In this document: piece by piece, positions 1-64,000 of the stretch | Position numbering within the stretch: position 1 is the first letter of the stretch | Layout of the letters: the number at the start of each line of letters is the position of its first letter | NCBI GenBank assembly: GCA_025517465.1 | Contig: JAOPKE010000004.1 | Span: 1 to 64,000, forward strand | Direction of reading: 5' to 3' | DNA length: 64,000 bases | Source: Halobacteria archaeon HArc-gm2 | GTDB taxonomy: Archaea; Halobacteriota; Halobacteria; Halobacteriales; Haloarculaceae | The notes under the pieces: model-generated | Seen by the model: the letters and a program-made list of their open reading frames with translations, nothing else | Told to the model about the DNA's origin: nothing | Databases searched by the model: none | Position numbers and translations under genes: made by a program

Positions 1-22
1 CGAGGGCTTTCGACGTGTTCGC
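1..22. repeat. Edge of a long inverted-repeat element (cut by window start)
   Basis: The first 11 bases read CGAGGGCTTTC, the outer end of the long inverted-repeat element found complete at 19147-19530 and 53492-53902. The match continues outward. The reverse complement of the window start reads AACACGTCGAAAGCCCTCG, and the same string lies across the left boundary of the copy at 53492. The rest of this copy would lie before the window. Confidence 0.65.
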
Positions 23-190
23 GTCGTCATTGGCACCAGTCTCACTGAGACACCAGATCGTTACAGACACTCCCTACACTGATCGGAAAGTCATCGCGCC
101 AGAAAGCGTCCCGTCGCCGAAATGCGGACCACTCACGCAACAAGGTCGCCAAACGTGCCCTTTTTCGTCGCCGGTAGCCAAACTCGGTCC

Positions 191-784
191 ATGACACTGA
201 CCGCGGGCGTCGTCGCCGTCCAGGGCGACGTCTCCGAGCACGCCGACGCCATCGAGCGCGCCGCGGCGGCCCACGGCGAAGACAGCGAGGTTCGTGAGAT
301 CCGCGACGCGGGGATCGTCCCGGAGTGCGATGTCCTCCTCATGCCCGGCGGGGAGTCGACGACCATCTCGCGACTCCTCCACCGCGAGGGCATCGCCGGG
401 GAAATCGTCGACCACGTCGACGCCGGCAAGCCAGTCCTGGCCACCTGCGCGGGGCTCATCGTCGCCTCGACCGACGCCCAGGACGACCGCGTCGAGACGC
501 TCGACCTGGTGGACGTCACCGTCGAGCGCAACGCCTTCGGCCGGCAGAAGGACAGCTTCGAGGCGCCACTGGACGTCACCGGACTGGACGACCCGTTCCC
601 GGCGGTGTTCATCCGCGCGCCGCTCATCAGCGAAGTCGGCGACGACGTCGAGGTGCTGGCGACGTGGGACGACCGCGCCGTCGCGGTCAGGGACGGCCCG
701 ATCGTCGGCACATCCTTCCACCCCGAACTGACCGACGACCCGCGGATCCACGACCTGGCCTTCTTCGAGGAGGTGCTCGCATGA
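191..784 (+). CDS. pdxT: Pyridoxal 5'-phosphate synthase, glutaminase subunit PdxT
   Basis: Class I glutamine amidotransferase (197 aa) that hydrolyses glutamine and passes ammonia to the PdxS synthase to make vitamin B6. The family hallmarks are visible: the N-terminal strand AGVVAVQGDVSEH, the GGEST oxyanion-site motif at residues 53-57, the nucleophile Cys86 in ATCAGL, and His177/Glu179 in SFHPEL, which complete the triad. I chose the ATG at 191 because MTLTAGVVAVQG is the usual family start; the frame stays open upstream without family-like sequence. No pdxS is in the window. The stop overlaps the next small ORF by 4 nt (ATGA), suggesting cotranscription. Confidence 0.95.
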   Translation: MTLTAGVVAVQGDVSEHADAIERAAAAHGEDSEVREIRDAGIVPECDVLLMPGGESTTISRLLHREGIAGEIVDHVDAGKPVLATCAGLIVASTDAQDDRVETLDLVDVTVERNAFGRQKDSFEAPLDVTGLDDPFPAVFIRAPLISEVGDDVEVLATWDDRAVAVRDGPIVGTSFHPELTDDPRIHDLAFFEEVLA

Positions 785-906
785 ATCGCGAACGGATGGC
801 CGAAGGATACCAAAAGCGCGCCGAGCGGGACGCCGCTATCGCCGAGGAGATGGCGACGGTCTCCCTGGAAGCCAACGACGAACTCGGCGACGTCCCGGAG
901 TATTGA
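781..906 (+). CDS. Small 41-aa protein overlapping pdxT
   Basis: A 41-codon ORF whose ATG overlaps the pdxT stop (ATGA), a typical translational-coupling arrangement in haloarchaea. The product is highly charged and predicted helical: it starts MNRERMAEGYQKRAER and ends in an acidic tail (ELGDVPEY). No cysteines or membrane segment. Position, coupling and haloarchaeal-like acidic composition support a real gene. I do not recognise a function; a small accessory of the B6 synthase is only a guess from position. Confidence 0.6.
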   Translation: MNRERMAEGYQKRAERDAAIAEEMATVSLEANDELGDVPEY

Positions 907-970
907 TCCCCACAGCACGAGCGCCCGCCGGAGCGATGCGCTCAAGGCCCGCCGGCCCACCATCGGGAGT

Positions 971-1258
971 ATGACCGACGAGATCCTCGACGAACTGTTC
1001 GAGGTCATCGAGCAGCGGAAGGCCGACCTGCCGGAGGAGTCCTACACGGCCTCGCTGTTCACCCACGAGAAGGGCGAGAACGCCGTCCTCGAAAAGCTGG
1101 GCGAGGAGTCGACCGAACTGATCCTCGCGGCGAAGGACGACGACCGCGAGGAGATCGCCCACGAGGGCGCCGACATCGTCTACCACCTGCTGGTTCTACT
1201 GTCGATGAAAGATATGGATCTCGAAGACCTGCGGACCGCATTACGGGAGCGACGCTAA
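971..1258 (+). CDS. hisE: Phosphoribosyl-ATP pyrophosphatase HisE
   Basis: Second enzyme of histidine biosynthesis, converting phosphoribosyl-ATP to phosphoribosyl-AMP and pyrophosphate. The 95-aa all-helical protein has the MazG-like metal-binding pattern: EKLGEEST at residues 41-48 and EGADIVYH at 65-72, whose acidic residues hold Mg2+. Length is normal for a stand-alone HisE. It lies 64 bp after the small pdxT-linked ORF on the same strand. Its 3' flank carries a hairpin and T-tracts (1261-1348). Confidence 0.95.
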   Translation: MTDEILDELFEVIEQRKADLPEESYTASLFTHEKGENAVLEKLGEESTELILAAKDDDREEIAHEGADIVYHLLVLLSMKDMDLEDLRTALRERR

Positions 1259-1260
1259 CG

Positions 1261-1348
1261 GACGCGAGCGGAGCGAGCGCTTTTTGGTCCAGATTTTTGC
1301 GTGAGCGGGTCACGACCGACGGGAGCGACCCCGAACGGAAAAAGGTGG
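1261..1348 (+). terminator. Bipartite T-tract/hairpin 3' element, copy A
   Basis: Directly after hisE there is a GCGAGCG-rich hairpin (1263-1280), then CTTTTT, an 8-nt spacer, TTTTTGC, a G/C-rich stretch and GAAAAAGGTGG. T-runs after a hairpin are classic archaeal termination signals. The same modular order occurs after gnd (39169-39232, same strand) and after engB (9074-9153, reversed), so this looks like a repeated 3' element rather than a one-off terminator. Confidence 0.6.
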
Positions 1349-1406
1349 AAGCGGGATGGATCTGGCAGACCTGCGTGCGGCATTGCGTGAGCGGCGGTGA
1401 CCCGAT

Positions 1407-1805
1407 TCAGTATTCGGAGGTGGTCCCCGTGGTCTGTCGGTCGTCGGAGAATAGCGCCCCGATAGCGCCGCCGATGGCGCTGTCGATAGCGAAGACGGCG
1501 GCGACGAGGACGCCGACGACGATTACGCCGAGCCCACCGACCAGGCTCCCGACGGGGCCGCCGCCGAGGCCTCCGAGGAGTGCCGCGACGGGCGCGACCA
1601 ACAGCGCGAGGACGATGCCGTCGAGCGCGCCAGCGAGCAGGCCGTGCCAGGCGCCGCTGGCGAGGCCCCCGCCGGCGAGGTAGCCCGCGACGCCGCCAGC
1701 GACCAGGCCGGCGGCCACGTGGCCGATCACGGGGATGGCGAACGCCAGCAGTCCGAAGACGATGCCCGCGACGAAGCCCCAGAGGACGGCGCGCCAGTCT
1801 GTCAT
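1407..1805 (-). CDS. DUF5518-like small membrane protein
   Basis: 132-aa protein made almost entirely of Gly/Ala/Val-rich hydrophobic segments, about four transmembrane helices with glycine-zipper-like stretches such as GLVAGGVAGYLAGGGLASG. Resembles the haloarchaeal DUF5518 family, of unknown function. I start at MTDWRAVLWGF (ATG complement at 1803-1805); the 20 upstream codons of the open frame are polar and unlike the family. The C-terminus is short and polar. Convergent with hisE across the 3' element at 1261-1348. Confidence 0.75.
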   Translation of the reverse strand: MTDWRAVLWGFVAGIVFGLLAFAIPVIGHVAAGLVAGGVAGYLAGGGLASGAWHGLLAGALDGIVLALLVAPVAALLGGLGGGPVGSLVGGLGVIVVGVLVAAVFAIDSAIGGAIGALFSDDRQTTGTTSEY

Positions 1806-1900
1806 GTTAGCGTATTGACCCTCGTCGGCGAAAGAGGTTCCGGCTGGAGAAGTGACCGCCGGCAACGGTGTCGGCCACCGCTCTCGCGTTCACGCCGAAC

Positions 1901-2218
1901 TCAGCCGTCGACGGGTTCGAAGGAATGGCGCACCGTTTCGCTGTCGTCGTCCCACTCGAAGTCCTGGTGGGCGCGTTTCAGCCGCTCGCGGTAGGCGTCG
2001 AGGTCTTCGGCGCCCTGTGCGCGGGCGTCCGCTTCGGTCAGGTCGCCCAGCGTCCGCTGGGTGACGTCCGTGATCTGGAAGGTCTGGCCGTCGATCTCGA
2101 AGGTGTCCCCCTCCTCGGCGTAGGCGTCGCCCCGGTGGATCTGGGTCATCTCCCCGTCGAGGACCATCTGTTTGAGGCGGTCGCCGGGGAACAGGACGCT
2201 CGCGTCGAACTCGCTCAT
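1901..2218 (-). CDS. ASCH-domain protein
   Basis: 105-aa protein with the layout of an ASCH/PUA-like RNA-binding domain. It begins MSEFDASVLFPGDRLKQMVL, then has a beta-rich core (TQIHRGDAYAEEGDTFEIDG, then QTFQITDVTQRTLGDLTE) and a C-terminal helix with an aromatic/acidic tail. ASCH domains are thought to bind RNA or modified nucleotides. I start at the ATG at 2216-2218, because the longer open frame upstream is the antisense of the NOG1-like gene. It is transcribed divergently from that gene. Confidence 0.8.
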   Translation of the reverse strand: MSEFDASVLFPGDRLKQMVLDGEMTQIHRGDAYAEEGDTFEIDGQTFQITDVTQRTLGDLTEADARAQGAEDLDAYRERLKRAHQDFEWDDDSETVRHSFEPVDG

Positions 2219-2392
2219 ACCCGGAGCTATCGTCCCCAGCCTGAAAACTGTGGGCGGGACGGTGCGCTGGACTCGCCGACGACCATCCCGAGGCCCTACT
2301 GTTGCCGCCCGGTTCGAGGCGAGTTCCACCCCGCGAACGCCCCAGCGCCCAAACGGACGCGCTTTTACCCGCAGGGACGCTATCGCGGTGTA

Positions 2393-3379
2393 ATGAGCCA
2401 TCCATTCGAGGACCTTCCGACGACGCCGACGTCCGAGGAAGTCATCGACAAGGCCTTCTCCCGGGCCGCCCGCGCCGGCAAGGCGAAGTCGGGCATCGAG
2501 GGCCAGCAGTCGATGCTCCAGACGGCGTCGAACATCGTCTCCGACAACCTCCAGAACGTGGTCACCTCGTGGCCGGACATCGAGACGCTCGACCCCTTCT
2601 ACGTCGAACTCGCCGACGCCATCATCGTCAGCCGCACCGACGGCGAAGGCGGCATCGACGCCATCAAGCAACACCTCTCGGAGGTCCAGTGGGCCTCGCG
2701 CAAAGCAAAGGACATCCACCGCGAGTACCAGGGCCGGATGACCAGCGACGCCGACACCGCCCGAAAGCTCCGCAAGCAGGCCTTCGCCCGGATCGCCGAC
2801 GTCGTCGAGGAGGTCTCGGACGACCTGGCGGCCATCTCCGAAGCCCGGGACACGCTGAAGACCCTGCCCGACATCCGCCCCGACGAGCCGACCATCGTCG
2901 TCGCCGGCTACCCCAACGTCGGCAAGTCCTCCTTCGTCAACCACGTCACGAACGCCCGCAACGAGACGGCGAGCTACCCGTTCACGACGACCCAGATCAG
3001 GGTGGGTCATCTGGAACGCGACCGCATCCGCTACCAGCTCGTCGACACGCCGGGCCTGCTCGACCGCCCCGAGGCGGAGCGCAACGACATCGAGTCCCAG
3101 GCCGTCAGCGCCGTCGAGCACCTCGCCGACGCCGTCCTCGTCTTCCTCGACCCCAGCGGCAACTGCGGCTACCCGCTGGACGTCCAGCTCGAACTCCGGG
3201 ACGCCATCGAGGCCCGCTTCGACGTCCCCGTCCTCACCATCGCCAACAAGTCCGACCTCACCACCGACGTCGAGGCCGACCACTACATGAGCGTCACCGA
3301 AGCGGACAACGTCGACGGCGTGCTGGCGGCTGCTATCGAGGCCGTCGGGTACGAGATAGAGCTGCCATTTGACGAGTAG
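2393..3379 (+). CDS. NOG1-type GTP-binding protein
   Basis: 328-aa OBG/NOG1-family GTPase. About 160 residues of helical N-terminal domain precede the G domain. Motifs: G1 GYPNVGKSS at residues 172-180, a Thr-rich switch I (YPFTTTQI), G3 DTPG at 218-221 and G4 NKSD near 284. Eukaryotic NOG1 acts in 60S ribosome assembly; the archaeal homologue is inferred to act on the large subunit. The ATG at 2393 follows a short A/T-richer stretch and gives the canonical N-terminus MSHPFEDLPTTPTSEEVIDK. Longer upstream in-frame sequence is antisense to the ASCH gene and was dropped. Confidence 0.93.
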   Translation: MSHPFEDLPTTPTSEEVIDKAFSRAARAGKAKSGIEGQQSMLQTASNIVSDNLQNVVTSWPDIETLDPFYVELADAIIVSRTDGEGGIDAIKQHLSEVQWASRKAKDIHREYQGRMTSDADTARKLRKQAFARIADVVEEVSDDLAAISEARDTLKTLPDIRPDEPTIVVAGYPNVGKSSFVNHVTNARNETASYPFTTTQIRVGHLERDRIRYQLVDTPGLLDRPEAERNDIESQAVSAVEHLADAVLVFLDPSGNCGYPLDVQLELRDAIEARFDVPVLTIANKSDLTTDVEADHYMSVTEADNVDGVLAAAIEAVGYEIELPFDE

Positions 3380-3452
3380 GAGGGTCTGAGCGGAGTGAAC
3401 ACCAGGCATTCAGCGCGTACACTTTTCACTCAGTGAACAGATAGCGACGAGT

Positions 3453-3689
3453 ATGTCCGAACGGTCTCCCTCCCGTCTGCCCAGTCCGTGGATAACTGCA
3501 GGTATCGTCGTCCTGTGGATGGCTTGGGTCCTGTACTCGCTGATCATCATTCAGCAGATACTCCTCGGACTGCTGCCCGGCGTCGTCCTTCTCGGGGGCT
3601 ACGTCGCGTGGCGATTCCTGTCCGCGTTCGAGGCCATCGCCGACGGACTGCAGCGGATCGCCGACCAGCAGGAACGAGACAGTGAGTAG
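3453..3689 (+). CDS. Small two-helix membrane protein
   Basis: 78-aa protein with two adjacent hydrophobic helices (about residues 13-33 and 37-53) followed by an amphipathic, Gln/Glu-rich tail (LQRIADQQERDSE) that may form a short coiled coil. No family recognised. It has its own position 73 bp after the GTPase gene on the same strand, with an A/T-rich upstream region. DNA becomes markedly more A/T-rich just after its stop. Confidence 0.65.
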   Translation: MSERSPSRLPSPWITAGIVVLWMAWVLYSLIIIQQILLGLLPGVVLLGGYVAWRFLSAFEAIADGLQRIADQQERDSE

Positions 3690-3763
3690 TCGCTATGTTG
3701 TAGCGAGACAAACACAAGAAAGCTGTTCGGTCTGAATCCAACTGTCTGTTCCGATAGGGTGGA

Positions 3764-4243
3764 TTATCGATGGTTCATCTCGTTCCATTGCTCGTACTCA
3801 CGAGTAGAGAGCAATCGTCCGCACTTGCTACAATAGTGAAGGTCGCGGTCACCGGCTTTCGTCTTGACAGTCACTCGCGTACTCCCATCTACAATCCCAC
3901 AGTTGTCGCATCCACGTTCTTCGTGACGCCTTCGAGCGCTGTCCAGATGAGTCATCATCTCGTCGATTCGGGGACTTGGACGTGTGGACTTTCGGATGAA
4001 TTCTATCCCAGTGACGGAGATGTCTATCTCAGTTTGGTTTCTGGCGGTCGAGGCCGCTTCGATTTCAGCTGTGAAAATACAGACGTCACCAGGGCGTACG
4101 TGCTCGTCGACGGGGATAGTGAAGGAGTTCACTCGAACGCATTGATCGGCGTCTAGTAGGAGTTCGACTCGATCGCCTGGGCGTATTTTGACCGGCAACT
4201 CACCGACGTTGCCGGGAGTCGTTGTCCAGTCCCAATCAGCCAT
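3764..4243 (-). CDS. Hypothetical protein with C-terminal zinc ribbon
   Basis: 159 aa. Residues 1-90 look like a beta-barrel-type domain (ELPVKIRPGDRVELLLD, VDEHVRPGDVCIFTAEIEA). The C-terminal third carries CDNCG and, about 30 residues later, CSKCG, the two halves of a treble-clef or zinc-ribbon site. No family recognised; the arrangement suggests nucleic-acid or protein binding. Its DNA is A/T-richer than the flanking core genes and it shares an islet with the Doc-like gene, so recent acquisition is plausible. Confidence 0.7.
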   Translation of the reverse strand: MADWDWTTTPGNVGELPVKIRPGDRVELLLDADQCVRVNSFTIPVDEHVRPGDVCIFTAEIEAASTARNQTEIDISVTGIEFIRKSTRPSPRIDEMMTHLDSARRRHEERGCDNCGIVDGSTRVTVKTKAGDRDLHYCSKCGRLLSTREYEQWNEMNHR

Positions 4244-4372
4244 TAGCGCGCATTTTGTGCTTACTGCCGGTTTACTATGATCTGATTATCGGTATCCTCG
4301 CATCTCGGGTCCAGTCTGAGAGCCGTATCGGAGCTAGAAAGCGGTGACAGACGTCGTCGTGAACTGCACTAA

Positions 4373-4380
4373 GCTTATAA
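4373..4380 (+). promoter_or_regulatory. TATA box for the 34-aa ORF
   Basis: GCTTATAA lies about 28 nt before the ATG at 4404, the spacing expected for a leaderless haloarchaeal transcript starting at the initiation codon. The neighbourhood is otherwise G/C-rich, so the match is not trivial. Confidence 0.55.
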
Positions 4381-4403
4381 CTCTCCACAGGTTTTCTACA
4401 ACT

Positions 4404-4508
4404 ATGACGCTCGAAGAGACGGTCGATTACCTCGCCGAAGAACTCGACCTGGAACGGAGCGAGCACGTCCGAGAGGTCGGAGAGTCTGTCGCAGAGCTTC
4501 GCGACTGA
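4404..4508 (+). CDS. 34-aa leaderless small protein beside the Doc-like gene
   Basis: Short ORF starting MTLEETVDYLAEELDLE and ending in VAELRD. Strongly acidic and predicted to be one or two amphipathic helices. A TATA box at the correct leaderless distance supports expression. Its stop (4506-4508) abuts the last codon of the oppositely oriented Doc-like gene (4509), so the two are tail-to-tail with no gap. Small helical proteins often neutralise Doc toxins, but these are normally upstream in the same operon. An antitoxin role is therefore only a hypothesis. Confidence 0.5.
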   Translation: MTLEETVDYLAEELDLERSEHVREVGESVAELRD

Positions 4509-5393
4509 TCAAAACAGTTCTCTGAAGTCTCCGTCTCCACCGCTCTCCAGAAATTCAGCGAATCCGTCTCTCGTCGGGCCCTTCCGTCCCGTAAGATCAG
4601 AGCGTCCCGTGCGTTCGAAGATCTCCTCGACGAACTGAGTGCAGTGCGCTTCGTGACGCTCCGCGTACTTGGTCAGTGCGTCCCTCCAGTGCATGTCCAG
4701 CTCGTAGTCCGTCAACCAGATCTGGATCCCACCCTTCCGCTCGACGACGTCGACTCCCAGTTCCGCTAACCGCTTGAACCGAACATTGTTCCGACGGACG
4801 GTGATCAATCGCTTCGACTCGACGATATAGGGGTCAACCCACGCTTTCCAGGTGTGGTCGTCAACGTGGGTAGTCGGCATCTCGAACGACGGCGCTACGC
4901 TCTCGATGCAGAACTGGAGCATCGCGATGCTCGTCCGGTGGTTCGCATTCGGGAGTGGGTGTCTCAGAACGAGGTTAGACATCAATTCACCCGCGACGAC
5001 CGGTAGTGAGGCACCCCAGGATACGTTTTCGAGCGCTCGGTGTACCTGCATCGGTTCAAAGTCCTTGTAGAGCCGGAATTCGTCCTCTTCGCGGACATCG
5101 ACAGCGGCTTGCAGAAGTTCGAGGAGTCGGAACGTGATGACCTGTGTTGACCGCGGCAGACCGTCTAACCGTTCTTCGAGCCAACCGAGTCCGTACTCGA
5201 TCTCGTCCGCGTGTGTCGTCGTGTCGTTTCCTTCATACAGTACGTAAATCGGAGTGTTAAACGGATAACCGAGGATTTTCGTCTTCCCACCATCCTCGTA
5301 CCGGCGTTGGACGACGTCAGAGGGATCTGTAGAACTATATTTCAGTGACAGGTTCTCGGCGCATGGATGGTGGTAGTACACCAAGTGGTACAT
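4509..5393 (-). CDS. Doc/Fic-like family protein
   Basis: 294 aa. Residues 145-154 read HPLPNANHRT, which aligns with the Fic/Doc loop (Doc: HxFxDANKRT): His145, Asn151 and Arg153 sit where the catalytic His and phosphate-binding residues belong. Doc phosphorylates EF-Tu, and other Fic proteins AMPylate targets. Here the Doc Lys is His152. The ~110-residue N-terminal part (YLVYYHHP start, EGN and YGLGWLEERL stretches) and a ~120-residue C-terminal helical part are longer than in Doc and unrecognised. Codon use and base composition are A/T-richer than neighbours, which suggests transfer. No Phd-like antitoxin gene lies upstream. Confidence 0.7.
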   Translation of the reverse strand: MYHLVYYHHPCAENLSLKYSSTDPSDVVQRRYEDGGKTKILGYPFNTPIYVLYEGNDTTTHADEIEYGLGWLEERLDGLPRSTQVITFRLLELLQAAVDVREEDEFRLYKDFEPMQVHRALENVSWGASLPVVAGELMSNLVLRHPLPNANHRTSIAMLQFCIESVAPSFEMPTTHVDDHTWKAWVDPYIVESKRLITVRRNNVRFKRLAELGVDVVERKGGIQIWLTDYELDMHWRDALTKYAERHEAHCTQFVEEIFERTGRSDLTGRKGPTRDGFAEFLESGGDGDFRELF

Positions 5394-5498
5394 CGAACCC
5401 GCATGTTTCGTGATCAGTGTTGAAATTACGGGAGACGAACGAGAACAGCCCGCTATCGGAACGGGGGACGGATATGCTCGACTGTCTTCCGATTACTA

Positions 5499-5768
5499 TC
5501 AGCACCCGTTTGGCTGTAGTAACGCTCCATAGCGAACAGACTCCGCGTCGTAGACGAAGTGGACTTCGGTGGTAACGGTGACGGGAGCGCTATTTAGCGC
5601 CTTCGGGCTGCTCGTGGTCGTCTGGTCGCTGGCGACATCGGCGATGGAGAGACCCTCGCCGAGGTTCGAGACGTTCTCGCCGAGACGCTGTCGATGATCC
5701 TGGTCGTCGCCGCGGGCTTCTACAGCGACGGGGACGACGGCGGACGAACACTGGTCCCCGGTGGCCCT
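5499..5768 (-). pseudogene. Start-less remnant of a SIMPL (DUF541)-like domain gene
   Basis: The minus strand is open for about 88 codons with no usable start codon, ending at a TGA (5499-5501). Its translation has the look of the C-terminal half of a SIMPL domain: a helix-like RQRLGENVSNLGEGLSIADV, then ATG-less linker TTTSSPKALNSA, then the strand PVTVTTEVHFVYDAE that typically closes the fold. It runs into the 3' end of the DUF389 gene in another frame, so the 5' half is missing. Most likely a truncated gene at the edge of the Doc islet. Evidence is translation and motif resemblance only. Confidence 0.45.
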
Positions 5769-5770
5769 GA

Positions 5771-7051
5771 TTACCCGCCCTCGATAGTGACGTAGCGGAC
5801 CTCCGTCGTCACGTCCTGGCCGGTGATGTGGTCGAACAGCGCATCGAGTCGAGATGCGAGACGAAGGGGCTCCTGGCCAGGTCCGATACCGACTCTGACC
5901 ACCACGCGCGAAGGTTCCTGAAAGACGGGCGTGTTCACGAACTCCACGTCGGTCGAGAGGTACGTACCACCAGAGTTCGAAACCACCCGTTCGGCCGCGT
6001 CCTCGACGTCGTTGGTGGTCTGGGCCTGCTGGAAGGAATCCAGCGTGACGCCACCGAGGAACGCCGAGAGGACCAGGATCGAGACGGCGAGAACGCCGAT
6101 GCGCTTGAGCGTCGCGGTGCGTGCCTCGTCGGCGCGGAACCAGCGGTGGGGCCGGTAGCCCATGTACCAGAGGCTGACGAGCGCCGCGAGGTTTATCGAG
6201 AGGATGTTCACGAGCGTGAGGACGGTCGCACCGAGCGCGGTATAGGGCTGGACCCAGGCGATGCCGATGCCGATGGTCGCGGCCGGCGGGATGAGTGCCA
6301 CCGCGATCATCACGCCGACCAGCGCCGTCGAGACGCCCGTCGAGAGGCTGATAGCACCGGCGACGCCGGCGCCGAGGGCGACGGCCAGCGAGAGGAAGTC
6401 GGGGGCGATGCGCTCGCGAACCTGCGGGATCGTGGTGACGTCGCTGATAGGCGGGATCAGGTGGATCGACCTGACGAGGTAGGCGAAGACGGCGGCGCTG
6501 AGGATCGAGAGCACCACGCCCAGCACCTGGAGTTTGACGCCGCGCCGGAAGAGGTCGGTCTCGTCGACGACCGTCCCGATGCTGGCCGACAGCGCGGGGC
6601 CGACCAGCGGCGCGATGACCATCGACCCGACGACGACGGCCGGCGAGTTCAACAGCAGGCCCGCGGTCGCGATGAGCGCGCTGACGACGGTCATGATGAC
6701 GTACACCGACAGCGGCGGGGCCATCGCCCGCGCCCGGACGACGAGTTCCTCCCGGGCGATCCGGTCGTCGCTCTCGTCCTCCTCGTAGCGCTCCTGGAGC
6801 TCCTGGAAGCGTCGCGAGACGACCGTGTTGGCGTCCAGGACGACCGTGTACCCCTCCTCGTCGATTCCCTCGTCGCGGAGGCGGTCGAGGACTGGTTCGA
6901 CGGCGCTCTGGGGCAAGGGGACGTACGCGATGGCCGTGTAGTCCCGGCCGCTCGTCTCGTCGGAGACGACGTAGTCGATCTCCTCGTCGTCGAGCGCGCC
7001 GAGGATGGCCTCCCGCTTGCCGGTCGGGATCGTGACCTGGATGAGCCGCAC
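5771..7051 (-). CDS. TIGR00341/DUF389 family membrane protein
   Basis: 426 aa. A cytoplasmic ferredoxin-like N-terminal region (RLIQVTIPTGKR, DDEEIDYVVSDE) is followed by a hydrophobic core of about six helices containing the family stretches NSPAVVVGSMVIAPLVGP and VGVMIAVALIPPAATIGIG. A soluble C-terminal domain ends TTEVRYVTIEGG. The role of the family is unknown; a transport or sensing function is inferred. I chose GTG at 7051 because VRLIQV is the usual N-terminus; an in-frame TTG lies 21 nt upstream. The stop directly abuts the SIMPL remnant. Confidence 0.88.
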   Translation of the reverse strand: MRLIQVTIPTGKREAILGALDDEEIDYVVSDETSGRDYTAIAYVPLPQSAVEPVLDRLRDEGIDEEGYTVVLDANTVVSRRFQELQERYEEDESDDRIAREELVVRARAMAPPLSVYVIMTVVSALIATAGLLLNSPAVVVGSMVIAPLVGPALSASIGTVVDETDLFRRGVKLQVLGVVLSILSAAVFAYLVRSIHLIPPISDVTTIPQVRERIAPDFLSLAVALGAGVAGAISLSTGVSTALVGVMIAVALIPPAATIGIGIAWVQPYTALGATVLTLVNILSINLAALVSLWYMGYRPHRWFRADEARTATLKRIGVLAVSILVLSAFLGGVTLDSFQQAQTTNDVEDAAERVVSNSGGTYLSTDVEFVNTPVFQEPSRVVVRVGIGPGQEPLRLASRLDALFDHITGQDVTTEVRYVTIEGG

Positions 7052-7139
7052 ACCGATGGATGAGAGTGGCAACGAGAAATAAGCCCGGGATAGGGCCAGA
7101 CGGGCGGAAAGATAGCGAATCCTCGACCGCGTGTCGAGC

Positions 7140-8285
7140 CTACAGGTCGACGGAGCGCGACTCCGAATGGTCGACGACCTCGTCGGCGCTCACCTCGCGG
7201 CCGAGTTCGTCGGAGAGGTAGATCCCCTCCATGACGAGCATGGAGTTCAGCGCGATGTCGCCGGTGGGTATCGGGTCGACGTCGCCACGAACCGTCTCGA
7301 TCCAGTGGTCGAACTGCGTCGGGCGCTCGGACGTGTAGCCCCTCTCGCTCGCGAGCCGACCCTGGCGGGTCTCGTACTCGTCGACGTCGATTCGGGCGGT
7401 CGTCTCGTAGTCGTTCGTCGTGGTGTGGAACTCCAGCGGGTCGAGTTCGATACCGCCGGTGGACCCCACCACGGCGCCGCGCTCGTCGGACTGGTACATG
7501 TGCCAGGCGGCGCGGATCTCCAGGCGCGTGCCGTCGGCGAGGCGTGCCGCACCGGTGCCAGCGTCCTCGACGTCGAACCCGGAGTCCTCCAGCCGTTCCT
7601 CGTAGACGTCGGTGTTCGGGCCGACGAGCGACTCGTCGTAGCTGTCCCGGTAGAACTCGAAGGTCTTGCCGTTGACCCGCTCGACGTCGGGGTTGTCGAG
7701 CAGGTAGAGCATCCGACCGATCTCGTAGGTACCGATGTCGACGACCGGGCCGCCGCCGGCCGACTCCTTCGAGACGAACGCCGGCGTCCCGTAGCCGTCG
7801 ACGTACGGCCGGCCGCGGCGGCGGGAGTACACCGACCGTGCGTAGGAGATTTCGCCGAGGTTCCCCTCGTCGACGAACGTCTTCGCGCCGCGGGTCTCCG
7901 GCGCGAGCAGCGTCTCGTTCTGGACGCCGAGGTGCTTGCCAGCGGCCTCGGCGGCGTCTGCGATGGCCTTCGCGTCGGCGTAGCTCCCGGCCAGCGGCTT
8001 CTCGCAGAAGACGTGCTTGCCGGCCTCGAAGGCGGCGACGGCCATCGGCCGGTGGAGGTTGTTGTGGACACAGACGTCGACCGCGTCGACGCCCGAGTCG
8101 TCGAGCATCTCCCGGAAGTCGGTGTAGACCTGCGGGACGTCGTAGCGCTCGGCCAGCCGCTGGGCCGCGTCCTCGTCGACGTCGGCGACGGCCGCCACCG
8201 TCGCGCCCGGTACCTCCGCGTACGCCTCGCTGTGGGTCTCGCCGCGGTTGCCCGCGCCGATAACCCCGATAGTGACTTCGTCCAT
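7140..8285 (-). CDS. Gfo/Idh/MocA family oxidoreductase
   Basis: 381 aa NAD(P)-dependent dehydrogenase of the sugar/inositol/biliverdin dehydrogenase superfamily. The N-terminal Rossmann motif is GVIGAGNRGETH (residues 6-17), and CEKPLAGS near residue 94 is the diagnostic EKP motif with the catalytic Lys. A C-terminal alpha/beta domain follows. Substrate cannot be told from sequence; sugar or inositol-like polyols are likely. Transcribed divergently from engB, with about 170 bp between the two starts. Confidence 0.9.
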   Translation of the reverse strand: MDEVTIGVIGAGNRGETHSEAYAEVPGATVAAVADVDEDAAQRLAERYDVPQVYTDFREMLDDSGVDAVDVCVHNNLHRPMAVAAFEAGKHVFCEKPLAGSYADAKAIADAAEAAGKHLGVQNETLLAPETRGAKTFVDEGNLGEISYARSVYSRRRGRPYVDGYGTPAFVSKESAGGGPVVDIGTYEIGRMLYLLDNPDVERVNGKTFEFYRDSYDESLVGPNTDVYEERLEDSGFDVEDAGTGAARLADGTRLEIRAAWHMYQSDERGAVVGSTGGIELDPLEFHTTTNDYETTARIDVDEYETRQGRLASERGYTSERPTQFDHWIETVRGDVDPIPTGDIALNSMLVMEGIYLSDELGREVSADEVVDHSESRSVDL

Positions 8286-8453
8286 AGGTAGGTGCTCCCG
8301 CGCGGGCGCGAATCCGCACCCGCCATGAAACGGAGAGTACGTGAATGGATCACGATGAGCGAGTTAAAGCCACCGATGGGTACAACGGGCGCTGTTAACG
8401 CCGCCACCTTCGCGAACCACCGAGGCTTTGGGCGCTCGCCACCTCTCCCCGGT

Positions 8454-9071
8454 ATGTTCGAGACGCGACCGGACCGGGACGGCGAGGTCGTCTTCGTCGG
8501 CCGGTCGAACGTCGGCAAGTCGACGCTGATGCGCGAGGTGACCGGTCACACGTTCAACACCGGCCAGCGCCCCGGCGTCACGAAGAAGCCCAACCACTTC
8601 GACTGGACCGCCGAGGACTTCGTGATCACGGATCTGCCCGGCTTCGGGTTCATGAAAGGCGTCCCGGAAGCGGTCCGCGAGCAGATCAAGACCGACGTCG
8701 TCCAGTACGTCGAACGCTACGCCGACAACATCCTGGTGGGCGTCCTCGTCGTCGACGGCAAGGCCGTCATCGACATCATCGACCGCCACTCCGGCCCCGA
8801 CGAGGTCCCTCACGACGTCGAGATGTTCCACTTCCTCCGTGAACTGGATATTCCGACGGTCGTGGCCGTCAACAAGATGGACAAGGTCGACGACGAGGAC
8901 GAACGCCTCGACGACCTCTGTGAACGCCTCGGCCTCTACCCTCCCTGGCAGCAGTGGCAGGAGACCATCGCCCCCATCAGCGCCAAGCGCGGCAACGTCG
9001 ACCCGCTGTACGAGGCGATTCGCCACCACCTCCACGAACAGGAGCGCGACGACCTGTTCAAGTTCTTCTGA
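8454..9071 (+). CDS. engB: GTP-binding protein EngB
   Basis: 205-aa TrmE-Era-EngA-EngB class GTPase, needed in bacteria for large-subunit ribosome assembly. Motifs: G1 GRSNVGKST at residues 16-24, switch-I region [10 protein letters not shown]3 DLPG at 60-63, G4 NKMD at 140-143 and G5-like ISAKRG near 188. Start chosen at [10 protein letters not shown]; the open frame reaches about 160 bp further upstream but that stretch is not family-like. Followed by a repeated T-tract/hairpin element in a convergent gap. Confidence 0.93.
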
Positions 9072-9073
9072 GA

Positions 9074-9153
9074 CGACCTTTTTCTGCGTCGGGTTCGCTC
9101 GCTCCGCTCGCGAACCACTCCTTGAAAAACGTCGGCGAAAAAGGCCGAGTCCT
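9074..9153 (-). terminator. Bipartite T-tract/hairpin 3' element, copy B (reverse orientation)
   Basis: Read on the minus strand this gap has CCTTTTT, a short spacer, a second T-run (GTTTTTC), then the hairpin GTTCGCGAGCGGAGCGAGCGAAC, then AGAAAAAGGTCG. This is the same order of parts as copies at 1280-1348 and 39169-39232. On the plus strand the arms also give engB a hairpin and T-tract. It sits between convergent genes (engB and the asparagine-synthetase-like gene), so it can serve both. Confidence 0.5.
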
Positions 9154-9241
9154 CACTGCGTTCGGACTCGGGGGAAACGCCGCCTTCGGCGGCGTATGCT
9201 TGCCGCGGCCGACGGACCAGCCTCGCTTCCGGTAAATCCGC
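9154..9241. terminator. Paired hairpins in a convergent gap
   Basis: Two further inverted repeats follow the T-tract element: CCGAGTCC...GGACTCGG around 9144-9172 and ACGCCGCC-TTC-GGCGGCGT around 9177-9195. Both sit between the stops of convergent genes. They are most simply transcription-termination structures for the two genes. Confidence 0.4.
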
Positions 9242-11011
9242 TCAGTCGGACTGTACTTCTGTTCGGATTTCCGCGCCGGACTTATCCGCACTCTCGATCC
9301 GCACCTCACCGTCACACCGAACCTCGGTCGTCCCCTCGAGCACGCCCAGGTCGTCGTTTTCGAGGACGTGGTCGCGCCAGACGGCCCAGGTGATGAGGTT
9401 CCAGGTGAGCGGGCCCCACGACTCGACGTGGCCCTCGTACATCGAATCCGGGACGAACGACGGGGGCTCGTACCGGTCGAAGACGTCTTCGAGACAGCCC
9501 GACTCGAAGAAGCGTTCGCGGGGGAAGACGCCGCCGCCCTTCGGTTTGTCCGTGTCGTAGGCCGGGAGGCGGCGGTCGAGCAATCGTTTGGGGACGTGTT
9601 TGGTCGTCGACCGGTGAGGGAGGAGGCTGTCGTCGGCGTAGCGTTCGCTGGCGGGAATCGACTGGGAGAGGGTGGCGACCGAGCGGGTGTTGAACGGCGC
9701 GAACAGGCTCTTGCCGTGGGCGTAGGCGAGCTGTCGCCACTGGGTGACGGTGTTGTGGGCGAAGAAACTCAGGAGGTGGCCCAGTTCGAGCTGTGCGTCC
9801 CAGGGGTCGTCGGCCAGCCCGTCGACCCGGCCGGTGACGTACTCGAACTGGCGTCGAGCGCGCTCTCTCACGGCGTCCTCGCCCACGAAATCGGCGACCA
9901 CCGCCGGGTCGGTGAAGAAGGCGAACTGCTGGGCGAACGACCGCGGGTGAGCGGGCCGGCGTCGCGCCCGCTCGGCCTGGCGGGCGAAGGTCACGGCGTA
10001 CTCGCCGAGCGACCCGGGTAGCGAGGTGAGGGCCGTGGCGACGGGCCGGGGGACCAGGTCGTCGAAGCGCGCCGCCGCCCGGAACCCCTTGGCGCCGGTG
10101 AGGCCGAACAGCGCGTCGGCGCCCTCGCCGTTGACGTAGCGCCGGCCGTCGTCGGTTCCGAAGACGGCGTCCATCGCGGCCGTCGCACTGTAGTGGGAGG
10201 GAAAGCCCAGCCGCTCCATGCTCGTCACGAGCTGGTCGAGGTAGTCGGCCTCCCGGAGCGGGACGGCCCGGGCGTCGACGTCCAGCAACGCGACGGCCTC
10301 GCTGGCGTACTGGCACTCGAAGGCGAGTTCGGGCGCGTCCGACTCGATCACGACCGCTGGGGCGTCGTCGAGGTAGGTGCCGGCCAGCGTCGAGTCGACG
10401 CCGCCCGAGAGCATGTTGGTGACGGCGGACGGCCCGTCGCTCCCCTTGCCGAGGACGGCGTCGAGCGTCTCGCCGAGTGCCGCCGGCCGGTCCGCGCCGA
10501 CGTCGCGGTCGCCGGCGAGCGTACCGACGCGAGCCTGTTTTCGCCCGCCGCTGGCCAGGTCCCAGTGGACCCAGGTGCCGTGTTCGAGCGCCCGGATCTC
10601 GTCGAGGTAGGTCGTCGGCGCGACCGGCGCGCGGAACAGCAGGTGGTCTGCGACGGCTGTCTCGGCGACGGTCCGGTCGGCGGCAGGCACCTGCGAGATG
10701 GCGTTGCGGTACTGGTCGGTCAGGACCAGCGTCCCGTCGCCGGCTCGACAGTGGTAGCAGTTCCGGTTGGAGACGACGCTCCGGTAGGCGTCGACGGCCG
10801 CGGGGCCGGCCTCGTCCATCGCGACGTGGACGACGACGGCGTCCTCGGCGACGTCGTCGATAGACTCGCGGACGGCCGCGACCGACGGCGCGTCGTCGAC
10901 GAGCGACACGAGCCGGTCCGGGTCGACGCCGGAGACGACCCACAGGTCGGAGCCGCGTTCGAGTACCTCGACCCGCGGGTCCGCGAAGAGCAGTCGGACA
11001 ACCCGTGCCAT
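9242..11011 (-). CDS. Asparagine-synthetase-like protein lacking the glutaminase Cys
   Basis: 589 aa. The ATP-pyrophosphatase signature LSGGVDST is at residues 201-208, and the C-terminal two-thirds follow the asparagine-synthetase fold. The N-terminal ~170 residues resemble a degraded class II glutaminase domain (GDGTLVLTDQYRN, EIRALEHGTWVHW), but the protein starts MARVVRLLFADP. The obligatory Cys2 of AsnB is therefore absent. It may use free ammonia or amidate or adenylate another substrate, as beta-lactam-synthetase relatives do. It is convergent with engB; aIF1 lies upstream on the same strand. Confidence 0.85.
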   Translation of the reverse strand: MARVVRLLFADPRVEVLERGSDLWVVSGVDPDRLVSLVDDAPSVAAVRESIDDVAEDAVVVHVAMDEAGPAAVDAYRSVVSNRNCYHCRAGDGTLVLTDQYRNAISQVPAADRTVAETAVADHLLFRAPVAPTTYLDEIRALEHGTWVHWDLASGGRKQARVGTLAGDRDVGADRPAALGETLDAVLGKGSDGPSAVTNMLSGGVDSTLAGTYLDDAPAVVIESDAPELAFECQYASEAVALLDVDARAVPLREADYLDQLVTSMERLGFPSHYSATAAMDAVFGTDDGRRYVNGEGADALFGLTGAKGFRAAARFDDLVPRPVATALTSLPGSLGEYAVTFARQAERARRRPAHPRSFAQQFAFFTDPAVVADFVGEDAVRERARRQFEYVTGRVDGLADDPWDAQLELGHLLSFFAHNTVTQWRQLAYAHGKSLFAPFNTRSVATLSQSIPASERYADDSLLPHRSTTKHVPKRLLDRRLPAYDTDKPKGGGVFPRERFFESGCLEDVFDRYEPPSFVPDSMYEGHVESWGPLTWNLITWAVWRDHVLENDDLGVLEGTTEVRCDGEVRIESADKSGAEIRTEVQSD

Positions 11012-11179
11012 ACGGTCGGTCCGGCCGACGGGGTCAATACTATCCAGCTGCTAACTGCGGGACGACGGGGTAGTTCCTGGGGCGGACGCGGCTGCCGCTG
11101 GTTCGTGGGTCAGTTGCGGGTGACGACGCGTCGCTCGACGCGCGAGAAACTGCCAGCCAGAAAAGCCGCTCGGGGAAGG

Positions 11180-11497
<318 letters not shown>

Positions 11498-11507
11498 CTA
11501 TTAAACA
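11498..11507 (-). promoter_or_regulatory. TATA box of aIF1
   Basis: On the minus strand GTTTAATAGG lies about 29 nt before the aIF1 ATG (11473), matching leaderless haloarchaeal promoters. The surrounding 11490-11515 stretch is A/T-rich against a G/C-rich background. Confidence 0.5.
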
Positions 11508-11638
11508 CTTACTGGTGTTGCCCGCCGCGCGCCCTATTTCGGGGCCTGTGGCGGGCGTCGGTCCATCGAACGAGCGAGTTTACGACGGCGGTCCGCCGGT
11601 AGGTCGTCGGTACGCTCCACCGGGGTCGGCAGGAGCGG

Positions 11639-13846
11639 TCACCTGACGAGCTCGTTCACCAGGCGCACCGCCTCGTCGGCGTCGGCCTCGCTCACGTCGC
11701 CCCGGTACCGGGCCCGTTCACGGATGGCCGCGACGCGCCGGGCCCGCGGGTCGGCGTCGATGGCGTCGACGTACTCGCGGACGGTCTCGTCGTCCCATCG
11801 GGGGCGGTAGTGGTGCTCGCCGAGGTAGTACTGGAGCCGCTGGAACGCCCGTTCGACGTCGGTCGCGGGGTCGGAACGGGGCTGGTAGCGGAGCCAGAGG
11901 GCGCGATAGGCCCGCTCGGGAACGCCGCTGCGGCGAACCCCGACGGCGGCGCCCAGGGCAGCGACGAGGACGAGCGCGAACTGCTGGCGGGTAGGCATCC
12001 GCGGGAGGGGGCCGTCGTCGCCCGTGCCTGCACCCGTCCCGGTCGCGTTCACCCCCGTCGCGTTCACGCCGTCGAGGTCCTGCGTGATGATCCCCGCCGG
12101 GAGCGTCGGCGACTCGATCGTATCGCTGTCGGCGTCCGCCGAGACGTTCGAGGACCCCTCGGCTGCCGTCGTCAGCGGTTCGGGCGTCTGGGTGTCCGTA
12201 GGCGTCCACTCCTCGGTGCCGCCCGTGTCGGTCGTGTCGACGGCCGTCACCTCGTTTTCGCGGGCCTGCTGGACGGTCCGTTCACGGACCGCCTCGCGGG
12301 GGCCACCCGGCGTCGGGTCGAACGTCACCCAGCCGTACCTCGGGAAGTACACCTCGACCCAGGCGTGGGCGTTGAGCCCGCGGACCACCCGGCGGTCCTC
12401 GTCGACGCGCTCGCCGGCCGTGTAGCCGGTGACGAACCGGGCGGGGACGTCCTGGCTCCGCAGCATCGTCACCATCGTCGTCGCGTAGTAGGTGCAGTAG
12501 CCGGCGTCCATCTCGAAGAGGAACGCGTCGGCGACGTCACCGCGCGGCCGGTCGACGTTCAGCGAGTAGTTCCTGTTGTTCTGGAGCCACTGCTCGACGA
12601 CGCGGGCCCGCTGGTAGGGCGTTTCGGCGTCGGCAGTCAGCCGCGCGGCCCGGTCACCGACGCGCTCGGGCGTGCTGTCGGGTAGCTGCGTGTACCGTGA
12701 CTGGATGGCGCCGGGGTAGTTCGTCCCGGCCTGGTCGAGTTGCCGGGGCGAGGCGTCGGACACCTCGCTGCGGACCCGGTAGCTGTCGCCTTCTTCGAGC
12801 GTCTCGCCGGGGACGACGCTGCCGTCGTTCCGCACGCTCGCGCCCGGAAGCCCGGCGACCCGGACCGGCTTCCAGGCGGCCGGTGCGACGTTACTGCGCG
12901 TCTCGACGCGGAACGTCTGGTCGACGGTCCGCGACGGGCCGGGCGGCGAGTCGAGTCGGCCGTGGCGGTACTCGCTGGTCCCGCCGGTCCGGACCCAGCC
13001 GTCACCGGTGTAGCGGTCGTAGCTCCCGACGCGCCAGTAGTCGCCCTCGTCGCTGCTCACGGTGAAGCGGACCTGCGGCGAGAGGCTGATGGCGCCCTGG
13101 ACCGCCAGGTCCTCCTCGGCGTCCATCAGGTTGGCCTCGACCGTCGCGGCACGGTCGAGTCCCGGCGCCAGCGGACCCGCCGCGCCCGCGGTGGCCGGGA
13201 CGACGGAGATGGCCGAGGGGACGACGATCATCACCGCAGCGACCACGAGCACCGTCTCCGCTCGCGCGATGGGTTCGTCGCGGCGCTCGAAGTCGCCCAG
13301 CCCCAGCGCGGCCGCGCCGGCGACGACGCCGGTCAGCGTCGTCACCACGTCAGCGTCGCCGGTCAGCACGAAGAACGTGAGCGTCCCGCCCGCGACGGCG
13401 ACCGCGGGGGTGTACCACCGACGGAGCGCGAAGTACCAGGTCAAAAACACCGGCCCGGGCGTCACGCCCAGCACCCACGCGCGGACGTTCGAGATGCGCA
13501 AGAGCGACCGGCCGCCGAGCAGCGAGAGGGCGTCGGCGACCAGCGCGATCCACGGTGGATTTCCGGTGATCTGGGTCAGGTACCAGCCGAGTCCGAGCGC
13601 GAGCAGGACGACGGCGACGACGACGGCCGTCCACGCCGGCAGCACGCGCGCCAGGGCCGTCGCCGCGACCAGCGAGACGGCGACGATGGCGAGGAACGCG
13701 AGCGGGAGGCCGACGACGTCGATGAAGTGGTACATCACCTGCAGCGCGGCCCCGAGCGTGACGAGGACGGCGAACAGCGCCGTCGCTCGCGGCCAGTCGA
13801 CCGCCGCGACCGCCCGGTTCTCGCGGACGCGCTCGACGAGCGTCAC
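11639..13846 (-). CDS. TgpA-like transmembrane transglutaminase
   Basis: 735 aa. About six to seven N-terminal membrane helices (residues 20-235) are followed by an extracytoplasmic domain with a transglutaminase-like triad: Cys in DAGYCTYYATTMVTML, His in LNAHAWVEVYFP, and Asp in GWVTFDPTPGG. A Thr/Glu-rich linker, another helix near residue 625 and a cytoplasmic DUF4129-like tail (AFQRLQYYLGEHHYRP) complete the family layout. GTG start overlaps the DUF58 stop. It is the third gene of a MoxR-DUF58-transglutaminase operon, thought to act on cell-surface or secreted proteins. Confidence 0.92.
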   Translation of the reverse strand: MTLVERVRENRAVAAVDWPRATALFAVLVTLGAALQVMYHFIDVVGLPLAFLAIVAVSLVAATALARVLPAWTAVVVAVVLLALGLGWYLTQITGNPPWIALVADALSLLGGRSLLRISNVRAWVLGVTPGPVFLTWYFALRRWYTPAVAVAGGTLTFFVLTGDADVVTTLTGVVAGAAALGLGDFERRDEPIARAETVLVVAAVMIVVPSAISVVPATAGAAGPLAPGLDRAATVEANLMDAEEDLAVQGAISLSPQVRFTVSSDEGDYWRVGSYDRYTGDGWVRTGGTSEYRHGRLDSPPGPSRTVDQTFRVETRSNVAPAAWKPVRVAGLPGASVRNDGSVVPGETLEEGDSYRVRSEVSDASPRQLDQAGTNYPGAIQSRYTQLPDSTPERVGDRAARLTADAETPYQRARVVEQWLQNNRNYSLNVDRPRGDVADAFLFEMDAGYCTYYATTMVTMLRSQDVPARFVTGYTAGERVDEDRRVVRGLNAHAWVEVYFPRYGWVTFDPTPGGPREAVRERTVQQARENEVTAVDTTDTGGTEEWTPTDTQTPEPLTTAAEGSSNVSADADSDTIESPTLPAGIITQDLDGVNATGVNATGTGAGTGDDGPLPRMPTRQQFALVLVAALGAAVGVRRSGVPERAYRALWLRYQPRSDPATDVERAFQRLQYYLGEHHYRPRWDDETVREYVDAIDADPRARRVAAIRERARYRGDVSEADADEAVRLVNELVR

Positions 13847-14832
13847 GGTGTCACCTCCGTCCTGACCGGGTTCTCCCGCGTCGTGGTCAGGTCTTCGAGC
13901 GCGTAAATCTGCTCGTCGACGGCGACGGACACGCCCGACCCGTCCGCGCGGATCCGGACGTCGGCGCGATCCCAGGCGTGGTCCGGGACGGACCCGCTCC
14001 CGGTGCGCGCGAGCAGTTCCAGCGCGTGTCGCTTGTGGGTCTCACCGTGGCCCTCCGGGAGCGAGCCGCCGGGTACCGTGAGGTCGACGGTGAGACCGAC
14101 CGAGACGGCCGCGACGAACAGCGTCGCCGCGGCGGTGGCCATGTCGTCGGCGTACCGGGAGTCGGCCGACGCGGCGATGCTGACGGCCTCCTCGTCCGCC
14201 GGGTCGGTGAACTCCGTGACCAGCAGGTCGTCGTGCTTGGCGCTGGACTTCCAGTGGACGTCCCGCAGCGAGTCGCCGGGGACGTACTCGCGCAGGCGGT
14301 CGAACTCGGTGCGTTCGTCGCTCTCCGGGCCGAGCGTCCGGAGGAAGGAACCGGGGTCGCCGACGGCGTACACGCGCGGGTACACCAGCACCGACGTCGT
14401 CTCGTTGATCCGGTGGGTCGTCTCGACCAGCCCGAGGACGTCGCGGACCTGGACGACGGTCCGCCCCAGGCGATGGACCCCGCGCTGGTCGAAGGTCACC
14501 TCGTACTCGACGGTCGCCGGGAGCGTCCGGTCGAACGTGGCCGACCCGGAGAGCCCCTCGCCGATGCAGTCGGTGATCGTGGCGACGGCGCCGCCGTCGA
14601 CGGTGAGTTCGACGGTCCTGGTCTCGCCGGGGAACCCGGGGGCCGGCTCGGCCCGTTCGACGGTCGGCATCCCCGCCCGGTGGACGGTGACGGCGCCGGC
14701 GACGACGGCGGCCAGCACCGGCGCCGCGATGGCGTTGAGCGCGCGGGCCCGGTCAGGGTCGCCCGCCCACGCGAAGAAGAAGGCGACGACGACGACGGCG
14801 AGTGCGGCGTACCCGCGGCGCGTCGGTCTCAT
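13843..14832 (-). CDS. DUF58 domain protein
   Basis: 329 aa. Two N-terminal membrane helices (about residues 8-48) precede a beta-rich segment and the vWA-related DUF58 core, whose hallmark is LREYVPGDSLRDVHWKSSAK. Partner of MoxR AAA+ ATPases. Start and stop overlap both neighbours by 4 nt, so the three genes are surely one transcript. DUF58 proteins are proposed to be chaperone substrates or adaptors for MoxR. Confidence 0.92.
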   Translation of the reverse strand: MRPTRRGYAALAVVVVAFFFAWAGDPDRARALNAIAAPVLAAVVAGAVTVHRAGMPTVERAEPAPGFPGETRTVELTVDGGAVATITDCIGEGLSGSATFDRTLPATVEYEVTFDQRGVHRLGRTVVQVRDVLGLVETTHRINETTSVLVYPRVYAVGDPGSFLRTLGPESDERTEFDRLREYVPGDSLRDVHWKSSAKHDDLLVTEFTDPADEEAVSIAASADSRYADDMATAAATLFVAAVSVGLTVDLTVPGGSLPEGHGETHKRHALELLARTGSGSVPDHAWDRADVRIRADGSGVSVAVDEQIYALEDLTTTRENPVRTEVTP

Positions 14833-15788
14833 TCGACCGGAACCGAATCGAGCGCCGCGCGAACGACGTCACGGCCCGTCTGCTCCGCGCTGTCCGGCCG
14901 GACCCGGTGGGCCAGCACCGACGCCGCCTCCGTGCGGAGGTCGTCGGGGACGACGTAGTCCCGACCGTCGAGCAGCGCCCGCCCCTGCGAGGCCCGGAGC
15001 AACGCGAGCGACCCCCGGGGACTGACGCCCAGCTGGGCGTGCTCGCGCGTGTAGCGGGCGAGCCTGGTGGCGTAGTCGCGCAGGGGCTGTTCGACGTCGA
15101 AGTCGGCGACGGTGTCGCGGGCGCGCTGGAACTCCTCGAGCGTGGTCACCGACGTCAGGTCCTCGATGGGGTGACGGCCGACGACGCGGCCGAGCATCTC
15201 CGCCTCCTCGACCTGGTCGGGGTAGCCCAGATGGATCTTCTTGGTGAAGCGGTCGAGTTCCGCCATCGGCAGGTCGTAGGTCCGGTTCTGCTCGACCGTG
15301 TTCTGCGTGGCGATGACGGTGAACGGCTTCGGTACCGTCCGGGTCGTCCCGTCGACGGTGACCTGCCCCTCCTCCATCGCTTCGAGCAGCGCCGACTGGG
15401 TCTTCGGCGGCGCACGGTTGATCTCGTCGCCCAGGACGACGTTGCCGAAGATGGGCCCGGGCTGGAACTCGAAGGTCTCGGACTGCTGGTTGTAGACGTT
15501 GACGCCCGTGACGTCCGTCGGGAGCAGGTCGGGGGTGAACTGGACGCGCTTGAACGTCCCCTCGAAGGAGGCGGCGATGGCCCGGGCGAGCATCGTCTTC
15601 CCGACGCCGGGGACGTCCTCCAGCAGGACGTGGCCCCGACCGAGCATCGCCGTGAGGACGTGCTCGATCTCCGCGTGGTGGCCGACGATGACCTCCTCGA
15701 CGTTCTCGATTACCTGCGTCACGACGCGGTTGGCTTCGCGGAGGGCCGGCTCCGTCTGCCGGCCCTGAGAGGTGTCCGTGTCTGTCAT
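14829..15788 (-). CDS. MoxR-family AAA+ ATPase
   Basis: 319 aa. Walker A is in LEDVPGVGKTMLAR, Walker B in VVLGDEINRAPPKTQSAL, sensor 1 is VIATQN, and a C-terminal lid domain contains SPRGSLALLRASQGRALL. First gene of the operon with DUF58 and transglutaminase. MoxR ATPases act as chaperones that activate metal-dependent or vWA-domain proteins. I chose the ATG at 15788; another ATG lies three codons upstream (15797). Confidence 0.94.
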   Translation of the reverse strand: MTDTDTSQGRQTEPALREANRVVTQVIENVEEVIVGHHAEIEHVLTAMLGRGHVLLEDVPGVGKTMLARAIAASFEGTFKRVQFTPDLLPTDVTGVNVYNQQSETFEFQPGPIFGNVVLGDEINRAPPKTQSALLEAMEEGQVTVDGTTRTVPKPFTVIATQNTVEQNRTYDLPMAELDRFTKKIHLGYPDQVEEAEMLGRVVGRHPIEDLTSVTTLEEFQRARDTVADFDVEQPLRDYATRLARYTREHAQLGVSPRGSLALLRASQGRALLDGRDYVVPDDLRTEAASVLAHRVRPDSAEQTGRDVVRAALDSVPVE

Positions 15789-15941
15789 GGTTGCCATCGG
15801 GCGGGACGCGCCCGGGCCGTGCCACCGTCGGTTCCCTGGCACCACCCGTCTCGGCCTGCGCGTACGACCAAACGTGGGGGGTCCTAGGGCGTGCGTGCAT
15901 GTAACTCTGCTGGGTGCTACCGCCACCCACGGTCGTGTGCG

Positions 15942-15970
15942 GACGTCACACGAGCGCTACGTGTGATGTC
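15942..15970. terminator. Perfect-arm palindrome between convergent-side ends
   Basis: GACGTCACACG, a 7-nt loop, then CGTGTGATGTC: 11-bp arms with one mismatch. It starts 11 bases beyond the stop of the zinc-ribbon gene (transcribed leftwards) and about 150 bases before the moxR start. Best read as that gene's terminator; an operator for moxR is the alternative. Confidence 0.45.
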
Positions 15971-15980
15971 GCCGAACGAG

Positions 15981-16322
15981 TCACCACTCCTTGCACGCCT
16001 CGCAGACGAAACCGGGGTCGTCCCGCCATCGGCGCTCGGCGGACTCCCCACACGCCGCACAGGCGGCACCACCCGGCGTCCAGTCGTAGGTCGCGACCGC
16101 CGGGTCGGTGGGCTGTTCGGTCGCTTCGTCGTCTACCGCAGGAACCGCCTCGTCGTCGCTCTCGGTAGCATCGCTCTCGCCGTCCGGACTATCCGCGCCG
16201 TCAACACTCTCCACGGCATCGGGCGCTGAGACGTCCGAAGTTGCCGTCTCGCGGTCGTCGTCCGGTTCCGCCTCCTGGTCGTCGGCGTCGAGAAAGTCCT
16301 CCAGCGAGGCGTCGTCGGGCAT
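15981..16322 (-). CDS. Acidic protein with C-terminal zinc ribbon
   Basis: 113 aa. The first ~75 residues are a low-complexity Asp/Glu/Ser tract, probably disordered. The last 35 contain CAACGE and CEACKEW, two CxxC knuckles about 20 residues apart. The layout matches a common haloarchaeal small zinc-ribbon family of unknown role. Start at the ATG complement 16320-16322 because LEDFLDADDQEAE is the usual N-terminus; upstream in-frame codons belong to the antisense of the next gene. Confidence 0.75.
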   Translation of the reverse strand: MPDDASLEDFLDADDQEAEPDDDRETATSDVSAPDAVESVDGADSPDGESDATESDDEAVPAVDDEATEQPTDPAVATYDWTPGGAACAACGESAERRWRDDPGFVCEACKEW

Positions 16323-16398
16323 GGTCACTGGTCGACGCTCGTTCCCCTTCAGGATAGCGACCGAGAAAGCCAAGTGCCCGTCTTCCGAACCCCCGACT

Positions 16399-16620
16399 AT
16401 GCAATCACTGCTCACGGACCTGATCGACAGCATCCTGGCGATGCCGGACGCGTTCGCGGAAGTCGCCATGCACGACCCGCTCTCGGCCGTGCTCATGGCC
16501 GTCGGGTCGGTCCTGTTCCTCGCCACGTTCGGCGTCTTCGGCTACCTGGCGCTGGGTGCGGCCGTCGACGCGGTCGTTCCCGACGTCAGCGCTGGCGGGC
16601 CGCCGCAAGCAGGTCGATAG
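16399..16620 (+). CDS. Small one-helix membrane protein
   Basis: 73 aa, starting MQSLLTDLIDSILAMPDAF, with one clear transmembrane helix (about residues 31-54, AVLMAVGSVLFLATFGVFGY) and a short Gly/Pro-rich tail. Divergent from the zinc-ribbon gene with 76 bp between starts. Its last 35 bases overlap the end of the oppositely oriented F420-dependent oxidoreductase gene, an uncommon convergent overlap. Function unknown. Confidence 0.65.
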   Translation: MQSLLTDLIDSILAMPDAFAEVAMHDPLSAVLMAVGSVLFLATFGVFGYLALGAAVDAVVPDVSAGGPPQAGR

Positions 16621-17554
16621 CCTCGCTCACGTCCGGGCCCAGCGGCGACGCGAAGACGACGCTGTCCGCGTACTCCAGGAGCGCCGCGGTGCGCTCGGCC
16701 ACTGTCTCCGGCGTGCCGGCGATACAGAACGCGTCTATCATCGCGTCGCTCACCTGCCCGCCCGCCTCGCGGAACTCGCCGGCGGAGATGGACTGCCCGA
16801 TGGCGTCGGCCAGCTTCTGGTCGAGTCCGTGGCGGGAAAGCACCGGCCCGGGCGCGCCGGCAGTGATGAACGCGACTGGCATCCGGGCTGCGTCGCGGGC
16901 CGCCGACTCTTCCTCGGCGACCGACACGCTGGCGTAGGCCGCCAGGTCGACCGCGCTCCGGTCCCCGTCGCCTGCTTCTACTCCCTTTTCCACCTGCGCT
17001 TCGGCCCATTCAAGGTCCTTCGGGTGGGCGCCGTTGTACAGGACGCCGTCGGCCCGCTTGGCGCCCATCCGCGTCATGTGGGGGCCCTGGGCGCCGACGT
17101 ACACCGGAATCTCGCCGACCTCGTAGTTCAGGCCGGCGTCGTGTGCCTCGAAGGTGCCGTCGTGGTCGACGCGCTCGCCCCGCCACAGTCGCCGGGCGAC
17201 CTCGAACGTCTCAAGCACGCGCCGGAGCGGCCGGTCGTGGTCGTAGCCCAGGTTCCGCAGCGTCGAGGCGTCTCCCGGACCGACGCCGAAGATGGCGCGA
17301 CCGTCGGACACTTCGTCGAGCGTCGCGACTCGCGAGGCCAGCGTCACCGGGTGGGTCTCGTACGGATTGGCGATACCTGGCCCGACGGCGATGGACTCGG
17401 TCGCTTGCGCCATCGACGACAGCGCCATAAACTGGTCGCGATTGTTGTAGTGGTGGGCGGCGAAGACCGCGTCGAAGCCGGCGGCCTCGGCGGCGACGGC
17501 GTCGTCGGTCAGCGCCGGGACTGGACGTTCGGGGGTGAGTTCGATGGCGTACAT
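16586..17554 (-). CDS. LLM-class F420-dependent oxidoreductase (Mer-like)
   Basis: 322-aa TIM-barrel protein of the luciferase-like family. The core stretches AEAAGFDAVFAAHHYNNRDQ, VGPGIANPYETHPV and SDGRAIFGVGPGD match 5,10-methylenetetrahydromethanopterin reductase-type enzymes that use coenzyme F420. The neighbouring gene, cofE, makes F420, supporting cofactor assignment; the two genes are 3 bases apart. Haloarchaea lack methanogenesis, so the physiological substrate is probably a folate-type or other carrier. Confidence 0.85.
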   Translation of the reverse strand: MYAIELTPERPVPALTDDAVAAEAAGFDAVFAAHHYNNRDQFMALSSMAQATESIAVGPGIANPYETHPVTLASRVATLDEVSDGRAIFGVGPGDASTLRNLGYDHDRPLRRVLETFEVARRLWRGERVDHDGTFEAHDAGLNYEVGEIPVYVGAQGPHMTRMGAKRADGVLYNGAHPKDLEWAEAQVEKGVEAGDGDRSAVDLAAYASVSVAEEESAARDAARMPVAFITAGAPGPVLSRHGLDQKLADAIGQSISAGEFREAGGQVSDAMIDAFCIAGTPETVAERTAALLEYADSVVFASPLGPDVSEAIDLLAAARQR

Positions 17555-17557
17555 TGG

Positions 17558-18382
17558 TCAGGTATTGTCAGCTTCGTAGGTCCACTCGCGTAGCGCCTGG
17601 CGCACCAGGTCCTGGTCGGGATCGCGGTAGAGGTCGTCGTGCCCCGCGTGGTCTCCGAACGCGAAGTCTCGCACCACGGCGACCGGGGTGCCGCCGTCCC
17701 CCTCGCCGGTCACGAGGTTCGCGGCGCCGGCGAGTTCGTCGACGACCGCCTGGACGGTGACGCCCATCTCGCGGCCGTCCCTGTCGTGCTCGCCGCGCCA
17801 GTCACGAGCGGCGGGGATGCCGGCCCAGCCCAGCGCGACGCCGCGCTGGCCCTGGCGGAACGGGCGCCCCGAGGTGTCCGTGACGACGACGGCGGGTGAG
17901 TCGTCCGCGAGACTGTCGTCGCCCCCGTCGCTTCCGTCGGCGGCGACGCCGACCGCGTCGGCGAGTCCCGCTCGGATCCGCTCGGCGCTCGCCGTGGGGT
18001 CTTCGGGGAGCAACAGCAGGTCGGCGTCGGGGACGTTCGAGCGGTCGATGCCCGCGTTGACGGTCGTGTGGCCGAAGCGCGTGACGGCCAGCAGGAAGGG
18101 GGAGTCGAGCACCAGTTCCTCGCTCTCCCCGAGGACGGCCTGGGCGAACCGGGGGTCCTTCTCCTCGCCGGCGAGGTCGGCGATGCGGGCCGCGATCTCC
18201 TCCGCTCGCTCGCCGGCCGGGAAGTCGGCCAGGTCGGCCTGGCGGCCCTCGGCCTTGGAGACGACCGTGCTGGCCACGCAGACGACGTCGTCGGGCCGCA
18301 GGTCGACCCGCTCGCCGATCATGGCCGCCAGGTCGTCGCCGGGGCGGACCTCGGGTAACCCCTCGACCGCGAACAGTTCCAT
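17558..18382 (-). CDS. cofE: Coenzyme F420-0:L-glutamate ligase CofE
   Basis: 274 aa. Adds gamma-linked glutamates to F420-0 using GTP. The family N-terminus MELFAVEGLPEVRPGDDLA is clear, as are VCVASTVVSKAEGR, NVPDADLLLLPEDP and the C-terminal VVTDTSGRPFRQGQ with GWAGIPA. Length is normal. The open frame runs further upstream but MELFAVEG is the family start. It precedes the F420-dependent oxidoreductase by 3 bases, so they form a pair. Confidence 0.94.
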   Translation of the reverse strand: MELFAVEGLPEVRPGDDLAAMIGERVDLRPDDVVCVASTVVSKAEGRQADLADFPAGERAEEIAARIADLAGEEKDPRFAQAVLGESEELVLDSPFLLAVTRFGHTTVNAGIDRSNVPDADLLLLPEDPTASAERIRAGLADAVGVAADGSDGGDDSLADDSPAVVVTDTSGRPFRQGQRGVALGWAGIPAARDWRGEHDRDGREMGVTVQAVVDELAGAANLVTGEGDGGTPVAVVRDFAFGDHAGHDDLYRDPDQDLVRQALREWTYEADNT

Positions 18383-18502
18383 ACGCCTCTTCCGGGATGC
18401 GGCGGGAAAAAGGGCCCCGGTAGGGGAAAGCGACGCCAGCGGTGGCAACGCCTGCCGACAGTGGTGACGAGGAGTGGGCAGGCCAGGCGAAAAACCGGCC
18501 GC

Positions 18503-18991
18503 CTACAGTTCGTGGACAGTCACGTCGATGGCGCCGTCTGCGACGTCGGCAGTCATCATCGTCGCCCGCGTCGCGGGTGAGGCGCCCGTCGCGCTCCCGG
18601 GGTTCAGGATGCGGACGCCCCGGTGGGTCGCGTCCGTCACCTCGTGAGTGTGCCCCGAAACGGCGATGGCGCCATCGTCGCCGTGTTGTCTGGCCGCGTT
18701 CGCGACGCGGTCCTCGTAGCCGCGCACCGACCCGGTGCCGTGGGTGACGACGAACGCCACCCCACCGAGTTCGACCGACGCGACGGCCGGGAGCCCCACG
18801 TGTGGGTCCGTGTTCCCCCGCACTGCAGTGAGTGCGGTGGCCATCTCCCGGACGTCGACGATTGTACTCTCCGCGTCGAAGTCGCCGGCGTGGATGACGT
18901 GGTCCGCCTCATCGATCAGTTCGCGAAATTCGTCGGGGATCCGCTGGGCTCTGGAGGGGACGTGCGTGTCGCTGACGATGGCGACGTTCAT
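18503..18991 (-). CDS. MJ0936/YfcE-type metallophosphoesterase
   Basis: 162-aa calcineurin-like phosphoesterase. All metal-binding motifs are present: VSDTHVP near residue 6, IHAGDFD near 41, RGNTDPH near 67, VVTHGTG near 90 and SGHTHE near 115. The family hydrolyses phosphodiesters in vitro. Start at MNVAIVSDTH; the upstream codons in the open frame are not family-like. Confidence 0.92.
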   Translation of the reverse strand: MNVAIVSDTHVPSRAQRIPDEFRELIDEADHVIHAGDFDAESTIVDVREMATALTAVRGNTDPHVGLPAVASVELGGVAFVVTHGTGSVRGYEDRVANAARQHGDDGAIAVSGHTHEVTDATHRGVRILNPGSATGASPATRATMMTADVADGAIDVTVHEL

Positions 18992-19146
18992 GGGACACTG
19001 TATCGGTCGTGTCGATAAAAGGGCCTGCACTCCTGAACGGATATTCGGACGGCTATCGGTTTCTCGGCGAGTGATCGGTACAGATCAACTACGTAGCGAT
19101 CTGGGGGAGTCGAAATCGTCGCACATAGCACGAAGTCAAAGAACTC

Positions 19147-19530
19147 GAAAGCCCTCGTCGCGCTCGACTCGCGCGGACCGCGCTGCGCGCCGTGGGTGCT
19201 TGCGGGTCCGTGCTTCCCCGAGCGCGCCTCGCCCTTTCAGTCCTCCAGGACTGCATTGCTCGCGCGATGAAACGCGCTCGCGATTGACTCCCCACTCCTC
19301 CCCGGATTCGGCGCGTCCGCGCCGAATTACGCGTCCTGACCGCTCCGCAACCGCGCGGCGGTCGGCCGGGAGGCCGTCTCGTCGGCCGACCAGGGGAAGG
19401 GCAGGGCGGGGGTGCCGTCCTGGAGGACTGAAAGGGCGAGGCGCGGTCGGGGAAGCCGGGACCCCCAAGCACCGGAACGGAGTGAGGAGCGCAGGGTGGT
19501 CCCCGCGACCCGAGCGCGCCGAGGGCTTTC
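19147..19530. repeat. Long inverted-repeat element, full copy 1 (384 bp)
   Basis: Starts GAAAGCCCTCG and ends CGAGGGCTTTC. The left arm (19147-19250) and right arm (19427-19530) are imperfect inverted repeats of each other over about 105 bases; the inner ends GCCTCGCCCTTTCAGTCC and GGACTGAAAGGGCGAGGC pair exactly. A ~175-bp core lies between. The core matches, in reverse orientation, the core of the copy at 53492-53902. Open frames across it are by-products of base composition, and no transposase is encoded. Resembles a MITE or a very long structured RNA. Confidence 0.75.
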
Positions 19531-19678
19531 TGGCTGTTGGGAGTCTCGTTTCTTCCAGCGCCAGCCAGAAGAATCACCCGTTCAACTCACAGTTGTACGC
19601 ACCGACAACGGAAGGACTGAACACCATCATCGAAACCAGTCCCGGAGATTCATTGACGAACACCTCGAAACCGCTGCC

Positions 19679-20989
19679 ATGAACGAGACGCCCGTCGTCA
19701 CCGTCTTCCTCCGGAACGACGGCGACGTGCTCCTCTTCCGGCGGAGCGACGCGGTCGGGTCCTATCAGGGGCGGTGGGGCGGCGTCGCCGGCCACGTCGC
19801 CGACGACGAGGGGCGAGACCGCTCCCCCGAGGCGGCCGCCCGTGACGAGATAGCGGAGGAAACCGGTATCGCGGCCGAGGACGTCTCCCTCGTCCGCGCT
19901 GGCGACCCGTTCCCCGTCGACGACCCGGACCGCGACGACCGCTGGCTCGTCCACCCGTTCCTGTTCGGCTGCGAGTCGCGGGCCGTCGAGACGAACGAGG
20001 AGACGACCGAGTACGAGTGGGTCCCGCCGACGGCAATTCTCCGTCGAGAGACCGTTCCCGCTCTCTGGACCTCGTACGACCGGGTACGACCGCGCGTCGC
20101 GACCGTGCGCGACGACCGAGAGCACGGCTCGGCCTGGCTCTCGATACGGTCACTGGAGATGCTCCGGGACGAGGCCGCCCTGGCCGAGACCGGGCGATCG
20201 GCGAGTGCCGACGGCGACGCGGACTACGAGCGCCGGGAGGCCGACGGCGACGACTGGGAGGGGGTCGCCGACCTTGCGCGTCGACTTTGCGACGCACGCC
20301 CGTCGATGGCGGTCGTCGCCAACCGCGTGAACCGGGCGATGGCGGCCGCGAGCGAGGACCGGACCCCGGCGGCGGTCGAGGCGGCAGCGAGCGACGGCAT
20401 CGACCGGGCGCTGTCGGCCGACGAGGCGGCCGCCGCGAACGCCGCCGACCGCCTCCCGGACCGCGTCGCCACGCTCTCCCGCTCGGGCACCGTCCTCACG
20501 GCGATTCGAGCGGCCGAGCCCGACGCCGTGCTCCTGGCGGAGTCGCGACCGGGCCGCGAGGGCGTCGGGGTCGCCGAGGCGCTGGCCGGCGACTGCGAGG
20601 TGACGCTCACGACGGACGCCGCGTTCCCCTTCGAACTCGACGCCTGGAACGCCGAGGCGCTCGTCGTCGGCGCGGACCGCGTGCTCCCCGACGGCCGCGT
20701 CGTCAACAAGGTGGGCACCCGGGCAGCGACGCTGGCCGCGCCGGCGGACTGCCCCTCCTACGTCGTCGCGGCGAGCGACAAGGTGGCGACCGACGACGCC
20801 GTCGACCTGGAGGAACGTGACGCCGCCGAGGTGTACGACGGTGACGCGGCCCTGGCGGTGGCGAACCCCACGTTCGACGTGACGCCCGCCGACGCGGTCG
20901 ACGCCGCGATCACCGAGGACGGCGCCCTCGACGCCGAGGCCGTCGCCCGGGTCGCGGAGCGCCACCGCGAGTGCGCGGACTGGGGGTGA
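19679..20989 (+). CDS. Nudix hydrolase fused to eIF2B-like domain
   Basis: 436 aa. Residues 1-150 form a Nudix domain: TVFLRNDGDVLLFRRSD, then the Nudix box GHVADDEGRDRS...DEIAEETGI, in which the usual Arg before the first Glu is Asp. Residues 190-430 match the eIF2B alpha/beta/delta and ribose-1,5-bisphosphate isomerase superfamily: VANRVNRAMAAA, VLLAESRPGREG, LTTDAAFPFEL, VVGADRVLPDGRVVNKVGT and VVAASDKVATDD. The likely role is nucleotide or sugar-phosphate salvage rather than translation. The ATG at 19679 matches typical Nudix starts. The gene begins 149 bases after the inverted-repeat element. Confidence 0.88.
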   Translation: MNETPVVTVFLRNDGDVLLFRRSDAVGSYQGRWGGVAGHVADDEGRDRSPEAAARDEIAEETGIAAEDVSLVRAGDPFPVDDPDRDDRWLVHPFLFGCESRAVETNEETTEYEWVPPTAILRRETVPALWTSYDRVRPRVATVRDDREHGSAWLSIRSLEMLRDEAALAETGRSASADGDADYERREADGDDWEGVADLARRLCDARPSMAVVANRVNRAMAAASEDRTPAAVEAAASDGIDRALSADEAAAANAADRLPDRVATLSRSGTVLTAIRAAEPDAVLLAESRPGREGVGVAEALAGDCEVTLTTDAAFPFELDAWNAEALVVGADRVLPDGRVVNKVGTRAATLAAPADCPSYVVAASDKVATDDAVDLEERDAAEVYDGDAALAVANPTFDVTPADAVDAAITEDGALDAEAVARVAERHRECADWG

Positions 20990-21058
20990 GGCGCAGGCCC
21001 CAGTGTTCGGTCTTCCCGTCGCTATTTGTGGGTGGCCGCGGAACCTCCATGGAGACCG

Positions 21059-21664
21059 ATGAACGGGGACGTCGACCGTGGCCGGACCATAGCGGGACTC
21101 GCGCTCGTGGGCGTGGGCATCGTCTCGACGCTGGGGATCGTCACCGCCGAGGCGCTCTATCCGGGGTACAGCACCGCCGAAGAGACCATCAGCGCGCTCG
21201 GGGCGTCGATCGGACCGGCGGGACTCGTCCAGCCGTCGGCCACGATTTTCAACGGCGCCATGATCCTCTCGGGGCTGCTCACGCTGGTCGCCGCCGACGG
21301 AATCGACCGGGTGTACGACCGCCGCTGGCTAACCGCCATCGTCGCTCTCACCGGCCTCGGCGTCGCCGGCGTCGGGATCTTCCCGGCGGATCAGCCAGCA
21401 CCGCACTTCGCCGCCGCCTTCCTCGCCTTCGCCGGCGGCGGACTGTCGGCCATCGCGGCCGCGCTCGTCGTTCGACGGCCGTTCAGCTACCTCTCGGCCG
21501 GCCTGGGCGTCGTCGCCCTGATCGCCCTGGCCCTGTTCGTCGCGCTCGGCGGGTCGACCGTGCTCGGCATCGGCGGCCTCGAACGCTGGATCACCTATCC
21601 GACGCAGCTCTGGGTGACGGCCTTCGGCGGGTACCTCCTGGGGACGGGCGAACACGAGCCGTAA
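21059..21664 (+). CDS. DUF998-type membrane protein
   Basis: 201 aa with about six hydrophobic helices. The N-terminal pattern GIVSTLGIVTAEALYPGYSTAEETISALG is the DUF998 hallmark: a short periplasmic loop with a conserved Tyr and Ser/Thr. Function of the family is unknown. I start at MNGDVDRGRT (21059); an in-frame earlier start at 21026 adds a polar stretch. Confidence 0.85.
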   Translation: MNGDVDRGRTIAGLALVGVGIVSTLGIVTAEALYPGYSTAEETISALGASIGPAGLVQPSATIFNGAMILSGLLTLVAADGIDRVYDRRWLTAIVALTGLGVAGVGIFPADQPAPHFAAAFLAFAGGGLSAIAAALVVRRPFSYLSAGLGVVALIALALFVALGGSTVLGIGGLERWITYPTQLWVTAFGGYLLGTGEHEP

Positions 21665-21790
21665 CCGACCGGCGAGGTGATTGACCGGCGGGGTGATCGA
21701 CCGGCAAGGCGAGCGACCGACGGGGGACGATTCGGTGCAACGATCCGGTCGCGGCACAGCACTTAGGCACGCGCCGTCCCAACCGTCCAC

Positions 21791-22039
21791 ATGGACGCGC
21801 CCCACCAGCTACGGACGGCGGCCGCCGAGCACGACGACGTGTCGATCACCCACCGCGAGTTCGAGGAGACGGCGGAACTCACGGTCGACTTCGGCGCCGA
21901 CGCCCACGCCAGCGTCGACGTCGTCGGCGACACCGCCATCGTCGTGGCCGACGACCAGCAGTACGAGTTCGACGTGCCCGAGGAAGCGACGGAGGTCACG
22001 ACGAACGACGGAATGTTGATCATCCGGTCCGATCGATAG
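21791..22039 (+). CDS. Small beta-rich protein, haloarchaeal family
   Basis: 82 aa. Alternating short strands (ISITHREFEETAELTVDFG, ASVDVVGDTAIVVADDQQYE, VTTNDGMLIIRSD) suggest a compact beta sandwich reminiscent of an alpha-crystallin/Hsp20 core without its extensions. Similar ~80-aa proteins are common in haloarchaea; their function is unknown. Near the start of an intergenic region with a weak A/T-rich promoter. Confidence 0.7.
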   Translation: MDAPHQLRTAAAEHDDVSITHREFEETAELTVDFGADAHASVDVVGDTAIVVADDQQYEFDVPEEATEVTTNDGMLIIRSDR

Positions 22040-22073
22040 GGCGAGAGTTCGGGCCGCGAGGCCCACCTCTCCT

Positions 22074-22439
22074 TTACAGCGCGCGTTCGCCCACGTCAGC
22101 GACGCGTCCCGCCGGCACCGGTCTGACGACGCCGTAGTAGAGCCGGTAGGGGACGATGCCAGCGAGTACCGCCGGGAGGACGGCCGAGACGACCGCCGGC
22201 CCGGCGACGAGTCCGAGCGCGAGGACGGCGACGCCGAAGGCGGCGACGACGGCCACCGTCGTCCACCCGCCGACGACGCCGTGGTCGTCGGCCCACGCGA
22301 GCGCCGCAGTCAGGAGCGCGATGACGGCCGTGAGCCACCAGTACGGCAACGCCCCTCGGCTCGCGTACAGCAGTCCCATCGCGACGCACAGCGCACCGAG
22401 ACCGACGTCGACGACGACTGCATTTCGTTCGGCGTCCAT
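22074..22439 (-). CDS. Small membrane protein, paralogue 1
   Basis: 121 aa with four hydrophobic helices. The C-terminus YRLYYGVVRPVPAGRVADVG closely matches YRLYFGVVRPIPPGRLEQAR in the gene at 22867-23250, so the two are paralogues. Between them lies a DUF2061-like gene on the opposite strand. Start at MDAERN (22439); the upstream in-frame ATG adds a polar stretch. Function unknown. Confidence 0.75.
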   Translation of the reverse strand: MDAERNAVVVDVGLGALCVAMGLLYASRGALPYWWLTAVIALLTAALAWADDHGVVGGWTTVAVVAAFGVAVLALGLVAGPAVVSAVLPAVLAGIVPYRLYYGVVRPVPAGRVADVGERAL

Positions 22440-22625
22440 AGCCGCGTGCTCGGCCGGTCGGCCCATAACCGTGGCGTTGCCCACCATGGGTTAATTAAAT
22501 GTAATTAGATTTTTCACGCACCCGGCAGTAGTGTTCGCCGAATGTCACCTCGTCGCCGCCCACGCATGGTATCGGACGGCTCCGCGACCGACCCGAACCC
22601 GCAGCGAGGTTCGAGGTGATCCCCC

Positions 22626-22832
22626 GTGGAGACCCATCGACGGTCGATAGTCAAGGCCGCGTCCTACCGACTGTTCGCCACCTCCGTGGTGTTCCTGATC
22701 GCCTTCGCGTACACGGGCCAGCTGGGGTCGTCCGCGAAGATCGGACTCTCCGCCGCGGTCGCGAAGACGGCGCTGTACTACGTCTGGGAGCGGGTGTGGA
22801 GCAACGTCCAGTGGGGATTGCAGGAACAGTAG
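22626..22832 (+). CDS. DUF2061-type membrane protein
   Basis: 68 aa, GTG start. METHRRSIVKAASYRLFATS is a textbook DUF2061 N-terminus, followed by two helices and the conserved YYVWERVWSNVQWG ending. The family is widespread in bacteria and archaea; function unknown. It is flanked on both sides by the two paralogous membrane genes on the other strand. Confidence 0.88.
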   Translation: METHRRSIVKAASYRLFATSVVFLIAFAYTGQLGSSAKIGLSAAVAKTALYYVWERVWSNVQWGLQEQ

Positions 22833-22866
22833 CGGCTGAACCGCGAGACGGTCGCCCGGGTCCAGA

Positions 22867-23250
22867 CTATCCGGAACGGCGGGCCTGTTCCAGCCGTCCC
22901 GGGGGTATCGGTCGAACGACGCCGAAGTAGAGGCGATAGGCCACCATCCCGACGCCGGCACCGACGGTCGCCGCGCCCCAGACCGCCGCCACCGGCCCGC
23001 CCGCGACGCCGACCAGGAGAATCGCGGCGAAGAAACCGACGACTGCGGTGGCCATCCCCACCTTCGATACCCGGCGGCGGTCCACGGCGGCGACGAACGG
23101 AACCACCAGCACGGCGAGCACGGGCGCAGCGATGACGGCCGGCCAGGCGTCACCAGCGCGGTCCATCCACATCCCGGCTCCGACCGCGATCATAGACAGG
23201 CTCAGTACGACGTCGGTGAATACCACCCGCTGTCGCGAGACCGCGCTCAT
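22867..23250 (-). CDS. Small membrane protein, paralogue 2
   Basis: 127 aa, four predicted helices, ending YRLYFGVVRPIPPGRLEQAR, paralogous to the gene at 22074-22439. Start MSAVSRQRVVFTDVVLSLSM. The 3' ends of this gene and the DUF2061 gene face each other with 34 bp between them. No function known. Confidence 0.75.
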   Translation of the reverse strand: MSAVSRQRVVFTDVVLSLSMIAVGAGMWMDRAGDAWPAVIAAPVLAVLVVPFVAAVDRRRVSKVGMATAVVGFFAAILLVGVAGGPVAAVWGAATVGAGVGMVAYRLYFGVVRPIPPGRLEQARRSG

Positions 23251-23311
23251 AGGACGAAGTGTCTCTCGACGTGACAAATATATACAGGATCGAGTCGCTG
23301 TACAGGGGCCG

Positions 23312-24853
23312 CTAGTCGTCGGCGTGGATCTCGTGGCCGCACTCGGGACAGGTGACCTCGTCGTGGCGGAGCGCGGCGGAGTGCTCGCGGACATCGCGCA
23401 TGACCTCGGAGATGTGGTCCTCGGCGGCGAGTTCCTCCTCGACGCTCAGTTCGACGCCCTCGACCTCCAGCAGGAACTTCGCGACCTCCGTGGCCTCGTA
23501 CATCACGTCGTCGAGTTCCTCGGCGGTGAAGAAGTCGCACATCGCGCCGTAGAGGAAGGTGGCGCCGGCCTTTCGCACCTTTTCCTCGAAGGCGGCCCGG
23601 GCCTGGTTGACCGCCTGGGGCGTGTAGGTGTCCGTCATGAACGGCACCAGTTCCGGGAGGTTCTCACCGATCTTGGTCATCTCGACCCCCGTCTCGGTCC
23701 GGAAGTCCGCACAGAGGCGCGCCATCGCCCACTCGCGCGCGGTGATGTACGTGCGGTCCCGCAGGAACTCGTTGGCCCGGTCGTAGGTCCCGCCGTCGAT
23801 CTTCTTGAACCGGTCGTACTTCCTGACGTCCGCCGGGACGTCCTCGGCCATCTCCTCGACCCCGTCGGCGTCGCCCGGTTCCTGGGCCGCCTCGGCTTCG
23901 CTCGAATCAGCGTCCCCGGCCTCGTCGGTGGCGTCCGCCGTTTCCTGATCGTCGGCCGTCTCGCCGGCCCGCTCGCTCTCGACGAGTTCCTGGGCGGCCT
24001 GGACGGCGGCCGACTCGTCGACCCCGTCGTCCTCGGCCTGGTCTTCGTCGACCGACAACGGTTCGTCGCGACGGAAGCTGTCGCCGTCGCCGGGCGCCGG
24101 ACCGGCGTCGTCACCGTCCCCGGACGCGAGGTCTTCCGCGTCCTCGTCGCCAGACGCGCCGATGTCGTCCGCATCAGCGTCGTCCGCATCGGGAGTATCG
24201 TCGTCCACGTCGGCGGTATCAGCGTTCACGTCGGCGGTATCACCGTCCACGTCGGCGGCATCACCGTTCACGTCGGCACCGCCGTCCACGTCGTCGACGT
24301 CGCCATCGGTTTCAGCGACGTCGCCAGCGCCGTCAGCGTCGTCGAGCGACGCGCCTGTAGGCTCAGTTTCCACGTCCCCGTCCTCGGCCTCGCTCACGTC
24401 GCCGTCACTGGGGCGGGACTCACCCCCATCCTCGTCTACGTCGGCCTCGTCCACGTCAACTTCGTCCACCTCGTTTTCGGCGGTCTCGTCCCCAGGCGTC
24501 GCGCTCTCCGCAGTCTCGTCCTCGTCCACTCCGGCCTCGTCCACCTCGCTGTCGGCCGTCTCGGTCTCGTCGGTCGCGCTCTCCGCAATCTCTCCCTCGT
24601 CTGTCTCGCTCTCGTCGCCGTCCGAGGCGCCGTCGTCGAGGACGCCAGGGCCCATCACGTCCTCGACGGCGGCCTCGACCTCCTGTGCCGGGTCGAGTTC
24701 GTCGTCGGCGTCGTCGGTTCCCTCGTCGGCGCCACCCGCCGGCGGGTCGCCGTCGGTTCCGTCGCTCGTGGTGTCACCGCTCGGGTCTGTCGAACGGTCC
24801 TCGACGTCGCCTTCGCCGTCGCCGTCCTCGTCCGGCGGTTCGCCTGCGTTCAT
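23312..24853 (-). CDS. DUF5806-like protein with large acidic N-terminal extension
   Basis: 513 aa. Residues 1-340 are extremely acidic low-complexity sequence (Asp, Glu, Ala, Thr, Ser, Gly), with a tandem heptad-like stretch such as DVDGDTADVNADTADVDDD. The folded C-terminal ~170 residues (VRKYDRFKKIDGGTYDRANE, then an all-helical part) end with a CPECGHEIHADD zinc knuckle, as in haloarchaeal DUF5806 proteins. The family is usually much shorter, so the acidic arm is an expansion. Start at MNAGEPPDED; the divergent stress-protein gene begins 82 bp away. Confidence 0.8.
   Translation of the reverse strand: MNAGEPPDEDGDGEGDVEDRSTDPSGDTTSDGTDGDPPAGGADEGTDDADDELDPAQEVEAAVEDVMGPGVLDDGASDGDESETDEGEIAESATDETETADSEVDEAGVDEDETAESATPGDETAENEVDEVDVDEADVDEDGGESRPSDGDVSEAEDGDVETEPTGASLDDADGAGDVAETDGDVDDVDGGADVNGDAADVDGDTADVNADTADVDDDTPDADDADADDIGASGDEDAEDLASGDGDDAGPAPGDGDSFRRDEPLSVDEDQAEDDGVDESAAVQAAQELVESERAGETADDQETADATDEAGDADSSEAEAAQEPGDADGVEEMAEDVPADVRKYDRFKKIDGGTYDRANEFLRDRTYITAREWAMARLCADFRTETGVEMTKIGENLPELVPFMTDTYTPQAVNQARAAFEEKVRKAGATFLYGAMCDFFTAEELDDVMYEATEVAKFLLEVEGVELSVEEELAAEDHISEVMRDVREHSAALRHDEVTCPECGHEIHADD
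24206..24286. repeat. 21-bp tandem repeat inside the DUF5806-like gene
   Basis: Four successive units starting CACGTCGGCGGTATCA, three of 21 bp (starting 24206, 24227 and 24248) and a last shorter one (24269-24286). On the coding strand each unit gives about seven residues of the type D-V-D-G-D-T-A. This is a sign of slippage or recombination expansion. Confidence 0.7.
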
Positions 24854-24934
24854 GGGCGAACCTGGGGTACCAGGGGTGAAAAAGGCCTCGCCGCGGCAGG
24901 TGGCTTTTTTGCAGGTGCCCGCTAACAGCGGCGC
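24854..24934. promoter_or_regulatory. Divergent promoter gap with A/T-tract hairpin
   Basis: The 81-bp space between divergent starts contains TGAAAAAGGCC and, 14 bases on, GGCTTTTTTGC, an inverted repeat with a GCCGCGG loop. It may hold both promoters or, alternatively, a transcription-blocking hairpin. I see no canonical TATA box. Confidence 0.35.
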
Positions 24935-25303
24935 ATGCAAGTCCTACTCGGCGTCGGGGGCACCCCTCTCTCCTACCAGGCCCTCGACGAGACGATCGCG
25001 CGAGCGCAGGAGGCCGGCGACGAGCTCACCGTGGCCGTGTTCGCGAGCGGCGCAGCCGACGCGAGCCGAGACGAGGTCGAACAGCGCGTCCGCGAGACGC
25101 TCGCGGAGACGGACGTCCCGTCGACGGTTCGCCACGTCGAGGGCGACCCGGGGTCCGACCTCGTGACCATCGCCAACCGGGAGTCCTTCGACCGCATCGT
25201 GCTCGGGAGCGGGGAGCGCAGCCCGCTCGGCAAGATCCAGCTCGGCTCCGTCGCGGAGTTCGTCCTCCTGAACGCCCAGACGCCGGTGACTCTCGTCCGA
25301 TGA
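24935..25303 (+). CDS. UspA-like universal stress protein
   Basis: 122 aa, smaller than typical UspA. The fold is recognisable from the N-terminal strand QVLLGVGGTP, the helix ALDETIARAQEAGDELTVAV, and the C-terminal nucleotide-loop region RIVLGSGERSPLGKIQLGSVAE followed by TPVTLVR. GSG-x-RSPLGK-x-xLGS fits the ATP-binding G-2x-G-9x-G-S/T pattern. Stop overlaps the start of the acetyltransferase (ATGA). Confidence 0.88.
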   Translation: MQVLLGVGGTPLSYQALDETIARAQEAGDELTVAVFASGAADASRDEVEQRVRETLAETDVPSTVRHVEGDPGSDLVTIANRESFDRIVLGSGERSPLGKIQLGSVAEFVLLNAQTPVTLVR

Positions 25304-25821
25304 GCCCGGCATTCCCCGACGAGCCGGCCGACTCGTTCCCGCGACCACCCCGGTCGTTCGCGGACGGCGCCGGCCGGACCATCGACGTCGAGCGCGCGTC
25401 GGACGCCGACGCGGCGGACCTGCTCGCGATGTACCGCGAGTTCGACCCCGCCGACCGCGCCCAGGGCATCCCGCCGGTCCAGGCCGAGGCCATCGAGCAG
25501 TGGCTCGACACCATCCTCGCCGAGGACTGCGTCAACGTCGTCGCCCGCTACGACGGCGCCGCCGTCGGCCACGCGACGCTCGTCCCCGACGGCGACATCG
25601 GCTACGAACTCGCCATCTTCGTCCTCTCGGAATACCAGGGCGCCGGTATCGGCACCGAACTCGTCGAGACGTTGCTGGGGCTCGGTCAGGCCGAGGGCAT
25701 CGAGAAGGTGTGGCTCACCGTCGAGCGGTGGAACGACCCCGCCATCGCGCTGTACAAGAACGTCGGCTTCGAGACGAGCGACGCCGAACGGTTCGAACTC
25801 GAGATGGGCATCCGGATCTGA
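25300..25821 (+). CDS. GNAT-family N-acetyltransferase
   Basis: 173 aa. The acetyl-CoA-binding motif A is visible in FVLSEYQGAGIGTELVETLLG (Q/R-x-x-G-x-G/A), with a typical motif B ending LTVERWNDPAIALYKNVGF. Substrate unknown. Translationally coupled to the stress-protein gene by a 4-nt overlap, so the two are cotranscribed. Confidence 0.88.
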   Translation: MSPAFPDEPADSFPRPPRSFADGAGRTIDVERASDADAADLLAMYREFDPADRAQGIPPVQAEAIEQWLDTILAEDCVNVVARYDGAAVGHATLVPDGDIGYELAIFVLSEYQGAGIGTELVETLLGLGQAEGIEKVWLTVERWNDPAIALYKNVGFETSDAERFELEMGIRI

Positions 25822-25903
25822 GGGGCCCCATCGGTTCGAACTGGCGACGTGGTTCCGCCGATCGAGTGCCGAAGAGAGACCACCGAAACCCGCTAGAACA
25901 GTG

Positions 25904-26173
25904 ATGGACGTCACAGCCGGGCTGCTAGCGGCGTACGTCATGGTTCCGCTCGTCCCGGCAGTCGGTACGGCCCTCACGGTCGTCGCGCTGTCGCGCCCCC
26001 GTGTCGGGATTTTCACGACCGACGAGACCGTCCAGACGCCGTTCGGCTACGAGCGGTATCGGTTCAAATCCCCGAACCGCCGCCGTGCGCTCGGCGTCCT
26101 CCTCGTCGCCGAGTTTCTGGTCCTGACCGTCCTCACCGTTTTCGCTGCCGACGCGTATCTCGTCACTCCGTAG
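25904..26173 (+). CDS. Small two-helix membrane protein
   Basis: 89 aa from the ATG at 25904 (a GTG lies one codon before). Two helices (about residues 4-30 and 63-85) enclose a polar stretch with FGYERYRFKSPNRRR, probably cytoplasmic. No family recognised. On its own between two unrelated genes. Confidence 0.6.
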   Translation: MDVTAGLLAAYVMVPLVPAVGTALTVVALSRPRVGIFTTDETVQTPFGYERYRFKSPNRRRALGVLLVAEFLVLTVLTVFAADAYLVTP

Positions 26174-26234
26174 TGAGCAGACGCGCCGGGAACCGGTCGG
26201 CACTCACACCGCCGAAAGAAGCGTCCGGAAATCG

Positions 26235-26681
26235 CTACACCGAGAGCACGGGCTGGCTGGCGTACTCGATGACGTACAGCGCCGCGCGCCCGATGGCCTC
26301 GTCGGTCTCGTTGCTCCCCGGCTCGCGGGGCACCACCACGAAGTCGGCCTCGATGGCCTCGGCGACGTCGAGGATGACGCTGCCGGGAGACTGGCGCAGG
26401 CTGGTCGGCGAGAACCCGGCGGCAGTGGAGGTGTCGAGGTTGCCGCCGACGCCGTCGGAGTCGAGGCGGCCGCGCACCATCTCGGTGAACTCGCGGTGGT
26501 CCTCGGCGACGGTGTCGGCGTCGACGGTGCCGTCGTCGATGGCCTTCACGAGGCGCTCGTCGAGGACGAACAGGAGGTGTACGTCGGCGTCGTAGGCGTC
26601 CGCGACGGTGATCGCGTACTCGATGGCCCGCTCGGACTGGTCGCTGCCGTCGACCGGTGCGAGTACGAGATCCACGTCCAT
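26235..26681 (-). CDS. UspA-family universal stress protein
   Basis: 148 aa. Canonical start VDLVLAPVDGSDQSERAIEY; helix and strand order typical; the C-terminal part contains DFVVVPREPGSNETDEAIGR followed by YVIEYASQPVLSV. The ATP loop is degenerate (PREPGSNE instead of the G-rich motif), so ATP binding is doubtful. Divergent from the protease gene. Confidence 0.88.
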   Translation of the reverse strand: MDVDLVLAPVDGSDQSERAIEYAITVADAYDADVHLLFVLDERLVKAIDDGTVDADTVAEDHREFTEMVRGRLDSDGVGGNLDTSTAAGFSPTSLRQSPGSVILDVAEAIEADFVVVPREPGSNETDEAIGRAALYVIEYASQPVLSV

Positions 26682-26843
26682 TGGCAGTTGATCTGACGGG
26701 CGGCCCCAAATATCCATCCATTCCGCGCTGACACGACCCCGGGGGAGGACGCGGAGAGAGCACGGAGAGGATACGGAGTGAGCACGAGAGGAGCGCACTG
26801 GGAGAGCACGGGGCTTTAACCCGCGAGCGGGGAAGCGTTGGCT

Positions 26844-27983
26844 ATGCGAGAGTACGACGTCGCGCGGGTCTGGGGCATCCCGATCCGCGTTCACGTCTCC
26901 TTGCTGGTCATCCTCCCGATCCTCGCGTACCTGATCGGGAGCGGCGAGCAGATCGGGCTGTACGCGGGGCTCATCGAATCGCTCACCGGCACGTCACTCG
27001 ACGTGGCGGTCCTCCGCGAGGGGTCGACGCCGTGGGTCATCGGCAGCGTCGCCGCCGTCGCCCTGTTCGTCAGCGTGCTGCTGCACGAACTGGGCCACGC
27101 CTGGGCGGCGATGCGCTACGACCTCGACGTCGAGTCGATCACGCTGTGGATCCTCGGTGGGCTGGCGAACCTCGGGTCGATCCCCAGAGAGTGGAAGAAG
27201 GAGTTCTGGATCGCTGTCGCCGGCCCGATAGTCAGCGTCGCCACCGGTGTCGTCTGTTACCTGGCGCTGTTCGCGGTGCCGGCTTCGGCCGACGTGACGA
27301 CGTTTGTGGTCGGCTGGCTGGCCGTGACGAACCTCACCCTCGCGGTGTTCAACATGCTGCCGGCGTTCCCGATGGACGGCGGGCGCGTCCTCCGGGCGCT
27401 GCTGGCCCGGAACCGACCCTACGTCGCGGCGACCAGAACGGCCGCCCGGGTCGGGTCGATCTTCGCCATCCTCTTCGCGGTCTTCGGCATCCTCCCGCCG
27501 ATCCAGCCGATGTTCCTCCTGCTGGCGCTGTTCATCTACGGCGCGGCCAACAGCGAGTCGCGGATGGTCGCGCTGTCGGACCTCCTCGAGGGCCTCACCG
27601 TCGGCGAACTCGCCAGCGGGACCGACGCCACCATCGACGCCGGCGAGACCGTCGACGACCTCGTCTCGCGGATGTTCGCCGACCGACGGACCCAGTTCGT
27701 CGTCACCGAGAACGGCACCCCCATCGGCGTGGTGTCGGCGGTGGATTTCAAGGCGCTCTCACCCGAGGAGCGGGCGACCACGACCGTCGACGCGCTCGTC
27801 GAGCGCGACCTGCCCCGCTTCGACGCGGGGATGGCCGCCTTCGACGCGCTGGTCGAACTCGACGGGAATCGCACGACCGAGGCCATCGTCGAGGACGCCG
27901 CGGGCAGCCGCGTCATCACCCGCGCCGACTTCGCCGCCGCGATGGAGATGCGACGGCTGGTCGGTACCCACGAGCCGTTCTGA
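26844..27983 (+). CDS. Site-2 protease family zinc metalloprotease (M50) with CBS domains
   Basis: 379 aa. Intramembrane protease: zinc motif HELGH at residues 81-85 and the third ligand Asp178 in MLPAFPMDGGRVL. About six membrane helices precede a C-terminal pair of CBS-like repeats (VDDLVSRMFADRRTQFVVTE and VVSAVDFKAL), which may sense nucleotides. The ATG at 26844 is the natural start; a TTG two codons earlier is less likely. Target unknown. Confidence 0.92.
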   Translation: MREYDVARVWGIPIRVHVSLLVILPILAYLIGSGEQIGLYAGLIESLTGTSLDVAVLREGSTPWVIGSVAAVALFVSVLLHELGHAWAAMRYDLDVESITLWILGGLANLGSIPREWKKEFWIAVAGPIVSVATGVVCYLALFAVPASADVTTFVVGWLAVTNLTLAVFNMLPAFPMDGGRVLRALLARNRPYVAATRTAARVGSIFAILFAVFGILPPIQPMFLLLALFIYGAANSESRMVALSDLLEGLTVGELASGTDATIDAGETVDDLVSRMFADRRTQFVVTENGTPIGVVSAVDFKALSPEERATTTVDALVERDLPRFDAGMAAFDALVELDGNRTTEAIVEDAAGSRVITRADFAAAMEMRRLVGTHEPF

Positions 27984-28070
27984 GCCGGACCGCCTGCAGG
28001 ACTTTCTCTTCCGGCTTCCTCTTCGGACGGGACCACAGGCCCCTTCCGACCGTCCGCCGTAGGCCCACGC

Positions 28071-29087
28071 ATGCCTGAACAGAACAGGAAGTTTCTGCTG
28101 GCGCAGCGCCCCGAAGGCAAACCCGACGAGGACACCTTCGAACTGGTCGAAGACGACGTCCCCGAACCGGGCCCCGGCGAGGTGCTCGTGCGGACAATCT
28201 ACCTCTCCGTCGACCCCTACATGCGCGGGCGGATGCGCGACGCCGAATCCTACGCGGAGCCGTGGGAGGTCGACGAACCACTCGAGGGAGCCGTCGTCGG
28301 TGAGGTCGTCGAGTCCAACGGCGGCGGGTTCGACGAGGGTGACGTCGTCACCGGCGACCTGGAGTGGGCCGAGTACGCGACGGCGCCGGGGAGCGAACTC
28401 ACGGCGGTCGACTCGGACCTGGCGCCCATCTCGACGGCGACGAGCGTCCTCGGGATGACGGGGAGGACGGCCTTCTTCGGCACCCGGGAAGTGGCCCAGC
28501 CGACGGCCGGCGACACGTTCGTCGTCTCCGGCGCGGCGGGGGCGGTCGGCTCCGTCGCGGGCCAGATCGCGAAGATGGCCGGCGCCCGCGTCGTCGGCTT
28601 CACCGGCTCCGACGAGAAGGTCCAGTTCCTCGAGGACGAACTCGGATTCGACGCGGCGATCAACTACAAGGATACCGAGGACTACGTGGCCGCGCTGGCG
28701 GAGGCCGCACCCGACGGCGTCGACGCGTACTTCGACAACGTCGGTGGCCCCATCACCGACGCCGTCTTCCAGCACCTGAACCTGGACGCCCGCGTCGCCG
28801 TCTGCGGCCAGATATCTCAGTACAACGCCGAGGAGATGCCGACCGGCCCGCGGAAGCTGAGTCAGCTCATCGGCAAGCGCGCGACCGTCGAGGGGTTCCT
28901 CGTCTGGGACTTCCACGCGCGCTTCGAGCAGGCGAACCGGCGACTCGCAGAGTGGGTCCAGTCGGGGGAACTCCAGTACCGCGAGACCGTCACGGAGGGT
29001 CTGGAGAACGCGCCCGACGCCTTCGTCGGACTGTTCGAGGGCGAGAACATCGGCAAACAGCTGGTGAAAGTCGGCGACGAGCCGTAG
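28071..29087 (+). CDS. NADP-dependent oxidoreductase (zinc-free MDR family)
   Basis: 338 aa, medium-chain reductase of the CurA/YncB or leukotriene B4 12-hydroxydehydrogenase type. N-terminal QNRKFLLAQRPEGKP, the substrate region YLSVDPYMRGRM, and Rossmann motif VSGAAGAVGSVAGQIAKMAG are diagnostic; zinc ligands are absent. It probably reduces alkenals or 2-alkenones with NADPH. Confidence 0.9.
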   Translation: MPEQNRKFLLAQRPEGKPDEDTFELVEDDVPEPGPGEVLVRTIYLSVDPYMRGRMRDAESYAEPWEVDEPLEGAVVGEVVESNGGGFDEGDVVTGDLEWAEYATAPGSELTAVDSDLAPISTATSVLGMTGRTAFFGTREVAQPTAGDTFVVSGAAGAVGSVAGQIAKMAGARVVGFTGSDEKVQFLEDELGFDAAINYKDTEDYVAALAEAAPDGVDAYFDNVGGPITDAVFQHLNLDARVAVCGQISQYNAEEMPTGPRKLSQLIGKRATVEGFLVWDFHARFEQANRRLAEWVQSGELQYRETVTEGLENAPDAFVGLFEGENIGKQLVKVGDEP

Positions 29088-29123
29088 CGGGCGTAGAAAC
29101 ACCTCGTCGTGGACGCGAGCGAG

Positions 29124-30095
29124 TTACTCGGGCTTCCGGACGATGTTTTCGAGGGCAGCGGGGTCCGCGTCGTCGTCGAGTTTGCGGACGTTGCCGGCGA
29201 CGATGTCGGCGAGGCGCTCCCAGTGTTCCGGGCTGTGACCCGCGTTGTGGGGCGTGATGGTCACGTTGCCGAAGTTCCACAGCGGGTGCTCGGCCGGGAG
29301 CGGTTCCGGGTCGGTGACGTCGAGGCCGGCGCCGGCGATGGAGTTCGTGCGAATCGCCGACACCAGCGCGTCGGTGTCGACGATGGCGCCGCGGCCGACG
29401 TTGACGAGATAGGAGTGGGGCGGGAGCGTCTCGAACTCCGCCTCGCCGATCAGGCCCTCGGTCTCGTCGGTCAGCGGCGCGGCGATAACGAGATGGTCGG
29501 TCCGGGCCAGCGCCTCGTGGATCGCTTCGTCGTCGAAGCCGACGACCTCGTCGGTCGGGCCGCCCTTCTCCGGGGAGTAGCGGACGCCGATGGTCTTCAC
29601 GTCGAACCCGTCCAGTCGCTGGACGACGGCCTGGCCGATGGCGCCGAGGCCGACGACCGTCACGACGCTGTCCTTCAGCTCGCCCGCCTGGAAGTGGCGC
29701 CACTCCCGGCGCTCCTGGCGCTCGCTGGCGACGTGCACGTTGCGGGTGAAGCTCAGGACGTAGGCCAGCACCTGCTCGGCGATGTTGGGCGCGTGGATGC
29801 CGGAGGCGTTCGTGACGGCGACGCCCCGCGAGGCGAGTTCGTCCAGCGGCAGGTGGTCGTAGCCGGCGGCGACGCCGGCGAACAGTTCCAGCCGCTCGGC
29901 CCGGTCGACCAGGGCGGGGTCGACGTCGGTCGACGAGATGACCCTGGCGCCGGCGGCGAAGTCGCGTTCCTCTTTCGGGGTCCGGGCGACGTGGACGGTG
30001 TGGTCCGGCAGGCGTTCCCTGAGCGCGTCGGCGTAGTCGACGGCGGGCATGCCGTGCGTCCCTCTCCGGAGGACGAGGACGTCTGTGTCACTCAT
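29124..30095 (-). CDS. D-2-hydroxyacid dehydrogenase
   Basis: 323 aa. NAD-binding motif VVGLGAIGQAVVQRL; catalytic region PHSYLVNVGRGAIVDTDAL followed by ITPHNAGHSPEHW. The catalytic Arg, Glu and His of the phosphoglycerate/glycerate dehydrogenase superfamily are all represented. Substrate unclear. Start at MSDTDVLVLRRG (30095); a further open stretch upstream is A/T-richer and unlike the family. Convergent with the reductase gene with 36 bp between stops. Confidence 0.9.
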   Translation of the reverse strand: MSDTDVLVLRRGTHGMPAVDYADALRERLPDHTVHVARTPKEERDFAAGARVISSTDVDPALVDRAERLELFAGVAAGYDHLPLDELASRGVAVTNASGIHAPNIAEQVLAYVLSFTRNVHVASERQERREWRHFQAGELKDSVVTVVGLGAIGQAVVQRLDGFDVKTIGVRYSPEKGGPTDEVVGFDDEAIHEALARTDHLVIAAPLTDETEGLIGEAEFETLPPHSYLVNVGRGAIVDTDALVSAIRTNSIAGAGLDVTDPEPLPAEHPLWNFGNVTITPHNAGHSPEHWERLADIVAGNVRKLDDDADPAALENIVRKPE

Positions 30096-30194
30096 GGTCT
30101 GTGAAGTACTCACGTACACAGAGCGGAGGGCGATACAAGACCGTTTGGCACGGGGAAAAGTGCGGGCCAGCGAGCCGTGAAACGCCGGCCGGAC

Positions 30195-31487
30195 TCAGGA
30201 GCGTCGGCGGACGACCAGCCCGACGCCGGCCAGCCCGATGCCGAGCACCGTGAGTCCGAGGTGCGCCTCGGCGAACCAGTACGGCGTCCCCGGGAAGACG
30301 GACCGGATGCCCACCATCGCGAGCGAGAGCACGGGCACGTCGCCGCCAGGATCGGCGACGGCGCCGCGTTCGTACCGGTCAGTCCCGGCCCGCTCGCCTT
30401 CGGGGAGCCGCTCGGCCTCGTAGGGGATGCCGCCCGTCTGGTGACTCCAGACGACGGTGCCGTTGGGCGTCACCTCGAGGAGGCGGGCGTTCCGGGTGTC
30501 GGTGACCAGCGTGTTCCCGTTGTCCAGCCGGTCGGCGTCGCGGGGCCAGTTCAGCTCGACCCCTTCGGCCTCGGTGAGCGTCCAGGCCGGCTCCCACTCC
30601 CCGGTCGCCTCGTTCCGGTGGAGTTCGACGACGCGGTCGTTCTCGCTGTCGGCGACGAGGACGGCGCCGTCGTCGAGCCACTGTGGGTTGTGCTGGTCGT
30701 AGAGGACGCTCGGGTCACCACAGCGGACGTCGCCGTCGCCGTCCGCGTCGACGAGCCTCCTCGGCCCCAGACAGGTGTCGTCGCTCCCGCCGTCGTCCTC
30801 GTTGATCACCTCGACGACGCCCTCGTCACGCTCGACGAGGAGGACCTGATTCGCGTTGCGCACCGAGACGAGGTAGTGGCTCTCGTTGACGACGTCGACG
30901 TCGTTGACGTGGAGCCAGTCGCGTTGCGTGGGGTCCTCGGGCGCCTCGTAGAACGAGCTCGCGTTCCACTGCCAGGTTATCTCGTCGCCGTCGACGGTGA
31001 AGATACGCTCTCTGTCCATGTCGGTCAGGAGGAACTCGCCCGAATCCAGTTCCTCGACGTCGTGGATCTCGCTGTTGGTCTTCGTGCGCACGGGGAAGGC
31101 GTACTCCTCGACGACCGCGGGGCCGCCCTCGGCGTCCGGGTCGATGATCCGGAACCCGGTCTTCGTACAGGGTGCCTCGTAGGGGCCACAATCGTCCCCG
31201 TAGCCCGAGTGCATGAACCCGGCCAGGACGGTGCCGTCCTCGCGCATGGTCACGTCGAAGTAGCTGTCGGCGGTCTCTTCGGTCCAGACCCGGTCGTCCC
31301 CTTCGAGGAGGGAGACGGATCCGCCGGCGTGGTAGCTGTCGTCGCCCTGCGATCCGACCAGCGTCTGGGGCGAGTCGACGCGTTGCGTCCCGATGTCTGG
31401 CGCGGTCGCGGCACCGACGGCGACCGTTCCGACGAGCAACACGGCGCCGAGAACGAGGAGAGCGGTGCCGCGCGCTTGGCGGTCCAT
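30195..31487 (-). CDS. Membrane-anchored arylsulfotransferase-like (ASST) beta-propeller protein
   Basis: 430 aa. N-terminal signal/anchor (ALLVLGAVLLVGTVAVGAA), an extracellular beta-propeller of ASST type (SEIHDVEELDSGEFLLTDMD, WLHVNDVDVVNESHYLVSVR, LVADSENDRVVELHRN, WPRDADRLDNGNTLVTDT) and a C-terminal helix with an RRRS tail. It contains the aspartate-rich, calcium-site-like loop DADGDGDV. True sulfotransferase activity is uncertain; the family includes non-enzymatic propellers. Confidence 0.8.
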   Translation of the reverse strand: MDRQARGTALLVLGAVLLVGTVAVGAATAPDIGTQRVDSPQTLVGSQGDDSYHAGGSVSLLEGDDRVWTEETADSYFDVTMREDGTVLAGFMHSGYGDDCGPYEAPCTKTGFRIIDPDAEGGPAVVEEYAFPVRTKTNSEIHDVEELDSGEFLLTDMDRERIFTVDGDEITWQWNASSFYEAPEDPTQRDWLHVNDVDVVNESHYLVSVRNANQVLLVERDEGVVEVINEDDGGSDDTCLGPRRLVDADGDGDVRCGDPSVLYDQHNPQWLDDGAVLVADSENDRVVELHRNEATGEWEPAWTLTEAEGVELNWPRDADRLDNGNTLVTDTRNARLLEVTPNGTVVWSHQTGGIPYEAERLPEGERAGTDRYERGAVADPGGDVPVLSLAMVGIRSVFPGTPYWFAEAHLGLTVLGIGLAGVGLVVRRRS

Positions 31488-31638
31488 ACCGAAATCTTCC
31501 AGTCAGCGCGCGCAAATAGTTTTCGCGCCCGATCACGCCGCCGTCTGTTAATTTAAGGGATCGCTATTGGCCACAAACAGCACCCCCGTTCCGGCAGTGG
31601 GGACAGTTACAAGGGATGGGGGACCACACCAGTGACCA

Positions 31639-32490
31639 ATGCAAGCCGGGCTGGCGGAGTTGTTCGTCCGGATCGTGGGCACCGATCCGGTTGTCCAGGG
31701 GCTGGCAGGTGGCATCGTCATCGCGACGATGAACCTCGTCGGCGCGTCGCTGGTGCTCGTCTGGCGCAACCCCTCCGAACGGGCACTGGACGGGGCGCTG
31801 GGCTTCGCCGCCGGCGTGATGCTCGCCGCGGCGTTCACGAGCCTCATCATCCCCGGCATCGAGGTCTACTCCGACGGGAATCCGCTCCCGACGCTGGCCG
31901 GCGTGGTCCTCGGGGTGGTCTTCCTCGACCGGGCCGACGTCCTCGTGCCCCACGCTCACTACCTGCTGACCGGGGAGCGCCGGACCGACGCCGCCGAGCC
32001 GAGCGAGACAGTCCCCGGAATCAACCCGGACAAACTCGCCCCCGTGGTCCTGTTCGTCCTCGCGATCACGCTCCACAACATGCCCGAGGGACTGGCGGTC
32101 GGCGTCGGCTTCGGCGCCGCCGAGGGGACGGAGGGACTCGGTACCGCCCTGGCGCTGATGGTCGCCATCGGTATCCAGAACATACCGGAGGGGCTGGCCG
32201 TCTCCGTCGCGGCGGTCAACGCCGGCCTCGACCGGAAGTCCTACGCGCTGTTCGCGGGCGCTCGCGCGGGTGCGGTCGAGATTCCGCTGGCCGTGCTCGG
32301 CGCCGTCGCCGTCCAGCTAGTCCGACCCTTGCTCCCGTACGCGATGGGCTTTGCCGCCGGCGCGATGCTGTTCGTCATCAGCGACGAGATCGTCCCGGAG
32401 ACCCACACCAGCGGCAACGAACGGGTCGCCACGCTCGGCACCATGGCAGGTGTCGTCGTCATGCTGTACCTGGACGTGTCGCTGGGGTAA
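31639..32490 (+). CDS. ZIP-family metal transporter
   Basis: 283 aa, about eight helices. The signature metal site is on helices IV and V: HNMPEGLAVGVGFG and QNIPEGLAVS. A short cytoplasmic loop contains RRTDAAEPSE. The protein should carry zinc or another divalent cation inward. Divergent from the ASST-like gene with ~150 bp between. Confidence 0.93.
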   Translation: MQAGLAELFVRIVGTDPVVQGLAGGIVIATMNLVGASLVLVWRNPSERALDGALGFAAGVMLAAAFTSLIIPGIEVYSDGNPLPTLAGVVLGVVFLDRADVLVPHAHYLLTGERRTDAAEPSETVPGINPDKLAPVVLFVLAITLHNMPEGLAVGVGFGAAEGTEGLGTALALMVAIGIQNIPEGLAVSVAAVNAGLDRKSYALFAGARAGAVEIPLAVLGAVAVQLVRPLLPYAMGFAAGAMLFVISDEIVPETHTSGNERVATLGTMAGVVVMLYLDVSLG

Positions 32491-32585
32491 TCCACGCTTC
32501 GTCCGTCGGTTCGTCACGGCGAATTAATCACACCCTATGCCGACGACCCGTGGTGTTTTTCCGCGCGGCCGACATAGACTCCGAT

Positions 32586-32768
32586 ATGGGCTTTGGTAGC
32601 TACGACGAATCCGAACAGAAGGACCAGAACGCGGACATCGACGAGGACGAAGCGGTCACCGTCCACGAGAACGACCACGACGGGGAGGTCACCTTCGAAT
32701 CGGAGGCCAGCCAGGAGGAACTGATCGGCCGCCTGGACGAGATGAAGGACGACGAAGACGACGAGTAA
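32586..32768 (+). CDS. DUF5786-like small acidic protein
   Basis: 60 aa beginning MGFGSYDESEQKDQ and ending with an acidic tail (MKDDEDDE). GFGSYDESEQ is the invariant start of the haloarchaeal DUF5786 family. No Cys. Function unknown; the conservation suggests a small regulator or ligand of a larger protein. Confidence 0.85.
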   Translation: MGFGSYDESEQKDQNADIDEDEAVTVHENDHDGEVTFESEASQEELIGRLDEMKDDEDDE

Positions 32769-32890
32769 GCTGCCAGGCCGTTTTCTGCATCTGAATCTTC
32801 GGTAGCGACAGCGACGGCGGACGAACGCGGACCGATCTGGCGCCGCGACTGGCCCCACCGACGGACCTGTCCCCCTGGCGGACCGGTCCG

Positions 32891-35536
32891 TCAGGGATAG
32901 ATCAGGATGGTCGCCGTCTCCCCCTCGAGGACGTCGACCTCCTCGCCGGACTCGGCGCGGTGTTCCTCGTGGACGGTGACGGCGTCGCCCGGGATGACCG
33001 CCACTTCGTCTCCGAGGTCGACCTCGATCTCGCCGTCGAACTCCTGCTGGCGCTGGACCGTCTCGGGGTCCATCGCCTCCAGCGCGGCGACGACCTGGCC
33101 GGCCTGGTCGCGGAACTCCGGCCCGATGACGGAGTGGTCAGGGTCGACCGCGACGGGGACGAGTTCGACCGTGGGCTGGCCGGCCTCGACGCGGACCGGT
33201 GCGTTGACGGCCTCGCTCAGGTCGTAGGTGTCGACGGGTGACTCGGGCATTGCCTCGGGGTACACCTCGACGCGGTCCAGGTCCTCGTTCAGCGCGAGGC
33301 CCTCGTCGGACTTCCAGCCCCGGACCGTCGAGGCGACGTCGGCGATGATGCTCCCGACCGCCTCGGCCTCCTCGTCGAATCCGGTGGTGTCGATCTCCGG
33401 CCAGCTGCTCGCGTGGACGCTCCCCTCGGTCCCGGGCAGTGCGTCCCAGGCCTCCTCCGTGAGGAAGGGGGCGAAGGGCGAGAGCATGGTGAGCGACGAC
33501 GTGAGCGCCGTGAACAGCGCCTGGCGCGCGGCGTCGCGCTCGCCGGGGCGACCCTCGTAGAGCCGGCCCTTGATCAGTTCCAGGTAGTCGTCGGCGAGGT
33601 CGTGCCAGACGAACTCCCGGAGTTCCCGCAGCGCGGCGTCGTAGCGGTACTCGTCCATGTGGGCCTCGACGTCGTCGGCGACGCGGGCACAGCGGGCGAG
33701 GATCCACTCGTCGACGTCGCGGTAGGCCGGATCTTCCATCGGCTCGCGGTCGTCGTCGAAGTGGCCCGCGGCGAAGCGGGTGATGTTCCACACCTTCGTC
33801 TGGAAGCGGGAGGCCGAGGTGGCCTCCTTGGGCTGGTACTGGACGTCGCTGCCGGGCTGGCCACCCAGTGCGAGGGCCTGCCGGATGGCGTCGGCGCCGT
33901 ACTCGTCGATGGCGTCGTCCGGGTTGACGACGTTGCCCCGGGACTTGGACATCTTGTTCCCGTCCGGGCCGAACACCATCCCGTTGACGAGGATGTCGTC
34001 CCACGGTCGCTCGCCGGTGAGCGCGCCGGTCCGGAGGAGCGTGTAGAACGCCCACGTCCGGATGATGTCGTGGCCCTGCGGGCGGAGCGCCGTCGGTTCG
34101 AACTCGTCGAGGGCGATGTCGTCGGGCCAGCCGGAGACGTGCAGCGGCGTGATGGAGGAGTCCATCCACGTGTCCATCACGTCGGTCTCGCCGTGCCAGT
34201 CGCTGGCGCCGCAGTCGGGACAGTCGCCGATCGCCGGGTCTTCGTCGGTCGGGTCGACGGGGAGGTCGTCCTGGGTGGCGATGTGCCAGTGGTCGCACTC
34301 GCCACAGCGCCAGGCCGGGATGGGCGTCGCGAAGACGCGCTGGCGGGAGATGACCCAGTCCCAGTCCATCCCCTCGGTCCACTCCTCCAGGCGGGCGTAC
34401 ATGTGCTCGGGGATCCACTCGACTTCCTGGGCTTTCTCCAGGATGAGGTCCTGGTCGACCTCGACGAACCACTGCTCCTTCGAGAGGATTTCGATGGGCG
34501 TGTCACAGCGCCAGCACTGCCCGACGTTCTGGGTCGTGGGTTCGCTGTCGTTCAGGTACCCCTCGTCATCGAGTGCCTCGGCGACCTCGGTCTTGGCCTC
34601 GGAAATCGAGAGTCCCTCGAACTCGCCGGCGAGTTCGCCGAGGTGGCCGTCCTCGGTGAACACCGGCCGGAGGTCGAGGTCGTGCTCGGCCCACCAGTCG
34701 ACGTCCTGTTTGTCCCCGAAGGTACAGATCATCACCGCGCCGGTCCCGAAGTCGCCGTCGACGTCGTCGTCGGCGATGAGTTCGATCTCCTGGCCAAAGA
34801 GTGGGACCTCGAAGGTGTCGCCCACGCGGTCCGCGTATCGCTCGTCGTCGGGGTCGACGGCCATCGAGACGCAGGCGGCCAGCAGTTCCGGCCGCGTCGT
34901 GGCGATCTCGATATCGTCGTTGTCGACGCCCGGGAAAGTGACGTAGTAGAGCGTCCCGTCGACGCCTTCCTCGGTCTCGACCTCGGCGTCGGCGATGGCC
35001 GTCTCGCACCGCGGACACCAGTTGACGGGGTGCTCGTCGCGGTACACCATCTCCTCGTCGGCCATCTCGACGAACGAGCGCTGGGTCTTCCCCCAGTACT
35101 CCTCGTCCATCGTCCGGTACTCCGCCGACCAGTCGATGCCGAAGCCGAGATCCAGCATCGTCTCCTTCATCGAGTCGATCTGGTCCTCGGTGTGCTCGAC
35201 GCAGAGCTCCCGGAACTCGTCGCGGGGGACGTCCGTCCGGTGGATGTCGTGATTCTCCTCGACCTTGACCTCGGTCGGCAGGCCGTGACAGTCCCACCCC
35301 TGCGGGAAGAGGACGTCCTCACCCTGCAGGCGGTGATAGCGCGCGGCGAAGTCGATGTACGCCCACCCCAGGGCGTGGCCGATGTGGAGGTTGCCGGTCG
35401 GGTACGGCGGCGGCGTGTCGATGACGTAGTCCGTCGCACCGGTGTCGACGTACTCGTAGACGTCCATCTCCTGCCACTCCTCGCGCCACTTCGACTCGAC
35501 GCTGTCGGGCTCGTAGTTGTCTGCTAGATCGCTCAT
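32891..35536 (-). CDS. valS: Valyl-tRNA synthetase
   Basis: 881-aa class I aminoacyl-tRNA synthetase. HIGH signature at residues 51-54 in [24 protein letters not shown] marks the second ATP motif. The editing domain has [17 protein letters not shown]. Zinc knuckles CPRC, CWRC and CPDCG are present. The C-terminal anticodon-binding helices are complete. [21 protein letters not shown] is diagnostic for valine rather than isoleucine enzymes. The start gives [11 protein letters not shown]; a candidate promoter lies ~140 bp upstream. Confidence 0.95.
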
Positions 35537-35674
35537 ATGTAGGTGTGTCTGCTCGTTGTGGAATCGCGCCTGATCTCGGTGCGGGGGATGGCAGTGAAAA
35601 GAACGGCGACTGCCAGCCTCGCTATCGTACTACCGACGTCATCAGGCCCATACCCGAACCTTGGCGGTCGCTCG

Positions 35675-35680
35675 TATAAA
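35675..35680 (-). promoter_or_regulatory. Candidate TATA box upstream of valS
   Basis: On the minus strand AAATTTATACG is a strong TATA match in otherwise G/C-rich DNA. It lies ~140 nt before the valS ATG, so a transcript starting here would carry a ~110-nt leader, unusual in an organism where most messages are leaderless. Nothing else on either strand would use it well. Confidence 0.35.
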
Positions 35681-35742
35681 TTTTCGCTTCCCGACCGCGT
35701 TCGGAGAACTGAGACGGTCACACCGGTCTTCGATACGCTGTC

Positions 35743-36033
35743 TCACTGGCGTTCACGATCCGGTGCACGGACGGCGCTTGATTGCTCGTCGTTCGTCGCG
35801 CTGCGGCGACGTTCGGTCCGCGCCAGTCGCCCGGCAGCACGGAGGGCGACTACGGCGAGAAGGGGCACCATGAGAACCGCGCGGGCCGGCTGAAACCCCG
35901 CGGCTTCCCACGGACCGATCTGTTCAAGCGTCCCACCGGCCTGCGTCACCCACGGGAGAGAGACGCCGGTCGCGAGGAACACGGGGCCGAGGAGACCTAT
36001 CAGTGTCGACCGAGTCGTTCTCGGGACGTCCAT
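35743..36033 (-). CDS. Small two-helix membrane protein
   Basis: 96 aa with two helices (about residues 10-27 and 50-68) and a polar, Arg/Glu-rich tail. Pro/Gly turn LPWVTQAGGTLEQIGPW between them. Unrecognised. It lies alone between valS and a pectate-lyase gene. Evidence is length, membrane pattern and codon usage only. Confidence 0.5.
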   Translation of the reverse strand: MDVPRTTRSTLIGLLGPVFLATGVSLPWVTQAGGTLEQIGPWEAAGFQPARAVLMVPLLAVVALRAAGRLARTERRRSATNDEQSSAVRAPDRERQ

Positions 36034-36276
36034 TCGTCGAATCCACGACAGGGACGACCGATAGACGCTCCGGTCCTCGGGAACCGGTTCCTTCCGGCGG
36101 CCGTCGAGGTGTCGTCGATTCTGCCTGTCGCGATTACCCGGTTACTACGTCCATTCGACCCCCATTCTTTCGGCATTAATTGGAAGGTATGTAACTAGGT
36201 GGTGTGAAAATCTCCCGCACGCGGTGGACGAACAGGATGGGGGCGGTCGTCCACCAGACGTCGAGACACCAGAACG

Positions 36277-38127
36277 ATGACCGACAGATCCAACCACGAC
36301 CGGGGAGCATCGAACGAGAACGACCCGACGCGCCGCACGTTTCTCAAGACGGCGACGGCGGGTGCGGTGGCGACGGCGATAGGAACTGCGTCGCTGGCTG
36401 GCCCAGCGAGCGCCGCACACGGCGGCGGCGGATTCCACGTCGACGACGGGTTCGCCGACACGTCGTGGCTCGACGACGGCGCGGAAGTAATCGTCGTCGA
36501 AGAGGCCACCAGGGAGGCCGTCGAGGCGGCGTTCCAGGCCTCGGGCCCGCGGATCGTCGCCTTCGCGACCAGCGGAACCATCGACCTGGGCGGGGAGTCC
36601 CTGGAGATAACGAACGACCAGTGCTGGGTCGCCGGCCAGACCGCGCCGTCGCCCGGTATCACCTTCGTCAACGGCCAGTTGCAGGTCGACGCGAACGACT
36701 GCGTCGTCCAGCACGTTCGGACGCGCATCGGGCCCGGCGACGGAGACATCCAGAGCAACGACTCGCTGAACACCGCCGACGGCAGTTCGAACAACGTCGT
36801 CGACCACGTGACGGCGACGTGGGGCACCGACGAGTGCATGTCCGTCGGCTACGACTCCGACGCGACGACGTTCTCGAACAACATCATCGCCGAGGGGCTG
36901 TGGAACCCCTACGGCGACGAGGCCGACCACAACTACGCGACGCTCGTCGGCGACGGCGCCGAGCGCGTCGCGCTCATCGGGAACGTCTGGGCCAAGACAC
37001 GCGGCCGCGTGCCGCGGCTGAAGAGCGACACGCGCAGCGTCGTCGTCAACAACCTGGCGTACTTCTTCGACGAGGCGGCCAACGCCGACGACTCGGCCGA
37101 GACCAGCTTTGTCGGAAACGTCTACGCGGGCACGGCCGATACCGGCGACCCGGTGCTAGACGGCGGGTCGGCGTTCGTCTCGGACAACGTCACGACCGAC
37201 CCGTCACTCGACTCGGACCAGCCGTTCGCCGAGACGAACGAACTCGGGTCGCGGCCGCTGTGGCCGAGCGGGCTCTCCGCACTGTCCTCGGGCGAGGTCG
37301 AGTCACACAATCTCTCGAACGCGGGCGCGCGGCCGGCCGACCGCACCGAACACGACCAGCGGGTCATTCGGGAGGTTCGCGACCGCGCCGGCAACGACTC
37401 GCTGGACTCGCCGTACGACTACTGGGTCGCCACGCCGGACGACCTCGGTGGCTACCCGCAGCTTCCGGAGAACTCTCATTCGCTGAACCCGCCGAGCAGC
37501 GGCCTGCGCGAGTGGCTGGCGGAATGGGCGGCGGCAGTCGAGACCGGCAGCGGGAACCCAGGGAGCGGTGGCGGCGGGAGTGGCAGCGACGGCGGTGGAA
37601 CTGACGGCGGGAGCGGCGACGACGGCAGTGACGATGGGTCCGGCGACGGCGGGAGCGGCGACGGCGGCGGAGACAGCGGCGGAACAGGCGGCACGCCCAT
37701 CGGCGAGGGGACATACCGCATCACGAGCGCCAACAGCGGGAAGTTCCTGGAGGTGGCCAGCGCCGACACCAGCGACGGCGCCAACGTCCAGCAGTGGGGC
37801 GACACTGGCCACCCCTGCCAGGAGTGGGACGTGACCGACAACGGCGACGGCACCTGCACGCTCACCAACGCCCACAGCGGCAAACTGCTCGAAGTCGCCA
37901 ACGCCGACACCAGCGATGGCGCCAACGTCCGACAGTACTCCGACACGAATCACGCCTGCCAGCACTGGCGGATCGTGGACAACGGCGACGGCACCTACCG
38001 CCTGGAGAACGCCCACAGCGGGAAAGTCGCCGACGTCGAGGGAGCCTCCACGGCGGACGGCGCAAACGTCCTCCAGTGGGCGTACCACGGCGGCGACAAC
38101 CAGCGCTGGTCGTTCGAGCAGGTCTGA
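36277..38127 (+). CDS. Secreted Tat pectate-lyase-like protein with ricin-B lectin domain
   Basis: 616 aa. The N-terminal Tat signal has RR at residues 19-20 (TRRTFLKTA), and cleavage is likely after residue 46. Residues 48-420 fit a pectate-lyase-type right-handed beta-helix (WVAGQTAPSPGITFVNGQLQ, SLNTADGSSNNVVDHVTATW). A ~55-residue Gly/Ser/Asp linker follows, then a C-terminal ricin-B trefoil: three repeats with SGK-hydrophobic-LEV and QQW/RQY/QW motifs (YRITSANSGKFLEVA..., TLTNAHSGKLLEVA..., YRLENAHSGKVADVEG). A plausible extracellular polysaccharide-degrading enzyme. Confidence 0.9.
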   Translation: MTDRSNHDRGASNENDPTRRTFLKTATAGAVATAIGTASLAGPASAAHGGGGFHVDDGFADTSWLDDGAEVIVVEEATREAVEAAFQASGPRIVAFATSGTIDLGGESLEITNDQCWVAGQTAPSPGITFVNGQLQVDANDCVVQHVRTRIGPGDGDIQSNDSLNTADGSSNNVVDHVTATWGTDECMSVGYDSDATTFSNNIIAEGLWNPYGDEADHNYATLVGDGAERVALIGNVWAKTRGRVPRLKSDTRSVVVNNLAYFFDEAANADDSAETSFVGNVYAGTADTGDPVLDGGSAFVSDNVTTDPSLDSDQPFAETNELGSRPLWPSGLSALSSGEVESHNLSNAGARPADRTEHDQRVIREVRDRAGNDSLDSPYDYWVATPDDLGGYPQLPENSHSLNPPSSGLREWLAEWAAAVETGSGNPGSGGGGSGSDGGGTDGGSGDDGSDDGSGDGGSGDGGGDSGGTGGTPIGEGTYRITSANSGKFLEVASADTSDGANVQQWGDTGHPCQEWDVTDNGDGTCTLTNAHSGKLLEVANADTSDGANVRQYSDTNHACQHWRIVDNGDGTYRLENAHSGKVADVEGASTADGANVLQWAYHGGDNQRWSFEQV

Positions 38128-38200
38128 ACGATAGGAGCCAGTCAGGTTCGACCCGCCCGGAACCACAACCCCTACCTCCCCGCTCCGAGAGCCCCTTCGT

Positions 38201-39112
38201 ATGCAACTGGGCGTCATCGGACTCGGGCGGATGGGCCGGATCGTCGTGGACAGAACGCTGGATGCGGGCCACGACGTGGTGGCCTTCGACATCTCGGAGG
38301 AGGCCGTTGCGGACGCGGCCGAGGCGGGCGCGGAACCAGCCGACTCGATCTCGGACCTCGCGTCGAAACTCGGCGAGGAGAAGCGCATCTGGCTGATGGT
38401 GCCCGCAGGGGACCCGATAGATGCCGCACTCGACGAACTCGACGGCACCGTCGACGCGGACGACGTCGTCGTCGATGGCGGCAACTCCAACTTCCACGAC
38501 ACGCTCAGGCGGGCCGAACGCACCGACGCCGCCTACGTGGACTGCGGCACGTCGGGCGGCCCCGCCAGCGCCGAAGAGGGGTTCTCGCTGATGGTCGGCG
38601 GGCCGGAGTGGGCCTACGAGGCGATGGTTCCCGTCTTCGACGCCGTCGCGACCGGACCGGCGGGCCACGACCGCATGGGTCCCACGGGCTCGGGCCACTA
38701 CGTCAAGATGGTCCACAACGGCGTCGAGTACGCGCTGATGCAGGCCTACGGCGAGGGGTTCGAACTGCTCGCCAACGGCCGCTTCGACCTGGATCTGGAG
38801 TCCGTCGCGCGCACGTGGAACAACGGCGCCGTCATCCGCTCGTGGCTCCTCGAACTCTGCGAGGAGGCGTTCCGCGAGGAAGGCTCGGACCTCGGCGACG
38901 TCGCCGACCGGATCGAGGGCGGGTCGACCGGTACCTGGACCGTCCAGGAGGCGCTAGAACAGGAAGTGCCGGTCCCCCTCATCTACCAGGCGCTGTCCGA
39001 GCGGTTCTCCTCGCGGTCGACCGACGGCGACGACCCGGGGCGGTTCTCGCGACGGCTAGCGAACCGGCTTCGCTACGGGTTTGGTCGGCACGAGGTCCCG
39101 CGGCGGGAATAG
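38201..39112 (+). CDS. gnd: 6-phosphogluconate dehydrogenase (decarboxylating), short type
   Basis: 303 aa, the short (~300 aa) YqeC-like form of Gnd. N-terminal Rossmann motif MQLGVIGLGRMG; VVDGGNSNFHDTLRR, CGTSGGPASAEEG and GSGHYVKMVHNGVEYALMQA are the family core with catalytic Lys. Converts 6-phosphogluconate to ribulose-5-phosphate with NAD(P)+. The last 50 bp of the gene are duplicated perfectly just downstream (39235-39284). Confidence 0.93.
   Translation: MQLGVIGLGRMGRIVVDRTLDAGHDVVAFDISEEAVADAAEAGAEPADSISDLASKLGEEKRIWLMVPAGDPIDAALDELDGTVDADDVVVDGGNSNFHDTLRRAERTDAAYVDCGTSGGPASAEEGFSLMVGGPEWAYEAMVPVFDAVATGPAGHDRMGPTGSGHYVKMVHNGVEYALMQAYGEGFELLANGRFDLDLESVARTWNNGAVIRSWLLELCEEAFREEGSDLGDVADRIEGGSTGTWTVQEALEQEVPVPLIYQALSERFSSRSTDGDDPGRFSRRLANRLRYGFGRHEVPRRE
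39059..39108 (+). repeat. 50-bp direct repeat, copy 1 (3' end of gnd)
   Basis: From GCGAACCGGCTTCGCTACGG to CCGCGGCGGGA, encoding the last 17 Gnd residues. An identical copy lies at 39235-39284, 176 bp on. Same strand, no mismatch seen in 50 positions. Confidence 0.9.
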
Positions 39113-39168
39113 CATACGGCGAGCGGCGCGAGCCGCTTCTTCCGAACGCGAGCGAAGTGAGCGTTCGG

Positions 39169-39232
39169 CCTTTTTCACCCATGTTTTTGCCGCGAGCGGT
39201 GCGCGGAGCGCACCCGAGCGGGAAAAAGATGG
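39169..39232 (+). terminator. Bipartite T-tract/hairpin 3' element, copy C
   Basis: After the hairpin GAACGCGAGCGAAGTGAGCGTTC (39143-39166) come CCTTTTT, an 8-nt spacer, GTTTTTGC, a G/C-rich hairpin (GCGAGCGGTGCGCGGAGCGC), and GAAAAAGATGG. It matches copies A (1280-1348) and B (9074-9153). It lies exactly between the two gnd direct repeats. Confidence 0.6.
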
Positions 39233-39234
39233 TG

Positions 39235-39284
39235 GCGAACCGGCTTCGCTACGGGTTTGGTCGGCACGAGGTCCCGCGGCGGGA
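39235..39284 (+). repeat. 50-bp direct repeat, copy 2
   Basis: Exact second copy of the gnd 3' end. It is in an intergenic position and has no start of its own. Translation reads VANRLRYGFGRHEVPRREE, i.e. the Gnd tail without its stop. Confidence 0.9.
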
Positions 39285-39315
39285 GGAGTAAGAGAGCAGA
39301 CCGCGAGCGGAACGG

Positions 39316-40197
39316 TCAGCCGATGCCGATCATCGTCACGCCGGCGATGGCCAGCGCCGCCGCGCCGAGGCGGAGGCCCAGTGCGTCCTCGCCGAGGAAG
39401 ACGCCGCCGAGCACGACGGCGAAGACGGCCGACGAGTTGATCACTGGCGAGGCGAGACTCGCCGGTAGCGTCGCGAAGGCGAGTATCACCAGGTGTTCCG
39501 CGACGGCGAGCAGGAGCCCGAGTGCGAGGAATTTCACCGCGTCGTCCCGGACGCCGTCGGGGGCGTGACGGACCGCCAGGGGTGCGAGCGCGAGGGCGAC
39601 GCCCACGAACAGTGCGAGATTCACGCTCGCCGGCGGGACGCCGAGTTCCTGGGTCAGTGCGCGCTTGCCGACGTCGGTGACCCCGAACGCTGCCGCGCTC
39701 AGGAGCGCGAGCTGTGCCGGCCGCGAGCGGGCGGCCCGGACCAGCGGCTCGACGAGCGCGCCCCGCTGGTAGTTGGCGACGTACACGGCGGCGGTCGCGA
39801 CGACGATGCCGGCCGTCTGGAGGGGGGTCAGGTGCTGTCCGAACACGGCGACCTCGATGGGGACGACGAAGACGGGCACCAGTTTGCTGATCGGGGCGAC
39901 GTAGGAGACGTCGCCCAGCGCGATGGCCCTGAACGACGCCAGGACGGCGACCGCGGACCCCGCCACGACGAACGCGAGGACCGCGAGTCCGGCCCGGGCG
40001 TCGTCGGCGGGGAGGTAGCTGCCGTCGACCGACACGATGGCTATCGGAACGTACCAGAGGAGCGAGCTCCCGTACGTGAGCGAGACGTACACGGGCGCAG
40101 GGTACGCCGAGAAGTAGCGCTTGATGGCAAACAGATACAATCCCAGCATGATCGCCGATGCCCCGGCGTACACCAGTCCGACGTCCCTTTCGTACAC
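39316..40197 (-). CDS. EamA/DMT-family transporter
   Basis: 293 aa, ten helices arranged as two five-helix EamA repeats (first half ending AGIVVATAAVYVAN; second half ending GVTMIGIG). GTG start. Substrate unknown; DMT carriers export amino acids, nucleosides or sugars. Transcribed towards gnd. Confidence 0.85.
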   Translation of the reverse strand: MYERDVGLVYAGASAIMLGLYLFAIKRYFSAYPAPVYVSLTYGSSLLWYVPIAIVSVDGSYLPADDARAGLAVLAFVVAGSAVAVLASFRAIALGDVSYVAPISKLVPVFVVPIEVAVFGQHLTPLQTAGIVVATAAVYVANYQRGALVEPLVRAARSRPAQLALLSAAAFGVTDVGKRALTQELGVPPASVNLALFVGVALALAPLAVRHAPDGVRDDAVKFLALGLLLAVAEHLVILAFATLPASLASPVINSSAVFAVVLGGVFLGEDALGLRLGAAALAIAGVTMIGIG

Positions 40198-40312
40198 GAG
40201 TTGTGAACGGATGATTCTCGCCGCCTCGCATGAGCGTTGCGGCCGAGGGGCCGGTCGCCGGGGTGCGGACCGGGCTCCGCGTCGCTCCGACGGCGGCGCT
40301 GCTTGAAAACAG

Positions 40313-40318
40313 TTTTAA
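40313..40318 (+). promoter_or_regulatory. TATA box of the anchored ferredoxin
   Basis: AGTTTTAACC lies ~26 nt before the ATG at 40342, fitting a leaderless start. Confidence 0.5.
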
Positions 40319-40341
40319 CCGCATGCGCCAAACGCTCGCGT

Positions 40342-40932
40342 ATGGTAGATCCAGTGAGTGTCGCCGTCGGGGCCGCCCTCACGTTCCTCGTCGTCGTCGT
40401 CCACTACTCGTCGGGGACGGGCTGGGAGCCCACCGAGGACATCTCCCAGGACGTCCTCGAGAAGCGGGCCGCGACCGTTCCGGAGACCGACTTCCCGGAG
40501 CCGTACAACCGCTCTATCGGCGGCGGTGCGCCCACAGGGGCCATCCCCGCCGGCGGCGCGGAAGGGGAACTCGCGGAGGGCGAGGAGGCGGAGGAAGAAG
40601 AAGACGAGGGCTTCGACCCCGAATCCATCCCGGAGGACGAGGTCGAGTACTACGAGATCGAGTTCGCCAAGGAGGGCGAGACCATCGAGGTCGCCAACAA
40701 CGAGACCATCCTCGACGCCGGCGAGGACGAGGGCTGGGACCTCCCCTACGCCTGCCGCGAGGGCCAGTGCGTCTCCTGTGCCGGACAGGTCCAGGACGGC
40801 CCCTCGGGCGACTACATCCGCCACATCAACAACGAGGCGCTGTTCGACGACGACATGGAAGAGGGCTACTGCCTGACCTGTGTCGCCTGTCCGACCGACG
40901 AGTTCACGATCGAGACGGGCGAGCAGCCATAG
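40342..40932 (+). CDS. Membrane-anchored [2Fe-2S] ferredoxin
   Basis: 196 aa. One N-terminal helix (residues 4-21) anchors the protein. An acidic, Gly-rich linker of ~80 residues follows, then a plant-type ferredoxin domain with cluster ligands Cys138, Cys143, Cys146 and Cys180 (CxxxxCxxC...C). Haloarchaeal soluble ferredoxins lack the anchor, so this form may feed electrons to or from a membrane partner. Confidence 0.9.
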   Translation: MVDPVSVAVGAALTFLVVVVHYSSGTGWEPTEDISQDVLEKRAATVPETDFPEPYNRSIGGGAPTGAIPAGGAEGELAEGEEAEEEEDEGFDPESIPEDEVEYYEIEFAKEGETIEVANNETILDAGEDEGWDLPYACREGQCVSCAGQVQDGPSGDYIRHINNEALFDDDMEEGYCLTCVACPTDEFTIETGEQP

Positions 40933-41571
40933 GACGACGATTCGACTCATTTCTCGCGGCTCGCTCGGTACTCGTAAGCCGGCCAGACGTCGCTGACGGC
41001 GTTCTCACCGCACGATCGGGCTGGGAGCACCGCTTCACGCGCCCAACAGAGCGATAGCAATCGCTCGCCGGCGAAGATCCGACCTCGATCGCCCAGGGGG
41101 GTCAGTCGTGGGGGATCGAGGGGGCGCAGTCTCGTGCCAGTCACCAGCGGAGCGGACCGGCATCTAAAGGCTAGACGAACGGGATATAATTCCTCCCCCG
41201 GCAGTATCAACATTGAACACGGCTGTCGGATGAAGTGGGCTCGAAGAGAAGGTCCCGGCTCGATACCAGGGGGGCCAGGGGGATGGGGTATCGATGCGGG
41301 AGTCCCATGCCAGTACCGGACGTGTACTGGCGAATCGAGGGAAGAACGCGACGGTGAAAACGATTTGGTAACCCCTGTGACAGCCACTGGTCCTGGCGTT
41401 GTCAGATGAGAGAATGCTATAGTCGTCTCCGTCGCTCGGGACGTCCCCGGGTCAGGCGACGACCGCGGCCAGGCAGGGGAGAAACTGGCCGATTCCACGG
41501 TGCTGCAGCGTGCGAACAGTGTTCCGAAGGCATTTCGGTGCCGCTGCCAATCCACAGACAGACCAGCATCT
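40933..41571. other. 640-bp gap, no gene identified
   Basis: No ORF with haloarchaeal-protein character. A TATA-like GGGATATAAT lies at 41181-41190; the downstream 100 bases (41190-41290) are A/G-rich with GG-runs. A short ORF starting at 41230 (MKWARREGPGSIPGG) has no acidic bias and looks spurious. A small RNA is possible but I cannot support one. Confidence 0.4.
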
Positions 41572-41919
41572 ATGAGCGAGGACATCCCGGTAGACGTGCG
41601 GCAGCGCTTCGATCGGACGGTGGCGTTCGTCGCCGTTCTCGACCTGGTACGGCGGCGCAAGGACGGGGACCAGCTCCCGGAGACCGTGGAACTGCTCGAG
41701 TTGAACCAGGCAAAGCTTCGGACGGCGCTCGAACAGTTCCCGTCGCTCGAACCGACGACGGCGGGCATCGATCCGGTCGACATCGTCGAGGAGGAACTCG
41801 ACGAACAGGAGGTACTGCGGTCGAACAACGGCCTCGCGGAGGAGCTGTCGCTGGTCCGAGACTACCTCGAAGAACGGAACGAGCCGATCACGCTGGAAGC
41901 GCGACCGGACGACATCTGA
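41572..41919 (+). CDS. Hypothetical 115-aa helical acidic protein
   Basis: Starts MSEDIPVDVRQRFDRTVAFV; mostly helical with a heptad-like pattern (LDLVRRRKDG, LLELNQAKLRTALEQF, LVRDYLEERNEP). No cysteines or membrane helix. No family recognised. Lies alone between the gap above and the PKD protein gene. Confidence 0.6.
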   Translation: MSEDIPVDVRQRFDRTVAFVAVLDLVRRRKDGDQLPETVELLELNQAKLRTALEQFPSLEPTTAGIDPVDIVEEELDEQEVLRSNNGLAEELSLVRDYLEERNEPITLEARPDDI

Positions 41920-42007
41920 GTGGCCGCGTCTGGGCCATCTGCCGGACGGTATCCGAACTTCTCTCGGTGACTTCGACCGCGACCACACCAGTAGACGCCG
42001 TATACCG

Positions 42008-42043
42008 GCGAGTAGCCGCTGCGCTTCGCTACCGCACTCGCCG
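42008..42043. terminator. Hairpin after the 115-aa gene
   Basis: GGCGAGTAGCC...and CGCACTCGCC flank GCTGCGCTTCGC, giving an imperfect stem-loop ~90 bp after the stop. Likely a terminator or structured RNA; weak. Confidence 0.3.
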
Positions 42044-42197
42044 CATAACAAACGCCGGATCGGCCAATCTACCCGCAAGGCGCCCGCACTGGCGCGACGT
42101 CGACGGGGCCACCACGCATGTTTAGACAGTTCACACGCGATATCCGCGACCGGCCGACGGCGGGAAGTACGGACGGACAGATCCGGGGTGAGGCCCC

Positions 42198-44687
42198 GTG
42201 AGCCATCGAACGGGGGCGGTCGGGCTGGCCCTGGCCGCGGTGGTGATACTGTCGCTCTCGGCGAGCGCCGTCGGCACCGTCGGCGCGCAGACGTCCGGCA
42301 ACGACGGGCCGACGCCGGTGCTCGACGCGCCCGAGACCATCGAGCGCGGTCAGCTCTACGAACTCGACGGGAGCGACTCGACCGGCGAGATCGCGGCGTA
42401 CCGCTGGGACTACAACCCGAACGCGCCCACGGAGTACCAGCGCTCCTCGAACGAATCCCGCATCTATGCGCGCGACCGGACCGACGACGGACAGGACCAG
42501 TTCACCGTCAGGCTCGGCGTCGTCGACGACGAGGGGAACGTCGCGTGGGACGAGGAGACGATCACCGTCACCGAGTCGGAGTCGCCCGAGGCGTCTATCG
42601 CGTCGAGCGACAATTTCACCGTCGAGCGCGAGCAGTGGGAGCGAACGGACGGGGGCTCCTGGTTCAACTCGACGAGTACGGACAACCGGGGGATCCGCAG
42701 TTGCGAGTGGACCTTCGAGTACGGGCCGACGGTCGAACGGCACTCCGGCGACGGCCTGGGCTGGGGCGCCGGGAGCACCGAGTGCCGGAAGAACTTCTCC
42801 TACGCCGTCCCCGGAACGTACGACGTCACGCTCAACGTGACCGACTGGGCGGGCAACAGCGACGAGACGACGCGCACCGTCGAAGTCGTCCCGAAAGCGC
42901 CCGTCACCGACGACCCGCAGCCGAACGCAGAGCTCTCGGGCCCCGACCAGGTCGAGTGGGGCGCGACGTACTGGCTGAACGCCTCGAACTCGACGTCCGA
43001 GGCCGACGTCCGCTACTACATCGCCGAGACCAATCCGGACGTCTGGAAGGACGACGAGCGTAACCTGGGCCACCAGACCTACTACGGGTCGGTCTACGAC
43101 GGCCAGTTCGACACCATCGACGTCGCGGTGGGCGTCCTGACCGTCGAGGACCAGGTCGACTGGGCGTGGAAGACCATCGACGTCCTCGAACCCGAGAAGC
43201 CCGACGCCGCCCTCTCGGGGCCCGACGCCGTGGCGACCGGCGACTGGGCCACCTTCGACGCCTCGAACAGCACCGACAACGACCGCATCCGGGCGTACAA
43301 CTGGACGGTCAGGAACGAGAGCGGTGTGGTCGTCGACCGGGGAGTCCACGCCGGGAGCGAGTACAGCTACCGCTTCGACGAACCCGGCGAGTACACCGTC
43401 ACCGTGAGCGTCGGCGACTGGGTGAACATCGACCGCGACGAACCCGCCCACTACGGCGTCGCCTCGCAGACCGTGACCGTCAGCGAGGACGGTACCGTCG
43501 ACGACGGGGATTCCGGCGACGAAACGGAGACCGAGACACCCGACGAGACGGAAACCGCGACCGAGTCGCCGGAAGAGACGGACACCCCAGGCGACGCTGA
43601 TCCGCCGGAGAACCCCGATCCACCAGAGAACTCGGATCCGCCCGAAGAAGACGAGTCGTCCGGCGACGACGACTCGTCGGACGACACCAGTAGCAGTCCG
43701 TCGGCGCCCTCCGGCGGCGGTGGCGGCGGTGGTGGCAGCGGCGGCGGCGGTGCGCCGCCCAGTGACGCCGACGAATCGGACGCGACGGTCGACGTCGAGC
43801 GAGTCAACGCGAGCACGAGCGTCGTGGACGTGAGCGGGGCGCCCGACGGCGTCGCGGTGGACGTCGACCTCGACGCGAACGTCAGCGGCGACTCGGTCGC
43901 CTACGAGGGACTCGTCGTCCACAGCGACGGGAACGACTCGTTCTCGCTGACGGTGCGGGCCCACGCCGACGAGCCAGATAGCGTCACGGCCGACGACGTC
44001 GCCGGGTTCGACACGTTCTCGTCCCTCACCGTCGACGGGACCGAGGTGCTCGACGGGGACGAGGCGGCGGTGCGGTTCCGGGTCGCGAAGGACCGCCTCG
44101 ACGCCGCGGACGCCGACCCCGAGCACGTGACGCTGTGGCGCGACGTCGACGGCGAGTCGGACGCCGTCGAGACGACGCTCGTGAACGAGACGGACGACGC
44201 CTACGTCTACCGCGCCGAAGCCGGTACCGCCCCGGTGTACACCGTCGGCGTCGAGCGCCCGGTGGTGACCGTCACCGACATCGCCGTCACGGACGACGAA
44301 CCGGGGGCGAACGACACCGTCGAGGTGACGGCGACGGTCGCAAACACCGGTGAAGTCGCCGGGACGACGAGCGTCTCGCTCGCGATGGATGGCGAAACCA
44401 TCGATAGCGAGCCACAGACCGTCGAGGTGGGCCCCCGAAGCTCAGAGACGGTGACGTTCTCGGTGCCGGTCGAAGCGGCCGGTGAAAAGACCCTGACCGC
44501 CGGCGACGCCAGCACGACGTTGACCGTCGCGGCCCAGGAGACAGCGGCGACGTCCGGGTCGCCGACTGCGTCCGAAAGCGACGACGCGACGCCCGGGACC
44601 AGTTTCGGCGGCGTGACTGGTGCGGGAGCCGTCCTCGTGCTCGCCGGAATCGCCGGGGCCGGACTGGTTGCAATCCGGCGGTTCTGA
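42198..44687 (+). CDS. Secreted PKD/PGF-pre-PGF surface protein with C-terminal sorting signal
   Basis: 829 aa. N-terminal signal peptide (LALAAVVILSLSASAVGTVGA). PKD-type beta domains (YELDGSDSTGEIAAYRWDYN; WATFDASNSTDNDRIRAYNW). A Glu/Asp/Pro/Ser-rich linker and a Gly-rich stretch follow. A PGF-pre-PGF-like domain comes next (VAGFDTFSSLTVDGTEVL; PEHVTLWRDVDG), then a CARDB-like domain (VTDIAVTDDEPGANDTVEVT) and a C-terminal anchor (GVTGAGAVLVLAGIAGAGLVAIRRF region). Such anchors are cut by archaeosortase-type enzymes and lipid-linked to the S-layer; many Asn-X-Ser/Thr sites suggest N-glycosylation. The exact PGF motif is not canonical. Confidence 0.85.
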   Translation: MSHRTGAVGLALAAVVILSLSASAVGTVGAQTSGNDGPTPVLDAPETIERGQLYELDGSDSTGEIAAYRWDYNPNAPTEYQRSSNESRIYARDRTDDGQDQFTVRLGVVDDEGNVAWDEETITVTESESPEASIASSDNFTVEREQWERTDGGSWFNSTSTDNRGIRSCEWTFEYGPTVERHSGDGLGWGAGSTECRKNFSYAVPGTYDVTLNVTDWAGNSDETTRTVEVVPKAPVTDDPQPNAELSGPDQVEWGATYWLNASNSTSEADVRYYIAETNPDVWKDDERNLGHQTYYGSVYDGQFDTIDVAVGVLTVEDQVDWAWKTIDVLEPEKPDAALSGPDAVATGDWATFDASNSTDNDRIRAYNWTVRNESGVVVDRGVHAGSEYSYRFDEPGEYTVTVSVGDWVNIDRDEPAHYGVASQTVTVSEDGTVDDGDSGDETETETPDETETATESPEETDTPGDADPPENPDPPENSDPPEEDESSGDDDSSDDTSSSPSAPSGGGGGGGGSGGGGAPPSDADESDATVDVERVNASTSVVDVSGAPDGVAVDVDLDANVSGDSVAYEGLVVHSDGNDSFSLTVRAHADEPDSVTADDVAGFDTFSSLTVDGTEVLDGDEAAVRFRVAKDRLDAADADPEHVTLWRDVDGESDAVETTLVNETDDAYVYRAEAGTAPVYTVGVERPVVTVTDIAVTDDEPGANDTVEVTATVANTGEVAGTTSVSLAMDGETIDSEPQTVEVGPRSSETVTFSVPVEAAGEKTLTAGDASTTLTVAAQETAATSGSPTASESDDATPGTSFGGVTGAGAVLVLAGIAGAGLVAIRRF

Positions 44688-44894
44688 CACCGGAGTCTCG
44701 TTCTGCGTCGGGGCGAGGGCGGGCGATACCCACTCGACTGCGTTCGTGCACTCGATGGTCGAAGGGGTAGTACACGATCGCGAGACGAAACAGAGCTCGC
44801 TGGAGCGGCCGGCCGGATTGGAGTGTCCGGGCCGCGGTCAGTCGACGACAGAAAGCGCCACGATTACACCCCTCGCCGTGGAGACGCCGATGTG

Positions 44895-45554
44895 ATGCCC
44901 TCCACCGACGTCGTCGACGTTCCGGCCGAGGCCGCGAGCGTCGCAGCGCGATTCCAACGGATCGAGCGGCCGATCAGCTTTGCGTGGGCGTTGCTCGTCG
45001 CCGCCGTCGCCGTGGCCGCCGTATTCACGCTTCCGCTCCTCTGGGGAGTTCTCGTCGCCGCCGCGATGATTCTCGCCGTTCGTGTGCCGCTGTTTCGTGC
45101 CGGTGGGACGAGCCAACTGGTCACCGCCGCCGACCCCGGATCGGTCCGGGTCGACTTCGAGAGCGCGTGCCCGCCGCCGCTCGCGCTCCAGTGGGGCGTC
45201 GCCGACGCAGTTCGGTCGACCGAAGACGGCGCGGCTTACGAGTTCTCGTACCTGTTCGGAGCTCGCTCGATGACCATGGAGACCGCCGTCCGGTCGCCGT
45301 CCGGTGACGGCGAGGCGGACGCCGAGGACTTCGAACTTGTCGTCACCGCCAGCGGGGAGCCGTGGGCGACGTACGCTATCTCGGTCGGGGAACGGGACGG
45401 GGAGACCACCGTCGAGGTGGCCGTGGAGTCGGACCGACGATTCGGCCTCCGCAACCTCGCCCAGTGGTTCGTGGCGAGCCGCTATCGGAACGCGGTGCTT
45501 GAGGCACAGGGCTACACCGTGGCCGAGCGCGATTACAGCTTGTCGCTCCGATAA
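44895..45554 (+). CDS. Two-helix membrane protein with C-terminal globular domain
   Basis: 219 aa. Residues 27-67 form two hydrophobic helices; the C-terminal 130 residues are a beta-rich globular domain (VRVDFESACPPPLALQWGVAD, FSYLFGARSMTMETAV). No clear family. Start at MPSTDVVDVPAEAASV (44895); the open frame extends upstream in a non-family-like way. Confidence 0.65.
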   Translation: MPSTDVVDVPAEAASVAARFQRIERPISFAWALLVAAVAVAAVFTLPLLWGVLVAAAMILAVRVPLFRAGGTSQLVTAADPGSVRVDFESACPPPLALQWGVADAVRSTEDGAAYEFSYLFGARSMTMETAVRSPSGDGEADAEDFELVVTASGEPWATYAISVGERDGETTVEVAVESDRRFGLRNLAQWFVASRYRNAVLEAQGYTVAERDYSLSLR

Positions 45555-45618
45555 CCGCCAATGACCGGCCCCGTGCGGGAAGCCAACTGTTTTGCCCGCC
45601 TCGGCCCACTCCGCCCAC

Positions 45619-45858
45619 ATGGACGCCGACGACATCGAGGCACTCATCGAGGAGGAGATTCCCGACGCCGAGGCGACGGTGACGACGCCCCGCGACCCGG
45701 ACGACGACAAGCACTTCGCCGTCGACGTCGTCTCACCCGTCTTCGCGGGCGAGACGCTGGTCGACCAGCATCAGCTCGTCCACGACGCGCTGGGCGAGCA
45801 CCTCACCCGGGACATCCACGCCATCGAACTGACGACGAAGACGCCCGACGAGGCGTGA
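45619..45858 (+). CDS. BolA-family protein
   Basis: 79 aa, full-length BolA domain: MDADDIEALIEEEIPDAE, the class-II KH-like core (HFAVDVVSPVFAGETLVDQHQ) and helix LVHDALGEHL. In other organisms BolA proteins pair with CGFS glutaredoxins in iron-sulfur trafficking. Here a glutaredoxin follows 250 bp on. Confidence 0.9.
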   Translation: MDADDIEALIEEEIPDAEATVTTPRDPDDDKHFAVDVVSPVFAGETLVDQHQLVHDALGEHLTRDIHAIELTTKTPDEA

Positions 45859-45914
45859 TTGCTGAGACCCACACTCGGATGTTGCTCGCTGAGCTAACCA
45901 CATAGGGCGGGGCT

Positions 45915-46011
45915 GAAAGGGGCCGAGCGGTCGCTGAGCGAGGCGAAGTAAGCACGTGAGCGAAGCGAACGCGCGCAACGAGCCGCAGCCAGCGAGCGCG
46001 AGGGGGCTTTC
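45915..46011. repeat. Half copy of the long inverted-repeat element
   Basis: GAAAGGGGCCGAGCGG at the left and GCGAGCGCGAGGGGGCTTTC at the right. Length 97 bp, close to the right arm of the full copies (~101 bp). It lacks a core and left arm. It lies between bolA and the glutaredoxin gene. Confidence 0.55.
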
Positions 46012-46105
46012 AAGTTGTTATCGGACGGGTTCGAAGTTCGAGCGAGCGGGATAGTTCGACCACGTCGCCGGTACCCATTTACGGTCGCCCGCACTACACG
46101 ACGCC

Positions 46106-46447
46106 ATGACGTTCGAACCCGGGCAGGAGCTCTCGTCCGAGGAAGTCACCGAGCGAGTCGAGGAGACCATCGCGAACGAGGACGTCGTGCTGTTCATGAA
46201 GGGCACCGAGCTGATGCCCCAGTGCGGCTACTCGCGGAAAGCCCTGGGCCTGATCAAGCAACACCACGAGGACGTCGCGACGGTGAACGTGCTCGAAGCG
46301 ACCGAGGCGTACCGCGATGCGCTCTCGGAGTACAGCGGTCGCGAGACCATTCCGCAGACGTTCGTCGACGGCGAGTTCGTCGGCGGCAGCGACATCCTCG
46401 AACAGCTCGACGAGCAGGGCGACCTCGCCGAGACGCTCCAGGCGTAA
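46106..46447 (+). CDS. Monothiol-type glutaredoxin
   Basis: 113 aa. Active-site CGYS at residues 40-43 in ELMPQCGYSRKAL, the monothiol (CGFS-type) form; TIPQTFVDGEFVGGSD near 88 is the glutathione or substrate loop with conserved cis-Pro. Haloarchaea use gamma-glutamylcysteine, so the thiol partner may differ. The BolA gene upstream suggests an iron-sulfur role. Confidence 0.92.
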   Translation: MTFEPGQELSSEEVTERVEETIANEDVVLFMKGTELMPQCGYSRKALGLIKQHHEDVATVNVLEATEAYRDALSEYSGRETIPQTFVDGEFVGGSDILEQLDEQGDLAETLQA

Positions 46448-46516
46448 CTCCGCTCAGTTCTCGGGGGCGAGAGCCGGCCCCACACACTTATCCGCCGCCA
46501 CAGACGAGGGTCCGGC

Positions 46517-47185
46517 ATGCCTCTCGGGAACCGACTCAAGAACAGTTTCGTGGCGGGCGTGTTGCTCGTCGCGCCCCTCGTCGTGACGTTGCTGGTGGGC
46601 CGCGTCGTCGTCGGCTGGACGCTGGGAATCGTCGATCCGCTCGTCCAGTGGACTGGGCTGGCGGCCTACGTCGCCAACGACCGGCTACTCGCCCAGATTC
46701 TCGCCGTAGTCCTCGTGCTGGTAACGATCACCGTGCTCGGCGCGCTGGCACAGTGGACTATCGGCCAGCGAATATTCGGGGGCGTCGGCCGGGTGGTGAA
46801 CTTCATCCCGCTGGTGGATACTGTCTACTCCAGTGTGCGCCAGGTCGCCTCGTCGCTGGTCGACCGGGACAGTCGGTACGAGAGCGTCGTGCTGGTCGAG
46901 TACCCGCGCGAGGGGGTGTACTCCATCGGGCTGGTGACCGCCGAGAGCCCGCGGGCCGTCGAGGCCGTCGCCGGCGAGGAGACGTACAACGTCTTCCTGC
47001 CCAACAGCCCGAACCCGACCGGCGGGCGCCTCCTGGTGGTCCCCGCCGACCAGATCCACGAGATAGAGATGAGCGTCCAGCAGGGGATGCGACAGATCGT
47101 GACGACGGGGATGGGATCGAACGGTGACGCGGGGAGCAGGCCGGCGCCGACCGATGGGAGGGGCCGGCTTACGAGCGAGCGGTGA
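46517..47185 (+). CDS. DUF502-type membrane protein
   Basis: 222 aa. Two N-terminal helices (about residues 11-35 and 57-80), then the hallmark NFIPLVDTVYSSVRQVASSL and VLVEYPREGVYSIGLVTAE. DUF502 is widespread and unknown. The C-terminal 20 residues are polar. Lies 69 bp after the glutaredoxin. Confidence 0.9.
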   Translation: MPLGNRLKNSFVAGVLLVAPLVVTLLVGRVVVGWTLGIVDPLVQWTGLAAYVANDRLLAQILAVVLVLVTITVLGALAQWTIGQRIFGGVGRVVNFIPLVDTVYSSVRQVASSLVDRDSRYESVVLVEYPREGVYSIGLVTAESPRAVEAVAGEETYNVFLPNSPNPTGGRLLVVPADQIHEIEMSVQQGMRQIVTTGMGSNGDAGSRPAPTDGRGRLTSER

Positions 47186-47272
47186 CCGGAGAGAACCGCG
47201 AGCAGGCCGGTACCCGAGGAGTTCGCCGTCGACACCTGAGGGAGCGCGGATCCGGAAGAAGACGGCGAGACG

Positions 47273-47665
47273 CTACGGATCCAGGTCGAAGTCGGCGTCG
47301 AGCGCGAGGCCGTCGAGCAGGTACTCCGCGCCGGTCCGGGTCGTCGCCAGCGGGACGTCGTGGACGTCACAGATCCGCAACAGGGCGGAGATGTCCGGTT
47401 CGTGGGGCTGGGCGGTCAGGGGATCGCGCAGGAAGACGATGCCGTCGAGGGTGTCGTCGGCCACTTCGGCGCCGATCTGGGTGTCGCCGCCGAGCGGCCC
47501 CGACTGCTTGCGCTCGACGTCGAGGTCGGTCTCTTCGGTGATCCGTTTGCCCGTGGTCCCGGTGCCGACGAGGTCGAACGTCGCCAGCAGGTCCTCGTAC
47601 TCCAGGGCGAGGTCGATGATGTCGGGCTTCTTCTCGTCGTGGGCGATGAGCGCGACGCGCGTCAT
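47273..47665 (-). CDS. mgsA: Methylglyoxal synthase
   Basis: 130 aa. Converts dihydroxyacetone phosphate to methylglyoxal. Family residues present: ALIAHDEKK (His9, Asp10), [22 protein letters not shown] with catalytic Asp61 (E. coli Asp71) and [14 protein letters not shown] with His88 (E. coli His98). Well matched to the family. Confidence 0.93.
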
Positions 47666-47743
47666 GCGAGACGATGGACGCGCGAGGAGGTTAGGTGTAC
47701 TGGGGAACGAGCGCGAGCGCTCGGATGCCGGGCGGCCGGTCGG

Positions 47744-48022
47744 TTACTCGAGGGTGACGTCGATCGATCCGTCGCTGGCGACGACGACCTCGTGGTCCTC
47801 GACGGAGAAGGTGATCTCCTCGTCCTCGCCGTCGAGAACCGCTGCCAGGGCCGACACGTCGACGTAGGTAGACAGGTCGTCGACGTCGTCGGGGCCGACG
47901 TCACCCGTGGCGACCACGGCGTCGGTGATTACGTCGTCCGCGGGTTCCGGCGAGATCCACTCGTCGTCCCCGAGGTCGGACTCGTGGCGGATCATGTACG
48001 GGGTCCCATCGTTCGAACTCAT
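47744..48022 (-). CDS. HalOD1-domain protein
   Basis: 92 aa. Compact haloarchaeal output domain 1 (HalOD1): VDDLSTYVDVSALAAVLDG, EEITFSVEDHEVVVASDG, GSIDVTLE. Single-domain HalOD1 proteins are common haloarchaeal regulators of unknown targets. Start at MSSNDG; an ATG two codons before is possible. Confidence 0.82.
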   Translation of the reverse strand: MSSNDGTPYMIRHESDLGDDEWISPEPADDVITDAVVATGDVGPDDVDDLSTYVDVSALAAVLDGEDEEITFSVEDHEVVVASDGSIDVTLE

Positions 48023-48432
48023 ATCCACTCATAGTCGGCTACAGTACATAACTGGGAGAGACGTGTTTCAGGATCTGAAACGACCCTCGTGGACGGCGAC
48101 TGACCCCGCGGGGCAGCGACTCACCCTCCGGGACGACGACTCGCCCCCGACGGACAGACCCGGGCGCTGGGGAGTGGCGTGGCTGTCGGTGGCCAGAGAG
48201 CGTGGAAAGTGGGGCCGGTCGCGAACAGCGCGTCCGGCCCGCAGGTGACCAGACTGACGAATCCGGACAGTCGACCGCGCTCACGACGGAAACTGTCCCG
48301 GGATGGCATCACCTCCGAGAGTGATGCATTTTCGTGGTACTCGTTCGCATGCATTAGTTCTTTCGCCGACAGGCTTTCCGGTGCCGTGCCGTCGCTGCCA
48401 CGGGGGTGGCAGTGGGGAGTCGGCCGCGGTCG
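48023..48432. other. 410-bp gap with two short palindromes
   Basis: No convincing gene. GTTTCAG-GAT-CTGAAAC lies at 48064-48080 and GCATCAC...GTGATGC at ~48306-48326. The rest is G/C-rich. The palindromes could be operators or terminators for the HalOD1 and dCTP-deaminase genes. Confidence 0.35.
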
Positions 48433-48900
48433 TCAGTCCAGGTTCTCGCCCTGGTAGGAACCGTCGTAGGTACCGTCGTGTGCGGCCTCGGCGAGGACGA
48501 ACTGGGCGAGGCGGACGCCCCGTTCCAGTTCTATCTCGTGGTGGACTTCGAGGAGGCCCTCGCCACGGCCCTCGTAGCCGGCGTCCCAGACGGCGGTGTC
48601 GAGCGTGCAGGAGTTGCGCAGCAGCGACGACCGCGGGAGGACGAAGCCGACGTGGTCGTCAGGAACGACGACGCGGTCGCCGTACTCGACGACGTAGCCG
48701 CCCGGGTCGAGCGTGTAGACGCCGTCGTCGTCCGGCTCCAGTTCGGCCCGGTCGCCGATGCGTTTCCCGTCGCGCCCGATGCGTCCCGGCGACACCTGTT
48801 CGTAGACGGCACCGAGCGTGAGATCGACGCCGTTTGGCTGTGGCTGGTCGTCGTGCAGGTCGCCGAGGACGTCGGCGACGAACGCACCGCTCCTGAACAT
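48433..48900 (-). CDS. dCTP deaminase/dUTPase family protein
   Basis: 155 aa. Beta-rich trimeric nucleotide hydrolase. Characteristic segments: QPNGVDLTLG, VVPDDHVGFVLPRSSLLR (RSS motif) and DAGYEGRGEGLLEVHH, where the Glu in LLEV matches the catalytic Glu of Dcd. It should convert dCTP to dUTP or dUMP, or hydrolyse dUTP. Shorter than E. coli Dcd (193 aa). Start at MFRSGAFVADV. Confidence 0.85.
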   Translation of the reverse strand: MFRSGAFVADVLGDLHDDQPQPNGVDLTLGAVYEQVSPGRIGRDGKRIGDRAELEPDDDGVYTLDPGGYVVEYGDRVVVPDDHVGFVLPRSSLLRNSCTLDTAVWDAGYEGRGEGLLEVHHEIELERGVRLAQFVLAEAAHDGTYDGSYQGENLD

Positions 48901-49103
48901 ACCTCCCCTGAACGCGGGGCCCCAATAGGCGTTGTCCACTTCGTCCGGCGACTCGATCTATCCACCTGCATTCACCAATACTGAACAGAGTGCCGGGCGT
49001 GACCGGATCGCACGACCCGCCGGCCGTCGGGGGGTTCCACTTCGCGTTTCGACGACGGCGAAATCGGGGATAGACGAACGTCAGGGCAGAACTCGCGCGA
49101 ATA

Positions 49104-49122
49104 CGCGGGATTTATACCCGCG
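49104..49122 (+). promoter_or_regulatory. TATA box inside a palindrome, aconitase promoter
   Basis: CGCGGGATTTATACCCGCG: TTTATA at 49111-49116 is flanked by 6-bp inverted arms CGCGGG/CCCGCG. The TATA centre is ~30 nt before the ATG at 49144. A repressor binding the palindrome would block TBP, so this may be an operator. Confidence 0.5.
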
Positions 49123-49143
49123 GGTACTCCAATTATGAACGTT

Positions 49144-51120
49144 ATGGGACAGACGCTCACGGAAAAAATTCTTGACGATCACCTCGTCGAAGGCGAACTG
49201 ACGCCCGGTGAGGAGATCGGCATCGAGATCGACCAGGTCCTGACACAGGACACCACCGGCACGCTCGTGTGGCTCCAGTTCGAGGCGCTCGACCTGGACG
49301 AAGTGCAGACGGAACTGGCCGCCCAGTACTGTGACCACCAGACGTTCCAGTTCGACTTCAAGAACACGGACGACCACCGGTTCCTCCGTTCGGCCGCCGG
49401 CACGTTCGGCGCGCACTTCTCCCGGCCCGGCAACGGTATCTGCCACAACGTCCACAAGGAGAACTTCGCCGCCCCTGGCAAGACGATGCTCGGCTCGGAC
49501 TCACACACCCCGACCCCCGGTGGGATGGGCGAACTCGCCATCGGCGCGGGCGGTCTCGACATCGCCGTCGCGATGGGCGGCGGCGCCTACTACGTCGAGA
49601 TGCCCGAGGTCGTCAACGTCCGACTCGAGGGCGAACTGCCCGCGTGGGCGACCGCGAAGGACGTCATCCTCGAGCTGCTCCGTCGCCTCTCCGTCAAGGG
49701 CGGCGTCGGCAAAGTGCTCGAGTACACCGGCCCGGGCGTCGAGAGCCTGACCGTCCCCGAGCGGACGACGATCACCAACATGGGGACCGAACTCGGTGCG
49801 ACCTCCTCGATCTTCCCCACCGACGACCAGACGAAGGATTACCTCTCTCGCCTGGGTCGCGAAGACGAGTACGTCGACGTCCAGCCCGACGAGGACGCCG
49901 AGTACGCCGACGAGATCGTCGTCGACCTCTCCGACCTCGAACCGCTCATCGCCCAGCCGTCGATGCCCGACAACGTCGTCCCCGTCAGCGAGGTCGAGGG
50001 CGTCGACGTCGACCAGGTCATCATCGGCTCCTGCACCAACGGCGCCTACGAGGACATGCTCCCGGCCGCCAAGATGCTCGAAGGGCGGAACACGGACAAG
50101 ACGACGGACATGATCGTCCAGCCCGGTTCCAAGCAGGCCTCCGAGATGCTGGCCCGCGAGGGGTGGACGGCCGAACTGATGGCCGCCGGCGTCAACTTCT
50201 CTGAGGCGACCTGCGGTGCGTGTATCGGCATCGGCCACGTGCCCGCCTCCGACTCCGTCTCGCTGCGGACCTTCAACCGCAACTTCGAGGGCCGCTCCGG
50301 TATCGAGGACGACAACGTCTACCTCTGCTCGCCGGAGGTGGCCACCGCGGCCGCCATCAAGGGCGAGATCGTCGACCCCCGCAACCTCGCGGAGGAACTC
50401 GGCGACCTCGAGGACCCGGGCATCGAGCTCCCCGACGAGTACATCGGGAGCTCCGAGTCCGACCTCATCCCGCCGGAGGAGGCCGTCGACGACGACCTCA
50501 TCAAGGGGCCCAACATCGGCGACGTGCCGCTGAAGGACCCGCTCGGGAGCGACATCCAGGGTGAGGCCCTCCTCAAGATGGAGGACAACATCACCACCGA
50601 CCACATCATCCCGGCGACGGCGGACATCCTCAAGTTCCGCTCGAACATCGACAAGCTGAGCGACTTCACGCTCTCGCGAGTCGACGACACGTTCGCCCAG
50701 CGCGCCCGGAACAACGACGGCGGCCTGCTGGTCGCTGGCGAGAACTACGGCCAGGGCTCCTCGCGCGAACACGCGGCCCTGTGCCCGATGTACCTGGGCA
50801 TCGACGCCGTCCTCGCCCAGTCATTCGCCCGCATCCACAAGGCGAACCTGTTCAACTTCGGCATCGTCCCCCTCGAGATCGACGCAGAGACCTACGAGCA
50901 GATCGAGCAGGGCGACGACATCGAGATCGTCACCGACGTCGCCGAGGCCATCGCCTCCGGCCAGGAGGAGTTCACCATCCGCGTGAACGACGACTGGGAG
51001 GCGACCGCGATCCTCGACGCCTCCGAGCGAGAACGCCGCTTCCTCGCGGACGGTGGCAAGCTGACCCACACGAAACAGCAGCACGACAGCGGGAGTGGTG
51101 CGACGCCTGCTGACGACTAG
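49144..51120 (+). CDS. Aconitate hydratase (aconitase)
   Basis: 658 aa. Citrate-isocitrate isomerase of the TCA cycle. [4Fe-4S] ligands: Cys in IIGSCTNGAYED and two in ATCGACIGIGH. Other motifs: GSDSHTPTPGGMGELAIGAG and ARNNDGGLLVAGENYGQGSSREH. The length and CGAC motif match the short aconitase form found in haloarchaea. I start at MGQTLTEKILDDHL (49144), as it fits the TATA distance better than the ATG at 49135. Confidence 0.95.
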   Translation: MGQTLTEKILDDHLVEGELTPGEEIGIEIDQVLTQDTTGTLVWLQFEALDLDEVQTELAAQYCDHQTFQFDFKNTDDHRFLRSAAGTFGAHFSRPGNGICHNVHKENFAAPGKTMLGSDSHTPTPGGMGELAIGAGGLDIAVAMGGGAYYVEMPEVVNVRLEGELPAWATAKDVILELLRRLSVKGGVGKVLEYTGPGVESLTVPERTTITNMGTELGATSSIFPTDDQTKDYLSRLGREDEYVDVQPDEDAEYADEIVVDLSDLEPLIAQPSMPDNVVPVSEVEGVDVDQVIIGSCTNGAYEDMLPAAKMLEGRNTDKTTDMIVQPGSKQASEMLAREGWTAELMAAGVNFSEATCGACIGIGHVPASDSVSLRTFNRNFEGRSGIEDDNVYLCSPEVATAAAIKGEIVDPRNLAEELGDLEDPGIELPDEYIGSSESDLIPPEEAVDDDLIKGPNIGDVPLKDPLGSDIQGEALLKMEDNITTDHIIPATADILKFRSNIDKLSDFTLSRVDDTFAQRARNNDGGLLVAGENYGQGSSREHAALCPMYLGIDAVLAQSFARIHKANLFNFGIVPLEIDAETYEQIEQGDDIEIVTDVAEAIASGQEEFTIRVNDDWEATAILDASERERRFLADGGKLTHTKQQHDSGSGATPADD

Positions 51121-51360
51121 ATTGGTTCGAGCGTAGTCGTTCGAAAGACGGCTCTGCCGTCTTTCGTGATGACGAGAGACGCGACGCGTCTCTCGAACCA
51201 CGAGAACCAATTTACAGTTGAGCGGGAGGAGCGAAGCGACGACACGCGAGACGAGGAAGGTTCCGACCGAAGGGAGGAACCTTCTTTACACCGAACGGGG
51301 AGGCAACGACCCGTGAGGTAGCGAGGTTCCGTCAGGAACCTCGAATAGTGCGGTTCCCTT
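51121..51360. other. Heavily structured intergenic region after aconitase
   Basis: Contains at least four separate hairpins: CGAAAGACGGC-TCT-GCCGTCTTTCG (51142-51166), GAGAGACGCG-ACGCGTCTCTC (51174-51194), GAAGGTTCC...GGAACCTTC (51256-51284) and CGAGGTTCC...GGAACCTCG (51322-51343). An outer ATTGGTTC...GAACCAAT brackets the first two (51121-51211). The whole 240 bp could fold into one RNA. A terminator for aconitase is the simple reading, but one hairpin would suffice. Confidence 0.6.
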
Positions 51361-51484
51361 CTTTTTCGGCCTCCGCATCCGAGAGTGACAGCGCTGTCGA
51401 CCAGTATACCACCAGCCAGTCGGCGAAAACTAGATGTCGCAAAGCGGAGTCTTAAGTCCGCACGCAGGAGTCTCTCGGGCATCG

Positions 51485-52252
51485 ATGGCGACGAGAACGG
51501 TACGCGGCACGGTTTCGGGGATGGCGGATCGAGCGAATCCGGCGTTCGCGGGGGCGGTAATCGTCCTCCCGCTGGTGGCGCTGGGCTACGCGCTGACGGT
51601 CGCGACGGTGCAGCAACACACCTACGTCCACGTGATGGCGGGGTTACTGTGGACGGGCATCGACGTCTTCATGGGGGCGGTGCTGGGGCCGGTCGTCGGC
51701 GGCCTGGACGACGAACAGAGTTCGGCCGTGTTCCAGCGGTTGACGCCGAAGACGTCGTTCCTGCTCCCGGTGCTGGCGCTGGTCACCATCGCGGCGGGGA
51801 TCACGCTCGCCCAGCGACTGGGCCTGTTCCCCGACGCGGCGCCGTGGCTGGCGCTGTTTACGTTCTTCAATCTCGTCCCGGCCCTGCTCCTGATCGCCTA
51901 CCGATTGAACGCCTGGCGCGACTGGCGCTGGCAGCTTCCCTTTGCCGTCGCGACGGTGGGGAGTCTGGCCTGGGTCGGGCTGACGTTCGATCTGATCCTC
52001 TCGGGTAACGTCGGGTTCCCGATGCCGGCCATCTCCGTGGCCCTGATTCTGGTCACGCTCCTCTCCGTGCAGGGCTTCGGTTTCCTGCTGCCCGGCGAGG
52101 TTCGGATGTACGTGGAGATGACCTCCGAGCGGCCGGACCACTCCGTCATCGCCGCCATCGGGAAGCAGAACGCGATGCTCGGCGGCGTTCAGGGCGTGCT
52201 CCAGCTACTGCTCATCGCCGACATGGTGTACCTCCGCTTCGGTGGGTTCTGA
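51485..52252 (+). CDS. Membrane protein, about eight helices
   Basis: 255 aa. Hydrophobic throughout: helices include VIVLPLVALGYALTVATV, FNLVPALLLIAYRL, VGSLAWVGLTFDLIL, and AISVALILVTLLSVQ. The N-terminal motif YVHVMAGLLWTGIDVF with a His in the membrane recalls heme/copper-associated DUF2269/CopD-like proteins. The TATA-like TTAAG about 30 nt before the ATG at 51485 guided the start. Confidence 0.7.
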   Translation: MATRTVRGTVSGMADRANPAFAGAVIVLPLVALGYALTVATVQQHTYVHVMAGLLWTGIDVFMGAVLGPVVGGLDDEQSSAVFQRLTPKTSFLLPVLALVTIAAGITLAQRLGLFPDAAPWLALFTFFNLVPALLLIAYRLNAWRDWRWQLPFAVATVGSLAWVGLTFDLILSGNVGFPMPAISVALILVTLLSVQGFGFLLPGEVRMYVEMTSERPDHSVIAAIGKQNAMLGGVQGVLQLLLIADMVYLRFGGF

Positions 52253-52314
52253 CCGGCAGTCGAGGAACGGAAGCGGCCACACCGCGAACGCCGTCGCTCA
52301 CCAGTTCGGAAAAC

Positions 52315-52353
52315 GGGGAAAGGGTGGGTGGGGATGGTGGGGGGGATGTGGGG
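52315..52353 (+). other. G-run tract with quadruplex potential
   Basis: Six G-runs of three or more in 39 bases (GGGG, GGG, GGG, GGGG, a run of seven, GGGG), followed at once by hairpin GCACCC-AAAAC-GGGTGC (52356-52372). It lies downstream of the membrane gene and upstream of rimI. G-rich tracts are expected in this genome by chance, but this density and the adjacent hairpin are unusual here. Confidence 0.5.
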
Positions 52354-52499
52354 TGGCACCCAAAACGGGTGCACGTGAAAGTTGGGTCCTGAGATAAAAG
52401 AGCCTTGTGACCACCTGTCTGCGAAGTAATACGCGCTGGCCGCTGGCACTGACGTATCTGGGCGCCATTCATTTGTACCAGCGACGCCTACTGTGTGTC

Positions 52500-52991
52500 G
52501 TGACAACCGTCGCTCCGGACGACCGCGATCAGGCCGCTGTCCGAGCGGTCGACCGCGACGACCTGCTGACGATCCACCGGATCGAGAAAGCCGCCTTCCC
52601 CCAGCCGTGGCCCTTCTCGGCGTTCGAGCGCTACCTCGACGAACCCGGATTCCTGGTGGCCGAGCGCGAGGACCCTGACGCCGACGGCGACCAGGCCGTC
52701 GTCGGCTACGTCGTCGCCGACACCGTCCCCAACCACGGGTCGCCGCTGGGCCACGTCAAGGACATCGCCGTCGACCCCGACCACCGCGACGAGGGCGTCG
52801 GGTCGACGCTCCTCCAGTGCGCCATCGACGTCCTCGACGACGCCGACGCCGGGTCGATCAAGCTGGAGGTCCGGGCGACCAACGACCGCGCCATCTCGCT
52901 GTATCGCGAGTTCGACTTCCACCACCGGCGCACGATTCCCAACTACTACGGCAACGGCGAGGACGCCCTCGTGATGGTCCGCTCTGATTGA
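52500..52991 (+). CDS. rimI: Ribosomal-protein-alanine N-acetyltransferase RimI
   Basis: 163 aa. GNAT motif A VDPDHRDEGVGSTLLQ, motif B with LEVRATNDRAISLYREFDFH, and the RimI ending HRRTIPNYYGNGEDALVM. Modifies protein N-termini; archaeal RimI homologues acetylate many proteins. GTG start at 52500 fits the family N-terminus; the open frame extends upstream unconvincingly. Confidence 0.9.
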   Translation: MTTVAPDDRDQAAVRAVDRDDLLTIHRIEKAAFPQPWPFSAFERYLDEPGFLVAEREDPDADGDQAVVGYVVADTVPNHGSPLGHVKDIAVDPDHRDEGVGSTLLQCAIDVLDDADAGSIKLEVRATNDRAISLYREFDFHHRRTIPNYYGNGEDALVMVRSD

Positions 52992-53018
52992 GTTCTTCTG
53001 GAAGCTGAGAGCAGCCAC

Positions 53019-53357
53019 TCACCGGAGCGACGGGTTCGTGAAGTGACCGACCGTCTCCAGTTCCTCCCACTCGCCCGCGAGCGTCTTCCGCAGAATTTCG
53101 TGGTGTTCCTCGTCGATTCTGTACTCCTCCGCGTCGCCCGCTTCGTTCGCCGCGTCGAGGTCTTCGGCCTCCATGTACAGGTAGAGGTAGGCCTCGTCGC
53201 CGTGATCCTGGAGGAACGCCGTCTCCGTGTAGACTCCCTCGTGCTGGAGCGTCTCGACAACCTCGGGTTCGCGGTCGGCGAGTTCCGTGAACCAGTCTTG
53301 AAGTCGGTCTTCCCTCCCGGGTTCGATGCGCGCCCGGGCGAGCATCACTTCTGGCAT
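53019..53357 (-). CDS. DUF6176/antibiotic-biosynthesis-monooxygenase-like protein
   Basis: 112 aa, a dimeric alpha/beta-barrel fold: EVMLARARIEPGREDRLQDW, EAYLYLYMEAEDLDAA, and helices. The C-terminus LETVGHFTNPSLR is usual for this haloarchaeal family. Function uncertain. Convergent with rimI. Confidence 0.75.
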   Translation of the reverse strand: MPEVMLARARIEPGREDRLQDWFTELADREPEVVETLQHEGVYTETAFLQDHGDEAYLYLYMEAEDLDAANEAGDAEEYRIDEEHHEILRKTLAGEWEELETVGHFTNPSLR

Positions 53358-53491
53358 AGCCGTGATTCTGCGGACCGAGTGATAAGTGCATCTTGTGCGA
53401 TGTGGTCGGTCGTTGCAGCGGTGACGGAAACGGGCAGTGGTGAACGTCTCGCTTGTACGCCAGTGGTCGACGGAACTACCGCAAACACGTC

Positions 53492-53902
53492 GAAAGCCCT
53501 CGGCGCGCTCGACTCGCGCGGCTCGCTGCGCCCTTCGCTCACTCCGTTCGCTCCAGTGCTTGCGTCTCCGGGCGTCGTCGACCCCGCCTCGCCCTTTCAT
53601 TCCACCAGGTGGCCGCACCGCAGCCCTGCCCTTCCCCTGGTCGCGAGGCCCTCACAATTGTTCGGACACTCGCTCCCGGCCGACCGCCGGGCGGTTGCGG
53701 AAGGAAGCGTGTCGCGCCGACAGGCGCGACCGGGGAGGGGTGGGGAGTCAACCGCGAGCGCGGGGCGAAGCCCGCGCGAGTAACGCTGCCCTGGTGGAAT
53801 GGAAGGGCGAGGCGGGCTGCGGGAACCCCGGTCCATCAAGCACCGCAGACGAAGTCGAGGAGCACAGGTGGGCCGCGGGACCGCAGCCCGCCGAGGGCTT
53901 TC
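53492..53902. repeat. Long inverted-repeat element, full copy 2 (411 bp)
   Basis: Starts GAAAGCCCTCGGCGCGCTCG and ends CCGAGGGCTTTC. Left arm 53492-53601, right arm 53801-53902. The arms hybridise over their length. Inverted match extends beyond the ends: TACCGCAAACA before (about 53475-53487) and TGTTTGCGGTA after (53906-53916). The core has GCCCTTCCCCTGGTCG, GGCCGACCGCCGGGCGGTTG and GGGGAGGGGTGGGGAGTCAA, all matched in reverse in the copy at 19147-19530. Confidence 0.75.
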
Positions 53903-54028
53903 ATCTGTTTGCGGTATGATTATCGGTTCCTCATGAGCAGAAAGCCGAATCACCTGGAGATCCACTGTTCGCGAACCCAACTCCAGGCAATTGAAACGCA
54001 TATCAGGCACGACACACACGATACGATC

Positions 54029-54547
54029 ATGGGCTATTCCTGTCCCGTGTGCGAGGACCCACAGTCCGACGCGGGTCACCTCGCCAACCACTTGGCGTTC
54101 ACGGCGATTACGCACGGCGGCGACCACGAGGACTGGCTCGACGACCACGTCCCCGGGTGGGGACAGCTCGGCGAGGCGGAACTGGCCGAGGAAGTCGCAG
54201 GAGAGGCCGAGGAGACGGAGTTCCCGCAGGTGTTCGAGGAGAGCGGGCTGGAGGATTCACACGACCACGACCACCAGCACGGCCACGGCGGCCACCAGCA
54301 CGGGGCCGGGGGCCAGAGTCTGGACGACCACGGCCTCGACCCGTCGGCGGCCCGGTCGCGGGGCGCCGGCGACCTGGACGAGGAGGCCAAGAAGATAATG
54401 GCGGAGGCCCGGGAACTCACAGAGGAGATACGCGACGGTGACGAGGAGCGATCGGACGATGATGGCTCGGACGACGAGAGCGACGAGAATGCCGAAGCGG
54501 ACGCGGACGCGGACACGGACGACGAGTTCGAAGGCGAAACCGAGTAG
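54029..54547 (+). CDS. DUF5810-like zinc protein
   Basis: 172 aa. Starts MGYSCPVCEDPQSDAGHLANH, a CxxC...H...H zinc finger in the first 30 residues. A His/Asp/Glu-rich centre (SHDHDHQHGHGGHQHG), likely metal-binding, is followed by a coiled-coil helix and an acidic tail. Haloarchaeal DUF5810 family; unknown. First gene of a run with DUF5809-like and Nudix genes. Confidence 0.8.
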   Translation: MGYSCPVCEDPQSDAGHLANHLAFTAITHGGDHEDWLDDHVPGWGQLGEAELAEEVAGEAEETEFPQVFEESGLEDSHDHDHQHGHGGHQHGAGGQSLDDHGLDPSAARSRGAGDLDEEAKKIMAEARELTEEIRDGDEERSDDDGSDDESDENAEADADADTDDEFEGETE

Positions 54548-54571
54548 TTCCGCGACGGCCAACCCCGTGGT

Positions 54572-54982
54572 ATGCACACTGTCGGGTGGTTTCTGCCGGA
54601 GAGCGAGCAAGAAGCGAGCGAACGCTACGAGGCACTGGCGTCGACCGCACAGCTGGTCGTCCGCGAGTCGACGCGGGCGATGGAGTTCGGGCGCGAGGAG
54701 TACGACGAGCGCGTGACCGGCGACGTCGTCGGGACCGCCCGGGACGTCCTGTTCGCGGAACAGCTCCAGGTGACCGTCGGAACCAGGGAGGAGTTCGAGG
54801 AACACCGGGCGGACACCGACGGCGAGTACCAGGTGTTCGGCTCCGAAAACGTCGACAACGTCGTCTGGCACGCCCCCGGCTTCGCCGACGGCGTCGCCGC
54901 GACGTTCCACGGCGAGGAGGAGGCGGCCGTCGGGACCCTCCGCCGCCAGGCGATGGGGCACATCTACGAGGACGTGGTGTAG
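54572..54982 (+). CDS. DUF5809-like protein
   Basis: 136 aa starting MHTVGWFLPESEQEASERYE, the usual DUF5809 start. Alpha/beta, no Cys. It is 24 bp after the DUF5810-like gene and abuts the next gene with zero gap, so an operon is clear. Function unknown. Confidence 0.82.
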   Translation: MHTVGWFLPESEQEASERYEALASTAQLVVRESTRAMEFGREEYDERVTGDVVGTARDVLFAEQLQVTVGTREEFEEHRADTDGEYQVFGSENVDNVVWHAPGFADGVAATFHGEEEAAVGTLRRQAMGHIYEDVV

Positions 54983-55441
54983 GTGCGCCGCGTCACCCGC
55001 AACCTGGTCCTCGCCATCCTCGCCGTCCTCGTCGTCCTGCTGGCGCTGGGTGCGCTCCCGGGGCTCCTGAAGACCGGCGACCCGTACTACCTCACCGCGA
55101 CGCCGGTAGGGGAGTACGGCGACCAGAACGCGTCGAACGCGACCGTCGCGAACGCCACCGTGACGAACGCCACCGTCGCGAACGGATCGGCCGTCGACGG
55201 AGCGAACCTCTCCGAGCGGGCCTACCCCTACACGACGGCGGCGCTGGCGAACGCCACCGGCGGCGAGCCCGGTCGGTCGGGTCCGTACTGGCGCGGCCCA
55301 GTCGGGTTCAAAGAGGCCTTTACCCACTCGCCGTTCGACGAGGTGAACGCGCTCCGGGGCCAGCACCCGAACGCGACGGTGGGGGAAGGTGTCAGAGTCG
55401 CCCGGAACGGCACGCTTTACCGCGTCGCGGTGACACAGTAA
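54983..55441 (+). CDS. Secreted or membrane-anchored hypothetical protein
   Basis: 152 aa, GTG start directly after the preceding stop. N-terminal helix (LVLAILAVLVVLLALGAL) followed by an extracellular part with a short Asn-Ala-Thr-Val repeat (NATVANATVTNATVANG), i.e. several N-glycosylation sequons in a row, and a domain with PYTTAALANATGG. Function unknown. Confidence 0.72.
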   Translation: MRRVTRNLVLAILAVLVVLLALGALPGLLKTGDPYYLTATPVGEYGDQNASNATVANATVTNATVANGSAVDGANLSERAYPYTTAALANATGGEPGRSGPYWRGPVGFKEAFTHSPFDEVNALRGQHPNATVGEGVRVARNGTLYRVAVTQ

Positions 55442-55445
55442 GGTG

Positions 55446-55991
55446 ATGAGCGACCGCGCCTCGACCCACGAGTGGCCGATCGTCGAGAGCGAGACCGAGT
55501 ACGAGACCGGGTGGTACGACGGGGGGTACGACCTGGTCGGCCAGCCCGACGGCTCGGAGAAGAAGTACTACTGGGCGGAACTCCCCGACGCCGTCGTGGT
55601 CGTGGCCCGAACCGGCGACGACCTCGTCTTCGTCGACCAGTACCGCCCGGCCATCCGCGAGCAGTGCCTGGAACTGCCGGCGGGCATCGTCGAGGACGGC
55701 GAGTCCTACAGCGAGGCCGGCGCCCGCGAGTTGCGCGAGGAGACCGGCTTCGAGGCCGCCGGCGTCTCCCTGCTGGAGGAGTTCTGGTGTGCCACGGGCA
55801 TCCTGCGCCACCGCCGGGGCATCGTCTTCGCCGAGGGTCTCGAACCCGTCGAGCGGGAACTCGACGACAACGAGTTCCTCACCGTCCGGACCGTCCCCGT
55901 CGACGAAGCCCTGGACGTCGCCCGGCGGGAACCCGCCAACGACGCCACCATCGAGGGCATCCTGCTGGCGCAGGCGGAGGGGCTGCTGTGA
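55446..55991 (+). CDS. Nudix hydrolase 1 (ADP-ribose pyrophosphatase-like)
   Basis: 181 aa. Nudix box AGIVEDGES...ARELREETGF is canonical with catalytic Glu residues intact. N-terminal HEWPIVESETEYETGWYDGGYDL and DLVFVDQYRPAIREQCLELP match the ADP-ribose/NDP-sugar type. The stop overlaps the start of the second, paralogous Nudix gene (GTGA). Confidence 0.9.
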   Translation: MSDRASTHEWPIVESETEYETGWYDGGYDLVGQPDGSEKKYYWAELPDAVVVVARTGDDLVFVDQYRPAIREQCLELPAGIVEDGESYSEAGARELREETGFEAAGVSLLEEFWCATGILRHRRGIVFAEGLEPVERELDDNEFLTVRTVPVDEALDVARREPANDATIEGILLAQAEGLL

Positions 55992-56596
55992 ACGAGCGGC
56001 CAGCCGACGAACCGGGCGAGCGCGACCCAGCGGAACCCGCCGACGGAACGTGGAACGATGCCGACCCCGCGTGGCCGGTCCACGAGTCGGTTATCGCGTG
56101 GGAGACGCCCTTCTTCGAGGCGGGATACGACGTCGTCGAGCGACCGGACGGCGAGCACGCGAACTACTACTGGCTGAACCCCAGCAACGCCGTCATTATT
56201 ATCGCTCGGACCGACGACGACGAACTCGTCCTCGTCGACCAGTACCGGCCGCGCTTTCGGATGCAGACCGTCGGGCTCCCGGCCGGCGGTATCGACGACG
56301 GCGAGGACCCGGCCGACGCGGCCCGGCGCGAACTCCGCGAGGAGACGGGCTATCGCGCCGGCGACCTCTCTTTCGTCGAGTCCTACGTCCCCTCCGGGTG
56401 GACCCGCTACGTCCGCCACGTGTTCCTCGCCGAGGACCTGGTTGCAGGGGAGCCCGACCCCGACGAGGGCGAGGTCATCGAGACGCTGACCGCGCCCGTC
56501 GACGAGGTGCTGGACGTCGTCCGCTCGCGCGAGGGGCCAGTCAACGGCCTGGCACTGACGCCGCTGTTGCTCGCCAGGGAGGACGGACTGCTGTAG
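55988..56596 (+). CDS. Nudix hydrolase 2 (tandem paralogue)
   Basis: 202 aa, GTG start overlapping the upstream stop. Nudix box AGGIDDGED...ARRELREETGY is canonical. The region WPVHESVIAWETPFFEAGYD and NAVIIIARTDDDELVLVDQYRPRF parallels the first Nudix gene, so the pair arose by duplication. An N-terminal extra ~30 residues are acidic. Confidence 0.9.
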   Translation: MNERPADEPGERDPAEPADGTWNDADPAWPVHESVIAWETPFFEAGYDVVERPDGEHANYYWLNPSNAVIIIARTDDDELVLVDQYRPRFRMQTVGLPAGGIDDGEDPADAARRELREETGYRAGDLSFVESYVPSGWTRYVRHVFLAEDLVAGEPDPDEGEVIETLTAPVDEVLDVVRSREGPVNGLALTPLLLAREDGLL

Positions 56597-56668
56597 TCTG
56601 GGACAGTCACACGGCACCACCCCCACTAGTCCGGCATTCCGTTTACTCCCGTGCTCGGGCTAGGGAAG

Positions 56669-57052
56669 ATGATGAGAAAACCCAGTGACAGCGGGGCGAC
56701 TGACCGGGGTATCGATCGACACCTTGCGGCGGTCTCCCACCCCCACCGCCTGTCGGCACTCCGGTGTCTCGCGAGAGCGGACAGCGGACTCCACCTGGCC
56801 GACCTGGCCCGGGACATCGCCCGACGCGAGGGGGCGGGAGGCGGAGAATCGATGGACGACGACGCGGTCGAACGAATATACGTCGACCTCTATCACCTCC
56901 ACCTGCCGAAGCTGTGTGAGGCGGGGGTCGTCTCGTTCGACGCCGAGGCGAGGCTCGCCTCGATGGCAGTCGACGGAGCGAGGGTTCAGCACTGGGTCGC
57001 GACAGGCGACCACCGGGACGCGCTGGACGCCGTGCCGGAGACGGCGGAGTGA
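56669..57052 (+). CDS. DUF7344-type winged-helix protein
   Basis: 127 aa from the first of two adjacent ATGs. IDRHLAAVSHPHRLSALRCL and LHLADLARDIARRE form a winged-helix start, followed by VERIYVDLYHLHLPKLCEAGVVSFD, a pattern seen in haloarchaeal DUF7344 regulators. Likely DNA-binding. A GTG at 56651 adds six residues. Target unknown. Confidence 0.82.
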   Translation: MMRKPSDSGATDRGIDRHLAAVSHPHRLSALRCLARADSGLHLADLARDIARREGAGGGESMDDDAVERIYVDLYHLHLPKLCEAGVVSFDAEARLASMAVDGARVQHWVATGDHRDALDAVPETAE

Positions 57053-57126
57053 CCGGCGCTCCGGCACGGGCGACGGCGACCGGATCCGCTAGGCGTTTAG
57101 GCCTCCACCGTCGACTATCGGCAACG

Positions 57127-57525
57127 ATGGACGGCGAAATCGGCACCGAAGAGCTGCGGTCGATACTGGACGGCATCGAGGAGAACGGCGAGCGGGGCGA
57201 CGGCGACGACGAGACCGTCCGCGTCGTCGACATCCGCTCGCCGGGCGCCTACTCCCGTGGTCACATCCCCGGGAGCGAGAACGTCCCGCTCCAGCGGCTC
57301 GTCGACGACATCGAGCAGTTCGAGGGCGACGACCGGGTCGTGACGGTCTGTCCGAAGGGGAAATCCAGCGTCCAGGCGGCGCGGCTAATCACCTCCTACG
57401 AGGGGTTCGACGGGCGGGCCGAGAGCTTCGCACCGGGGCTGTCGAACTGGGACGGCCCCATCGAGAAGGGCGGCGACTCGGTCGAACAGGGCAAAGACGA
57501 CGAAGGGCCACAGGCGCCGTTCTAG
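57127..57525 (+). CDS. Rhodanese-domain sulfurtransferase
   Basis: 132 aa single rhodanese domain. VRVVDIRSPGAYSRGHIPGSENVPL is the N-terminal signature; the active-site loop VTVCPKGKSS carries the nucleophilic Cys. A tail of acidic residues follows. Could mobilise sulfur for thiolation; the partner is not identifiable. Confidence 0.92.
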   Translation: MDGEIGTEELRSILDGIEENGERGDGDDETVRVVDIRSPGAYSRGHIPGSENVPLQRLVDDIEQFEGDDRVVTVCPKGKSSVQAARLITSYEGFDGRAESFAPGLSNWDGPIEKGGDSVEQGKDDEGPQAPF

Positions 57526-57706
57526 AAACACGGGGAAGCGGGTGCGAAACGCCAGAAACGCAAGGCTACGCCGCGTGCCGCTACGTTAATCGGTCGTTCA
57601 GAGAGCGAACGGGCGGATTATCGTCGTTCAGACCGCATTAGCGGCGCATAACTCGGTCGTTACAATGTCGGGTCGGTGACCTACACGTCCAAACGGGACG
57701 GAAACG

Positions 57707-58563
57707 ATGGGAGCTGACACCGACGACTCACTCGATATAGGCGTACTGTGCAGCGACGCGATCCCGAGGTGGCAACGTCGTGCCCTCGACCGGGCGATCG
57801 CAGAGACGAGTGCCGAAATAACCCACGTCGTGATGAAGGAACCGGAGGTCCGCGGGTGTCGAACGGTCCCCTACTACCGGCGGGCGCTGCGTCGCGTCCG
57901 CAACTACCCCCTGTGGTCGCTCGTCGGGGTCGGTCGCTCTCTCACTCCGACGCCGGAGCACGAGCGATTCGATCCGATCAGCGACGTCGAGGGCGTGTCG
58001 ACGGCCGAGCGGGTCTACTGCCGGCCGGAACCCGCCGACGACTTCGGGGTCGAACTCCCCGCGCCCGTCGTGGACGAACTGGCCGCGGCAGTCGACGTCC
58101 TCGTTCGCTGCCACGGGTTCGGGATCCTGAAGGGGGAGATTCTCCAGGCCCCCCAGCACGGCGTTCTCAGCTACCACTTCGGCGACATCAACGAGTACCG
58201 GGGCCGGATGGGGCGAGGGTTCTGGGAGTTCGTCGGCGGAGACGCCGCGACGGGCGTCACGCTCCAGCAGATAACCGAGACGATCGACGGCGGCGGCATC
58301 GTCGTCCTCGAACGCGTGAACATCGACGTATGTACACCTGGCAGGCGATCAAGCGTCGCGGTTACGTCGTCGCGGAGGGGATGCTCGTGACGGCGGTCCG
58401 GAAGCTCACCGACCCGACGTTCACGCCCAGCCAGCCCGACGAGGGCGAGTACTACACCCTCCCGACGGGCACGGCCGTCGGCAGATATCTGGTCGCCAAC
58501 ACGGCAGGTCGGATCCGGCGGTGGGTGCGAGAACGGTCCTCTCCCGGCGAGAGCAGGGCGTGA
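57707..58563 (+). pseudogene. Formyltransferase-family gene broken by a frameshift
   Basis: The first 207 codons (57707 to about 58327) encode a formyltransferase-type protein starting MGADTDDSLDIGVLCSD, with the motif LVRCHGFGILKGEIL and GVLSYHFGDINEYRG. After VLERVNID the frame fails. Coding resumes in another frame with MYTWQAIKRRGYVVAEGML and ends at 58563. A single missing base near 58328 would join the two into one ~285-aa protein. Sequencing error or a real loss of function are both possible. Confidence 0.75.
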
Positions 58564-58863
58564 CCGGCGACCGCAGCCCCAGCGTGCGCTCGGGAAGTAA
58601 GTGAGTGGTGGCTCGGTGAAAGTCCATCGTCACACGGGGCTCGGTGGGGGTAACTGCTCGTCATCGCCACCGCGTGAATCTTCGACGGTGAGCGCCAAAA
58701 GGGCAGCCATTTCGTGGGACGCCCGGCGAGACGAGTTCGACGGGGGCGGGATCCGAACGGTCTTTGACGCGGTAGGCGCAACGAAACGTACGGTTTCGAC
58801 ACTCCGTCGACGCTGCACGGTGCCACGCAGCGGTCCCCTCGGCGCGAAGTACCACCACACCCC
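58564..58863. other. 300-bp gap, no gene identified
   Basis: Open frames exist on both strands (58601-58867, 58630-58878), but the products are Arg/Ser/Gly-rich and not acidic, so I judge them spurious. The A/T content falls in the first third. The MFS promoter presumably lies at the right end, but no clear TATA box is seen. Confidence 0.4.
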
Positions 58864-60072
58864 ATGAGTTCCCAGCACGGCGACGAGAGCGGACTGGCGG
58901 CGATTCCCTGGCGGTCCAGCGCGCTGTACGTCATCCTCGCCAGTTCGCTGATGGGCGTCATGGGCGTGTCGCTGATCACACCCGTCCTGCCCGACCTGCG
59001 GGCGGTGTTCATCATCACCGACGCGCAGGTCGGGCTGGTCATCACGGCGTACACGCTTCCCGGCGTCGTCCTGACGCCGTTCATCGGGCTGGTCGCCGAC
59101 CGGGTCGGCCGCCGGCGGGTCATCATCCCGCTCCTCGTCCTGTTCGGCGTCGCCGGCGCCGGCATCTCGTTCGCAGGGAACTTCACGGAAGTGCTCGTCC
59201 TGCGCTTCGTCCAGGGCATCGGGGCGAGCGCGCTCGTGACGCTGGCCGTCACGCTCATCGGCGATTGCTACGACGGCGCCCAGCGCGACGCCGTCATGGG
59301 GTTCAACGGGAGCATGCTCGGGACGGGCGCGGCTCTCTATCCCCTAATCGGCGGGGCGCTGGCCGGAATCCGCTGGAACGCGCCGTTCCTCTTCTTCGGC
59401 GTCGGCGTCCTCGTCGGCGTCTTCGCCGCGCTCACGCTGGACGAACCCGAGGGCCAGCAGTCGACCGGCACGGCGGAGTACCTCTCCCGGATGCGCCAGG
59501 CCATTCTCCTTCCGGAGGCGCTGGCCATCTTCGCCGCCATCTTCGTCATCTTCTTCGTCTTCTACGGCGCCATCCAGACCGCGCTCCCGCTGTTGCTGAG
59601 CGACGAGTTCGGCCTCGGCGCCGGCCGCATCGGCGTCGTCCTGGCGATGGTCGCCGCGGCGAGCGCCGGGGTCTCCTCGCAGTACGGCCGGATCTCCCAG
59701 TGGCGGAGCGCGCCCGAACTGGTCGCGCTCGGCTTCGTCGCCTACGGGACGAGCCTCTTCGGCATCTGGCTCGCACCCTCGCCCCTGTTCATCGGCGCCG
59801 CACTCCTGCTGTTCGGCGTCGGTTTCGGCATCGTCATGCCCTCCATCGACACGGCCATCGTGACGCTGGTCTCGGGGCGCCTCCGGGCGGGCATGATGGG
59901 GATGCGGACCAGCATGCTCCGCCTCGGCCAGACGCTCGGCCCGGTGACGTTCACGTTCCTCGCCGAGGCCGGGTTCGCGACGACGACGGCGGGCTACCGG
60001 GTCCTGCTCGTCGCCTCGGGCGCGGTGGTCCTGGCCGCCGGCGTCGCCGGGTACCTGCTCCTCCGGCGCTGA
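58864..60072 (+). CDS. MFS transporter
   Basis: 402 aa, 12 helices. The cytoplasmic loop 2-3 motif GLVADRVGRRRVIIP (G-x-L-A-D-x-x-G-R-R) is exact. Substrate unknown; the layout suggests multidrug or metabolite efflux. Followed 48 bp later by the metallo-beta-lactamase-fold gene. Confidence 0.9.
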   Translation: MSSQHGDESGLAAIPWRSSALYVILASSLMGVMGVSLITPVLPDLRAVFIITDAQVGLVITAYTLPGVVLTPFIGLVADRVGRRRVIIPLLVLFGVAGAGISFAGNFTEVLVLRFVQGIGASALVTLAVTLIGDCYDGAQRDAVMGFNGSMLGTGAALYPLIGGALAGIRWNAPFLFFGVGVLVGVFAALTLDEPEGQQSTGTAEYLSRMRQAILLPEALAIFAAIFVIFFVFYGAIQTALPLLLSDEFGLGAGRIGVVLAMVAAASAGVSSQYGRISQWRSAPELVALGFVAYGTSLFGIWLAPSPLFIGAALLLFGVGFGIVMPSIDTAIVTLVSGRLRAGMMGMRTSMLRLGQTLGPVTFTFLAEAGFATTTAGYRVLLVASGAVVLAAGVAGYLLLRR

Positions 60073-60120
60073 ATCACCGGATCGGCAGTGTATTTGGCGG
60101 GCAGTCCCTAGGCGAGGCCG

Positions 60121-60870
60121 ATGACAGTTCGCCACGACGGGCTCACCGTCGACTGGCTCGGGTACGCGACGCTTCGCCTCGAAGGCGAGGAGACCGTCGT
60201 CTACGTCGATCCAGGCCGGTACGGCGTCCTCACGGGCGAGTGGGAGCCCGACACCGAGGGGATCGGCCACCCGCCGAGTCAGGACTACCGCGCGGGGGAC
60301 GGCGACGTGGTCTGTGTCACCCACGTCCACCACTACGACCCCGACGGCATCGAACGCGTCGCCGCGGACGACGCCACCGTGGTGGCCTTCGAGGGCATCG
60401 ACGGCCAGGCCGCCGACCGCGACCTGCCGCCGCTCGACGAGCTACCCTACGAGATCCGACGCGTCGGGACGAAGGAGAGCCTGACGACCGACGCCGGCGT
60501 CCGCGTGTGGTCGGTGCCAGCGTACAACGAGCGAGACGGGCCCAACACCCGCCCCGACGGCACCCCTTACCACCCCGAAGGATTCGGTTGCGGCTTCGTC
60601 CTCGACGTCGAGGGCACGCGCATCCTCTGTCCCGGCGATACCGACGTCCTGCCCGGCCACCGCTCGATCGACGTCTCGCTGTTCTGCCCGCCCATCGGCC
60701 AGCGCTTCACGATGGACCGCCACGAGGCCGCCCGGCTGGCCGCCACCATCGACCCCGACCTCGTGTTGCCCATCCACTACAACACCTTCTCGACCCAGGA
60801 GATCGATTCGCGCGCGTTCGCCGCCGACGTCGCCGAGGCCGGCGTTCCCGTCGTGCTCGACGAGCACTGA
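60121..60870 (+). CDS. Metallo-beta-lactamase-fold hydrolase (UlaG-like)
   Basis: 249 aa. VDWLGYATLRLEGEETVVYVD start, VVCVTHVHHYDPDGIERV containing the HxHxxD-like motif in altered form (THVHHYD), CPGDTDVL and a late VLPIHYNTFST. Member of the L-ascorbate-6-phosphate lactonase-like group. Substrate unknown. Confidence 0.88.
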   Translation: MTVRHDGLTVDWLGYATLRLEGEETVVYVDPGRYGVLTGEWEPDTEGIGHPPSQDYRAGDGDVVCVTHVHHYDPDGIERVAADDATVVAFEGIDGQAADRDLPPLDELPYEIRRVGTKESLTTDAGVRVWSVPAYNERDGPNTRPDGTPYHPEGFGCGFVLDVEGTRILCPGDTDVLPGHRSIDVSLFCPPIGQRFTMDRHEAARLAATIDPDLVLPIHYNTFSTQEIDSRAFAADVAEAGVPVVLDEH

Positions 60871-60905
60871 GGGTACTGGAACCGAACGGGCGAGGGCCGG
60901 CCGAC

Positions 60906-61499
60906 TCACTCCGCCAGGGCGGCCTCGCCGGCCCGGAGCGCGTCCGCGAAGTCCGGCGTCTCGCGGACCGACTCCATCGGCGCCGGTGGGTCCGGATCCG
61001 TGGGCCGGTCGCGCAACTGGCGGTGCCACCACGCGACGTCGTGCCAGTCTCCGAGTTTGTATCCCGCGGCGGGGAACCGACCGACGCGGTCGAATTCCAT
61101 CGACTCGTGGAGCCCCACGCTGGCCGGGTTCGGCAGCGTCGTGACCGCGTAGGCGTCGCAGTAGCCCTGGAAGGCGAGCACGTCCAGGAGGGCAGTGTAC
61201 AGCCCCCGACCGACGCCCGAGCGCTGGGCGTCCTCGGCCACGTATATCGTCAGTTCGACCGCCCAGTCGTAGGCCGGCCGCGACCGTAGCGACGAGGCCG
61301 TCGCGTACCCGACCACGACGTCACCCACCTCGCAGACGAGCCAGGGGTATCGGTCCGTCTCGCCGATATCAGCGGCCAGTTCCCCCTCGTCGGGCGGGTC
61401 CGTCGCGAACGTGATCGCGGTCCCGGTCACGTACGGGGCGTAGATGTCCCGGATCGCCCCGGCGTCGTCCGGCGTCGCCACGCGGATGCGTCCCGTCAT
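60906..61499 (-). CDS. GNAT acetyltransferase, phosphinothricin-type
   Basis: 197 aa. Starts MTGRIRVATPDDAGAIRDIY; TIYVAEDAQRSGVGRGLYTALL is motif A and NPASVGLHESMEFDRVGRFP motif B, matching the Pat/MddA subgroup that acetylates phosphinothricin or methionine sulfoximine-like amines. True substrate unknown. The open frame extends upstream to 61577 without family-like sequence. Confidence 0.88.
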   Translation of the reverse strand: MTGRIRVATPDDAGAIRDIYAPYVTGTAITFATDPPDEGELAADIGETDRYPWLVCEVGDVVVGYATASSLRSRPAYDWAVELTIYVAEDAQRSGVGRGLYTALLDVLAFQGYCDAYAVTTLPNPASVGLHESMEFDRVGRFPAAGYKLGDWHDVAWWHRQLRDRPTDPDPPAPMESVRETPDFADALRAGEAALAE

Positions 61500-61664
61500 C
61501 GACCCACTCGACGGGGCGAGTGCCCAAAACGGTCGCGGCTCCGGCTTCGACGACGCGAGGAGTGTTTTAGCAACCACCTAACGAGGGCGGGCCCTCCCGT
61601 TCAATCGCGCCTTTCGGCGGAGTCGGCGGCCCATACCTTTGGCGGAACTGGGCGTGGCTCCCGT

Positions 61665-62171
61665 ATGCTCGAACGAAGCGAGCGCGACGCCCTCCACCCA
61701 TTCGTCGACGAGACGGTCCTCCGCCGGATCGACGACGCGTCGATGACCGTCGATTCACCCTACGCCGACCTCGAGACGCTCGCGCGGAAGGTCGACTCGG
61801 TGTCCGAGTGCCTCGTCGACGTCGCCCGCGAGCGCGCGCTGACCGACTACGGGACCGTCGCCGACGAGTGTGGCGTTCATCCGTCCCGCCTGGAGCGAGT
61901 GCTGGTCGTGCTCGGCGTCCACGAAGCCGCGAACGACCGACCGTTGCTCCCCGCGGTCGTCACGCGAGCCGACCGGGAGATGCCGGGCGAGGCGTACTTC
62001 CGACTGGTCGAACTGGTGCCGGACCACGCCGACGACGTCCCCGCGGACCCGGAGACCAGGGAGTGGATCTGGGGAACCCACCGGGCGGCAGTGTACCGGC
62101 GATGGGCCGGACAGTCGCGACGGGACGCCGGCCCCGTCGCGAGCGGGCGGCGGGGGCACGCGAGCGACTGA
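61665..62171 (+). CDS. Hypothetical protein with possible HTH
   Basis: 168 aa. A central YGTVADECGVHPSRLERVLV looks like a helix-turn-helix, followed by PLLPAVVTRADREMPGEAYF. That order (HTH, then a buried beta strand and a PGE turn) recalls a domain seen in haloarchaeal and phage proteins of uncertain role. The C-terminal ~35 residues are polar. Function unknown. Confidence 0.65.
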   Translation: MLERSERDALHPFVDETVLRRIDDASMTVDSPYADLETLARKVDSVSECLVDVARERALTDYGTVADECGVHPSRLERVLVVLGVHEAANDRPLLPAVVTRADREMPGEAYFRLVELVPDHADDVPADPETREWIWGTHRAAVYRRWAGQSRRDAGPVASGRRGHASD

Positions 62172-62202
62172 CCGCCGGGTTTCCCATCGTTGCGAATTGC
62201 GG

Positions 62203-62394
62203 TCACACGTCGACGCCGTAGAGCCACTTCGTGCCGAAGAAGACGAACCAGAACATCCAGATACAGAACACCGTCAGCCAGGCGCCGTACTGGACGATGG
62301 GCCCGGGAGCGACCACGTAGGCGACGAGGAGGACGGCGACCGCACTGGCGACGGCGGCGACGTCCCAGCGGTCGATAGCGGGCCGGTCGACCAT
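62203..62394 (-). CDS. Small two-helix membrane protein
   Basis: 63 aa: VAAVASAVAVLLVAYVVA and an aromatic-rich second helix (GAWLTVFCIWMFWFVFFG), ending KWLYGVDV. Unrecognised. Lies 27 bp after the VanZ-like gene on the same strand. Confidence 0.65.
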   Translation of the reverse strand: MVDRPAIDRWDVAAVASAVAVLLVAYVVAPGPIVQYGAWLTVFCIWMFWFVFFGTKWLYGVDV

Positions 62395-62421
62395 CGTGCG
62401 CGGGTATGGCGCACGACCAGT

Positions 62422-62877
62422 TTACTCTTCCCGTCCCAGCACCGGGACGAGCGACCCATCGAGGGCGTCCGCGGGGTCGACGCGCCGGTAGCGCACGCGG
62501 GCTTCGACGGCGAACCAGCCGACCACCAGGAGCGCGCCGGCGGCGTTGGCCGCCATGTCGGCGACGCTGAACTGCCGGTAGGGGACCGCCGCCTGGGCGA
62601 ACTCGATCAGGACGCCGAACGCGACGGTGGCGAGGAGAACGGCGGCGGCTCGTCGGTAGGGCGTCGCTCGCCAGTTGGCGGTGGCGTAGGCCGTCACCAG
62701 CGCGAGGCCCGCATACGCGACCGCGTGGAGGTACTTGTCCCAGAGCGGCCCGAACAGTTCGCGGCCGGTGGGACCCGGCGAGACGAGGACGGAGAAGTAG
62801 AAGACGGTCGCCGCCACGAGGACGACGACGCTCCAGCGGAGCCAGCGCGGGACGAGCGGGACCCGGAGGCGGCGCAT
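62422..62877 (-). CDS. VanZ-like family protein
   Basis: 151 aa, four helices. The VanZ pattern is seen: LWDKYLHAVAYAGLALVTAY and GVLIEFAQAAVPYRQFSVADMAANAAG (E-x-x-Q...D-x-x-x-N). Function in archaea unknown. Confidence 0.88.
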   Translation of the reverse strand: MRRLRVPLVPRWLRWSVVVLVAATVFYFSVLVSPGPTGRELFGPLWDKYLHAVAYAGLALVTAYATANWRATPYRRAAAVLLATVAFGVLIEFAQAAVPYRQFSVADMAANAAGALLVVGWFAVEARVRYRRVDPADALDGSLVPVLGREE

Positions 62878-62993
62878 ACGGTCCGGTCGCGACGGCGCGA
62901 GTTAACGCCACCGGCGTCGAGCGGCACCACCACCATCGAGCGACGGCACCAGCACCGAGCGGCAGCGCTGGCAGCGAGTGGCGCCGTCGGCCC

Positions 62994-63509
62994 TCAGCCC
63001 AGAAACTGACGGATGTCGTCCGCGAGCGGGCCCTCGACCGTCTCAGGAACCGCGTCGAACCAGCCGACGTCCGGGATCGGATCGCCTGCGATCGTCGGAT
63101 TCGACGCGACCGGCCGTCCGAAAACGGACGCTCCGCGGACGACGGCGGTGTACACGGTCGCGTGGGGATCGACCTCGTTGCCGACGTGGTAGTCGAGGCG
63201 GCGCACCCGCTCCACCCGGTCGACGGCGACGGGGACGTCAGTGAGTCCCGCGACCCCGTTACGACCCGCAGCCAGCCAGTCGTCGCCGGTCTCGACGGGA
63301 ACAGCAGCCAGCGTCCAGCCGTGTTCTCCGTCGTCCATCAGCAGGACCTCGCCCGCGTCGTTGGTGACGCCGACCACGACGTGGCTGTCGAGCGCCGCGA
63401 GGTCCGCACGAACGTTCGCGCTCGCCGCAGGGCCCACTCGCTCGGTCTCCTCGCGGAACGTAATGTCCGGGCGTTCGCGCAGCGCCTCCGGATCGCGAAA
63501 CGATTTCAC
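62994..63509 (-). CDS. Degenerate Nudix-fold protein
   Basis: 171 aa, GTG start before KSFRDPEALRERPDI. The N-terminal strand SHVVVGVTNDAGEVLLMDD is Nudix-like, but the Nudix box is replaced by PVETGDDWLAAGRNGVAGLT: the catalytic Glu residues are absent. Probably non-catalytic or with altered chemistry. Neighbour of the aldo/keto reductase gene upstream on the same strand. Confidence 0.75.
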   Translation of the reverse strand: MKSFRDPEALRERPDITFREETERVGPAASANVRADLAALDSHVVVGVTNDAGEVLLMDDGEHGWTLAAVPVETGDDWLAAGRNGVAGLTDVPVAVDRVERVRRLDYHVGNEVDPHATVYTAVVRGASVFGRPVASNPTIAGDPIPDVGWFDAVPETVEGPLADDIRQFLG

Positions 63510-63559
63510 GAGCGAATCGACAGCCGAATGAGAGGAAAACCTGTCGGTCGCCCGAACGT

Positions 63560-64000
63560 CTACTGCGAGATGCCGTAGACGTCGCCGGTCCAGTCCCGCG
63601 AGGGGAAGTCGTAGACGGGTTCGTTTCGGTCGAGGTCGTCGAGTGCGGCCAGATCCGCGTCGTCCATCTCCCAGCCGAACAGATCCAGGTTCCCCTCGAC
63701 GTGCTCCGGCGAGGAGGACTTGGGCAGCGGAACGACGTCCTGTTCGACCGCCCACTTCAGAACGATCTGGGCAGGCGATCGGTCGTACTGCTCGGCGAGG
63801 TCTTGCACGGTCTCGTCGCCGAAGACCTCCGTGCGGGCGAGCGGCGCCGCGGCCTCCAGCACGGTGTCGGTCTCGCGGCAGTACTCGACGAGGTCCGAGC
63901 GCTGGAGGTACGGGTGGAATTCGATCTGGTTGACGGCGATGGGAACGTCCGAGACGTGCTGGGCGCAGCTCAGCTGGTAGGCCGAGAAGTTCGACACGCC
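63560..64000 (-). CDS. Aldo/keto reductase, C-terminal part (runs off window)
   Basis: The last 146 codons of an NADPH-dependent aldo/keto reductase. GVSNFSAYQL (partly beyond the window), VNQIEFHPYLQRSDLVEYC, QIVLKWAVEQDVVPLPKSSS and HVEGNLDLFGWEMDD are the standard landmarks. The catalytic Tyr/Lys/His segment lies upstream of the window end. Stops 50 bp before the degenerate Nudix start. Confidence 0.9.
   Translation of the reverse strand, partial: GVSNFSAYQLSCAQHVSDVPIAVNQIEFHPYLQRSDLVEYCRETDTVLEAAAPLARTEVFGDETVQDLAEQYDRSPAQIVLKWAVEQDVVPLPKSSSPEHVEGNLDLFGWEMDDADLAALDDLDRNEPVYDFPSRDWTGDVYGISQ

Follow-up and report, generated by a model that had tools for sequence, protein, structure and literature searches.

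Two long elements with inverted-repeat arms around a conserved core, located at 19147–19530 and 53492–53902 of a 64,000-nt stretch of DNA from Halobacteria archaeon HArc-gm2 (hereafter, the window), raise the question of what kind of element they are. The first-pass annotation of the window had proposed either a non-autonomous mobile element or a large structured RNA, with arms of about 105 bases that pair with each other. Our analysis leads us to conclude that each window copy is probably the relic of a non-autonomous transposable element, made of two outward units round a core, that was amplified and homogenised in its lineage; a role of the hairpins as RNA is less sure.

Organization of the Window Copies

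Both copies were recovered at these coordinates with the exact ends GAAAGCCCTCG / CGAGGGCTTTC, and alignment confirmed that the core lies in opposite orientations in copy 1 and copy 2. As limits of the element, these ends stood in part: the termini are exact, but conservation runs ~70 bp further outward. Each copy consists of two hairpin units of ~105 nt, placed back to back and facing outward, around a core of 170 nt. Both copies are situated between divergent genes and fold far below dinucleotide-shuffled controls (z -10 and -15), the shuffles never being as stable. A covariance model of the ~105-nt hairpin unit (R2) matched, in the window, the four arms and one diverged solo unit. The features are as follows:

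19076..19146, unstranded: left outer flank of copy 1, conserved between copies, with a CGGTACAGATCA... end (profile match 19076–19597 and flank alignment)
19147..19243, minus strand: left hairpin unit of copy 1, reading outward (strand a on the minus strand); R2 81.7 bits, E 1.4e-15
19249..19418, minus strand: core of copy 1, with three covarying hairpins (alignments A3/A4 and covariation)
19425..19530, plus strand: right hairpin unit of copy 1, reading outward; R2 113.9 bits, E 1.3e-22
19531..19597, unstranded: right outer flank of copy 1, conserved between copies (profile match and flank alignment)
53463..53491, unstranded: left outer flank of copy 2, weakly conserved, with ACCGCAAACACGTC adjoining the terminus
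53492..53603, minus strand: left hairpin unit of copy 2, reading outward; R2 95.0 bits, E 1.7e-18
53610..53790, plus strand: core of copy 2, in the opposite orientation to copy 1
53796..53902, plus strand: right hairpin unit of copy 2, reading outward; R2 101.4 bits, E 6.9e-20
53903..53938, unstranded: right outer flank of copy 2, weakly conserved
1..88, unstranded: what the window edge leaves of a third composite copy, namely its right terminus and outer flank, with exact CGAGGGCTTTC at 1–11 and a flank-profile match at 13–88 (E 1.6e-4)
45910..46011, plus strand: diverged solo hairpin unit; R2 50.3 bits, E 9.2e-9

The solo unit is located ~95 bases upstream of a predicted gene at 46106, and IS6-type ends were not recognised around it. 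At the place corresponding to window positions 1–88, the genome of the sister species (G006) has an element (L103, 19196–19786). A search of the window against Rfam 15 at the gathering threshold gave 0 matches, and no tRNA or tmRNA was found by ARAGORN.

The Arms Are Independent Hairpin Units

The annotated length of the arms was about right (~105–125 bp), but the arms do not pair with each other: each ~105-nt arm pairs with itself. Arm identity was 81.3% within a copy, 81.4% between copies and 82.3% when left arms were compared with left arms. For none of the 94 arms was the partner from the same copy its nearest neighbour, and both arms of a copy pointed to the same nearest-neighbour copy in 1 of 47 cases. 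Covariation between arms was analysed in the innermost stem, in which facing variable positions paired at chance level (14-240, p 0.2; 18-236, p 0.09). Since the arms are no more complementary within than between copies, they are to be regarded as separate units. It is therefore very improbable that the two arms close a single ~105-bp stem and make the element one large structured RNA. The folding of the whole element as a long hairpin would suit such a stem, but the arm comparisons, the chance-level pairing and the fact that in most haloarchaea the unit stands alone all argue against it. What survives of the structured-RNA proposal is the fold inside each arm and inside the core, the fold between arms being unsupported.

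The Family in the Window's Own Genome

Further copies of the element do exist in the window's own genome (G000). The terminus GAAAGCCCTCG occurs exactly 220 times in its 4.25 Mb, versus 3 times for a reversed control pattern; whole-copy matches number at least ~40 among the matches listed, and 48 full copies, with 373–823 bp between termini, were recovered from 860 kb of genome stretches. Allowing for extra tandem termini, the 220 occurrences therefore extrapolate to a family of roughly 85–100 elements per genome. In the sampled part of this genome, no autonomous version with a transposase between inward-facing termini was found.

Many copies carry one to three tandem units of 51 bp outside the arms, each made of 19 bases of the terminus and ~32 of its flank, and some of them exact copies (e.g., L085 9843–9996, L080 14651–15238, and L079 9958–10060). 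Their number varies between orthologous sites of G000 and G006. A CRISPR-like reading of these tandem units was ruled out, as the 32-nt stretches are alike.

The outer flanks, conserved for ~70 bp past the termini, have separate left and right outer ends, and the conserved outer ends in this genome are GGTCAGTACAG. This sequence is also present away from hairpin units in G000, G006 and G004 (loci L375–L404); at some of these sites similar sequence follows it, and another transposon may share this end. At the right flank of L088 (contig C12 of G000), the composite element apparently abuts a tRNA-like 3' end, with GGGTTCGAAGTCC directly outside the outer end.

Distribution of the Hairpin Unit in Halobacteria

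A search for relatives in haloarchaeal genomes, suggested by the first-pass annotation, showed that the unit is present nearly throughout the class. Using R2 on 145 Halobacteria genomes of 58 genera, matches were obtained in 120 genomes and 50 genera; in a phylum-wide sample, R2 matched 10 of 11 Halobacteria genomes versus 0 of the 69 other genomes of the phylum. The number of units differs among genera, from 1 to more than 25 per genome (the upper counts being at least 27). A scan with an inner-arm pattern gave loci in Halosimplex, Halonotius, Halorussus, Haloparvum, Halapricum, Halobacterium, Haloarcula, Natronomonas, and others. Outside the window's lineage the units are mostly solo. An exact match to the 23-letter inner-arm pattern was not found in viral contigs.

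Units of different genera (L026 of G000, and L202, L210 and L207 of Halosimplex) contain a small double-hairpin insert, GGTTCGAGAGAGC..GCTCTCTCGTCATC..GAAAATCTCCGATTTTC..GACAGCGA, which is apparently a still smaller inserted module. Halosimplex loci (L141–L220) have a long conserved structured 5' module ahead of solo units (GGCGCGCGCTGTCGAGC..GGGCCGCTCGAAACAGTCGCGCGAGGGATGAG..CGGCTGGGGAGG), and its TGGGGAGGNGTG part resembles the core of the window's element.

Unit-Bearing Elements Are Non-autonomous IS6-Type Elements

In several genera, inverted repeats of the type GGYRGTGTTCAGATAAG bound the flanks of solo units. This end, searched for exactly, was present in 37 of 97 genomes, the reversed control giving 0. 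Among the loci analysed, elements of 216–382 bp with GGYRGTGTTCAGATAAG ends contain one or two hairpin units, and no open frame of at least 150 aa was found inside them. They co-occur with 697-bp elements that have the same GGYRGTGTTCAGATAAG ends and code for a transposase of 211–220 aa, which belongs to the IS6 family (NF033587, E ~1e-55 to 1e-59; PF13610). Both the unit-bearing and the 697-bp elements are flanked by 8-bp duplications, the kind that IS6-family elements produce (PMC7986276). These duplications were read directly at L257, L265, L266, L267, L268 and L270; among the 15 solo elements with both ends recognised, nine agreed at 7 or 8 of the 8 duplication bases, with a chance of ~0.0004 each. 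The window's genus also has such elements: two-unit elements of 382 and 372 bp, with intact GGYRGTGTTCAGATAAG ends and duplications, are present in G003 and G002. Since terminal repeats and 8-bp duplications are shared with the co-occurring IS6 transposons, the unit-bearing elements of 216–382 bp are non-autonomous IS6-type elements. The mobile-element option of the first-pass annotation is thereby supported for the family, through other haloarchaea that include the window's genus.

The outer ends in the window's genome scored a mean best of 11.23 against the IS6-type repeat, versus 10.73 (sd 0.64) for shuffled repeats. Inspection by eye of the sequence at the outer ends of both window copies revealed no target duplication, nor was one seen at the single near-species empty site (L075/L096). 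Given that these ends do not rise above shuffled repeats and that no duplication was recognised, the transposon origin of the window copies rests on their relatives, from which we infer that they are old relatives of IS6-type elements. A search of G000 for the IS240/IS6 DDE domain gave 0 matches; an IS6-type transposase is present in G001, G002, G003 and G006.

Comparison With Known Repeats and Elements

In general description, the family is like the BOX, ERIC and REPIN elements of bacteria, which form ~100 intergenic, hairpin-forming, modular and recombining copies per genome, but differs from them in size, sequence and host domain. The archaeal IS6-type insertion sequences of 697 bp share terminal repeats and 8-bp duplications with the unit-bearing elements and occur in the same class and genus; unlike them, they code for a transposase and have no hairpin unit between their ends.

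The family is also like the IS6-family MITEs of haloarchaea in host and size, and these too are non-coding, with IS6-type ends and 8-bp duplications. A review of the IS6 family lists two such MITEs, of 227 and 336 bp (PMC7986276), and MITEHarch3, an ISfinder entry, is named as a haloarchaeal IS6 MITE in PMC6807381. The passages on these elements in PMC6807381 and PMC7986276 do not mention a conserved internal structure, and the window copies differ from them in having no recognisable IS6-type ends. MITEHarch3 may be a member of the hairpin-unit family, the two being compared by description rather than by sequence. The MITEs, PATEs and SMRs of Haloquadratum walsbyi are likewise high-copy, transposase-free mobile repeats of a haloarchaeon (PMC3119063). 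In that account, the MITEs have nothing but terminal bases in common with their helper and the PATEs rely on IS605-type palindromes rather than IS6-type ends, and a class-wide covarying internal unit was not found in its passages on these repeats. More generally, the literature searched describes IS6 MITEs and Haloquadratum MITEs, and no description of the hairpin unit was found in it.

The Core and the Probable Homogenisation of Copies in Sister Species

The core has a much narrower distribution than the unit. Its model (R1) matched only G000 and G006 among the 145 genomes at the threshold used, with a weaker match of ~70% in G004. The first-pass annotation had regarded its conservation as more than a MITE needs, and this was borne out: the divergence of the core is not neutral-like, and a covariation analysis of the kind that had been recommended revealed three hairpins of its own with clear compensating changes. 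No strand preference of the core was found, and so no claim of an RNA function is made for it on that basis.

Empty sites, another recommended check, were found for both window loci. These sites are in more distant members of the window's genus. In G004, both window gene pairs are adjacent and have no full element, the gap being ~126 bp for the locus 1 pair and 107 bp for the locus 2 pair; in G001–G003, 58 bp and no full element lie between the locus 2 genes. In G006, whose flanking genes are mostly 87–96% identical to those of G000, full copies were at shared sites in 18 of the 19 cases tested, one site being empty in G006; this share is inflated, as G006 copies were the starting points for choosing the G006 stretches. 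Orthologous copies were 85.2% identical versus 84.3% for non-orthologous ones, and the ortholog was the best match in 2 of 17 cases. The ortholog signal rises outward through the flanks (67 to 79% versus 59 to 50%), and hairpin alleles recur in many combinations, across both species too. With sites shared, orthologs no more alike than other copies and an ortholog signal that grows outward, ectopic gene conversion between copies fits best as the process that homogenised the interiors of the G000 and G006 copies.

Elements that re-inserted independently at preferred sites could produce some of the same concerted-evolution signal. If intergenic hot spots had been hit independently time after time, this would account for the core orientation differing between some orthologous G000 and G006 copies. 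Such repeated insertion is quite improbable, however, as an explanation of the whole sister-species pattern in place of gene conversion: moving outward through the flanks, the ortholog signal increases smoothly, G000 has no IS6-type transposase, and near-identical recent copies were not found, the best whole-element pair being 90.6% identical.

Covariation of the Hairpin Unit, and RNA Versus DNA

In an alignment of 58 units, a closing stem GAAAG/CUUUC is followed by a near-invariant internal loop, GGCGA/GAGGG, and then by co-changing stems. Double-sided compensation was observed in 20 of the 31 pairs of the unit. Paired cells amounted to 96.8%, versus 82.0% in shuffled alignments and 23–52% when the partner was slid. 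The covariation score was 0.400 versus 0.137 shuffled and at most 0.044 slid, and was reached by 0 of 500 shuffles; the shuffles do not model relatedness, and the slid control does. In an unguided scan of all column pairs, the top Watson–Crick covariation fell in the stems of the unit. Halosimplex and others also have units of a second subtype (subtype B), whose interior differs while the ends are unchanged. Five unit-bearing loci compared with Rfam 15 at E up to 1 gave one chance miRNA match, far below threshold. The compensating hairpin unit is thus a structured family that has no entry in Rfam 15.

The strand was considered in order to decide between RNA and DNA. The default consensus fold is better on strand a (GGANTGAAAGGGCGAGG...GCCGAGGGCTTTC), at -43.7 versus -19.4 kcal/mol. 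Under the strand-a fold, G.U cells outnumbered A.C cells by 66 to 10; since this fold itself permits G.U, the count was repeated on a strand-neutral, Watson–Crick-only structure. The excess persisted by cell (27 versus 9, p 0.004) and was not significant by column (7 versus 4) or in subtype B (11 versus 6), so that the claim for RNA is weakened. On balance, the hairpin unit acting as an RNA rather than as a DNA hairpin is favoured, on the strength of these pairing preferences. If the unit is an RNA, strand-a transcript ends would be expected near GGANTG and GGGCUUUC.

We put forward, as a tentative reading, a class-wide structured RNA of Halobacteria, outside Rfam, that would travel as a passenger of IS6-type transposases in MITE-sized elements and would be selected, in the host or in the element, for its function as RNA, with the ~100 two-headed copies of one lineage recombining as a shared pool of alleles. 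The same elements might instead be ordinary MITEs with palindromes that matter as DNA, for example as cruciform or single-strand structures in transposition or recombination, or whose perfect pairing is maintained by template-switch repair; in either case the hairpins would lack an RNA function. IS6-type ends and duplications, a core that folds equally on both strands, and hairpin alleles built of shared blocks in many combinations, as recombination predicts, are all consistent with such DNA palindromes. Even so, this alternative is somewhat unlikely. Archaeal IS6-type transposases are DDE enzymes that work on short terminal repeats, and a class-wide internal fold is therefore not required for movement. 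The excess of G.U over A.C and the near-invariance of unpaired positions, such as the internal loop, also speak against it.

Placement Relative to Host Genes

Paired units face outward in 57 pairs, inward in none and in tandem in one (47 of the outward pairs being from own-genome stretches and 10 from elsewhere). Neither two-unit copies (0 of 47) nor solo units (0 of 130) overlapped genes predicted with a home-made codon model. Between genes on the same strand, solo units run in the direction of the genes in 41 cases versus 19 against (p 0.006), and the next gene lies equally far away (median ~106) whether its start or its end faces the unit. A partner gene beside the units, as for TnpB guide RNAs, was ruled out, as no gene family recurs there.

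These data bear on a further alternative, namely that the unit is a domesticated regulatory RNA, either a cis element kept by the host (as leader, insulator or 3' end) or a small RNA belonging to adjacent genes. The strictly intergenic placement, the co-direction with same-strand gene pairs, and the sites common to two species with genes ~92% identical would suit domestication. We nevertheless consider it unlikely, because no recurring gene family lies beside the units, gene starts and ends are equally distant, copy numbers vary widely in most genera, and the orientation bias could reflect selection against harmful insertions.

A Model for the Element and Its Biological Meaning

Returning to the reading of the window copies as transposon relics with outward hairpin units, the following course of events would account for them. 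Unit-bearing elements would be moved in trans by an IS6-type DDE transposase. The window's lineage would have amplified the two-unit version and then lost the transposase, after which ~85–100 copies would have stayed in place, with gene conversion between them homogenising their interiors. Less surely, the hairpin may work as RNA when transcription exits the element outward. The most likely action would be in cis at the edge of the element, shielding neighbouring genes from crossing transcripts or processing such transcripts. That the hairpin acts in cis on transcripts leaving the element is our best guess, made with confidence well short of even, because of the outward orientation of the units and their tendency to be co-directional with the genes beside them; such an action would account for the selected fold and for the outward-facing pairs.

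MITEs are usually viewed as ends without content, and here the interior holds a compensating hairpin fold, whose conservation in 50 of the 58 sampled genera suggests selection on the interior of a transposable element. The hairpin unit provides concrete, countable loci for functional testing, and the R2 model makes haloarchaeal RNA-seq data directly searchable for it. The ~100 copies that are common to two species and yet homogenised would be a clear case of concerted evolution of dispersed intergenic repeats in archaea.
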